Source of the DNA: Pseudomonadota bacterium
Lineage (GTDB): Bacteria; Pseudomonadota; Gammaproteobacteria; Acidiferrobacterales; Acidiferrobacteraceae
Direction of reading: 5' to 3'
Length of the DNA stretch: 38,682 nucleotides
Assembly: GCA_021827145.1 (NCBI GenBank)
Contig: JAKAXK010000012.1
Span: forward strand, 1 to 38,682
Shown here: piece after piece, positions 1-38,682 of the stretch
Position numbering within the stretch: position 1 is the first letter of the stretch
Layout: each line of letters opens with the position of its first letter
Notes under the pieces: model-generated
The model's database searches: none
Told to the model about the DNA's origin: nothing
The model's input: only the letters and a program-made list of their open reading frames with translations
Position numbers and translations under genes: made by a program

Positions 1-720
1 GAAGCGCCCCTTACAGATCGTGGGATAGCCCGCCTTTTCGGTCTTGGCGAAGGCGTCGATCAATATGCCATTCAGGCGCACGCGGCGGCGCCCGCCATCT
101 TCTTCCCAGCGCACGGACGATGCCGGCGAACACGCCCCGCAGGTGTTGGGCGATACCCCGGTGGCATAAGACGACAGGGCGCAGCGCCCCTCGACCATGA
201 CGCAGAGACCGCCAAAAGCGAAGACCTCTAGATCCAGAGGCGCATGGGCGGCGAGCTTGCTCACCTGGTTCAAGGCCAACACGCGTGGCAGGATGGCGCG
301 CACAACCCCGAAGCTTTCCACATAAAAGCGCAAAGACTCGGCGTTGGTAGCAGAGCCTTGCACCGAGAGGTGGCGCGGTACCGAGGGGTGGTGCCGGGCA
401 CAGTGGCGCAGTACCGCCAGATCGGCGGCGATGATGGCATCAACGCCGGAGGCCGCGGCCTCGTCGGCGGTCCGTCGCCAGAGGGCCACGCGACCCGGCT
501 GCGCATAGGTATTAAGGGCAAGATAGACCTTACGCTTGCGGTCGTGGGCGTAACGCGTGCCCGCCGCGATGTCAGCGGCCGTGAAGTTGAGCCCCGGGAA
601 ATTTCGCGCATTGGTCTCGTTGCGCAGCCCCACATAGACGGCGTCGGCGCCGTGATCGATGGCGGCCTCGAGGGCGGCCAGCGTCCCGGCCGGGCATACG
701 AGCTCGGGGACCGCTACCAT
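1..720 (-). CDS. ubiU: UbiU, O2-independent ubiquinone biosynthesis protein (partial, C-terminus outside window)
   Basis: Peptidase U32-family protein. UbiU works with UbiV to hydroxylate ubiquinone precursors without oxygen. The reading frame is open from the ATG at 718-720 to the window edge (240 codons), so the last roughly 90 residues of a family member of about 330 residues are missing. It starts with a VPELVCPAGTLAALEAAI-type N-terminus, followed by GADAVYVGL, the NARNFPGLNFT motif and the FGGLCVMVEGRC / SPNTCGACSPA / YPTICKGRF block. These hold cysteines matching the four that bind the 4Fe-4S cluster in E. coli UbiU, plus one extra in NTCGAC. The start codon overlaps the TAG stop of the upstream yhcC-like gene by 7 bp, so the two are translationally coupled. 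UbiV would be expected just beyond the left edge. An FNR box upstream of the operon fits anaerobic expression. Confidence 0.93.
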   Translation of the reverse strand, partial: MVAVPELVCPAGTLAALEAAIDHGADAVYVGLRNETNARNFPGLNFTAADIAAGTRYAHDRKRKVYLALNTYAQPGRVALWRRTADEAAASGVDAIIAADLAVLRHCARHHPSVPRHLSVQGSATNAESLRFYVESFGVVRAILPRVLALNQVSKLAAHAPLDLEVFAFGGLCVMVEGRCALSSYATGVSPNTCGACSPASSVRWEEDGGRRRVRLNGILIDAFAKTEKAGYPTICKGRF

Positions 721-1646
721 GAGACCCCCCCACAAGCGAGGTCCCCCTGACGGGTCCCTCGCCGCGCCAGTTCGGCAGTAATGGCGTTCAACACCCGCCA
801 CTTCCCGAGACACCAATCCGGGGCCAGCAGCAAGGCCGCCTTGGCGGTTCCCGTGAGTCGATGAAAGACGACATGGCGGGGCGTGCGCTCCACGAGATCG
901 GCGACGATACCGACATAGGTGGACATCTCGAGAGGCGTGATCTGTCCGGCACGAAAATCTCGCGCGAGACGGCTGCCGCGCACGACATGCAAGGGATGAA
1001 TCTTGAGGCCAGCAACCCCCAAAGACAGCACCCGCGCGAGGGTGCGCAGGGCGTGGTCGCGGTGCTCTTCCGGCAGGCCCACGATGAGGTGCGTGCACAC
1101 CGGGATCCGGTAGCGTTGCAGGAGCGCGACGGCCTCGCGATACTCGCTATATCCGTGACCCCGGTTGACGCGCGCGAGCGTCTCATCGAAACTGGATTGC
1201 AGACCCAGCTCCACCCACACCAAGAAGCCCTGTTCCCGGTACGACGCCATCAAGGCGACCACTCCTTCCGACAGGCAATCGGGGCGCGTGCCCACGCTCA
1301 GCCCCACGACCCCCGGCACCGCCAGGGCCTCCTCATAAGCCGCGCTCAGGCGCGACAAAGGGGCGTAGGTGTTCGTGTAGGTCTGGAAATACGCTATGAC
1401 CTTGCGCGCGCGGGTACGACGCCGCACACAGCGCATGCCTGCGTCGATCTGGGCGCCTATGCTCTGGGCCTTGACGGCGGGATGGAACGATTTGTTATTG
1501 CAGAATGTGCAGCCCCCACGCCCCCGCGAGCCGTCGCGATTGGGACAGGTGAAGCCCGCATCTACGGTCACCTTATGGACGCGTTCGCCGAATTCACGGA
1601 GAAGCTGCTGCCCAAAGGTCTCAACGAACTCGGAAAGAACGGCCAT
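714..1646 (-). CDS. yhcC: YhcC-like radical SAM protein (TIGR01212 family)
   Basis: A 310-residue radical SAM protein of the YhcC family, whose precise reaction is unknown to me. The N-terminus (FGQQLLREFG, then VHKVTVDAGFTCPNRDG and GRGGCTFCNN) carries the family's widely spaced cluster motif, with CxxC-type cysteines at the end, near residues 34-49. Further motifs are FQTYTNTYAPL, VVGLSVGTRPDCL, WVELGLQS and HLIVGLPEE. A TGGAG lies 8 bases upstream of the ATG at 1646. The gene begins inside the 3' end of the preceding radical SAM gene (26 bp overlap) and its stop overlaps the ubiU start, giving a three-gene minus operon of iron-sulfur enzymes that probably function without oxygen. Confidence 0.9.
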   Translation of the reverse strand: MAVLSEFVETFGQQLLREFGERVHKVTVDAGFTCPNRDGSRGRGGCTFCNNKSFHPAVKAQSIGAQIDAGMRCVRRRTRARKVIAYFQTYTNTYAPLSRLSAAYEEALAVPGVVGLSVGTRPDCLSEGVVALMASYREQGFLVWVELGLQSSFDETLARVNRGHGYSEYREAVALLQRYRIPVCTHLIVGLPEEHRDHALRTLARVLSLGVAGLKIHPLHVVRGSRLARDFRAGQITPLEMSTYVGIVADLVERTPRHVVFHRLTGTAKAALLLAPDWCLGKWRVLNAITAELARRGTRQGDLACGGVSW

Positions 1647-2289
1647 CGGTCGACTCCAGGGGGCGCGCGCGGAACCCCACGCGCAGATGGCGGGCGATGC
1701 GTGCGCAGGCGTCTATGTCCACACCCGGCAGCCCGGCTATGGCGGTCAGCGTGACCTGCGGGACGTATATGCGACAACGAGCGGCAAAATCCAACAGGGC
1801 GGCGTAGCTACCGGGGCGACCAGGACGGCAGAGATGCTCGTAGGTCGCCTCGTCAGCGGCGTTCAGGGAAATCGAAACGTGGTCGACAAGCCCTTCGAGC
1901 TCCGGGACCACATCGCGACCGTGAACGAGATTTGCGAGGCCGTCGGTGTTGAGCCGGATGGGCGTAGCCGTAGCCCGCAGCGCGGTGGCCACGGCGAGCA
2001 ACTCCGGCCAGCGGGTCGTAGGCTCGCCCAGACCGCAGAAGACATACTCAGCGCAGGGGCCCGCTTCCAACGCCGCCTGCACCAAGGCCGCACTCGAGGG
2101 TTCGTCTCGGACCCTAAGGCGCAGCCGCGCATCCGCAACCGTCCACAAACCGTGAAACTTGGGACAAAAATGGCAACGCAAGGTGCAGCGATTCGTGAGG
2201 TTGAGGTACACCCCGTCGCGCAGACGGTAGGCCAGAACCACCGGCGACGGACGTGCAATAACACCATCCCTATAGGCCACCGCCGCCAT
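1621..2289 (-). CDS. Radical SAM protein, TatD-associated type
   Basis: A 222-residue short radical SAM enzyme. The cluster motif is C35-x3-C39-x2-C42 in the context NRCTLRCHFCPKF. It is followed by EYVFCGLGEPTTRW (the GGEP-like SAM-binding element) and IRLNTDGLANL, then VDHVSISLNAADEATY. This layout matches the small radical SAM proteins often found next to or fused with TatD. The substrate is not known. It is the first gene of the minus operon with yhcC and ubiU. The ATG at 2289 is preceded by a GGAGG Shine-Dalgarno at about 7 bases spacing. Upstream lies a TAGACT -10 element at 2333-2338 and, centred 41.5 bases before the predicted start site, a perfect FNR box, so anaerobic activation is likely. 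Confidence 0.85.
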   Translation of the reverse strand: MAAVAYRDGVIARPSPVVLAYRLRDGVYLNLTNRCTLRCHFCPKFHGLWTVADARLRLRVRDEPSSAALVQAALEAGPCAEYVFCGLGEPTTRWPELLAVATALRATATPIRLNTDGLANLVHGRDVVPELEGLVDHVSISLNAADEATYEHLCRPGRPGSYAALLDFAARCRIYVPQVTLTAIAGLPGVDIDACARIARHLRVGFRARPLESTDGRSFRVR

Positions 2290-2332
2290 GCGCCCACACC
2301 TCCGCGCTCGTAATCATGGAACCGAGGCTGCG

Positions 2333-2402
2333 AGTCTACGCACAGAAACATCACCTAAACTTGATGCATATCAAGAGGCGGCACCGCAAGCAGTTGTATT
2401 TG
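2333..2402. promoter_or_regulatory. Divergent FNR-dependent promoter region with one perfect FNR box
   Basis: TTGATGCATATCAA at 2361-2374 matches the FNR/ANR consensus TTGAT-N4-ATCAA at all ten defined positions. On the minus strand, TAGACT (2338 to 2333) is a -10-like hexamer predicting a start at 2326, which puts the box centre at -41.5, the class II activation distance. On the plus strand the sequence around 2395-2402 (TGTATT, or TATTTG shifted by two) gives a start near 2407-2409 and a box centre at about -40 to -41.5 for nrdD. The box is a palindrome, so one dimer could serve both directions. The box is seen directly; promoter use is inferred. Confidence 0.85.
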
Positions 2403-2431
2403 TAGAGCCACAAAACAACAAGGAGTAGGTA

Positions 2432-4435
2432 GTGATGGCCGCTCCAACCCCCGGCAATGTACGCAAACGCGACGGTCGCGTCGTACCCTTCGATGATCGC
2501 AAAATCTACTATGCGCTCCTGCGCGCAGGGCTCGCCACAGGCGAGTATGGACCCGACGCCGCAGCCCTCATGACCGAGCAGGTGGGGGCGCGAGCCCCCA
2601 CGGGCAGCCCGGATGTCGAAACCATCCAGGACCTCGTGGAGGACAACCTGCTTGCGCACGGTCATAGGCGCACCGCCCGCGCCTATATCGTATATCGAGA
2701 AAAACGTCGGCTGACGCGCGAACAGGGCAAGGTGCGGGTCGAAGTCGAAGAGGCGATCACCGAGTATCTCGATCGCCGCGACTGGCGCGTGCAGGCCAAC
2801 GCCAACCAGGGCTACTCGCTCGGCGGACTGATACTGAGCGTATCCGGCAAAATGGTCGCGAACTTCTGGCTGAATCATGTCTATCCAAAAGAGGTGGGCG
2901 AGGCCCATCGCGACGGGGCCCTGCACATCCACGATCTCGACATGCTTTCGGGTTACTGCGCAGGCTGGTCGCTGCGCACATTGCTCACGGAAGGACTAAA
3001 CGGGGTCCCGAGCAAGGTCGAAGCGAACCCCCCGAAGCACCTATCGAGCGCCGTGGGTCAGATTGTGAACTTTCTTGGGACGCTGCAGAACGAATGGGCC
3101 GGAGCGCAGGCCTTCAGTTCCTTCGACACCTATCTCGCACCCTTCGTGCGCAAAGACCACATGCGTTATGAGGAGGTCCTGCAATGCATCCAGGAGCTCA
3201 TCTACAACCTCAACATTCCATCGCGCTGGGGCACGCAGACGCCCTTCACGAACCTGACGTTCGACTGGACTTGTCCGGTGGATCTCCGCGATCAAGTGCC
3301 CGTCATTGGGGGCGAGGAGATGCCTTTTACTTATGGCGATCTCGCGCCCGAAATGGCCATGATCAACAGGGCCTACCTCGAGGTCATGGAGACAGGGGAC
3401 GCCAAGGGCCGGGTCTTCACCTTCCCGATACCGACCTACAATATCACCCCCGACTTCGACTGGGAGGGGGAAAACACGGAACGGCTGTTCTCTCTCACCG
3501 CGAAATACGGCCTTCCGTATTTCCAGAATTTCCTGAACTCCGACCTCAAGCCGCACATGGTGCGATCCATGTGCTGTCGCTTACAGTTGGACCTTACAGA
3601 ACTCCTGAAGAGAGGCAATGGCCTGTTTGGGTCGGCGGAACAGACGGGGTCTCTCGGCGTGGTTACCATAAATTGTGCCCGCCTGGGTTATCTCCACAGA
3701 GGCGATGAGGCTGGCCTCTTGCGCAATTTCGACCAGCTCCTGGAGCTTGCGCGCACGAGTCTCGAGATCAAGCGCAAGACCATACAGACCTACATGGACC
3801 AGGGGCTGTTTCCGTACACGAAACGTTATCTAGGCACGCTGCGCAACCACTTCTCGACGATAGGCATCAATGGAGTCAACGAGATGGTGCGGAACTTCAC
3901 GGCGGACGAGGCCGACATTACGACGCCGCAAGGCCATGCGATGGCATGCCGTCTGCTCGATCACATGCGCGGGCGGCTCACGGAGTTTCAGGAACAGACG
4001 GGGCACCTCTATAACCTCGAGGCGTCGCCGGCCGAGGGGGCCACCTACCGATTCGCGCGCGCGGACCGCAAACGCTTTCCTGGCATCGGCCAGGCCGGGA
4101 CCGCCGAACGCCCGTACTATACCAATTCGTCCCAATTGCCGGCAGGGTTCACGGATGACCCCTTCGAGGCACTCGAACGCCAGGAAGACCTGCAGCGCCG
4201 CTACACGGGGGGGACGGTACTGCATCTCTACCTGAACGAGCGCCTCTCGAGCCCCTCGGTCGCTCGTGACTTGGTGCGGCGGGCTTTGGGGCGTTTTCGC
4301 CTCCCCTACATCACCATTACACCAACGTTTTCGATCTGCCCGCGTCACGGCTACCTCGCGGGCGAGCACCCTTTTTGCCCGATCTGCGACGAAGAAGCGT
4401 GGGCGCGGCGGCGAACTTTGGCGCAAGCCGAGTGA
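2432..4435 (+). CDS. nrdD: Anaerobic (class III) ribonucleoside-triphosphate reductase, catalytic chain lacking the glycyl-radical domain
   Basis: NrdD reduces ribonucleoside triphosphates to deoxynucleotides without oxygen. An ATP-cone lies at about residues 8-100 (KRDGRVVPFDDRKIYYAL), then the ten-stranded barrel (GYSLGGLILSVSGKMVANFWL, HIHDLDMLSGYCAGWSL, FTFPIPTYNITPDFDW). The chain ends soon after a zinc-type motif (SICPRHGYL...FCPICDEEAW). The usual C-terminal RVxGY glycyl-radical segment is absent. It is found instead in the next ORF, in the same reading frame after TGA at 4433. The start is GTG 2432 or ATG 2435; AAGGAG at 2420-2425 suits either. The gene is followed by the glycyl-radical ORF and nrdG, and an FNR box lies upstream. 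At 667 codons it would be near full length for the family but for the missing tail. Confidence 0.95.
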   Translation: MMAAPTPGNVRKRDGRVVPFDDRKIYYALLRAGLATGEYGPDAAALMTEQVGARAPTGSPDVETIQDLVEDNLLAHGHRRTARAYIVYREKRRLTREQGKVRVEVEEAITEYLDRRDWRVQANANQGYSLGGLILSVSGKMVANFWLNHVYPKEVGEAHRDGALHIHDLDMLSGYCAGWSLRTLLTEGLNGVPSKVEANPPKHLSSAVGQIVNFLGTLQNEWAGAQAFSSFDTYLAPFVRKDHMRYEEVLQCIQELIYNLNIPSRWGTQTPFTNLTFDWTCPVDLRDQVPVIGGEEMPFTYGDLAPEMAMINRAYLEVMETGDAKGRVFTFPIPTYNITPDFDWEGENTERLFSLTAKYGLPYFQNFLNSDLKPHMVRSMCCRLQLDLTELLKRGNGLFGSAEQTGSLGVVTINCARLGYLHRGDEAGLLRNFDQLLELARTSLEIKRKTIQTYMDQGLFPYTKRYLGTLRNHFSTIGINGVNEMVRNFTADEADITTPQGHAMACRLLDHMRGRLTEFQEQTGHLYNLEASPAEGATYRFARADRKRFPGIGQAGTAERPYYTNSSQLPAGFTDDPFEALERQEDLQRRYTGGTVLHLYLNERLSSPSVARDLVRRALGRFRLPYITITPTFSICPRHGYLAGEHPFCPICDEEAWARRRTLAQAE

Positions 4436-4447
4436 GGAGGAGATGGC

Positions 4448-4627
4448 ATGAAGGCAATTCAAGAAGCGGGGGAAGAGCGGGGGAGTTTGCGCCCCGAGGA
4501 GCGGCAACCGTGCGAAGTGTGGACAAGGGTCATGGGTTACCATCGTCCCGTAGCATCATTCAACGAGGGCAAGAAGGGCGAGCACTACGAGCGACGGTTC
4601 TTCGTGGAAAGCCGCCTTTCGGCGTAA
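4448..4627 (+). CDS. Stand-alone glycyl-radical domain of anaerobic ribonucleotide reductase (NrdD C-terminal part)
   Basis: A 59-codon ORF between nrdD and nrdG. Its middle reads CEVWTRVMGYHRPVASFN, which matches the RVxGYxRPVxxWN tail that carries the radical glycine in full-length class III reductases; the predicted radical residue is Gly30. The rest (GKKGEHYERRFF) also follows the NrdD tail. It has its own near-perfect Shine-Dalgarno, AGGAGG at 4435-4440, 7 bases before ATG 4448 and overlapping the nrdD TGA. It lies in the same frame as nrdD, separated by TGA and four sense codons, so read-through would give one 731-codon protein. I infer that it docks onto NrdD and is activated by NrdG. 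GrcA/YfiD, a spare glycyl-radical domain for pyruvate formate-lyase, is a functional analogy. Too short for ordinary gene callers. Confidence 0.88.
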   Translation: MKAIQEAGEERGSLRPEERQPCEVWTRVMGYHRPVASFNEGKKGEHYERRFFVESRLSA

Positions 4628-4629
4628 GC

Positions 4630-5313
4630 TTGCGTTTGGGCGGCCTCGTGCCTTGGAGTAGCGTCGATTACCCAGGGCATCAGGCCGCCGTCTTGTTCGT
4701 CGGTGGCTGCCCTTGGCGCTGCCCTTACTGCCACAACAGTCACCTCTGGGGGGCTCAGGCCGGCCTGTCGTGGGCAAGCACGCGGGAATTTCTCGAAAGA
4801 CGCGTGGGCCTCCTGGATGCGGTCGTCATGAGCGGTGGCGAGCCCCTCGCGCAAGCCGCCGCCGTCCGCGCGGCGCTGATGGAGGCGCGCCTGCTTGGTT
4901 TCGGGACGGCCCTGCACACCGCGGGCGTATCCCCCCGGCGCTTTGAGGATCTTCTCGGGTGTATCGATTGGGTCGGGCTCGACGTGAAGGGGCCGTTCTC
5001 GAAGTACGACGCCATCACCGCGCGCAAAGGAAGCGGCGAAGCGGCGCGCGCGTCGCTGGAGATACTGCTGCGCAGCGGAAAACCTCACGAGTTGCGCACA
5101 ACCGTCCACCCGGCCCTGCTGTCGGAAAGGGATCTCCTGACCATGGTGGCGGAACTTGCCGCCATGGGCGCGCACTCGGTGACGTTGAAGAGCTTTCGCC
5201 CGACCGGGTGCCCCGATCCGGAACTATCGGCGACCTATTGCCCCTGGCTGACACCCGCCCTCGAAAAGGCACTGCGCGCCATCATGCCCGAGGTGGTGCT
5301 ACCAGGCCATTGA
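4630..5313 (+). CDS. nrdG: NrdG, activating enzyme of anaerobic ribonucleotide reductase
   Basis: Radical SAM activase that installs the glycyl radical. The opening GGLVPWSSVDYPG, the cluster motif CPWRCPYC followed by HNSHLW, and VVMSGGEPL are all typical. It is about 227 residues. The family's normal N-terminus falls at TTG 4630 (LRLGGLVPW), three codons after TAA of the glycyl-radical ORF ends at 4627, so I choose TTG with translational coupling. No good Shine-Dalgarno is seen, and TTG 4636 is an alternative. The frame stays open further upstream, but that part is antisense-quality sequence across the glycyl-radical ORF. It is the last gene of the nrdD operon, and faces the end of the CopD-like gene. 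Confidence 0.93.
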   Translation: MRLGGLVPWSSVDYPGHQAAVLFVGGCPWRCPYCHNSHLWGAQAGLSWASTREFLERRVGLLDAVVMSGGEPLAQAAAVRAALMEARLLGFGTALHTAGVSPRRFEDLLGCIDWVGLDVKGPFSKYDAITARKGSGEAARASLEILLRSGKPHELRTTVHPALLSERDLLTMVAELAAMGAHSVTLKSFRPTGCPDPELSATYCPWLTPALEKALRAIMPEVVLPGH

Positions 5314-5404
5314 TCGAAAAGCGCCTCAAACTTCGCCGTCATTGTGGCCGCACCACCCATGCGAGTGGCAATGTGGCCCATCAGGGCGAGGAGGACGCCA
5401 ACCG

Positions 5405-5890
5405 TCAATCGACGCCCTGCGCCCCGAGAACGGCACCCACCACCACGAGCACGGCGATCGCGAGCAGAACGATATGACCGCGCAACAATAGGCGCCGGGT
5501 CGCCTCGCCGTCCCGCGCCCCGCGGTCTCGCAAGCGCCTGTGCAAAAACAGCGGCTCCAGGACGAAAAGCAGCACCATAAAGAGCGCCCAGAACGCGATC
5601 ATGCCATCGAGCCACAAACCGTGCGACGTGGCGGCAAGGGCCGCGAGATGCCATCGCGCCAACAGCGCACCGCCGGTGGCGCCCGCGATTAAGACCCAGA
5701 TGCGCGCCTGGAGGCCGAAGCGGCGCTCGATCTCGAGGAATGCCGGGATGCGCTCGGCGACCGGCAATCGCGCCAAGGCCGGAAGGATGACGGTGGTGAC
5801 GAAGGCCATGCCGCCCACCCAAGCGACCACGGACAGAATGTGCAGAGCCAAGAGCGCGGGCTCCACGGGAAAGGGGGTCAAGGTGATCAT
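5405..5890 (-). CDS. Small integral membrane protein, CopD/DUF2269-like
   Basis: A 161-residue protein with about four hydrophobic helices (LLALHILSVVAWVGGMAF, IWVLIAGATGGALLA, MIAFWALFMVLLFVLE, LLLRGHIVLLAIAVLVVVG). HILSVVAWVGG near the N-terminus, with one histidine in the first helix, is reminiscent of the CopD family, in which such helices bind copper or haem. It is the last gene of the NnrS operon; its ATG overlaps the NnrS stop as ATGA. I infer a role in the same nitrosative or respiratory stress response, possibly as a haem-containing membrane partner. Similarity to CopD is by pattern only and could not be tested. Confidence 0.72.
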   Translation of the reverse strand: MITLTPFPVEPALLALHILSVVAWVGGMAFVTTVILPALARLPVAERIPAFLEIERRFGLQARIWVLIAGATGGALLARWHLAALAATSHGLWLDGMIAFWALFMVLLFVLEPLFLHRRLRDRGARDGEATRRLLLRGHIVLLAIAVLVVVGAVLGAQGVD

Positions 5891-7092
5891 GGCGCGGGCT
5901 CCCGGCGGGGTATGGTAAGCATGAGGGCATAGCGCGCCGCCCAGGGCAACAAGGCCAGAATAGCGATCGGGGCCGCGAATACACTCAAGTCATACGGGGC
6001 AAGCCGCGCCAGCGTAGGAACGTCGGAGGCGACCCTCAGAGTCGCCGCGATCTCTATGCCCAGGAGCGCAACCCAGCTCCAGGCATCGCTCGCGAGCGCG
6101 CGCCCCGAGTGGCCGCGCGTGACGCGGGTGGCCATGGCCACGATCAAGCTCAACGCAAAGCCGATGCCAAGGGCATGCAAGGGGCCGCGGCCCAGATGCG
6201 GGTGACCGGCGACCAAGCCGACATCCCCCAGGGCATACAAGACGAAGCCCGCCCCGAGCCAGGCATAGCCCACGTAGAGCAGGAGCAAAAGGCCATGACG
6301 CGCGACATCACGCTGAAACCAAAGCGCCAGGAAATACCACGCCACCGCCGCTATCGCGGCATCCAAAAAGATGAGCGGGGCACGCCAATCGAGGCTCGCC
6401 AGAAGGGCATGGGTGCCGGTGGCGGCGAGGAAGCCGAGCGGGACCCGGGGATCAGCCGGAGGACGCTGATAATGAGCAAGCACCGAGGCCGTAAAGAACG
6501 GGATCATGCGATAGCTTACCCCAAAGAGCGTGGGTAGGAGAAAACCGAAGAGCCCGACCCGGATTGGGATCGCGAAGGGAATCGGCGAGCCGCGCCAAAA
6601 AGCCGCCGCGTAGAGCGCAAGCCCCACGACCTCCATCGTCAACGTGACGGTGAAGACCATTACACCCCGACGTGCCGGTTTGCGCGCGCGGCGATACACG
6701 CCGATGAGTGCGGCGACGAGGTGCGCATCGCCCAAGGCCATGAGGACGGCACCCACAACGATCGTCCGATCACCCACGAGGAGGCCCGCGTACACGAGCA
6801 CGAGCCCCGCGGCCCGCAAGGCGAAGGCGTCACGGTAGGCGCGGCGCGCAACCGGGGTGGCCTGCATCCAACGCGGAAAGGTGGTGGCCAGAAAACCGAA
6901 CACGAAAAACGGGAAGACCCCATAGAGCATCAGAAAGCCATGCAAGGCAAGCGGCGACACGGGGATCGCGGGGAGCGAATAGGCGCCAGCAAACGCCCCC
7001 ATGAGCCACAACGCCCAGAGAATCAAGGCGAACAAGACCTGTACAAGGCCCCCCAGAAAATAAGCGGTGTGGGGGGCATCAAAGAGTCGCAC
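5887..7092 (-). CDS. nnrS: NnrS family haem/copper membrane protein (nitric-oxide stress)
   Basis: A 401-residue, roughly 12-helix membrane protein. It shows the NnrS hallmarks: LHGFLMLYGVFPFFVFGFLATTFPRWM near residue 50, GVSYRMIPFF in the middle, and LHALGIGFALSLIVAMATRVTRGHSGR near residue 310. NnrS proteins bind haem and copper and protect cells from nitric oxide, chiefly in denitrifiers or NO-exposed bacteria. The start is GTG at 7092, 14 bp inside the end of the upstream 12-helix gene, so translation is coupled. It lies within the operon hemerythrin-DUF2249-12TM-NnrS-CopD-like. The sequence does not show its exact reaction. Confidence 0.9.
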   Translation of the reverse strand: MRLFDAPHTAYFLGGLVQVLFALILWALWLMGAFAGAYSLPAIPVSPLALHGFLMLYGVFPFFVFGFLATTFPRWMQATPVARRAYRDAFALRAAGLVLVYAGLLVGDRTIVVGAVLMALGDAHLVAALIGVYRRARKPARRGVMVFTVTLTMEVVGLALYAAAFWRGSPIPFAIPIRVGLFGFLLPTLFGVSYRMIPFFTASVLAHYQRPPADPRVPLGFLAATGTHALLASLDWRAPLIFLDAAIAAVAWYFLALWFQRDVARHGLLLLLYVGYAWLGAGFVLYALGDVGLVAGHPHLGRGPLHALGIGFALSLIVAMATRVTRGHSGRALASDAWSWVALLGIEIAATLRVASDVPTLARLAPYDLSVFAAPIAILALLPWAARYALMLTIPRREPAP

Positions 7093-8368
7093 GGGACCAG
7101 CCTCCGGCGGAAGCGCGGGATACGCGCTGGTAAAAGAGCTGGGCGGTGAGGAGATTGACGCCCAACAGGGTGCCGTCCGCGATCCACAACAGTGCGGCGC
7201 CTTCGCCTAGGATACGCGGCCAGGCGATCGCCGCAAGACTGAAGCCCAGGGTAGCCAGATGCAGGGCGGCGTGCACGCGCATGGCCCATTCGCCGATGGC
7301 GGACGTCATGAGGACACTGGGATGTCCGGGGCGTCGCTGAAGATGGAGCCACACGAGAAAGGGGACGATCTTGTAGAGCATGCCACTCATCAGGGAGACG
7401 GCCGCCCCCATGAGGGCGAGCAGACCATAAACGAGCGGCCACTTGAGGCCGGAAAGAATACCCATAGTCATGAGGGTGCCCACCGCCGCCGCCGCGATCA
7501 GGCTCGCCAAGCCGATATACCAAAAGAACGTCATGGCGTCCGAGCGCCGGCGGCCACGTGTCCACAGGCGTTGACCGAGGAGCCCCGCATAGGCAATAAC
7601 GGCCGCCGCCAAAACGACGAGAAGGGCGCTCTCGACGACCGCGGCCAGCCATGCCCGGGCGATAAGGGTTGCGACCAGCAGACCCAAAATGAGCGGTCCC
7701 AGGACGAGAGAGACGCGCGGCGGCCAAGGCCGGGCACCTTGAAACATGGGCAAAACCTGGGCGGCAACCGCCGCCCACAAAACGAAGATGCCGCCCGCGA
7801 GCGCCCACAGGGGGTGGGCGCTCAAGAGCACGGCTGACACCGGGGCGCCTGAGGCGCGCTCGCCGGCCATGGCCAGACCGAAGGCCAGGGCGACACCAAG
7901 CAACGTAACCGCATAGGACATAGGTGTCATGGTCTTGTGGCTCGGTAATCGCCACAAGACCCAGGCGCCCGAGAAGGTGAAGGCGCCGACTGCGATGGCG
8001 AGAGACACCGCTGCGGCCCCAAAGAGGAACGGTGGCCCCCCAAGAAAGGCGGCCGCCAACAGCGCCGTCCCCAAGACGAAGGCCCAGCGGACCGTCAAGG
8101 CCAGGCACGCAACGTGCGGGAACGAGACACCGGACACCACCGGCACCAGCTGAAACACGGCGGCGGTGACGATCAGCATCAGAAACCCTATGGTCACGAG
8201 GTGGGTGGCGGCGAGCATGGCCCCCGTATAACGATCCTGCAAGGCCTGGGGGCCCGCCGCCATGAGCACCGCCCCGGCCGCGGCGAGAAACCAGGGTGCC
8301 CAGAGAAACGAGCGTAGGACCGATGCCAAAGGCGGCGCCTCGTCAAACGCGAGGCCGCGCGCGTTCAT
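7079..8368 (-). CDS. Twelve-helix membrane protein of the NnrS operon (haem-copper-oxidase-I-like or NnrS-like)
   Basis: A 429-residue polytopic protein with about 12 hydrophobic helices. The segment THLVTIGFLMLIVTAAVFQLVPV near residue 60 and the later MYKIVPF-like element (LYKIVPFLVWLHLQ) resemble both NnrS and the haem-copper oxidase subunit I fold. A second histidine-containing stretch, HAALHLATLGFSLA, lies near residue 370. I know this type only as a 'permease' or membrane protein found next to nnrS in denitrifying proteobacteria, and cannot assign a reaction. It starts with ATG overlapping the DUF2249 stop (ATGA) and ends inside NnrS. It is a plausible haem-binding partner of NnrS. Confidence 0.75.
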   Translation of the reverse strand: MNARGLAFDEAPPLASVLRSFLWAPWFLAAAGAVLMAAGPQALQDRYTGAMLAATHLVTIGFLMLIVTAAVFQLVPVVSGVSFPHVACLALTVRWAFVLGTALLAAAFLGGPPFLFGAAAVSLAIAVGAFTFSGAWVLWRLPSHKTMTPMSYAVTLLGVALAFGLAMAGERASGAPVSAVLLSAHPLWALAGGIFVLWAAVAAQVLPMFQGARPWPPRVSLVLGPLILGLLVATLIARAWLAAVVESALLVVLAAAVIAYAGLLGQRLWTRGRRRSDAMTFFWYIGLASLIAAAAVGTLMTMGILSGLKWPLVYGLLALMGAAVSLMSGMLYKIVPFLVWLHLQRRPGHPSVLMTSAIGEWAMRVHAALHLATLGFSLAAIAWPRILGEGAALLWIADGTLLGVNLLTAQLFYQRVSRASAGGWSRATL

Positions 8369-8607
8369 GGGCTCATGCCCGGGCCGCGCGTTATGATGAC
8401 ATCGTAAACGCAGTCGTCACCGCACGGGACCGCCACCGATTCGTAGGAATACCCCCGCTCATCCAGCAGACCAAAGAGGGGGTAGGGCTGGCGAGGCAGA
8501 CGCACCCGCACGCGCTCTCCGGGAGCGAGCGCGGTCGCCGCCTGCAGGGCCACTTGCAAGGGCTCGGGCGGCGGCAAATCGCTGGCGTCGAGAAAACGTT
8601 CATTCAT
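8365..8607 (-). CDS. DUF2249 domain protein
   Basis: An 80-residue small soluble protein. The sequence order LDASDLPPPEPLQ, then ALAPGERVRVRL, PYPLFGLLDERGYSY and a short final strand is typical of DUF2249, a TusA/SirA-like fold domain. In denitrifiers this domain usually sits beside or is fused to hemerythrin domains and nnrS or nitric-oxide reductase genes. No catalytic cysteine of the TusA CPxP type is present, so it is probably not a sulfur carrier. The gene overlaps the hemerythrin gene by 8 bp at its start and the 12-helix gene by 4 bp at its end. Confidence 0.85.
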   Translation of the reverse strand: MNERFLDASDLPPPEPLQVALQAATALAPGERVRVRLPRQPYPLFGLLDERGYSYESVAVPCGDDCVYDVIITRGPGMSP

Positions 8608-9031
8608 GGACGATCGGCGCCTCCTTCATGGCCGCGAGCAGATCATCGGCGCAATCGGCAAGCAGGCCGTCACTCATGGGGTAGAGGACATTCTCTTCCT
8701 TCAAGTGATGCTGCGATACGAGGATGGTCAGGGTGTCGAATAGCGCCCGGCACGTCGCGCCGCCGCCATCGCGCCCCTCCGCGAGCAGGGAGCGAATGGC
8801 GTCGTGCTCCTCGCGCATGACGCCGAGCGGCCCGCCAGGTCCCGTGCGCCGCGCGAACTCCGGAAACAAGACCCGCTCCTCGATCCCCAGGTGATGCTCC
8901 ATGGCCTCGCCGAACGCGAGCAGGGCCTCCCGCGCGCGCGGCGTACCGCAGGCGTTCTCCGCGTCCTCCATGAGACTATCCAGCTCACGGTGCTGGCGCG
9001 CCAAAAAACTCGACAGTAGGCCATCTGACAC
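8600..9031 (-). CDS. Hemerythrin-like (HHE) domain protein
   Basis: A 143-residue four-helix di-iron protein. The expected iron ligands are visible in order: RQHRELD near residue 14, MEHHLGIEERVLFPEF near 45-60, REEHDAI near 75, and QHHLKEENVLYPM near 110. Such proteins sense or bind O2 or NO, and the E. coli relative YtfE is linked to repair of iron-sulfur centres after NO damage. It starts with GTG 9031 after an AGAGGG Shine-Dalgarno. It is the first gene of the five-gene minus operon, with a -10-like GACAAT and a degenerate FNR/DNR-type box upstream, consistent with induction by low oxygen or NO. Confidence 0.88.
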   Translation of the reverse strand: MSDGLLSSFLARQHRELDSLMEDAENACGTPRAREALLAFGEAMEHHLGIEERVLFPEFARRTGPGGPLGVMREEHDAIRSLLAEGRDGGGATCRALFDTLTILVSQHHLKEENVLYPMSDGLLADCADDLLAAMKEAPIVHE

Positions 9032-9063
9032 GATTCAGTCCCTCTCGAAAATGGAATGCGGTC

Positions 9064-9106
9064 ATTGTCGATCCGTCACCGTCCTTACGCCATTGCCCTA
9101 GGTCAA
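9064..9106 (-). promoter_or_regulatory. Putative promoter of the hemerythrin-nnrS operon with degenerate FNR/DNR-type box
   Basis: TTGCCCTAGGTCAA at 9093-9106 keeps TTG...TCAA and seven of the ten FNR consensus positions. Read on the minus strand it is TTGACCTAGGGCAA. A -10-like GACAAT lies at 9069-9064, predicting a start at 9057 and placing the box centre at -42.5, close to class II distance. The spacing makes it credible as an FNR, DNR or NNR site, but the mismatches leave this uncertain. Confidence 0.5.
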
Positions 9107-9510
9107 GACCGCCGGCCGGCGCACACCCGGGGGGTGGGGCGTCGAGCGCGCGGCGGGGACGGCGGCCGTGACAGAGACGGGTTCCGCTTCGATCCGCGGG
9201 AAAATGGCTGGATGCAAAATGAGGAGGGAGGGGCGTTCGGTCTGACGGCCCGGCCACGCGTGCATGCCGGGGCGGAGACACCCCTGATCGGTTTGTCCTC
9301 TCGCGTAGGCACGATGCCCCCCAATCGCATTCCCGCTCCCGCTCAAAAATCGGAAGGGGCGCAATAAAGTATTCGCCGGTAGGCGCGGTGCGTCGGCCCA
9401 AAGAGATAGGCGCCTCGCCCTCCCTATCTCCAAAGGCTTAACACGTTCGACCAAGCACCCCAAACCGTTCCCTGCCTCCCGCACGCAGAGTACACTTACG
9501 TGCCGTATGC
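9107..9510. other. Non-coding stretch with an 8-bp inverted repeat
   Basis: The divergent gap between the hemerythrin operon and the FNR-type gene is about 555 bases (9032-9586). Apart from the two boxes listed separately, it holds a perfect inverted repeat GAGATAGG / CCTATCTC at 9403-9410 and 9423-9430 with a 12-base spacer. No T-tract follows, so it looks more like an operator or a small hairpin than a terminator. I see no convincing gene in this stretch. An antisense open frame runs through it, but its composition is poor and no family is recognisable. Confidence 0.45.
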
Positions 9511-9518
9511 GACCGGCC

Positions 9519-9552
9519 TTGATAGCTGTCAAAAGTAGCATATCCTTATAGA
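9519..9552 (+). promoter_or_regulatory. FNR box overlapping the promoter of the FNR-type regulator gene
   Basis: TTGATAGCTGTCAA at 9519-9532 matches nine of ten FNR consensus positions. Its first six bases (TTGATA) can also serve as a -35 hexamer, with TATCCT at 9541 (16-base spacer). TATAGA at 9547 is another possible -10. A box sitting on the -35 suggests negative autoregulation, as known for E. coli fnr. The box is seen; the sign of control is inference. Confidence 0.6.
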
Positions 9553-9586
9553 TCACGAGATAGGGCCCAAAGGTCGGAGGTCCCTG

Positions 9587-10363
9587 GTGAAAACCAGCGG
9601 CTTCCTCAACGATAGGAAAATGCGACGCATGGCGGTGACGAGTTTTGAGGCCAGCCTGAGACAACGGTGTTCAAACTGCAGCCTGAGGGAGATCTGTCTG
9701 CCGCTCGGACTGGATGCCGAAGAGCTGGGGAAGCTGGACGACTTGGTCAAGCGCAGACGACGCGTCTTCGCCGGTCAACATCTGTTCCGCGCGGGCGATC
9801 CGCTGCAATCGCTGGCGGCGGTGCGCGCGGGGTTTTTCAAAATCTATGAGGTGAGCGCGGGCGGCCACGAACAAATCACGGCCTTTCCCATGGAAGGCGA
9901 GCTCATGGGTCTCGACGCCATCAGCACCGACGCGCACCGTGGCAATGCCGTGGCGCTCGAGGATAGCGAGGTATGCGAGATCCCCTTCACGAGACTGGAG
10001 GCGCTCCTATCCGACCTTCCCCGCCTGCAGCATCAATTCCATAAGCTCCTAAGCGGCGCGATCGCGAGCGACCATGGGCTTATGATGGTGCTGGGCACCA
10101 TGACCGCCGAGCTCAAGGTGGCGGCCTTTCTGCTGAACCTTTCCGACCGCCTCGGGGCGCGCGGCCAGCCATGTGCCATTATCCACCTCCCCATGTCCCG
10201 CGAAGAGATCGGCAACTATCTTGGGCTGAAGCTTGAGACGGTGAGCCGTATGTTCTCCCGGCTGCGTGATGACGGGCTCATAGCAACCGAGGGGCGGAAG
10301 ACCGAAATTCTCGAACACAAAGCCCTGCGAGACCTGTGCCTCCAAGGCCCCCTGCGGGCCTGA
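9587..10363 (+). CDS. fnr: FNR/ANR-type oxygen-sensing transcription regulator
   Basis: A 258-residue CRP-FNR family protein. Cysteines 28, 31, 37 and 130 are spaced exactly as the four 4Fe-4S ligands of E. coli FNR (20, 23, 29, 122), offset by eight. The nucleotide-binding-type barrel spans about residues 40-150, followed by a dimer helix. A winged helix near 205-240 contains EEIGNYLGL and LETVSRMFSRL; its E..SR recognition residues are those that read TTGAT half-sites. The GTG start at 9587 has CGGAGG at 9575-9580. It probably acts on the boxes at 2361, 9519 and perhaps 9093. The first 15 residues are longer than E. coli FNR, and ATG at codon 12 or 15 is possible. Confidence 0.95.
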   Translation: MKTSGFLNDRKMRRMAVTSFEASLRQRCSNCSLREICLPLGLDAEELGKLDDLVKRRRRVFAGQHLFRAGDPLQSLAAVRAGFFKIYEVSAGGHEQITAFPMEGELMGLDAISTDAHRGNAVALEDSEVCEIPFTRLEALLSDLPRLQHQFHKLLSGAIASDHGLMMVLGTMTAELKVAAFLLNLSDRLGARGQPCAIIHLPMSREEIGNYLGLKLETVSRMFSRLRDDGLIATEGRKTEILEHKALRDLCLQGPLRA

Positions 10364-10376
10364 ATCGACACAGGTC
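10331..10376 (+). repeat. Nested inverted repeats at the end of the FNR-type gene
   Basis: GACCTGTG (10331-10338) pairs with CACAGGTC (10369-10376), enclosing a second hairpin GGCCC-CCTGC-GGGCC (10346-10360). The stop codon lies inside the structure. There is no T-tract, so it could be a weak terminator, an mRNA-stabilising 3' structure, or chance in GC-rich sequence. Confidence 0.35.
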
Positions 10377-10761
10377 GAACCCCACATCGGGCGGAGACCG
10401 CGTAGACCTCGGTCTAGCGACGGATGAGGCTGGGCGCGGCGCCGACACCAAGGCGATGGGGGCGGCCGACACTGATCGCCGGCTCGTGGACGCCCCGCCC
10501 GATGCGCGAGAAACACTACTCGGACCTCCACAATAAGCAGATAGCGACACCGTGGTCGCCGCCCCCTCGTTGCCGCACGCCGCGGTGACGCACAGAGTTC
10601 ACGAGTCCGCCCGCCGTGGTCACAACACACCCTTAGTCTGAAAGACGAAAGTCCGAGCGACATTAGCCCGATGAAGCGCGGCGGGCCGGGCCGTATAACG
10701 GCACAGCACGGTCGGACTTCCCCCGCCCGCCATGAAACCCGATTACTCAAGGAGGTCACCC
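10377..10761. promoter_or_regulatory. Intergenic region with a 14-bp palindrome and the probable promoter of the lipoprotein gene
   Basis: TAGACCTCGGTCTA at 10403-10416 is two perfect 6-base inverted arms around TC, an operator-like element. TATAAC at 10694-10699 is a good -10 hexamer about 55 bases before the lipoprotein Shine-Dalgarno, but no matching -35 is evident, so an activator or another sigma factor is possible. No gene is recognised in these roughly 385 bases. Confidence 0.45.
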
Positions 10762-13056
10762 ATGCCAGTGAAGGCAAGAATCGCCGGAGCCCTGCTCGCG
10801 TGCGCCGTTTTATCCGCCTGCAACGGAGGCGGCGGAGGCGGCAGCGCGTCGTCCGGAGGCGGCGCGCCGACGGCCGGCGGCCCGGCCCCCACCGGCCTCC
10901 AGCAATGCCAGGCCGTCTCGACCCTACCGACCACCACGACCGTTCCGGCAAGCCCCACCAACGCCCCCACCAACGGAACGGTGCAGTCCGCGCTTATCCT
11001 GGTGCCCTCGGGCCGCCATAGCCTCGGCGTGTACCTGCGCAATCCCTGGACGGGCGCGGTGGTAGATCGCGGCTATGTGCCGACCGGCCAGGGGGCCTCC
11101 GGGATTGCCGTAAGCGCGGGCCGCTTTGTGTATGTGGCAAACAAAACGGACGGAACGATCTCAGCCTATGTCTGGGACAGCACGACCGACGCACTGGCAT
11201 CGCTCGGTAGCGCGATTGCGAGTGGCCCGGGAACCGCGTCGCTCGCTGTGGTGGGCCCCACCCTTTATGCCCTGAACAGCGGCAACGACACGATCTCCGC
11301 CTTCGCGATCGGTAGCAACGGCACCCTGGCCTTGAGCGGCACCACCGCGCCGCTGACGGCCTCTCTGACCAGCCTGGTCGCCGGTTCAGGGATCCTGTAT
11401 GGCTTGGCAGCCGACGGCATCACGAGTTTTGGCACGGGGAGCGGCGCACCGTCCGCACTCACCACGACGGCCCTGAGCGGGGTCATAGCAGGCGCCGCCG
11501 ATAGCCAGGGCAACCTCTTTGTGTTGACATCGGGGCAGGTGGTCGCCCTCCATGCCGCGGCGGGCGGCACCTTGAGCCAACAAGACAGTGTCCCGCTGCC
11601 CTCGGGATTCACCGCCAGCGCCCTGTCGGTCGGCGCAAACCAGCTAAACGTCGTGGGCCAGGGCTCCGGTGACATGGAACTCGTGACCTTCCCGATCCAA
11701 AGCGGCGGCGTTGCCTGTCCGACCTCGGCGGTGCTCGGATCCTCGGGCCAAGCGAGCGGAGCGCTGGTCTCCCCGGGCGGCCACACCGTCTATATCACCG
11801 ACGCCACCCGTGACGAGCTCGTGGCCTATACCGCCACCACGGCAGGCTCGGGGCCCACGCTGCTCGGTTCGGTGCGCACGCGGCCCACGCCGCATGGCCT
11901 TGCGGGCCTTGTGGCCACGGTCAGCGTCGCGCCACAAATGCTCTACGTCGTAGACCAGGGCACCAACCAGATCCTAGGCTATGGGGTGGGGGCCAACGGT
12001 GCCTTGACCGGCCTCACCACCACCGGCAACGGCGGCAACGGACCCAGCGCCGGGGCGATCTCGCCCGATGGCGCGACCTTCTACGCCTCGGACTGGTCCA
12101 ACGGGGGTCCGGGGGGCGTCATGAGCCTCCCGATCCATAGCGACGGGACGCTCGGCGCCGCGGCGGGACCGTACGCCGCCGGCAACAGCCCCATGGGGCT
12201 GAGCGCCGACCCGTCCGGCCGCTATCTGTACGTGGCCAACAGCAACTACGACAACGCGACGGGCAGCAACGGCCCCGGATCCATCACGGGCTTTAGCCTC
12301 TCCAGCCCCCCCGCGTTGACAGAGCTGAGCGGCAGCCCCACGGCAACGAGCGGCCTCTATCCCATGCTGCTCACTGTCGACCCCACCGGGCACTATCTGT
12401 ATGTCGCCCAATATGCATCGAATACCGTGGGGGGTTTCAGTATCAGCCCGGATACGGGCGCGTTGACGGCCCCGACCACAGCGGCGACGGGCAATAACCC
12501 CTGGACCGTGATCACAGGACCTGCGGGCCGTCACCTCTACGTCAGCAATAACGGCTATGGCGCGCAGGTCTCGATCTACCGCATCGACGCGGCCAACGGC
12601 ACTCTGGTCCCGGCCACGACACCAACCCTGACGCTGGCGAATGGCAAGAAGCCTCTGGGGCTTGCCATCGGACCCAAGGGTCGCCGGCTGTATGTGGCGA
12701 CCCAGGAGGCAACGGATGGGACCTCAAATGGCGTCGTCGAGGTCTTTACCCGTAACGACCCGCTTGCCTCCGGCGTGGGCTGGGACCCGATCCCTGTGGC
12801 GCTGAACTCCGCCACGCCCTTTACGGACGCCTATGGATTGGCCATCGGACATAACGGTAAGGCGCTCTACGTGGTCGACAATGTGTCGTGCACCCCAGTC
12901 AGCAGCACGGACTGCACACCGAACGACGGAAATATTCAGGCCTTGGCGATTCCATCGTTTAGTCAGGCACGGAATGCGGCCGCTTACACCTCACTTGGGG
13001 TGACGACCACGGGCAGTCAACCCGTGCAGGCCATCCCAGGCGGAGGGCTTGGATAA
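10762..13056 (+). CDS. Secreted beta-propeller lipoprotein (lactonase/YVTN-repeat type)
   Basis: A 764-residue exported protein. Start ATG 10762 is fixed by AAGGAGGT at 10749-10756 and by a lipoprotein signal peptide: basic KAR, a hydrophobic core, then lipobox LSAC, so the mature protein starts with a lipid-modified cysteine followed by a Gly/Ser-rich linker. The body consists of repeated blades, several with the YVTN-like pattern: LYVVDQGTNQILGY, YLYVANSN, YLYVAQYASNTVGGFSI, LYVSNNGYG and LYVATQEA. This matches the seven-bladed lactonase (cytochrome cd1-like) propeller superfamily, perhaps with two propellers given the length. It probably faces the periplasm or the outer surface. The substrate is unknown and enzymatic activity is not implied. 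It is monocistronic, ending at a strong terminator. Confidence 0.82.
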   Translation: MPVKARIAGALLACAVLSACNGGGGGGSASSGGGAPTAGGPAPTGLQQCQAVSTLPTTTTVPASPTNAPTNGTVQSALILVPSGRHSLGVYLRNPWTGAVVDRGYVPTGQGASGIAVSAGRFVYVANKTDGTISAYVWDSTTDALASLGSAIASGPGTASLAVVGPTLYALNSGNDTISAFAIGSNGTLALSGTTAPLTASLTSLVAGSGILYGLAADGITSFGTGSGAPSALTTTALSGVIAGAADSQGNLFVLTSGQVVALHAAAGGTLSQQDSVPLPSGFTASALSVGANQLNVVGQGSGDMELVTFPIQSGGVACPTSAVLGSSGQASGALVSPGGHTVYITDATRDELVAYTATTAGSGPTLLGSVRTRPTPHGLAGLVATVSVAPQMLYVVDQGTNQILGYGVGANGALTGLTTTGNGGNGPSAGAISPDGATFYASDWSNGGPGGVMSLPIHSDGTLGAAAGPYAAGNSPMGLSADPSGRYLYVANSNYDNATGSNGPGSITGFSLSSPPALTELSGSPTATSGLYPMLLTVDPTGHYLYVAQYASNTVGGFSISPDTGALTAPTTAATGNNPWTVITGPAGRHLYVSNNGYGAQVSIYRIDAANGTLVPATTPTLTLANGKKPLGLAIGPKGRRLYVATQEATDGTSNGVVEVFTRNDPLASGVGWDPIPVALNSATPFTDAYGLAIGHNGKALYVVDNVSCTPVSSTDCTPNDGNIQALAIPSFSQARNAAAYTSLGVTTTGSQPVQAIPGGGLG

Positions 13057-13111
13057 GTCAGGCAAAACACAAACCCTGGGCGCCCCCAAGGACGCCCACG
13101 ACACCAAGGGT

Positions 13112-13141
13112 GCGCGGACCGGGACTGGTCCGCGCCTTTTT
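13112..13141 (+). terminator. Rho-independent terminator of the lipoprotein gene
   Basis: GCGCGGACC (13112-13120), a six-base loop, then GGTCCGCGC (13127-13135), a perfect nine-base stem followed by CTTTTT. It lies 55 bases after the lipoprotein stop and directly abuts the stop of the convergent ferritin-like gene. Confidence 0.93.
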
Positions 13142-13732
13142 CTACATGAGTTTCCGGGAGGCCTGCGCGGCGACCGCGCCCATGCCGGTTTTCACATTCA
13201 TCTTCTCCTCGGGCGGCGGAATCACAGCCGGGATATCGAGGGAGACGGCCCAGAGCTCGCGTGCCCAGCCGCGCGCATGATAGAAATGGCGGTCTTCCTG
13301 ATCCTCCACCTCGTCATAGGCCTTCTTCAGAACAGCGGCATCATCGCCCTCCATCTTCTTCGCAATTTCGCCGATCAATTCCCAGTTCATGTGGTCCTTG
13401 AGTTCGGCAGTCGCCACAGCCTCGGCGGCCACAATCTCGGCCTGCCCCCGCACGCCCGAACCGAGCGCGGTCTGCATGGCCTTGATCAGGACCTCGGCGT
13501 GGCTGCGCACGATCTTGCGTCCACTCGTCTCCTTCTCGGGATTGAGGCCGAACCCGGTACAAATCTCTCCGAGAATCTGCTCATGACGCCGGGTCTCGCC
13601 GAGATACTTCTCCCATTCCTTACGCAAATCGACGTTCTGCGCGCAGCTCATCGCAGCCTCATAGATCTTGACGCCACCACGCTCGGTCTCGAGGGCCTCG
13701 CACAAAAATTCGTCTACCTTGGTTCGATTCAT
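13142..13732 (-). CDS. Ferritin-like four-helix protein
   Basis: A 196-residue helical protein with di-iron-type motifs: ETERGG near residue 18, the ExxH pair in GETRRHEQ near 48, AELKDHMNWE near 115 and EDQEDRHFYH near 145. I assign it to the ferritin/rubrerythrin-like superfamily. No rubredoxin domain is present, so it could be an iron store, a peroxide scavenger or a di-iron oxidase. ATG 13732 is preferred over GTG 13738 because AGAGG lies 5 bases upstream of the ATG, while it would overlap the GTG. The gene stands alone, convergent with the lipoprotein gene. Confidence 0.75.
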   Translation of the reverse strand: MNRTKVDEFLCEALETERGGVKIYEAAMSCAQNVDLRKEWEKYLGETRRHEQILGEICTGFGLNPEKETSGRKIVRSHAEVLIKAMQTALGSGVRGQAEIVAAEAVATAELKDHMNWELIGEIAKKMEGDDAAVLKKAYDEVEDQEDRHFYHARGWARELWAVSLDIPAVIPPPEEKMNVKTGMGAVAAQASRKLM

Positions 13733-13990
13733 ACACACCTCTTTGTATTCGCGTTATCGCCACCTCGGCGAGCGCGCATTATCTTCCTACGGGTCGGCAC
13801 GAAGATCGGGCCTATGCCGGAGCGGCCCCCGGGGCTCACACGCGAGTCCGCACGTGCCCATCCATGTCGGCGAGCGGCCGCATCAATTATGTCAGAATAA
13901 TATGTATGGTCCTGTGGGAATTATGTATGAGCCGTTAGACCGCCATCGCGACTCGGTCGAGGATGGTGGCGCGAGGCCTGGCAACGCGGA
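13733..13990. other. Intergenic region with AT-rich repeats upstream of the ferritin-like gene
   Basis: Most of this region is GC-rich and featureless, but 13881-13930 is AT-rich and repetitive. AATTATGT occurs at 13885-13892 and 13919-13926, and (A/T)TATGTATG at 13900-13908 and 13921-13929, the latter 21 bp apart (two helical turns). CATAAT on the minus strand (13891-13886) could be the -10 of the ferritin-like gene, although no convincing -35 is seen. Likely promoter/operator region; no gene recognised. Confidence 0.4.
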
Positions 13991-13991
13991 G

Positions 13992-14020
13992 ATAAAAAGA
14001 CCCGGGAAGGTCCCGGGTCT
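13992..14020 (-). terminator. Rho-independent terminator of glnA
   Basis: A perfect ten-base stem (AGACCCGGGA / TCCCGGGTCT, 13998-14020) with a three-base loop. On the minus strand it is followed by TTTTT (13998-13994). It lies about 35 bases after the glnA stop. Confidence 0.93.
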
Positions 14021-14055
14021 CGGTCAAGCCACTTCTGTCGATATGTCGTATCTGT

Positions 14056-15462
14056 CTAGATGCTGTAGTACATGTCGAACTCTATCGGGTGCGTGGTCAT
14101 ACGCAGCCGCGTCACCTCTTGCATCTTGAGCGCGACATAGGAACTCAGGAAATCGTCGCTGAAGACACCGCCCGCGGTCAGGAACTTGTGATCCTTCTCC
14201 AAGGCCTCGAGCGCCATGTCCAGGGAGTGGCAGACAGTCGGGATCTTCTTTGCCTCTTTGGGCGTAAGCTCGTAGAGGTCGTGGTCGGCCGCCTCTCCCG
14301 GGTTGATCTTGTTCGCGATGCCGTCAAGGCCGGCCATCATCATGGCCGTAAACGCGAGATAGGGGTTGGCGCCCGGATCCGGGAACCGCACCTCGATGCG
14401 CCGGCCCTTGGGGTTGGCCACATACGGGATGCGGATGGAGGCCGAGCGGTTGCGTGCCGAATAGGCGAGCATGACGGGGGCCTCGAAACCGGGGACCAGT
14501 CGCTTGTAGCTATTGGTGAGCGGGTTTGTGATCGCGTTCAGCGCACGCGCGTGCTTGATGATGCCGCCAATGTAAAAAAGCGCAAGATCGCTCAGGCCCG
14601 CATAGCTATCACCCGTAAAGAGGTTCTTGCCGCCCTTGGCCAAGGACTGGTGGCAGTGCATCCCCGATCCGTTGTCGCCGACAATAGGCTTGGGCATGAA
14701 GGTGGCGGTCTTGCCGTGATTGCGCGCCACGTTGTGGACGCAGTACTTCAGTATCTGAAGCTCATCGGCCTTGCGCACGAGCGAGGCAAACTGGGTCGCG
14801 ATCTCGTTTTGGTTGGCGGTGGCCACCTCGTGATGATGCGCCTCGACCACAAGGCCCATCTCGGTCATCGCCAGCGTCATCGCGCTGCGGATGTCCTGCG
14901 AGGAGTCGACCGGCGGGACCGGGAAATAGCCACCCTTAACGCCAGGCCTATGGCCCAGGTTGCCGCCATCGTAATCCTTGCCGGTATTCCAGGCCGCCTC
15001 CTCCGAGTCGACGCGACAGGACGAGCCGGACATGTCCACGCTCCAGCGCACGTCATCAAAGATGAAGAATTCCGGCTCGGGGCCGAAATAAGCGGTATCA
15101 GCAATACCGGTGCTCTTCAAGTAGGCCTCGGCGCGTTTGGCGATGGAGCGGGGGTCGCGATCGTAGCCTTGCATGTTCGAGGGATCCAAGACATCGCAGC
15201 GCAATAGCAAAGTGGGTTCTTCAGTGAACGGATCAAGCACCGCAGTGGCGGCTTCCGGCATAAGCACCATATCCGACTCGTTGATGGCCTTCCACCCGGC
15301 GATGGAGGACCCATCGAACATCTTCCCTTCCTCGAAAAGCTTTTCGTCCACGGTATGAGACGGCACCGTGACGTGCTGCTCCTTGCCTTTGGTATCGGTA
15401 AACCGGAAATCGACGAACTTGACGTCGTTATCCTTGATCATTTTCAAGACGTTGGCAGACAT
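14056..15462 (-). CDS. glnA: Glutamine synthetase, type I (GSI-beta)
   Basis: Makes glutamine from glutamate, ammonia and ATP; a cytoplasmic dodecamer in this family. At 468 residues it has the usual length. Visible motifs are [13 protein letters not shown] near residue 50, [10 protein letters not shown] near 128, [11 protein letters not shown] near 264, and the adenylylation-site region DLYELTP near residue 397, whose tyrosine is the target of GlnE in enterobacteria. The gene is monocistronic, with its own terminator, and has a sigma54 promoter and two NtrC sites upstream, so it is expected to respond to nitrogen limitation. Confidence 0.98.
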
Positions 15463-15528
15463 GCATCTCTCCTGACTCTGGACTATTTTGGGGCGCCGGG
15501 GCGGCTGTTACGCCTGAGGCGGCCATTT

Positions 15529-15544
15529 TGCACGAAATATGCCA
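15529..15544 (-). promoter_or_regulatory. Sigma54 promoter of glnA
   Basis: Read on the minus strand, TGGCATATTTCGTGCA has GG and GC at the exact -24/-12 spacing (ten bases between) and nine of the most conserved positions of TGGCAC-N5-TTGC. Predicted start near 15518, 56 bases before the ATG. It resembles E. coli glnAp2. Confidence 0.88.
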
Positions 15545-15595
15545 CTTAGCAAACGAGGCGTTGCGGGCCTTTCGGGCCCAAGGCGGGTCTGTCTT

Positions 15596-15612
15596 TGCAC
15601 CAACTGCGTGCA
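15596..15612. promoter_or_regulatory. NtrC binding site 1 (proximal)
   Basis: TGCACCAACTGCGTGCA is a perfect TGCAC-N7-GTGCA dyad, the NtrC enhancer consensus. It is centred at about -86 from the predicted glnA start. Confidence 0.88.
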
Positions 15613-15625
15613 CGGGGATCAAAAC

Positions 15626-15642
15626 CGCACTATTATGGTGCA
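15626..15642. promoter_or_regulatory. NtrC binding site 2 (distal)
   Basis: CGCACTATTATGGTGCA matches the NtrC dyad with one mismatch. It is centred at about -116, 30 bp (near three helical turns) from site 1, which suits cooperative binding of two dimers on one DNA face. It ends just before the stop codon of the upstream CDF gene. Confidence 0.86.
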
Positions 15643-15643
15643 C

Positions 15644-16801
15644 CTAGCGAAAGCACACCCGCACCGAACCGATCTGCGGATCTCGGGCCGCGGCTGCGGC
15701 GAAGCGCGCCTGAAGGGCCCGGCCCGCCGCCACGGTGGGCGCAAGATCGAGAGACACGTGCACCTCCACCGTGATCTTCCCTCCCAGATAATGCAGCACG
15801 ACCGCCTTGATGGCGTCGGTCGGTTCGATGTCCGCGAAATAATGTGCAAGGCGTGTCATCACTTCGGCCCGCAACGGGAGGCGCGCATTGGTCGCGGCGT
15901 GCTCGTCATCCTCCGAGTCGATATGGACGACGACATCGGCGATATTGCCCACGTGGCGCATGAGAGCGACCCGTACCATCTCGCTGATCTGGTGACCCTC
16001 CGACACGCTGATGGATCCGTCGACGAGGATATGGACGTCAACAAAGGCGAGCCCGCCGGCCCGCCGCGTACGCAATAAGTGCAGAGTGCGGACACCGTCA
16101 ATGGACAAAATGACACGACGGATGCGTTCGAGCTTTTCCGTCTCGAGCCCCGTGTCGACCAGTTCGCGCAAGGCCCGCCAGCCGAGCATGGCGCCCATGC
16201 GCACAATAAGGATAGCGACACCAATCGCCGCCACGCCATCCAGGTCGCGTATACCCAGCATGCTACCGGCCACGCCGACGGCCACGACCATCGACGAAAA
16301 AACGTCGGTCCGGTAGTGCCAGGCGTTGGCGTGCAGGAGATCGGAGCGCAACCGTGTGCCGGCACGCCGCATATAACGAAAGAGACCTTCCTTGATGGCG
16401 ATGGCCGCGAACGCCATGGCGAGCGCCAGCATATCGGGGCGCGCAAGCCGGGTCGGCGCACTGAGGGCCCCCGCCGCATGCAGGGCGATACCCACCCCGG
16501 TACCGACCAACACTAGACTCAGACCGAAGGTGCCGGCCGTTTCAATACGCGCATGCCCGTAAGGATGATCCTCATCCGCGCCCCGCGCCCCAAAGCGCGC
16601 GGCCGCGAGCACGAGCACATCACTCAAGAGATCCGACAGGGTATGGAAGCCATCGGCGACGAGCGCCGCCGAGCTTCCAAGGACACCGATCGTCAGCTGG
16701 CCTGCGGCCAGTGCCACGTTGGTGAAAAGACCTTTCAGGACGACCTTCTGACGCTCCGACCCGGCCTCATCGTCCGCTTGCGCGGCGCGCTCCATCGTCA
16801 T
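15644..16801 (-). CDS. Cation diffusion facilitator family transporter
   Basis: A 385-residue CDF antiporter, exporting divalent metal (zinc, iron, manganese or similar) from the cytoplasm. It has six hydrophobic helices in the first 210 residues, with metal-site motifs DGFHTLSD in helix 2 and HANAWHYRTD in helix 5, then a cytoplasmic ferredoxin-like domain (VDVHILVDG, VVVHID). The C-terminus is longer than usual: a second domain-like segment after about residue 310 (YLGGKITVEVHVSLD) looks like a repeat of the cytoplasmic domain. The metal cannot be read from the motifs. Its ATG overlaps the TusA-like stop (ATGA), so it is third in the PP-loop/TusA/CDF operon. Confidence 0.92.
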   Translation of the reverse strand: MTMERAAQADDEAGSERQKVVLKGLFTNVALAAGQLTIGVLGSSAALVADGFHTLSDLLSDVLVLAAARFGARGADEDHPYGHARIETAGTFGLSLVLVGTGVGIALHAAGALSAPTRLARPDMLALAMAFAAIAIKEGLFRYMRRAGTRLRSDLLHANAWHYRTDVFSSMVVAVGVAGSMLGIRDLDGVAAIGVAILIVRMGAMLGWRALRELVDTGLETEKLERIRRVILSIDGVRTLHLLRTRRAGGLAFVDVHILVDGSISVSEGHQISEMVRVALMRHVGNIADVVVHIDSEDDEHAATNARLPLRAEVMTRLAHYFADIEPTDAIKAVVLHYLGGKITVEVHVSLDLAPTVAAGRALQARFAAAAARDPQIGSVRVCFR

Positions 16802-17019
16802 CTCCCCGCCCTCACCACGATCACGATCTCCCCGGAAGGCTCCGTGTGCGCCTTAAGGATCTCGTGTCCTTCGAGCCGACACCACGCCGGTATGTCATAC
16901 AGCGCGCCCGGGTCGGTACAGCGGATCGTGAGCTGGTCGCCGGTCGCGACCTTGGCCATGGCGGTACTCAGGCGTATGACCGGCATGGGGCAGAGAAGAA
17001 AGCGGGCATCGACGTCCAT
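16798..17019 (-). CDS. TusA/YedF-family sulfur carrier protein
   Basis: A 73-residue protein with the TusA-fold signature CPMPVIRL, Cys10 being the persulfide-carrying position. TDPGALYDIPAWCR and a final EIVIVV strand follow. TusA proteins hand persulfide sulfur to partners such as MnmA. The first codon lies three bases after the stop of the MnmA/ThiI-like gene, and its stop overlaps the CDF start, so it most likely feeds sulfur to the upstream PP-loop enzyme. The pairing is inferred from position. Confidence 0.88.
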   Translation of the reverse strand: MDVDARFLLCPMPVIRLSTAMAKVATGDQLTIRCTDPGALYDIPAWCRLEGHEILKAHTEPSGEIVIVVRAGR

Positions 17020-17022
17020 GGC

Positions 17023-18066
17023 CTATAAGTACCAGTCCGCCGCCAGGGCGTGCGGGGGTAGCGGCGCCACCTCCCGGTCATAACGCGCGCCGTCGGGCGC
17101 TCCCACCGCCACACGCACGGTCAATGCCGCACGCCCCTGGCCGAAACGGGCGGCAATGGCGCAGGCCAAGTCGAGATCGGCGTCATCCGCCTCGCCCTGC
17201 AGCAACGCGAGCGGGCCATTGTGGTCGGGCGTCCACAAATGCACAAAACGGTTGCGGTAGCCCTCCAAGAATCGATTCTCCCCCTCCTCACGACCGATGA
17301 TCAACTTGAAGGACGGACGTGGACGCAAATGGCGTCCGATCTTGAGCAGCATGATGTCATCGAAATCGTAGCGGCGTTCGCCACGACTCCCCCAGAGGTC
17401 GCGCAGCTTCTTTGTGTAGTTCGGGTCGGTCAGGAAGCAACAGCCCCCGGCCGGCTGCGCGTACTCATAGCCATAGGTGTGCGCCAAGCCGATCTGGGGT
17501 TTGCGATTGCGCCCACTCAAACCCAGCAGGCGCTCGCGATCGACCCAACCCTCGCGCTCCGGAAGGGTGGGCGGCAAGAGCTTGGCGCAGAGCGGCCGCA
17601 AGAGGCGATCCAAGGCCCCCGACTCGCGCGCCACGACAGGCAGGGTATCGCGCCTCTGCGACATCGGCCGCTGGCCCAGAACCTCACCCGTCACAATGAA
17701 ATCGAAGCCGTGTTCCTCCATCCACTGTCGGGCGTGACCCACCATGAAGGACTTACAGTCGAGACAAGGATTCAGATGCGCCCCATAGCCATGGCGAGGG
17801 TTCAAGACCACATCCTTATACTCTTCGATCACCTCGATAATGTGCAAGCGGATGCCAAGCTGCTCCGCGCTATGAAGGGCATTGTTGCGCACTGGGCGGG
17901 ACTTCCGATCGTGGCGCACCGCATGCGTATGCCCTTCGACACAGAAACCCGTAAAGAAATTGATGCCCTCGACATGAATCCCCTGATCGAGCATCAATCG
18001 GGCTGCGAGCATGGAATCGAGGCCGCCCGACAGCAATACCACAGCCTTACGCTTGCGTTTTTCCAT
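17023..18066 (-). CDS. PP-loop ATP-pyrophosphatase, MnmA/ThiI-like putative RNA thiolase
   Basis: A 347-residue protein. The PP-loop SGGLDSM near residue 14 adenylates a substrate. Two cysteine motifs, NPCLDCK near residue 100 and GGCCFL near 210, sit where MnmA has its catalytic Cys pair (NPC..C and CF). The C-terminal region from about residue 240 (DDIMLLKIGRHLRPRPSFKLIIGREEGENRFL) resembles an NFACT-R/DUF814-type RNA-binding module, absent from canonical MnmA. I infer thiolation of an RNA nucleotide with sulfur from the adjacent TusA-like protein. The exact target is unknown, and the housekeeping mnmA is probably elsewhere. A -10-like TATACT lies at 18140-18135. Confidence 0.75.
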   Translation of the reverse strand: MEKRKRKAVVLLSGGLDSMLAARLMLDQGIHVEGINFFTGFCVEGHTHAVRHDRKSRPVRNNALHSAEQLGIRLHIIEVIEEYKDVVLNPRHGYGAHLNPCLDCKSFMVGHARQWMEEHGFDFIVTGEVLGQRPMSQRRDTLPVVARESGALDRLLRPLCAKLLPPTLPEREGWVDRERLLGLSGRNRKPQIGLAHTYGYEYAQPAGGCCFLTDPNYTKKLRDLWGSRGERRYDFDDIMLLKIGRHLRPRPSFKLIIGREEGENRFLEGYRNRFVHLWTPDHNGPLALLQGEADDADLDLACAIAARFGQGRAALTVRVAVGAPDGARYDREVAPLPPHALAADWYL

Positions 18067-18352
18067 AGTCTCGTGCGGGACCCCTCGACCCGTGGTGCGC
18101 TGGCGCCCGCCTCGCGCCTTTCCGACGGGCCGCTAGTATATCGCGCCCGCGCGCCTTCCCGCACCCTAAGGAGAAGGCGCGCGCCGGGATATCGGCGATT
18201 TCCATATAAGCGACGGCCTTGCAGGCGCATGGACACCTTGCCAAAGACCCGTGCCAACGTGCCTCGCTTTGGGGCCTGGCCCTGCGGCGACAGGGGCCGC
18301 ACAGAAACCGCGCCAAAGCCGCGGTCGGTGCGCGCGCACTCGGGACCGTCGT
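18067..18352. other. Divergent intergenic region with an 11-bp inverted repeat
   Basis: Between the PP-loop gene and glyQ. CGCGCGCCTTC (18148-18158) pairs with GAAGGCGCGCG (18173-18183) across a 14-base loop. There is no T-tract on either side. TATACT on the minus strand (18140-18135) is a -10 candidate for the PP-loop gene. No gene is recognised here. Confidence 0.4.
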
Positions 18353-18382
18353 TTGCCGAAACCGCCGCTTACCCTTTATAGT
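18353..18382 (+). promoter_or_regulatory. Sigma70-type promoter of the glyQS operon
   Basis: TTGCCG (18353-18358) and TATAGT (18377-18382) are separated by 18 bases, matching four and five of six consensus positions. Predicted start near 18389, leaving a leader of about 56 bases. I see no T-box or other riboswitch in the leader. Confidence 0.65.
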
Positions 18383-18444
18383 GGCGCGGGAGCCGGCCGC
18401 GACCGGGGGGTTTGCCCGCGCATCCCTCTCTTAAGGACCACGAC

Positions 18445-19323
18445 GTGACATTCCAGGAACTCATTTTTGCCCTGCAGCGCTACTGGGCGAAACAGGGCTG
18501 TGTGATCGAACAGGCCTACGACGTCGAGGTGGGCGCCGGGACCTTCCACCCCGCGACCTTTCTTGGCAGTCTGGGACCCGAACCCTTGCGCGCCGCCTAT
18601 GTGCAGCCGTCGCGACGCCCCACGGACGGTCGTTACGGAGAGAACCCGAACCGTCTGCAGCGCTATTTCCAGTTTCAGGTCGTGCTGAAGCCCTCGCCCC
18701 TGGACATTCAAGACCTGTACCTGAAGTCCCTGCAGACGCTCGGCATCGATCTGGCAACCAATGACGTCCGCTTCGTCGAAGACAACTGGGAATCGCCGAC
18801 CCTGGGGGCCTGGGGGCTCGGCTGGGAGGTCTGGCTCAACGGCATGGAGGTCAGTCAGTTCACGTACTTCCAGCAAGTCGGCGGCCTTGAGTGTCGGCCG
18901 GTGACCGGTGAAATCACCTATGGCCTGGAAAGGCTCGCCATGTATCTGCAAGGCTGCGACAACGTCTACGACCTAGCCTGGAACGAGGAGGTCCGTTACG
19001 GAGATCTCTACCGGCAAAACGAGATCGAGCAGTCGCGCTTCAATTTCGAGGAGGCCGGTGTCGAGGCCCTGTTCGCGCGGTTTCAGGCCCTCGAAGGCGA
19101 GTGTCAGCACCTGATCGCCGCCGACCTGCCGCTGCCGGCCTACGACCATGTGCTGCATGCCTCGCACACCTTCAACCTGCTCGATGCCCGCCATGCGCTG
19201 AGCGTCACCGAACGCGCGCGCACGATAGGCCGGGTACGTGCCCTGGCCCGCGGCGTGGCCGAAACCTATTATCGAAAACGCGAGGCCCTGGGATTTCCCA
19301 GGATGCGACGGACCAATGGCTAA
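18445..19323 (+). CDS. glyQ: Glycyl-tRNA synthetase alpha subunit
   Basis: Catalytic subunit of the alpha2beta2 class II enzyme that charges tRNA-Gly. At 292 residues it is the usual length. Family-defining stretches are [33 protein letters not shown] and [11 protein letters not shown]. The start is GTG 18445, set by AAGGA at 18433-18437 and by alignment with the family N-terminus ([13 protein letters not shown]); the frame stays open 11 codons further upstream to a TTG with no ribosome site. The stop lies 8 bp inside the start of glyS. First gene of an operon with glyS and the genes after it. Confidence 0.97.
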
Positions 19324-21409
19324 GAAAGAGGATCTCCTGCTCGAAATCGGCACTGAGGAGCTTCCCCCCCGGGAACTCGTCACCCTGGGCGCGGCCTGGG
19401 GTGCGGGCCTATCCGCGGCGCTCGTCGACGCCCGCCTGGTGACCGCCGACACCGCCGTGCGAACCTTCGCTGCCCCCCGCCGCATTACGGCGCACATAAC
19501 GGCGATCACCGCCCGCCAAGAGGCACAGACCGTTGTCCGCAAGGGGCCGGCGCTTGCCGCGGCGTTCGAGAAAGACGGCTCGCCGACCAAGGCGGCGCTG
19601 GGCTTCGCCCGCTCCCTGGGCGTCGAAGTGGCCTCCTTGGAAACCTTGCACACCGAGCGCGGGGCGTTTCTCGGCTACCACGAGCGGCAAGCGGGCCGCA
19701 CCCTCACGGAGGTCTTGGGCGCAGTGCTGCCCGGCGTCCTGTCGGCGCTGCCCGCCGGACGGCGCATGCGTTGGGGCGCGGGCGAGGCCGAATTCGTGCG
19801 CCCGGTCCATTGGATAGTGGCCCTCCACGGCAGGCGCGTTCTGCGTCTGCCTCTATTCGGACTCGTGAGCGGCCGGCGCTCGCGGGGCCATAGGTTCCAT
19901 GCGCCGCGCCCCCTCTCCATCCCGGCCGCCGACGCCTACGAGAAGGTCCTGGAGGAACAAGGGCGGGTGGTCGCAGATTTCGGCAAGCGCCGCGACCGGA
20001 TCCGTGATCAGATCGAGCACCTGGCGAGGACCGCAAACGCCCAGGCGATCGTGGAGCCTGAGCTTCTGGACCTTGTCACCGCGCTCGTCGAATGGCCACA
20101 CGCCGTTCTGGGCCGCTTCGACGAACAATTCCTCGCCGTGCCGCGCGAGGCCTTGATCGCCGCCATGCAAGGTCACCAGAAATATTTCCCGCTCGAACGG
20201 GACGGACGACTCTTGCCGCACTTCATCACTATCGCGAACATCGCGCCCGAGAATGACCAGACGATCCGCAAGGGCAACGAGAGGGTGCTCGCCGCGCGCT
20301 TCGCCGACGCGCGCTTCTTCTGGGACAGCGACCGCAAGAAGCCCCTCGAGACCTACGCGCAGGAACTCTCTCAGGTCGCGTTCGAGAAGCGCCTCGGCAG
20401 TCTCGCCGACAAGGCCTCGCGGCTCGAGCGGCTGGCGCGCACCATCGGCGCGGGGCTTGCCCTCGATGGCGCCCAAGCCGGGCGCGCCGCCGCGCTGTGC
20501 AAGGCCGATCTGCTCACCGACATGGTCGGCGAGTTTCCCGAGCTCCAGGGCGTCATGGGCGGACATTACGCGCACTGTCATGGGGAGGCGCCAGCGATCG
20601 CTCAAGCGATCGCTGAGCATTACAGGCCACGCTTTTCGGGTGACGCCCTGCCGGCAAGCCAACTCGGTCTGGTGCTCGCCCTGACCGACAAGCTCGACAC
20701 CCTCGTGGGTATCTTCGGGATCGGGCTCGCCCCTACCGGCGACAAAGACCCTTTCGCCCTGCGACGCGCCGCCATCGGCATCCTGCGGCTCTTGGAGGCC
20801 CTGGGCCAACATCATGACCTCGAGATTGCGCCACTCCTTGAGCAGGCGCGCGCGCAATACCCTGAAGGCCTGCTCGCGCCCACGGTGACAGATGAGGTCC
20901 GTCATTTCCTTGCCGAACGCCTGCGCAACCTTTTGGAAAACAGGTTTTCCCAAGATGTCGTGGCAGCGGCCTTGAGTCCCGGCCTGGCGCGCGTGTTGGA
21001 CACGGTGCGCCGCGCCCAGGCGCTCGCGGGCTTCGCGCAAAGCACGTACGCCGCCTCTCTGGTCGGCGCACACAAGCGCATCCGTAACATCTTGAGGCAA
21101 AACCGCGAACCCCTGGACGCTCAGACCCCCTGGCCTGGCGTCGAGGCCGCCGACAAGCGCTTGGTTCAGGAAGTGGAGCGCTGCGAGAGAGCGGCTGGTG
21201 AGCGCGCGCAGGCCGGCGACTACCAGGGCTCCCTCGAATCGCTGCGCGACCTGCGACCCGCGGTCGATGCGTTCTTTGAGGACGTGCTCGTCATGAGTGA
21301 TGATATGGAGACCCGCAAGGGCCGCTTGCGCCTTCTCACCCGCCTGGCCACCTTACTCGAGGCCGTGGGTGACCTGTCCTGCCTGAAAATCGCCGGGGAG
21401 CCGCAATGA
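19316..21409 (+). CDS. glyS: Glycyl-tRNA synthetase beta subunit
   Basis: The 697-residue beta subunit contributes tRNA binding. The N-terminus [17 protein letters not shown] is the family start, so I take ATG 19316, 8 bp inside glyQ; the longer open frame is not needed. Recognisable segments are [37 protein letters not shown] and the C-terminal anticodon-binding-like domain with VLVMSDD near the end. Its stop TGA overlaps the ATG of the MazG-like gene. Confidence 0.97.
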
Positions 21410-21747
21410 ACGATACCGACCAGAATTCCTTTGCCGCCATGCGCGACGCCGTCCAGCGCTTTCACGATAAACACGACTTCAGGAACCGGGGCGGCGAGGA
21501 GCTCGCCTACCGAGTGGCGCTCATGGCCGAGGAATTGGGCGAGATCTCGGCCTGCGTCACCAAGGGGAAGTCGCGCGAGGCCCTGGCCGAGGAATGCGCC
21601 GACCTGCTCATCCTCCTGATCGGCACGGCGATCGCCGCCGACTTCCCGCTGGAGCGCGCGTTCTGGGACAAGATGGATGTCCTCATGAAGCGATCGGCGC
21701 GGATGGTCGGCGGCCGTATACGCGTATCCGAATTCCGGGATTCCTGA
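21406..21747 (+). CDS. MazG-like nucleotide pyrophosphohydrolase
   Basis: A 113-residue all-alpha NTP pyrophosphatase domain. The acidic metal-binding motifs AEELGEI near residue 41 and EECADLLILL near residue 60 are the paired ExxE/ExxD elements of the MazG/dUTPase-like superfamily. It hydrolyses a nucleotide triphosphate to monophosphate and pyrophosphate; which nucleotide is unknown. At this length it is a single-domain form, not full MazG. The ATG overlaps the glyS stop by 4 bp. Confidence 0.82.
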   Translation: MNDTDQNSFAAMRDAVQRFHDKHDFRNRGGEELAYRVALMAEELGEISACVTKGKSREALAEECADLLILLIGTAIAADFPLERAFWDKMDVLMKRSARMVGGRIRVSEFRDS

Positions 21748-21748
21748 A

Positions 21749-22306
21749 ATGCGCCTCGTCATCCTCGACCGCGACGGTGTCATAAACGAAGACTCGGACC
21801 ATTACATCAAGACGCCGGACGAGTGGCGTCCGATCCCGGGAAGCCTCGAGGCGATCGCGCGCCTCACGCACGCCGGCATCCAGGTCGTGGTGGCCACCAA
21901 CCAGTCGGGTATCGCGCGTGGTCTCTTCAATGTCGACATGCTCGGGCGCATTCACAATCGCATGCTCGACGAGGTCCACCACCGGGGCGGGGAGATCGAG
22001 GCGATCTTCTTTTGCCCCCACGGCCCCAAAGACGACTGCGGCTGCCGTAAGCCCCTGCCCGGTCTCTTTCACGACATCGCGGCGCGCTTCAAGACGAGCC
22101 TGAACGGCACCTATGCGGTCGGCGACAGCCTGCGCGACATCGAGGCGGCACGGGCGGTGCAGGCCCTGCCGGTGCTCGTGCGCAGCGGAAAGGGGGCGCG
22201 TACGATCGCGCAGGGCGGTGCGGGGCTCGACGGCGTGCCGATCTATGACGACCTCGCCGCGTTCTGTGAGGCGCTGCTCTCCAGCTCGGTAGGTCCCTGC
22301 ACGTGA
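21749..22306 (+). CDS. gmhB: D-glycero-beta-D-manno-heptose-1,7-bisphosphate 7-phosphatase
   Basis: HAD-family phosphatase of ADP-heptose synthesis for the LPS core. It has the DRDGVINED nucleophile motif at the N-terminus, VVATNQSGIARG, the zinc-binding loop CPHGPKDDCGCRKPLPG near residue 90, and VGDSLRDIEAA near residue 128. At 185 residues it has the normal length. ATG 21749 follows the upstream stop by one base, so it is probably read by coupling. Confidence 0.96.
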   Translation: MRLVILDRDGVINEDSDHYIKTPDEWRPIPGSLEAIARLTHAGIQVVVATNQSGIARGLFNVDMLGRIHNRMLDEVHHRGGEIEAIFFCPHGPKDDCGCRKPLPGLFHDIAARFKTSLNGTYAVGDSLRDIEAARAVQALPVLVRSGKGARTIAQGGAGLDGVPIYDDLAAFCEALLSSSVGPCT

Positions 22307-23052
22307 TAAGGCATCTGCGTGCGGCGGCGTTCCAGCTCGGATTCGTGCTGTCGATCGTGGTATGGGCGCTGGTCGTGCTCGCACTCTTCTGGCTGCGGCC
22401 CATACCGCGCTACCGGGTCATCAGTCAGTGGGGTCGCTTCAACGTATGGTGGCTCAAACTCACCTGCGGGCTTTCCTACGAGGTCCACGGCCGGGAAAAT
22501 ATCCCGGCCGCGCCCTGCGTCATTCTCGCCAAGCACCAGTCGACATGGGAGACCCTGGCGTTTCAGTGGATCTTCCCGCCGCATGTCTGGGTGCTCAAGA
22601 GGGAGTTGCTCTGGATCCCCCTGCTCGGCTGGGGGATGGCCTTGAGCGAGCCCATCGCAATCGCCCGCGAAAAACGGCGCAAGGCCATCGACCAGGTCAT
22701 CCAAGGGGGGCGCAAGCGCCTCGCGCAAGGGCGCCACGTCATCATCTTTCCTGAGGGGACACGGGTGCCGGCCGGAAATCATGGACGATTCAAGCTGGGC
22801 GGCGCCCGGCTCGCGATCGCGGCCGGCTGCCCGGTGCTCCCCGTGGCACACAATGCCGGCTGTTTCTGGCCGCGCCGCGTCTTCATCAAGGAAGCGGGCG
22901 TGATCAAGGTCGTGATCGGCAAGCCCCTTTCGCCGCAAGGTCTGGATGCGGCAACCCTCACCGCCCGTATCGAGGACTGGATCAGGACGACCACGGAGAC
23001 CCTCGAAAAGACGGAAGGGGGCTGCCGTCGGAGAACGGCGGCGCTAAAATAA
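22303..23052 (+). CDS. plsC: 1-acyl-sn-glycerol-3-phosphate acyltransferase
   Basis: Membrane-associated enzyme making phosphatidic acid. It has an N-terminal hydrophobic helix ([19 protein letters not shown]), then acyltransferase motif I as KHQSTWET (H-x4-E, a known variant of H-x4-D), [16 protein letters not shown], and FPEGTR near residue 150. At 249 residues it is typical. The start is GTG 22303, overlapping the gmhB TGA (GTGA). Confidence 0.94.
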
Positions 23053-23056
23053 GGGC

Positions 23057-23710
23057 ATGGACGACCCACGCCCCCTCCTCATTGCACCCGCTCGCGACCG
23101 GCGCATCCTCCTGCATTCCTGTTGCGCGCCCTGCGCCGCCGACGTCATGCAAGAGATGCAGCGATCGGAGATCGCCTTCGAGGTCTTGTTCTATAACCCC
23201 AACATCCATCCCTTGAAGGAATATGAGCTGCGCAAGACCGAGAACAAGCGCTACGCCGACAAGCTGGGCGTGCCCTTCGTAGATCTCGACTACGACAAGG
23301 AGGATTGGTTTGCGCGCGTGAAGGGCCTGGAAAACGAGCCTGAGCGTGGCGCGCGCTGCACAGTGTGCTTCGATATGCGCTTCGAACGCTCGGCCCTTTA
23401 TGCCGTGGAGCACGGTTTCCAGGTCTTTACGAGTTCGCTTGGCATATCGCGCTGGAAGGACATGGATCAGATCAACGCCTGCGGCGAACGCGCCGCAGGC
23501 CGCTACCCGGATTTGAGTTACTGGACTTTCAATTGGCGCAAGGGCGGCGGAAGCCAGCGCATGATCCAGATATCCAAGGACCAGCGCTTCTATCAGCAGG
23601 AATATTGCGGCTGCGTCTACTCCTTACGCGACACAAACCGCGCGCGAGGCGCGCGCGGCTACGCAAAGATCCGCTTTGGCGAACGCTTCTACGGCGACGA
23701 TCAGGGCTAG
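23057..23710 (+). CDS. queH: Epoxyqueuosine reductase QueH
   Basis: Last step of queuosine synthesis in tRNA, an alternative to the cobalamin-dependent QueG. A 217-residue protein with the QueH cysteine set: [11 protein letters not shown] near residue 21, [10 protein letters not shown] near 98, and EYCGCVYS near 188. [16 protein letters not shown] and [13 protein letters not shown] are also characteristic. The start ATG 23057 follows AAGGG at short spacing. It is the last gene of the glyQ operon; its TAG stop overlaps the ksgA TAG stop on the other strand (shared CTAG at 23707-23710), so transcripts must converge here without a visible terminator. Confidence 0.95.
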
Positions 23711-24474
23711 GGACGCGCGCGCGCGTACGCAGCCAGCACCGCAAACTCGGCGACCGTCAAGGTCTCGGCGCGCCGCGTGGGGTCAATGCTGAGCGCACGC
23801 CAATCCTCGGCCTGGAAATAGCTGCGCAAGGACTGGCGGAGCATCTTGCGCCGTTGCGAGAAGGCGCACGCGACGATCGCCGCGAAGAGGGTCGTATCCG
23901 TCGCAGGGATAGGCGAGACGCGAGGCTCAAGGGCCACGAGCCGCGACTCAACCGCCGGCGGCGGCACAAAGGCCTCGGCTGCGACCGTGAAGAGCGGTGT
24001 GACCTCGCAACGCGCCTGCACCATGACGGAGAGTCTTCCATAGTCATGCCCGCCAGGTGTCGCCGCCAGACGATCGACCACCTCCTTTTGCAGCAGGAAC
24101 ACCATACTCGCGATACAGGGCTGATCGAGACAATGGAAGATCAGTGGGCTCGAGATATTGTAGGGGAGGTTGCCCACCACGCGCAGACGGCCCGGCACGA
24201 GATCGCAGAATCCCAGACGCAGGGCATCGGCTTCGTGCACAACCACGCGGTCCAGGGCGAAGCGCCGCTTCAGACCCGCGATCAGGTCGCGGTCGATTTC
24301 GACCACATGCAGACTGTCGAGGCGTTCCAACAAATAGGCCGTGAGGGCGCCATCGCCCGGACCGATCTCGACTGTGTGCTCGCCCGGGGCTTGCGCGCAG
24401 TTCTGTGCTATGCGCGCCAGAACGAAGGTGTCGCGCAGAAAATGCTGGCCGAACCGCTTCTTAAGCGCGGGCAC
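23707..24474 (-). CDS. ksgA: 16S rRNA dimethyladenosine transferase
   Basis: Dimethylates two adjacent adenines in helix 45 of 16S rRNA. It begins [11 protein letters not shown], with SAM motif [10 protein letters not shown] near residue 37, VEIDRDL near 60 and catalytic [10 protein letters not shown] near 105. At 255 residues it is normal. The start is GTG 24474, 14 bp inside the end of pdxA. Last gene of lptD-surA-pdxA-ksgA, the common gammaproteobacterial order. Confidence 0.97.
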
Positions 24475-25459
24475 GGACGTTCACCAAGGCCTTGGCAAGG
24501 GCCATGGCGGCCGCCATGCTGCCGGGATCTATCGGCCCGGTGCCCGCCCGGTCAAGCGCGGTCCCGTGGTCGACCGAGGTCCGGGGGAACGGCAAACCGA
24601 GGGTAACATTCACCCCCTCCCCGAAGCCCTGCGCCTTCAGCACCGGCAGCCCCTGATCGTGGTACATGGCGAGCACGGCATGCCCCCCCACAAGACGCTC
24701 GCGCACAAATGCGGTATCGGCGGATAACGGCCCGACAGCCTGGATCCCGCGCGCTTGGGCGCGCGCCACGGCCGGCGCTATGATATCAATCTCCTCGCGC
24801 CCCAAATGGCCGCCCTCGCCGGCGTGCGGGTTCAGGCCCAACACCGCGATCCGCGGGCTCGCAAAGCCGAAATCCCGCTTGAGGCCCGCGTCCAGGATAT
24901 CGAGTGTCGCGTCGAGACGCGCCGCGGTGACGGCCGCGGGCACATGGGCCAGCGGCAGATGGGTCGTCAGCAAGGCCACGCGCAAAGAGCCCGCAACCAG
25001 CATCATGACCACCTCGGCCACGCGGGCCTCGCGCGCCAGGAATTCCGTGTGACCCGTGAAGGCATGACCCGCCTCGTTGATCACGCCCTTATGCACGGGC
25101 CCCGTGACCAGCCCCGCGAACTCACCCTCGAGACAGCCGCGCGTCGCGCGCTCGAGGCAAGACAGGACGTATTCGGCGTTCGCCGGGTCCGGGATCCCGG
25201 GTGTCGCGCGCCGTCCGAGCGCTACCGGCAGGACCGAGAGTCCGCGTACCCCGGGGGCATAACGCGGCCAAGGCCTCGGGCGACCACGCAGTCTCGCCCG
25301 TTCATCCAACAGATCCGGATCCGCCACGCACACCCAATCCACCGCCTGGTCGAAATCGAGCAGAGCGATGAGGTCGGGCCCGATCCCCGCCGGCTCTCCC
25401 GGCGTGATGGCAATGACGGGACGCTTAGACTCGACTCGGATAGCGGACATAGGCGTCAT
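24461..25459 (-). CDS. pdxA: 4-hydroxythreonine-4-phosphate dehydrogenase
   Basis: NAD-dependent enzyme of pyridoxal phosphate synthesis. ITPGEPAGIGPD near the N-terminus, GPVHKGVINEAG, FTGHTEFLA, GLNPHAGEGGHLGREE and AMYHDQGLPVLK supply the substrate-binding and metal-binding histidines. I choose ATG 25459 (about 332 residues) as the family N-terminus; ATG 25450 is also possible, and the frame extends further into surA without reason. It overlaps the surA end by about 35 bp, and ksgA overlaps its own end. Confidence 0.95.
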   Translation of the reverse strand: MTPMSAIRVESKRPVIAITPGEPAGIGPDLIALLDFDQAVDWVCVADPDLLDERARLRGRPRPWPRYAPGVRGLSVLPVALGRRATPGIPDPANAEYVLSCLERATRGCLEGEFAGLVTGPVHKGVINEAGHAFTGHTEFLAREARVAEVVMMLVAGSLRVALLTTHLPLAHVPAAVTAARLDATLDILDAGLKRDFGFASPRIAVLGLNPHAGEGGHLGREEIDIIAPAVARAQARGIQAVGPLSADTAFVRERLVGGHAVLAMYHDQGLPVLKAQGFGEGVNVTLGLPFPRTSVDHGTALDRAGTGPIDPGSMAAAMALAKALVNVRARA

Positions 25460-26666
25460 CACGCAAGGTCTGCAGCCAACGTACATACAGCGCGTTCCCC
25501 TTGCGCATGCGCAGCAGCCGGCGCGCCTCGCTACGCGTCATGCCGGCGCGCATACGCCGCGCCGTCACCTCGATCAGGGTCTGACCCTGGGCGGTGGCGA
25601 ACGGGCCGCCTACCGTGTGCAGCGGCAGGTGCTTGACCGCCGAGGCGAGACCCGGCGGCAGCGACGCAACACTCACCCAGCCGAGCGCGCCGCCCCGCGC
25701 GGCGGCGCTACCCTGCGAATAGGCGCGGGCCAAACTTGCAAAATCGGCACCTTGCGCGAGACGCGCCTTCAGGGCCTTCAGCTTTTCCCGCACCATGGCC
25801 GCCGACGTGCGCCGCGACGGACGCAGGACAATCTCGCGCACGCGGGCCTGTTCCTGCACCGGCCCTTGCACACCGGCGCGCTTACCCTTCAACTTGACGA
25901 GATAATAGGCGCCACGGCCCGACACCAAGCGTACGTCACCGATCGTCATGGCGCGCAGGGGCTCCAGGAAGCTCCGCGGCAGGCGTGACGCCGTGCGCCA
26001 CCCCATCGCCCCGCCCTCCAAGGCATGCGGGTCCTGGGAATAGGCTATGGCCGCCTGGCTGAAGGGCTCGCCCCCCCGCACCTTCGCCAGGATGCTGCGG
26101 GCCCGCGCTTCTACCGCGTGGCGTTGCGCGGCATCCGCCGCAGCCGGAAGCTGCAGCGTAATCTCGGCCACGCGATAGCGCGTCCCATTGGCAGCGCGCG
26201 TCTCCGCCAGAAAGCGGTCGACCGCGCGGCGTGTGATGACAACCGACTGACTAATACGGCGCATGACGAGCTCACGGATAGTGAGTTCCGCGCGCAATCG
26301 ACGCTGGAAGCTCGCCGGCGTAAAGCCCTGGGATGCCACCGCCTGCTGGAATTGCGGCACGGTCATGTGATTGTGGGCGGCAAGCTGCGCCAAGGAGCGC
26401 TTCAGCTGGGCGTCGCTCACATGGATGCCGATATTATGCGCGTACTGGAGCTCAAGGCGCTGCACGACCATCTGGCTCAAGACCTTTCTCGCCAGGAGGT
26501 GCCGCGGGGGTACAGCGACCCCGCGCGCCGCCAACCGCTTCAGCAGCGCGGAGACACGCTTGTCCAGCTCTTTTTGGGTGATGACCTCGTTATTCACGAT
26601 GGCGACGATCTTGTCGATCGTCACCGGATGGATCGCGGCCGAGGCCTGCGGGAGTGCGGCGGACAT
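25425..26666 (-). CDS. surA: Periplasmic chaperone/peptidyl-prolyl isomerase SurA, apparently without a complete signal peptide
   Basis: SurA escorts outer-membrane proteins through the periplasm. The N-domain starts IDKIVAIVNNEVITQKELDKR, followed by two parvulin domains (about residues 165-265 with YSQDPHALEGGAMGW, and 275-375 with YSQGSAAARGGALGW) and a C-terminal helix, giving full-length mature SurA. The translated start is MSAALPQASAAIHP: the c-region of a signal peptide (ASA before A) is visible, but no basic n-region or hydrophobic core. A strong GAGGAG lies 7-8 bases before ATG 26666, and TGA five codons upstream closes the frame, so no longer start exists here. Second gene of the lptD operon, 18 bases after lptD. 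Confidence 0.93.
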   Translation of the reverse strand: MSAALPQASAAIHPVTIDKIVAIVNNEVITQKELDKRVSALLKRLAARGVAVPPRHLLARKVLSQMVVQRLELQYAHNIGIHVSDAQLKRSLAQLAAHNHMTVPQFQQAVASQGFTPASFQRRLRAELTIRELVMRRISQSVVITRRAVDRFLAETRAANGTRYRVAEITLQLPAAADAAQRHAVEARARSILAKVRGGEPFSQAAIAYSQDPHALEGGAMGWRTASRLPRSFLEPLRAMTIGDVRLVSGRGAYYLVKLKGKRAGVQGPVQEQARVREIVLRPSRRTSAAMVREKLKALKARLAQGADFASLARAYSQGSAAARGGALGWVSVASLPPGLASAVKHLPLHTVGGPFATAQGQTLIEVTARRMRAGMTRSEARRLLRMRKGNALYVRWLQTLRDDAYVRYPSRV

Positions 26667-26684
26667 ACGATTATCTCCTCACGT

Positions 26685-28841
26685 TCAAGAACCGAGCATG
26701 AAGCCATGTTGGCTGAGCGGTACGACCGGCGCTGAACCGAGCGCCCCCAAACCGTTCAACGTGAACTCGAACATGGCGGTCGTGAATTGGTTGGCATTCA
26801 GACCGAGGGTCCTACCCACGTAAAACCCCACTCCCCAGCAGCAGCTATTGTATTGGATACCGAGATAGGACTCCAAACTTGCCGACTGCGCGAGCGAATA
26901 GCTGGTCTCCGCCAGAGTCGTCCAGCGCCGAAACAAGGGCCACTGGAGCGAGAGGTCCACCTGCTCCTGGACCCCGCGAATATATCTATGCCCCACCGTC
27001 ACGATGGCGTTGGGCTTGGGACGATACTCGACATAGGCGTCCCCTTCGTCGGTCTGGTCGTTCGTGGGGTTCCAGGCAAGCGATCCGCGTAGATACCAGT
27101 GCGAACTCAAGCGCGCATAGGCCTCGGCCGCCAGATCCGATGTGCGGTTGAGAGCCCGCGTCTGGTAATTCGCGTAAATCGACGGCTTGCGGAAGTAATA
27201 GATCTCGCCGATGCTCGCGCGCAGCCGTTCGCGACCCGCCGAGGAATACAGCCGCGTACTGAGGGCGGCGGTCAGCTGATTGGCGTCGACCTGTTGGTCG
27301 GGGCCGAAAAAACTGTTGGTGCGGAACAAATCGGTGTAGTTGAAAGGCGCAGGCGCCGTGTCGAACAGGGGTATGCCCTGCTGGTTCCGGTAGGGCACAT
27401 AGAGGTAGGAGAGCTCGGGCTCGAGGGTCTGATGGCCGCCACCCGCCAGCGACCGCTCTAAAATCAGGCCGTCCGTCAGATGCGCGATGGGAGTGGTCCG
27501 ACGAATCGTCGGCTGCCCCGCTATCCAATAATCGGTCTCGCGCACGGCAAGCTTCGGGTCGATGAAGCCGGCCGGCCAGCGCAAGGGATAGCTGAGCGTC
27601 GGGACGAGGTCGATGCGCTTGGCCGGCACCGCCCCGCCGCCCACGAAGCGCACCGCGCTCGCCTTGAGGCCGTAGTGCAATCGATCAGGCTTGTCGCTGC
27701 CGCGGGCGCGCAACAAGAGCGCCGGGAGCTCTTCATAGGGCGAATAGGCGCCTCCGACACTCGTGTCCAGAAGCTGATAGGAGGACCCGACGAGACGCAG
27801 CCGCAGGCGCCGCCCCGAATAGCCGACCTGCCCCAGCTGCGGCAGGTCGACCTGGCTTAGAAGGGCGAAATTCGCACTGAAATCCGTGTAGAACGCCGGA
27901 TCGGAGACCCGGTTGTAATCGACGCTCGCCCACCAATAGGGGTTGAAGACCTGGTTATGGGTGATATCCAAGGCATAGCGGCGGCGGCCCGTGACGCGAT
28001 CCATGGGGATGTAGTCGATGCGATCTGTGCCGCTGTAGGTGGGCCCCAGGTAGCGGAAATAATTCCGCAACAAGAGGCCGCGGCGGGCGAGCACCTCGGG
28101 TGTGGTGGTCAAATCGTAATTGGGCGCGAGATTCCAGTAGTAGGGGACCGACAGCATGATCCCCGAGGTGCTCGAAGTCCCATAACGGGGAGGCAGGAAA
28201 CCCGATTTGCGCTTGGACGAGATCGGGAAACTCAGGTAAGGCCAGTAGAAGATCGGCACGCCCTTGAAAACCACCCGCGCATTGGTCGCGATACCCACGT
28301 CTTTGGTGTAATTGAGGTGCAGGCGGTCGGCGTTGATATACCAGACCTTCGTGCCCTTCGGGCACATGGTGTAGCGGGTATCCTTGATGTCCGATTTGTG
28401 GCGGCTGCGCAAGACGACCATGACCGCCCGTCCGCGCGCATTGCTGTGCGGGAGGATGAAGTGGACACCGCGGGCGACGCCGCGGTGCATGGTGCGGTTC
28501 ATATGGAGATAGTGGGCCCGCATCTCGCCGCCCTGGGTGCTGGTCACGCGCACATGACCCAAGGCCGTGAAGGCGTTGGTCCTGCGGTTGAATCGCAGGC
28601 GCCGGGCGCGCACGGTCTCCGGCCCATAGGTGAGGACCACGTGACCTGTAAAGACGGTCACGCCGTCGCGAAAGGCACGGGCCTTGTCCGCCAGGACATG
28701 GACGATTTTGTGGCTGCCATGGCCGGCAACGAAAGGGGCCGGCCGGGCGGCAGGCGGGGGACATGCGGCGCTCGCGCTGGAAACACACAAGAGCGACAGC
28801 AGGAGCCCCGTCGAAGAGCGCGCGGCAACGGTGCGGGGCAT
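26685..28841 (-). CDS. lptD: LPS-assembly protein LptD
   Basis: Outer-membrane barrel that inserts lipopolysaccharide at the cell surface. I choose ATG 28841 (718 residues), because a clear signal peptide follows (basic RTVAARSS, hydrophobic LLLSLLCVSS, cleavage after SASA). An upstream TTG at 28901 adds 20 unlikely residues; no good Shine-Dalgarno is seen for either. The OstA/LptA-like jellyroll is at about 50-200, followed by a long beta-strand-rich barrel. Four cysteines, one just after the cleavage site, one in MCPKGTKVW and the pair in SCCWGVGFYVGR, correspond to those forming the essential disulfides. First gene of lptD-surA-pdxA-ksgA. Confidence 0.96.
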   Translation of the reverse strand: MPRTVAARSSTGLLLSLLCVSSASAACPPPAARPAPFVAGHGSHKIVHVLADKARAFRDGVTVFTGHVVLTYGPETVRARRLRFNRRTNAFTALGHVRVTSTQGGEMRAHYLHMNRTMHRGVARGVHFILPHSNARGRAVMVVLRSRHKSDIKDTRYTMCPKGTKVWYINADRLHLNYTKDVGIATNARVVFKGVPIFYWPYLSFPISSKRKSGFLPPRYGTSSTSGIMLSVPYYWNLAPNYDLTTTPEVLARRGLLLRNYFRYLGPTYSGTDRIDYIPMDRVTGRRRYALDITHNQVFNPYWWASVDYNRVSDPAFYTDFSANFALLSQVDLPQLGQVGYSGRRLRLRLVGSSYQLLDTSVGGAYSPYEELPALLLRARGSDKPDRLHYGLKASAVRFVGGGAVPAKRIDLVPTLSYPLRWPAGFIDPKLAVRETDYWIAGQPTIRRTTPIAHLTDGLILERSLAGGGHQTLEPELSYLYVPYRNQQGIPLFDTAPAPFNYTDLFRTNSFFGPDQQVDANQLTAALSTRLYSSAGRERLRASIGEIYYFRKPSIYANYQTRALNRTSDLAAEAYARLSSHWYLRGSLAWNPTNDQTDEGDAYVEYRPKPNAIVTVGHRYIRGVQEQVDLSLQWPLFRRWTTLAETSYSLAQSASLESYLGIQYNSCCWGVGFYVGRTLGLNANQFTTAMFEFTLNGLGALGSAPVVPLSQHGFMLGS

Positions 28842-28913
28842 CGGGGTATAGTCAAGTGTCAGCCGGGGCCTAAAATCGCATACAATCGGCCGCCTAGGCA
28901 AGGGTTCGCTTGA
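28842..28913. promoter_or_regulatory. Divergent promoter region between lptD and amgK
   Basis: TACAAT at 28881-28886 is a good plus-strand -10 for amgK-murU, with a start near 28893; the -35 region (around 28858) is poor. Minus-strand elements for lptD are not clear. Confidence 0.45.
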
Positions 28914-29921
28914 ATGAAGGGGAAAATTGTTGTGGTCGACGACGAACGGTTAGGCGCCGTGGCGCGATTTGCGGGACAGGCACTGGGCAATGCGGCGTTC
29001 TCGCTCGCCCCCGCCTCCTCCGATGCGAGCTTTCGGCGCTACTTTCGGATCACGGCAGGGACCCGTTCGTGGATCGTCATGGACGCCCCTCCCGAAAAAG
29101 AAGACCTGGCGCTCTTCATCAAGATCGCACGGCGCTTCCGGGCGCTCGGCCTGCATGTCCCCGAGGTGCTGGCCTGCGATCTCGACGCGGGCTTCGCCCT
29201 GTTGGGCGACCTCGGTCATGTCCCCTACCTTCAGCGCCTGAACGATGAGACAGCCGACCGCCTCTACGGCGACGCCCTCGGGGCCCTGGTGGTGCTGCAA
29301 GCCGGGATCTTCGCGGACCCGGACTTCCTGCCCCCTTACGATGAGGCCTCGCTGCGGCGGGAGATGGACCTGTTTCCGGAGTGGTACCTGCGCCGCTACC
29401 TGGGTTGCGCGCCGACGGATGCGCAGGCACGGGTGCTGGAGGCCGCTTTCACCAATCTCATCGCCTCGGCGCTCAATCAACCCCAGACATGGGTCCATCG
29501 TGACTACCACGCGCGCAATCTGCTCGTGAATGACATCCAGAACCCAGGTATCCTCGACTTCCAGGATGCGGTCCGTGGCCCCATCACCTACGACCTCGTC
29601 TCGCTGCTCAAGGACTGCTATATCGCCTGGCCGCGCGCGCGCGTGGTCGACTGGGTCAAGGGTTATTGCGCGCTTTCGCGCGAGTCGGGGCTGCATCGGT
29701 GCGAGGATGATGCACTCTTCCTGGAGTGGTTCGACCGCATGGGCATTCAACGGCACCTGAAGGTCGCGGGTATATTCGCGCGACTGCATCTGCGTGACGG
29801 CAAGTCCGGCTACCTGGCCGATCTGCCGCTCACCCTGCGCTACCTCAAGGAGGCAACCGCCCTCTACCCGGACCTCGTCGAACTCCACCGCCTTCTCGAC
29901 GCACTGCCGGAGTCACCGTGA
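28914..29921 (+). CDS. amgK: N-acetylmuramate/N-acetylglucosamine kinase (AmgK)
   Basis: A 335-residue aminoglycoside-phosphotransferase-fold kinase that phosphorylates recycled MurNAc (and GlcNAc) at C1. It shows SSDASFRRYFRI near residue 35, VMDAPPEKED near 60, WVHRDYHARNLLVND (the Brenner-type catalytic loop) near 195, and ILDFQDAVRGP near 213. Assignment rests on these and on murU following directly, the known amgK-murU pair. The start is ATG 28914, or GTG 28932, which has AAGGGG at 28917-28922 as a Shine-Dalgarno. The stop overlaps murU as GTGA. Confidence 0.9.
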   Translation: MKGKIVVVDDERLGAVARFAGQALGNAAFSLAPASSDASFRRYFRITAGTRSWIVMDAPPEKEDLALFIKIARRFRALGLHVPEVLACDLDAGFALLGDLGHVPYLQRLNDETADRLYGDALGALVVLQAGIFADPDFLPPYDEASLRREMDLFPEWYLRRYLGCAPTDAQARVLEAAFTNLIASALNQPQTWVHRDYHARNLLVNDIQNPGILDFQDAVRGPITYDLVSLLKDCYIAWPRARVVDWVKGYCALSRESGLHRCEDDALFLEWFDRMGIQRHLKVAGIFARLHLRDGKSGYLADLPLTLRYLKEATALYPDLVELHRLLDALPESP

Positions 29922-30571
29922 AGGCCATGATCCTGGCCGCCGGACGCGGCGAGCGCATGCGCCCGCTGACCGACGTGATCCCCAAGCCCCTGCTCGCGGT
30001 GCACGGGACACCGCTCTTGGACCGACTCATTACGCAACTCGTTGCCGCCGGATTGGGTGACATCGTCATAAACGTCGCCCACCTCGGCCACCGTATCCGC
30101 GAACACCTGGGATCGGGCGCGCAGCTGCGTGCCCACATCGCCTATTCGGAAGAAGGTCCCGCGAGCCTCGAGACCGGCGGCGGCATACGTCGCGCGCTTC
30201 CGTTGCTCGGCGACGGGCCATTTCTGGTCGTGAATGGCGACATCTACACGGATTTCCCCTTCGAGCGCCTACCGAAAACCCTCGCAGGGCTTGCCCACTT
30301 GGTTCTGGTCGACAATCCCGACCATCATCCCGAAGGAGACTTCGGTCTGCACGAAGGCCGGATCGTGAATACGCCCCCGCGGCTCACCTTCGCCGGTATC
30401 GGCGTATACAACGCGGCTTTGTTCTCAGACAGGACCGACGAGCGTTTCCCACTCGCGCCGCTTCTGCGCGACACCGCCCGTCGCGGGCTCGTCACGGGCG
30501 AGCGCCATGATGGACTATGGACCGACGTCGGGACCCCCGAGAGGCTCGCCGCCCTGAACGAGGCCCACTGA
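29918..30571 (+). CDS. murU: N-acetylmuramate alpha-1-phosphate uridylyltransferase
   Basis: Nucleotidyltransferase making UDP-MurNAc from recycled MurNAc-1-phosphate, bypassing MurA and giving intrinsic fosfomycin tolerance in organisms that have it. It starts MKAMILAAGRGERMRPLTD with PKPLL (the sugar-nucleotidyl transferase signature), then ETGGGIRRALP and FLVVNGDIYTDF near residue 105, and WTDVGTPERL near the end. At 217 residues it matches MurU rather than longer GlmU/RmlA forms. GTG start, overlapping amgK by 4 bp. Confidence 0.92.
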   Translation: MKAMILAAGRGERMRPLTDVIPKPLLAVHGTPLLDRLITQLVAAGLGDIVINVAHLGHRIREHLGSGAQLRAHIAYSEEGPASLETGGGIRRALPLLGDGPFLVVNGDIYTDFPFERLPKTLAGLAHLVLVDNPDHHPEGDFGLHEGRIVNTPPRLTFAGIGVYNAALFSDRTDERFPLAPLLRDTARRGLVTGERHDGLWTDVGTPERLAALNEAH

Positions 30572-31009
30572 ATGGACGCGCCGGACGATGTAACCCTACC
30601 CGCGGAACTGATGACGACGGTACACGCCCAGTGGGTGACGTTGATGGATCTCGCCGTCTGGGGCGACCTCAAGAGTGAGCAGCTGGGGCTTCTTGGCAAG
30701 CTGCGCAAGCGCATTCTGGACCTCGGCGAACGATTGAAGTCCCTCGATAGCGACCGCGCCTGGATCCCCAAACGGCGCGAGCGCATCAAAAACCTCCTGG
30801 GGTCGTGTCTGAGTGCGCGTGACGCGCTCCTGCAGGCCGAACGCGCAGCGCAGAACGTGAGCGGCGGGCGGGATGCGGAGAAGCTCTCGGAGGTCTTTGT
30901 CGCCCTCCACAAATTCATCACATCCGATCTGCAGCGACACGAAAATACCTGGGCGGAGACCCTCCAGGCCTTGAACAAGGGGGCTTTGCAGGAAGAGGAT
31001 GGGCCATAA
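30572..31009 (+). CDS. Unrecognised small helical protein, third gene of the amgK-murU operon
   Basis: A 145-residue protein whose ATG directly follows the murU TGA with no gap. I do not recognise the family. It is predicted to be almost entirely alpha-helical and charged (LGLLGKLRKRILDLGERLKSL, RERIKNLL, SDLQRHENTWAETLQAL), with no signal peptide, no membrane helix and one cysteine (GSCLSARD). Codon use looks like that of its neighbours. Its position suggests co-expression with cell-wall recycling, but a role there is not shown. Confidence 0.7.
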   Translation: MDAPDDVTLPAELMTTVHAQWVTLMDLAVWGDLKSEQLGLLGKLRKRILDLGERLKSLDSDRAWIPKRRERIKNLLGSCLSARDALLQAERAAQNVSGGRDAEKLSEVFVALHKFITSDLQRHENTWAETLQALNKGALQEEDGP

Positions 31010-31010
31010 A

Positions 31011-31038
31011 AAAGAAAGGCCGTGTCAAAGACACGGCC
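31011..31038 (-). terminator. Rho-independent terminator of the histone H1-like gene
   Basis: GGCCGTGTC (31018-31026), loop AAA, GACACGGCC (31030-31038). On the minus strand it is followed by TTTCTTTTTTAT. It lies between the convergent 145-codon gene and the histone-like gene. On the plus strand no T-tract follows, although the hairpin may still slow transcription. Confidence 0.9.
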
Positions 31039-31055
31039 CACTGCGCTCCTGCAAT

Positions 31056-31316
31056 CTACTTCTTGGTGCGCGCCTTCTTCTTTTTTGCGACCTTAGCCCG
31101 AGGCGTCGACTTCTTGACCGAGGCCTTGGCGCGTGACTTCATCGCCGACTTCGGGGTAGATGCCTTTTTCGGTGCCGCCTTCTTAACGGCCGCCTTCTTG
31201 GTCACGGACTTTTTGGCCGACGACTTCTTGATGGCCGACTTTTTGGCCGACGCTTTGGCTGGCGCGCTTTTTCGTGCCGCCTTCTTGGGCGCCGCCGCCT
31301 TCTTCTTTATTGCCAT
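31056..31316 (-). CDS. Histone H1-like lysine/alanine-rich DNA-binding protein
   Basis: An 86-residue protein made almost only of Lys, Ala, Ser, Arg and Pro, with repeated KKxA / AKKS units (PKKAARKS, KASAKKSAIKKS, KKAAVKKAAPKK) and a KKKKARTKK end. It resembles the C-terminal tail of eukaryotic H1 and bacterial proteins such as HctB, BpH1 or the AlgP tail, which coat or compact DNA. It has no folded domain. GAAGGAG stands 7 bases before ATG 31316. The repeat-rich coding DNA is prone to copy-number change. It has its own terminator, so it is monocistronic. Confidence 0.85.
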   Translation of the reverse strand: MAIKKKAAAPKKAARKSAPAKASAKKSAIKKSSAKKSVTKKAAVKKAAPKKASTPKSAMKSRAKASVKKSTPRAKVAKKKKARTKK

Positions 31317-31991
31317 ACGCTCACTCCTTCGTTCATGTTAAGAGTCGCACCCCGCCAACTCTCCGCCTCCCTGATTTCGGGCGTCGGGGCAAGGAGCCAA
31401 CCGGCCAATCCACGATCGAGACAGGTATCTCGACCGCATGCCTCGGAGCGCGAGATCTCGACACGCACCCGTTTCCCATCGTGACGGACGTCGCAGTTAC
31501 GTACATCACGAGATCGCGTCGTCGTCAAGGCTAACTGTAACAGCGATATCAACATTTGCAAACAATTTGGTCGGCATTCTTATTAAAAGATATGGCAGCG
31601 AGTCCGAATACGCGAGGTAAGCGGATAAGCGAAGCTCGCGGAGACGAGGGGACGCGACATCTTCAGCCCGGAACAAGACGTGGTCGCCTGACTGCGCGGC
31701 GCCCACATACGACAATGATAAAAGGGCGCGGACAAGATGGCGCAAAGACCGCGCGGCCTCGTGGCACGGTGTCTTTACAAGCGTGGCCGTGAACGCAAAG
31801 CATGGTTCGCGCCGCTTTAGGAGCAAAACCCTTATCCCGCGTCTCCATGAGACAAATCGGACCAGAGTCCGGCACGCAACGGCAACGAGTCTGGCATGAT
31901 GGGCTAGTCCGGTGCCCGACACGGGTTCAAGTGACTTGTGGCGCCCTCTCAAGCCCCACTCTTTGTGAAAGAACCCGGAGGATGGTGACTC
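31317..31991. other. Long non-coding stretch with an AT-rich patch and tandem hairpins
   Basis: About 675 bases without a convincing gene. 31535-31600 is markedly AT-rich for this genome (TTTGCAAACAATTTGG, TCTTATTAAAAGATATGG) and is a likely promoter or binding area for the histone-like gene and/or the plus strand. 31841-31938 contains four consecutive short hairpins: GTCTC-CAT-GAGAC, CGGAC-CAGA-GTCCG, CCCG-ACA-CGGG and CAAG-TGA-CTTG. They could be the 5' leader of the TraR/DksA-family gene or a small RNA. GCGCGG/CCGCGC (31726-31754) is a further weak dyad. Open frames here look random. Confidence 0.45.
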
Positions 31992-32390
31992 ATGACCAAT
32001 CTGACGCCTTCTGAGCTCAAGTCCTTAACAGGCAAGCTCACGACCCGCCGTAGCGAACTTGTAGCCATGGTTCGTGTCGGAGCCGCCGATGCCGAACAGG
32101 ACAATCTTCGGCGCGTGGGCGGTGAAGTCGGGGACCCAGGCGACGAGTCGACGGCACTTCAGCAGACCGACCTGAATTTGGCCGAGATGGAAAGCGGGAT
32201 GCGGGAATTGCGCGCCATCGAGCGGGCCCTGGAACGCGTACGAGAGGGCAGCTACGGGCACTGCATCGAATGCGGGTGCGACATTCCCGCCGCACGGCTC
32301 GACGCCTGCCCTACCGCCGAACGCTGTACACAGTGTCAGACACGCCATGAACGCGTCTACGGAGGCCGCGATGTCACGCCCTCCGCCTAG
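31992..32390 (+). CDS. TraR/DksA-family zinc-finger protein
   Basis: A 132-residue protein with a helical N-terminal half (coiled-coil-like, about residues 5-80) and a C4 zinc finger CIEC-x17-CTQC near residues 90-115. TraR/DksA proteins insert their coiled coil into the RNA polymerase secondary channel to alter promoter response, often with ppGpp. The N-terminus is shorter than DksA and the acidic tip motif is not clearly DxxDxA (VGDPGDEST is the nearest), so it may be a YbiI/DksA2-like paralogue rather than DksA. GGAGGA at 31977-31982 precedes ATG 31992. Confidence 0.85.
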   Translation: MTNLTPSELKSLTGKLTTRRSELVAMVRVGAADAEQDNLRRVGGEVGDPGDESTALQQTDLNLAEMESGMRELRAIERALERVREGSYGHCIECGCDIPAARLDACPTAERCTQCQTRHERVYGGRDVTPSA

Positions 32391-32433
32391 GGGCGCCGGA
32401 CAGTATCGGTCCTGGGGCGGCGGCCCTCGCCTG

Positions 32434-32469
32434 CGGCGCCGGGAGGCGCCGGGCGCGATCTGCTAAAAT
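32434..32469 (+). promoter_or_regulatory. Stem-loop and -10 element before ugd
   Basis: CGGCGCC-GGGA-GGCGCCG (32434-32451) is a seven-base stem with a GNRA-type tetraloop, followed by TAAAAT (32464-32469), a five-of-six -10 for ugd with a start near 32476. The stem occupies the -35 region, and no -35 hexamer is seen. The hairpin might end the upstream gene's transcript, though no T-tract follows. Confidence 0.45.
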
Positions 32470-32513
32470 GTCCGCGCGGCAGACGTTGCCGTTTCGCTCG
32501 GTGGACTTTAACG

Positions 32514-33866
32514 ATGCAATTGACCGTGATCGGCACGGGCTACGTCGGCCTCGTGACAGGCGCATGCTTTGCGGAGATGGGCAACGATGTTGCGTGCGTG
32601 GATATTGACGAACACAAAATCGAGAGACTCAAGCAAGGCGTGTTGCCGATATACGAACCAGGCCTCGAGGACATCGTCCGCAGCAATGTTGCTGCCGGAC
32701 GACTGCAATTCACGACCTCGCTCAAAGACGCCCTGGCCACGAGCGACATATACTTCATAGCGGTGGGCACGCCGCCCCGCGAAGATGGATCGGCGGACTT
32801 GCGGCATGTATTGGACGTCGCACGCGAAATCGGCCAGCATCTCGCTCATTACGCCATAGTCGTCGACAAATCCACCGTGCCGGTAGGCACCGCGGAGCGC
32901 GTGCGCGAGGCAATCGCAATCGAGCTCGAGGCACGCGGCGCGGACATCCCCTTCGACGTCGTGAGCAATCCTGAATTTTTGAAAGAGGGTGACGCCATCG
33001 CGGACTTCATGCGGCCCGACCGCGTGGTCGTAGGCTGCGCATCCGACCGGGCCCGAGATCGCATGCGAGACCTCTACGCGACCTTCATGCGCAACCACGA
33101 TCGCCTGCTCTTCATGAGCATACGTGCCGCGGAGATGACGAAATACGCGGCAAACGCGATGCTTGCGACGAAAATCTCGTTTATTAACGAGATCGCCAAT
33201 CTCTGCGAGCGCCTGGACGTGGACGTCGAAAACGTGCGGCGGGGGATAGGCGCGGACAGCCGCATAGGGTACTCCTTCATCTATCCCGGCTGCGGCTATG
33301 GCGGCTCGTGTTTTCCGAAAGACGTGAAGGCCATCATCCATATGGCCGATGAGTGCGGCTTCGAGCCCATGGTCCTGAAGGCGGTGGAACAGCGTAACGA
33401 ACAACAAAAGCGCGTGCTTTTTCAACACATCACCGCAGAATACGGCAGTGATCTTAAAGGTCGCCATTTTGCCGTCTGGGGCCTCGCCTTCAAGCCCGGA
33501 ACGGATGATATGCGGGAGGCGTCATCCGTGGTGCTACTCGAGAGCCTCATGGCCGCCGGCGCGACGGTCGCGGCCTACGATCCCGTGGCCGCCGAAACGG
33601 CGCGCGCTGAACTGCCAAAGGCGTGGCTCGCGCAAGGCGCGCTGAAGATCGTCAGCGACCCCTACCGGGCGCTCGAAGGGGCCGACGCGCTGATCCTCGT
33701 GACGGAATGGAAACCCTTTAGACATCCCGATTTCGAGCGGATGCTCAAGCTCCTGAAGAGCCCTCGCGTGTTCGATGGCCGCAATCAGTACAATCCACAG
33801 CAACTCGCCCTGCTGGGCTTCCGGTATACCGGCATCGGTCGCTCCAATCTCCGTCAAATGGGGTAA
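32514..33866 (+). CDS. ugd: UDP-glucose 6-dehydrogenase
   Basis: Oxidises UDP-glucose to UDP-glucuronate with NAD. It has a Rossmann start VIGTGYVGLVTGACFAEMG, then YEPGLEDIV, VGTPPREDGSADL, VVDKSTVPVGT, PEFLKEGDAI and the catalytic cysteine in GYGGSCFPKD near residue 265, and a C-terminal nucleotide-binding domain (FAVWGLAFKPGTDDMREA). At 450 residues it is typical. UDP-glucuronate is the substrate of ArnA, whose gene end lies at the right edge of the window, so the product may feed lipid A L-Ara4N modification as well as polysaccharide. Confidence 0.97.
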   Translation: MQLTVIGTGYVGLVTGACFAEMGNDVACVDIDEHKIERLKQGVLPIYEPGLEDIVRSNVAAGRLQFTTSLKDALATSDIYFIAVGTPPREDGSADLRHVLDVAREIGQHLAHYAIVVDKSTVPVGTAERVREAIAIELEARGADIPFDVVSNPEFLKEGDAIADFMRPDRVVVGCASDRARDRMRDLYATFMRNHDRLLFMSIRAAEMTKYAANAMLATKISFINEIANLCERLDVDVENVRRGIGADSRIGYSFIYPGCGYGGSCFPKDVKAIIHMADECGFEPMVLKAVEQRNEQQKRVLFQHITAEYGSDLKGRHFAVWGLAFKPGTDDMREASSVVLLESLMAAGATVAAYDPVAAETARAELPKAWLAQGALKIVSDPYRALEGADALILVTEWKPFRHPDFERMLKLLKSPRVFDGRNQYNPQQLALLGFRYTGIGRSNLRQMG

Positions 33867-34216
33867 GCCACAGAGGTTGACAAGGGGGGGCGGTCATCGT
33901 AGCGTGGGCGCCGAAACTGAGGTTCTTGTACCCGTGCACAGGGATGAAGTGCGGGCACGAGCGAGCGGGACGGGCCTGCGCAGCATAAGGCAGATATCCT
34001 GACCGCGAGATGGATGTCGGATGCAGGTTCACACGGCTCGCAACCGTAACTGCGCGACCCGCGGCGAGCCCGATCGGCAACGGCGACGCGGCGGCAGAGA
34101 GGGCCTCCGTCGCAACCGGGGAAACCACACCGGCTAGAGACGCGCGTGCTGACAAAGGCACGTCGAGGCAGAGAGAATCGCGCGCCCATGGGCGCACTAT
34201 TTTGATAGCAGGGGTT
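33867..34216 (+). promoter_or_regulatory. Intergenic region before bioB with a candidate promoter
   Basis: About 350 bases without a recognised gene. CTGACA (34149-34154) and GAGAAT (34173-34178), spaced by 18, make a plausible sigma70 promoter with a start near 34185. An in-frame extension upstream of bioB is open for 69 codons, but its protein has no family character. I see no convincing BirA-type operator or riboswitch. Confidence 0.4.
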
Positions 34217-35227
34217 ATGGCTCACACGGCGCGCGCGGTAGAAGAACTCTTCGGATTGCCCTTTTTCGACCTCTTGTTCGAGGCACACTCGACCCATCGC
34301 CGGCACTTCAATGCCAACGAGATCCAGATCAGCACCTTGCTGTCGATCAAGACCGGGGGCTGTCCCGAGGATTGCGGATACTGTCCGCAATCACGCCGCC
34401 ACCACACGGGCGTCGATGACGAGGACTTGCTGAGCGTCGACGAGGTCGTGGCGGCGGCGCGGCGCGCGAAGGCCAATGGCGCTGGTCGCTTTTGCATGGG
34501 CGCGGCATGGCGCGGTCCCAAGGAGCGCGATCTGAAGCGGGTGACGGAGATGATCGCGGCGATCCGCGACCTGGGGCTCGAGACCTGCGCGACCCTGGGC
34601 CTGCTGCGGGACGGTCAAGCAGAACAGCTCGCGCAAGCGGGTCTCGACTACTACAACCATAACCTGGACACGAGCCGCGAGTTCTACGGGGAAGTGATCG
34701 GTACGCGCACGTATGACGACCGCCTGGAGACCCTCGCACGCGTGCGCAAGGCTGGGCTCAAGGTCTGCTGCGGGGGCATCGTCGGCATGGGCGAGGACCG
34801 GCGGGATCGCGCCGGTCTCATAGCGCAACTCGCGGCGCTCGATCCGCCGCCAGAGAGCGTGCCGATCAACCTCCTCGTGCGCGTCCCGGGCACGCCGCTC
34901 GGAGAAGCCGCGGGGCTCGAGCCCTTCGAATTCGTGCGCACCATCGCCGTGGCGCGCATCTGTCTGCCGCACAGCCGCGTGCGCATCGCCGCCGGACGCG
35001 AGGGGATGAGCGAGGAGCTGCAAGCGCTCTGCTACTTCGCCGGCGCCAACTCCATCTTCGCGGGCGAGGTACTACTCACAACGCCCAACCCCAAGGCGGC
35101 CGCCGACCAGGCCTTGTTCGCAAAGCTAGGCCTCAAGACTTGCGCCTCCGAGATCTTGGAGGCGGAGGCGACAAGGGATCCAGAGGCCAGTCGTGACGGG
35201 GATAGCGCGCCGCGAGACTGCGCCTGA
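34217..35227 (+). CDS. bioB: Biotin synthase
   Basis: Radical SAM enzyme inserting sulfur into dethiobiotin. The 4Fe-4S cysteines are C49, C53 and C56 ([13 protein letters not shown]). [20 protein letters not shown] and the arginine in RIAAGRE (2Fe-2S ligand area) follow. I choose ATG 34217 (336 residues), aligning [13 protein letters not shown] with the family start; the ribosome site is weak (AGGGG very close). The last 31 codons, after KTCASEIL, are read antisense to the hrpB 3' end (95 bp overlap). No other biotin genes are in the window. Confidence 0.96.
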
Positions 35228-37607
35228 GCTCAAGGTAAGCGGTCTGCCAAAAACCACGGAGATCGGATGTCACTTGCAGGGGCCGGCGCGCAGGCGAGAG
35301 CAGCTCCAGCGTGACACGCACCCTACCCCCGGCCACCACCGGGGCCTCCGTCATGCCAAAAAATTCCTGTAGGGGCGCGGCCAGCACAGGTCCGCGCTCG
35401 TCGGAATAACGCAGCGCATAGCGACGGCCCGAACGCAGGGCGAGCGTCTCCGGCGCCAAACGCTCAAGCTCCACCCCCTGGTCGCGGGTCAAGAGGCCAT
35501 AACGAAGGCCGCGACTGACGTCCACGCGCACCGCGGAATCCCGCGCGCTCGGCCGAACAATGGCCGCATCCAGCCAGCGCCCCGCGTGAGCGGCAAGCGC
35601 CTCATCACGCACATCAGGCCACCCGTCTGCGGGCCGCGACGAGGCGAGCCACTGCAGCCGCGCGCGCAAGGTGCGCGCCTCCTCATCCCAGGGCAGTACG
35701 CCTATGCCGGCACGCCTCACCGCCGCTTCCAAGATCCCCCCCAAATCCGCATCCCCGGGCAACGGGGCGGGCAGGGTCTTCACAATGATGTCGCCGAGCG
35801 CCCACTCCCGATGCGCGGCAAAGGTCTGCGTCCGTTCGTCCCAACGCGCGTGCAGACACTCGACCGCCGTCTCCTGCAGTCGTGCCCATGCATCGCTGCG
35901 TAAGGGAGTTGCCAACCGGATCCACGGACCCTCCGCCGTCTCTTCGACGATAAGCGCGATAAGCGCCTGCTCGCGACTCAAGGGGTCGGCCAGTGGCAGG
36001 CGCGCCCGTGGGCCGCAGGCGAGCTTGAAGATCGGCGCCTCCCCGCCCTCCACGCGCAGAGCAATGCGGTCACGGTAGGCGGGGATCAGAAGCCCGGCCA
36101 GACCTTCGGCGGTCGCACCCGCGCCCCCCCAGGGCGCAACCCCCAGCCTGCGGGCGAGTCTGCGCAGCCTCAAGCCTGGCAGCGAGCGCGGGTGGGCCTG
36201 CAAGAGCGCTAGGCGCGTGACCAGCGACGCATCATCGCGATCGCGCGCGAGGTCGCGCTCCTCCAGAATCGCGCCCAGGGCGCAGACGAGCGGGTACTGC
36301 GCGGGGTCGGCCTGCGCCAAGACCGCGCCCAATCGCGGACCGAGACCATAGTCCACGCTGCGACGGCCGGCGGGGGTGACGGATCCGCTGGCATCCACGA
36401 GCCCCAGGTCCCGCAGCAGGCCGCGCGCGGCCTCGAGCGCGGCGCTCGGAGGCTTGGTGAGCCATGTGAGGGCGGTCGCATCCGGCGTACCCCACGCCGC
36501 CAGATCGAGCGCAAACCCGCTCAGATCGCTCTGCTCGATCTCGGGCTTTGCGAAGCGCGGGCGTCCCCGGTGGTCCCCTTCAGTCCAGAGGCGCAGGCAA
36601 TGGCCCGGGCGTACGCGGCCGGCGCGGCCGGCGCGCTGATCCGCTATGTCCTGGCTGGCGGGCGAGGTGAGAAGTCGTGTCAAACCGCTCACCCGATCGA
36701 AAGACGCGGCGCGCACGAGACCTGCGTCGACCACGGCGTCGACGCGCGGCAGCGTCACGCTGCTCTGCGCGACGGCGCTGGCCAGAATCACCCGCCGACA
36801 CCCGGCGTGCTCGCGCACCAGATCCTGTTCGGACGCACTCATCGTGCCGTGCAGGCGATGGAGCGCAAACCCCATAATCGGGGCATCACGCGACAGGGCG
36901 CGCTCGCACAGTACAATCTCGCGCATCCCCGGAAGGAACACGAGAACATCGCCACACGTAAGGCCGAAGACCCGCAACACGCCCTCGCGGACGAGGCGAT
37001 CGAGACGCGCCTCGGGCGATCGTGGCAGATACTCGATCGTGACCGGGAACTGCCGGCCCTGCGATTCAATCAGGGGCGCGCCCGGAAACTGCTGCGCAAA
37101 GGTCTCCGTGGCCAAGGTCGCTGACATGAGCAAAAGACGCAAATCCGGCCGTAAACCGGACTGGACATCGCGCACCAGGGCAAGCCCGAGATCGGTCGCG
37201 AGATGTCGCTCATGGACCTCGTCGAAAATGACGAGACCGACGCCCTCCAGCCCAGGGTCATGCTGCAAACGCCGCGTTAATAGGCCCTCGGTGACGACCT
37301 CGATGCGCGTCGCGCGCGACACAACCGTTTCATGGCCTGTGCGGTAGCCGATGGTCGCGCCGACGCGCTCATCGCGGCTTGCCGCCATCCATTCGCATGC
37401 CAATCGCGCGGCGAGCCTGCGGGGTTCGAGCATAAGTATCTTGCGAGATGCCAGGAACGCGAGGTCGAGCAGGGCAGGCGGCACGAAAGTCGTCTTGCCG
37501 CTTCCAGTCGGCGCCGATAGCAGCACCACGGGGTGATGCATGAGGGCCGCCTTGAGCGCGCCCAGGCTTTGGCCTACCGGCGGCGGGCCGGACGCGAAGC
37601 CGCTCAA
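35133..37607 (-). CDS. hrpB: ATP-dependent RNA helicase HrpB
   Basis: An 824-residue DExH-box helicase. Walker A is APTGSGKTT near residue 35, DEVHERH near 130, SATL near 162, and the helicase-C motif [12 protein letters not shown] near 330, followed by the HA2/ratchet region and the HrpB-specific C-terminal domain ending [11 protein letters not shown]. Cellular role is poorly known; linked to RNA processing in some bacteria. The start is TTG 37607, overlapping the arnD TGA as TTGA, so translation is coupled to arnD. The 3' end overlaps bioB in antisense. Confidence 0.95.
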
Positions 37608-38518
37608 GCGACGGCGTTGCCCTGGACCGCGAGCGTCCCGGAGCGCCCGTCGATCTCGGCCAGGACGAGTTCGTGAACCGGTATGGCGGCGGGGGCCACG
37701 AGCGTGGTGCGCGCCACCTCGGCCAGGGTGACGAACTGCACGCGCATAGACATTGCGCGCGTCAGGAACTCGCGAAACCAGGCGTATTTGGCCATGCCCT
37801 CGATTTCGGCGTGGAGGGTCATGACATTGACGGTATTACGGCGCAGCAAGGAGAAATAGTGAGTCGCAAGCGACTCCTCGGGGTAATCGGGGCGCCCCAT
37901 GAGCTCGTCCAGGGTCGGCAAGGTGCTCGGGATCTGGAGGGTCCGAAACCGCTCCCCGCGAACCGTCGGAAAAAAGGGGCAGGCGCCGCGCGTATCGCTC
38001 GCGTAAGCAAGATCCGCCTCGTCGTAGGCCGTGAGACTCTGAGCGTCGGCTTGCCAACCGGCGGCCGCCGCGCAGGTCGCCGGGACCCCGAAAACGCGCT
38101 CGAATTCGGCGCGCGCGCGCCCGAATTCACGGCGCACCTCGCCCATGCGCATGCGATGCAGGCCGTCCTGCCAACGGATGTGGTCGTAACAATGGATGCC
38201 GACGTCGTGTCCGGCATCCCGGACCGCGCGCATGATGTGGGCATGACGCGCACCGATGTGGGGGCCGGGCCACAAGATGCCATTGAGCAGGGTACGCATG
38301 CCATAGGTGCTCACGACGCTCGTGCGCTTCACCTTTTTCAGGAAACCCGGCCGAAAGACCCGCCGCAGGGCGCGGCCGGTGTTATCCGGCCCCAAGGAGA
38401 AGAAAAAGCTCGCGTGCACGCCCAGTTCGTCAAAGGCTCGCGCCAAGGCCGGGACGCCGAGGCGCGTGCCGCGCTCGGTGTCCACATCGACCTTCAGGGC
38501 GAGAATGAGGTCGGGCAT
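37604..38518 (-). CDS. arnD: 4-deoxy-4-formamido-L-arabinose-phosphoundecaprenol deformylase
   Basis: Polysaccharide-deacetylase-fold enzyme that deformylates undecaprenyl-phosphate-L-Ara4FN, allowing L-Ara4N transfer to lipid A (polymyxin resistance). Family features: LKVDVDTERGTRLGVP near the N-terminus with the catalytic aspartates, HASFFFSLGPDNTGRALRRVF, WPGPHIG, HDVGIHCYDHIRWQ (metal histidines), CAAAAGWQAD, RGACPFFP, and HAEIEGMAKYAWF. At 304 residues it matches ArnD. The ATG lies five bases after the arnA stop. Confidence 0.95.
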   Translation of the reverse strand: MPDLILALKVDVDTERGTRLGVPALARAFDELGVHASFFFSLGPDNTGRALRRVFRPGFLKKVKRTSVVSTYGMRTLLNGILWPGPHIGARHAHIMRAVRDAGHDVGIHCYDHIRWQDGLHRMRMGEVRREFGRARAEFERVFGVPATCAAAAGWQADAQSLTAYDEADLAYASDTRGACPFFPTVRGERFRTLQIPSTLPTLDELMGRPDYPEESLATHYFSLLRRNTVNVMTLHAEIEGMAKYAWFREFLTRAMSMRVQFVTLAEVARTTLVAPAAIPVHELVLAEIDGRSGTLAVQGNAVA

Positions 38519-38522
38519 TCCC

Positions 38523-38682
38523 TTACTGGAGTTCCTGCGAAGGACGGCCGAGGTGATAATCGAGCGTCTTGCGCAGCGCCGTGGTCAGATCGGTCCGCGG
38601 CTCCCACCCCAGATAATTCCGGGCATTCTCTATGGAAGGTACGCGCGTCAGGATGTCCTGATAGCCTTCGCCATAATACTCC
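38523..38682 (-). CDS. arnA: ArnA, bifunctional UDP-glucuronate decarboxylase / UDP-L-Ara4N formyltransferase (C-terminal fragment at window edge)
   Basis: Only the last 52 codons are inside the window, open to the right edge, ending with TAA at 38525-38523. The residues YYGEGYQDILTRVPSIENA, then LGWEPRTDL and LRKTLDYHL, match the end of the ArnA decarboxylase domain (E. coli YYGKGYQD...PSI.NA...WEP). A stand-alone UDP-glucuronate decarboxylase is an alternative that cannot be excluded from this fragment. It is directly upstream of arnD, as in arn operons, and uses UDP-glucuronate that Ugd produces. Confidence 0.88.
   Translation of the reverse strand, partial: EYYGEGYQDILTRVPSIENARNYLGWEPRTDLTTALRKTLDYHLGRPSQELQ

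Follow-up and report, generated by a model that had tools for sequence, protein, structure and literature searches.

A probable class III ribonucleotide reductase in two polypeptides, with the radical glycine encoded in a separate small gene

The stretch of DNA analyzed here, hereafter the window (38,682 nucleotides from a gammaproteobacterium of the family Acidiferrobacteraceae), very probably encodes a class III ribonucleotide reductase (RNR) made of two polypeptides, with the radical glycine on a small subunit that may be exchangeable. The order on the plus strand is an nrdD "body," a 59-codon open reading frame (ORF) that we call the tail, and nrdG2, identified by TIGR02495 (1.3e-50) in the ORF downstream of the tail. 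A separately made radical subunit is the simplest account of the detached loop; support comes from separate genes, their own ribosome sites, co-occurrence of the tail with the body and mostly with nrdG, purifying selection, sequence complementarity, and unlinked extra copies. Features are listed below by window position.

2361–2374, + strand: exact FNR/Anr-type box TTGATGCATATCAA, 57 nt upstream of the nrdD start
2432–4435, + strand: nrdD body, class III RNR catalytic subunit without the glycyl-radical loop, 667 aa (profile matches)
2432 (GTG) or 2435 (ATG), + strand: start codon of the nrdD body (ORF reading)
2456–2710, + strand: ATP-cone domain (PF03477, residues 9–93, 8.5e-19)
2957–2959, + strand: Cys176 (GYCAGW), invariant in 25/25 aligned bodies, aligning with YCFAYTL of T. 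maritima NrdD
3572–3577, + strand: Cys381-Cys382 (SMCCRLQ), invariant in 25/25 aligned bodies
4337–4387, + strand: zinc-type motif C636-x2-H639 ... C649-x2-C652 on the body, all four residues invariant in 25/25
4433–4435, + strand: TGA stop of the nrdD body (TAA or TAG in other family members)
4435–4440, + strand: Shine-Dalgarno (SD) sequence AGGAGG of the tail gene, sharing one base with the body stop
4448–4627, + strand: tail gene, putative 59-aa glycyl-radical subunit (ATG 4448, TAA 4625–4627)
4523–4564, + strand: glycyl-radical loop TRVMGYHRPVASFN on the tail; Gly30 of the tail is 4535–4537
4630–5313, + strand: nrdG2 activase; start uncertain (TTG 4630 or a codon upstream)

ORFs and profiles bear out the preliminary description, in which NrdD ended at the TGA at 4433, past its zinc-type motif, with the radical motif elsewhere; the coordinates also agree for the 59-codon ORF that it placed next, in the same frame, with its own AGGAGG overlapping the stop and nrdG following. 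Its statement that this ORF begins 15 bases later holds when counted from the first base of the stop, but the ATG is 12 nt past the end of the stop codon. The upstream TTGATGCATATCAA box, which by name we take to be the FNR/Anr-type consensus, is the sole exact match in the window, and 0 of 100 shuffles contain one. Scans for sigma-70 promoters and terminators around the nrdD operon gave no excess over shuffles. Divergent from nrdD, on the minus strand, are two overlapping ORFs (714–1646 and 1621–2289) that look radical SAM-like by their Cys motifs, judged by eye.

The body and tail ORFs complement each other, because they cover complementary parts of the same models. Against NF006126 (PRK08270), the body matches profile positions 4–657 of 684 (1086.5 bits; cut-off 548) and the tail positions 645–682; against PF13597, the body matches positions 2–530 of 562 (566.4 bits) and the tail 530–562 (31.0 bits; cut-off 26.2). 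Alignment of 25 bodies lines up C176 and C381-C382 with cysteines of T. maritima NrdD; we take all three to be active-site cysteines, with a finger-loop role for C381-C382. Zinc would be bound at the C636/H639/C649/C652 motif. Because this motif is on the body and the glycyl loop on the tail, the cut runs inside the glycyl radical domain.

Of what marks a class III NrdD, the catalytic domain, the active-site cysteines, and an operon NrdG are present, and the C-terminal glycyl-radical motif is absent from the same chain; since it sits in a separate ORF, we name the locus a two-polypeptide variant. Compared with NrdD/NrdG of the NF006126/PRK08270 type, it has the same body, ATP-cone, cysteines, zinc-type motif, NrdG2, and glycyl-loop sequence family, but the loop is a separate polypeptide and the zinc-type half remains with the larger chain. 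The zinc-type half and the glycyl loop lie together within residues 676–739 of P. copri NrdD (PMC11226230). Tail Gly30 is predicted to sit like Gly580 of T4 NrdD in a fold model whose chain was an artificial body–tail fusion with the TGA read as Trp, so that continuity of the chain is built in. By aligned ends, Gly30 equals residue 580 in the T4 structures 1h7b, 1h78, 1h79, and 1hk8; the aligned end of 1h7a does not put it there.

A relatives search covered 60 genomes: our own, 17 of the same genus or family, and 42 others. Body and tail are both present in 17 of the 17 relatives, and no NrdD body was found at 1e-20 in the other 42. Among the 18 family loci (including the window), the body stop is TGA, TAA, or TAG, the tail lies in frame 0, 1, or 2, and a purine-rich SD precedes the tail ATG; the tail overlaps the body in two of them (G009 and G015) and begins at least 9 nt past the stop in the others. 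The TGA, the frame, and the spacing vary across the family, and the separate tail start stays. The tail ORF in this family is under purifying selection and is not a chance ORF: the pooled dN/dS of the tail core is about 0.065, or 0.113 with the most conserved (motif) columns masked.

These results bear on whether the split is merely a sequencing error, a frameshift, or a decaying pseudogene in one genome. Our genome is a 221-contig assembly, but the same split occurs in every one of the family relatives, including the single-contig G005, and in isolates of Thauera linaloolentis, Thiobacillus thioparus, and Cupriavidus necator H16; decay is further contradicted by the low pooled dN/dS of family tails. 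Assembly error was rejected on this recurrence, and the whole explanation is exceedingly improbable.

Outside the window's family, a tail-only query gave weak matches (E 0.11–0.76), and for this reason the surveys used Pfam's model of the complete NRDD domain. In the class survey (PF13597 over 369 genomes), 37 genomes matched: 28 split, with the DNA of each of these loci read, 7 in one frame, and 2 fragments. With 28 of 37 NrdD-bearing genomes split, the preliminary description's guess about short NrdD-tail ORFs elsewhere among proteobacteria is confirmed; only 1 of the 28 has a second tail. The phylum survey, which partly overlaps the class survey in genomes, covered 397 genomes and matched 63, with 16 split in the window's manner, two (G671 and G739) split in a different NrdD lineage, and the remaining 45 classed as single-frame from the match table. 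A species-wide scan with a tail profile (one genome per species, 84,980 species) returned at least 579 stretches, at least 563 of them confirmed. The best 80 of these at least 563 matches comprise 74 split loci, 1 fused gene, and 5 tails without a body upstream; the 80 were chosen by likeness to split tails, and 74/80 is not a rate.

Named genomes with the split are those of Thauera linaloolentis, Hydrogenophaga taeniospiralis, Thiobacillus thioparus, Cupriavidus laharis, Devosia sediminis, and Undibacterium aquatile. It is also found on plasmids of C. necator H16, Sulfuricurvum kujiense, and Bradyrhizobium japonicum, in whose records RefSeq labels the small ORF nrdD, anaerobic ribonucleoside-triphosphate reductase. 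Some metagenome bins labeled Omnitrophota, Elusimicrobia, Chlamydiae, or Verrucomicrobia may be misbinned, and the virus records and many genome records are assemblies. No description of the split NrdD/tail arrangement was found in the open-access literature.

From the family, class, named-genome, plasmid, and phylum sets we compiled 126 non-redundant split loci, dropping fused, bodiless, and duplicate rows. An SD of at least 4 nt stands before the tail in 123 of the 126, vs. 14.5% of control ATGs under the same rule. The tail is followed by nrdG in 118; in the DNA at the locus, nrdG was not seen after the tail in the other 8, three of which belong to the window's family (L043, L045, and L046). 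Joint conservation of the TGA and AGGAGG, which the preliminary description had put forward as a check, gave a clear answer in the family and in the 126 loci: the TGA is not kept, and the SD and ATG are.

The preliminary description had weighed two readings, a true two-polypeptide enzyme and read-through of the TGA to give a single chain with a long linker. In the latter's favor, body and tail share a frame in the window, with no other stop between them. Across the 126 loci, by contrast, only 32 tails are in frame (offsets 32/45/49), the stops vary, 20 tails overlap the body, and nearly all have the SD of their own; in G688, moreover, the tail and the nrdG that follows it share a contig with the body but are about 9 kb away, with other genes between. 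With neither stop codon nor frame conserved between body and tail, in the family or in the 126 loci, read-through or recoding was rejected, and we give it almost no credence. The first of the two readings is strongly supported, as the tail's own SD and ATG are kept and body and tail are separable.

A cut between the zinc-type motif and the radical loop was also seen in another NrdD lineage, in G671 and G739 (L232, L233), which are near-identical genomes and count as one case. The arrangement there is TAG, 12 nt, ATG, and a tail with RRITGYL; because that tail is in frame, read-through may be possible in this lineage.

The ancestry of split and fused forms was followed in a tree of bodies with 142 rows; 12 selected loci yielded no sufficiently long body, and L141 was left out as short. 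Of the 130 rows in one group, 125 are split and 5 fused, the latter being the Maricaulis, Acidiphilium, and Actinomyces plasmids, G275, and G754. Linkers in these five are 8–26 residues long, and their loop is of the split type, in keeping with re-fusion. The split/fused label changes 7 times over the 142-row tree, vs. a shuffled mean of 14.5 (0 of 500 shuffles as low), and 6 times over a 57-row tree, vs. 8.5 when shuffled (5 of 500 shuffles as low for "split"). The five nested fused genes are likely re-fusions, but are not proven to be, as several joins are weak. Since fused members with the same tail type sit among split ones, splitting is not indispensable.

Tails also occur apart from any adjacent body. 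Five genomes carry a second, unlinked tail besides a body with its adjacent tail: G321, picked for its second tail in the class survey, and G422, G423, G425 (Magnetospirillum fulvum), and G426, picked for an orphan in the species-wide scan. In M. fulvum the second tail (L246:4637–8220) is directly upstream of the class I-type RNR genes nrdA and nrdB; in G321 it lies in a phage-like module (L234, about 5350–5450) with RecT, SSB, YqaJ, and an RNR barrel gene. In G424, the tail was found alone, adjoining nrdG. Lone tails are likewise present on plasmids of Allochromatium tepidum and A. vinosum (L164:2460–2645; L242:3980–4189), both of which are absent from the 28 plasmid records having an NrdD body.

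A search of IMG/VR matched 174 stretches, of which 162 were confirmed and the best 80 fetched (L249–L328). None of these best 80 of 162 contains an NrdD body within the fetched locus (61 have at least 2.3 kb upstream, 19 less), nor was nrdG found in any of the 80. In all 41 whole viral records searched (11–108 kb, none rated 90% complete or more), the tail is the sole NRDD match; there is no RNR barrel in the 41 and hence no link to phage dNTP genes there. A PHROGs search with 103 of 137 flanking ORFs, from 27 loci, gave families of integrases, portal, terminase, tail sheath, baseplate, head, and endolysin among the 25 listed of 169 matches. Because the flanking ORFs match phage families, we regard the carriers as phages or prophages, and of more than one kind. 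The window's tail and three of the viral tails match phrog_4132, a family without assigned function. Eight viral loci (L266, L268, L271, L276, L300, L305, L319, and L321, with two pairs identical there) have a Cys-rich N-terminal extension, which is perhaps a zinc knuckle of their own.

The orphan tails of phages might be decoys that inhibit the host's NrdD or NrdG and supply no radical, a role that the missing body and barrel in the 41 records and the missing nrdG in the 80 loci would suit. We think this unlikely, as purifying selection acts on the viral tail cores (ratio 0.22, or 0.34 with the search-pattern columns masked) and the radical glycine and its surroundings are kept, but to a degree inflated by the search pattern, which required part of the radical motif. 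Among 50,697 cultured-phage records in INPHARED, three tail queries gave 1, 2, and 3 weak matches, to three records in total, two of which are annotated as NrdD where they match while the third is unannotated. Orphan tails are therefore unlikely to be widespread among isolated phages. In cultured phages, nrdD is the RNR gene most often split (6 cases), with splits ascribed to introns, inteins, homing endonucleases, or unknown breakage (PMC3653736, section 9, first part). No detached radical tail is among the splits described there, and the viral tails here are without a body.

That phages and plasmids carry tails on their own favors a tail acting on bodies made from another gene. In the mechanism we propose, the small subunit of about 7 kDa would dock on the body where the C-terminal loop of an ordinary NrdD sits, NrdG would abstract a hydrogen from Gly30 of the tail, and the resulting glycyl radical would generate the active-site thiyl radical of the body. 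The detached radical subunit could be made in its own amount and might be exchanged after cleavage by oxygen.

The tail could also be pictured as a permanently bound small subunit, the split being neutral and without exchange or repair. Most genomes seen have one tail in the order nrdD-tail-nrdG, and there are the fused members among the split ones; on the other side, the existence of unlinked second tails, and of body-less ones on phages and plasmids, is understandable chiefly where a free tail can join a body made elsewhere or has some other function. We incline slightly away from permanent binding but consider it a serious contender.

An exchangeable tail would have parallels in the E. coli protein GrcA/YfiD and the phage T4 protein Y06I, small proteins that complete pyruvate formate-lyase as spare parts (PMC8683613). 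Like the window's tail, these are small free-standing proteins with a radical glycine, and as with the tails, phages carry them too. According to Andorfer et al. (2021, PMC8683613), YfiD and Y06I of T4 are the only spare parts to have been validated, and further ones may serve the remaining glycyl radical enzymes. As for GrcA/YfiD membership, the window's tail is a small separate protein with a glycyl-radical motif, and no PFL-type homology was detected: at E up to 1 the only family matched is PF13597 (NRDD). The tail may work like GrcA, yet we do not class it as GrcA. The two also differ in that the body here is without a loop from the outset, so that the enzyme would require the tail, which might serve as a spare besides. 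Unlinked tails and phage-borne orphan tails strengthen the GrcA analogy and suggest that lone tails may act as spare parts. Another RNR from two consecutive ORFs is NrdJa/NrdJb of Pseudomonas aeruginosa, which belongs to another class, class II (PMC4009431).

No class I or II RNR barrel was found in our own genome, the only miss in a comparison in which 24 of 25 genomes have one; because the others have one, we put this down to incomplete assembly.

At its broadest, the proposal is that class III RNR of Proteobacteria is largely modular, with a diffusible radical subunit, and that a tail from a phage or plasmid would join the host's body, be charged by the host's NrdG, and boost or repair dNTP synthesis during infection at low oxygen; we see the case for and against as evenly poised. 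If true, orphan tails would add to GrcA/Y06I a second, RNR-specific type of autonomous glycyl radical cofactor.

The radical glycine has been seen as belonging to the NrdD chain. Should the two-part form be the common one in many Proteobacteria, "NrdD" from them expressed alone should be a dead enzyme. C. necator H16 offers a case in point: its NrdD (676 aa, 76,191 Da; L159:1777–4150, pHG1) is without the radical motif, which sits in the next ORF of pHG1 (66 aa), and its Gly650 is the glycine of CPTHGYLAGEH, at the zinc-type motif. A 1999 paper in J. Bacteriol. on the 76.2-kDa H16 NrdD reportedly found anaerobic growth to be lost in the G650A mutant and assigned the radical to G650. If so, the mutated residue lies at the zinc-type motif and the radical glycine in the next ORF, and the older assignment needs a second look. 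NrdD of Pseudomonas aeruginosa (PA1920) is given as 76 kDa in PMC12284477, a size that would suit a body on its own. Orphan tails make the spare-part idea for other glycyl radical enzymes directly testable, and a naturally two-piece enzyme would be a clean system for titrating the radical subunit, for following its exchange after oxygen, and for studying half-site reactivity.
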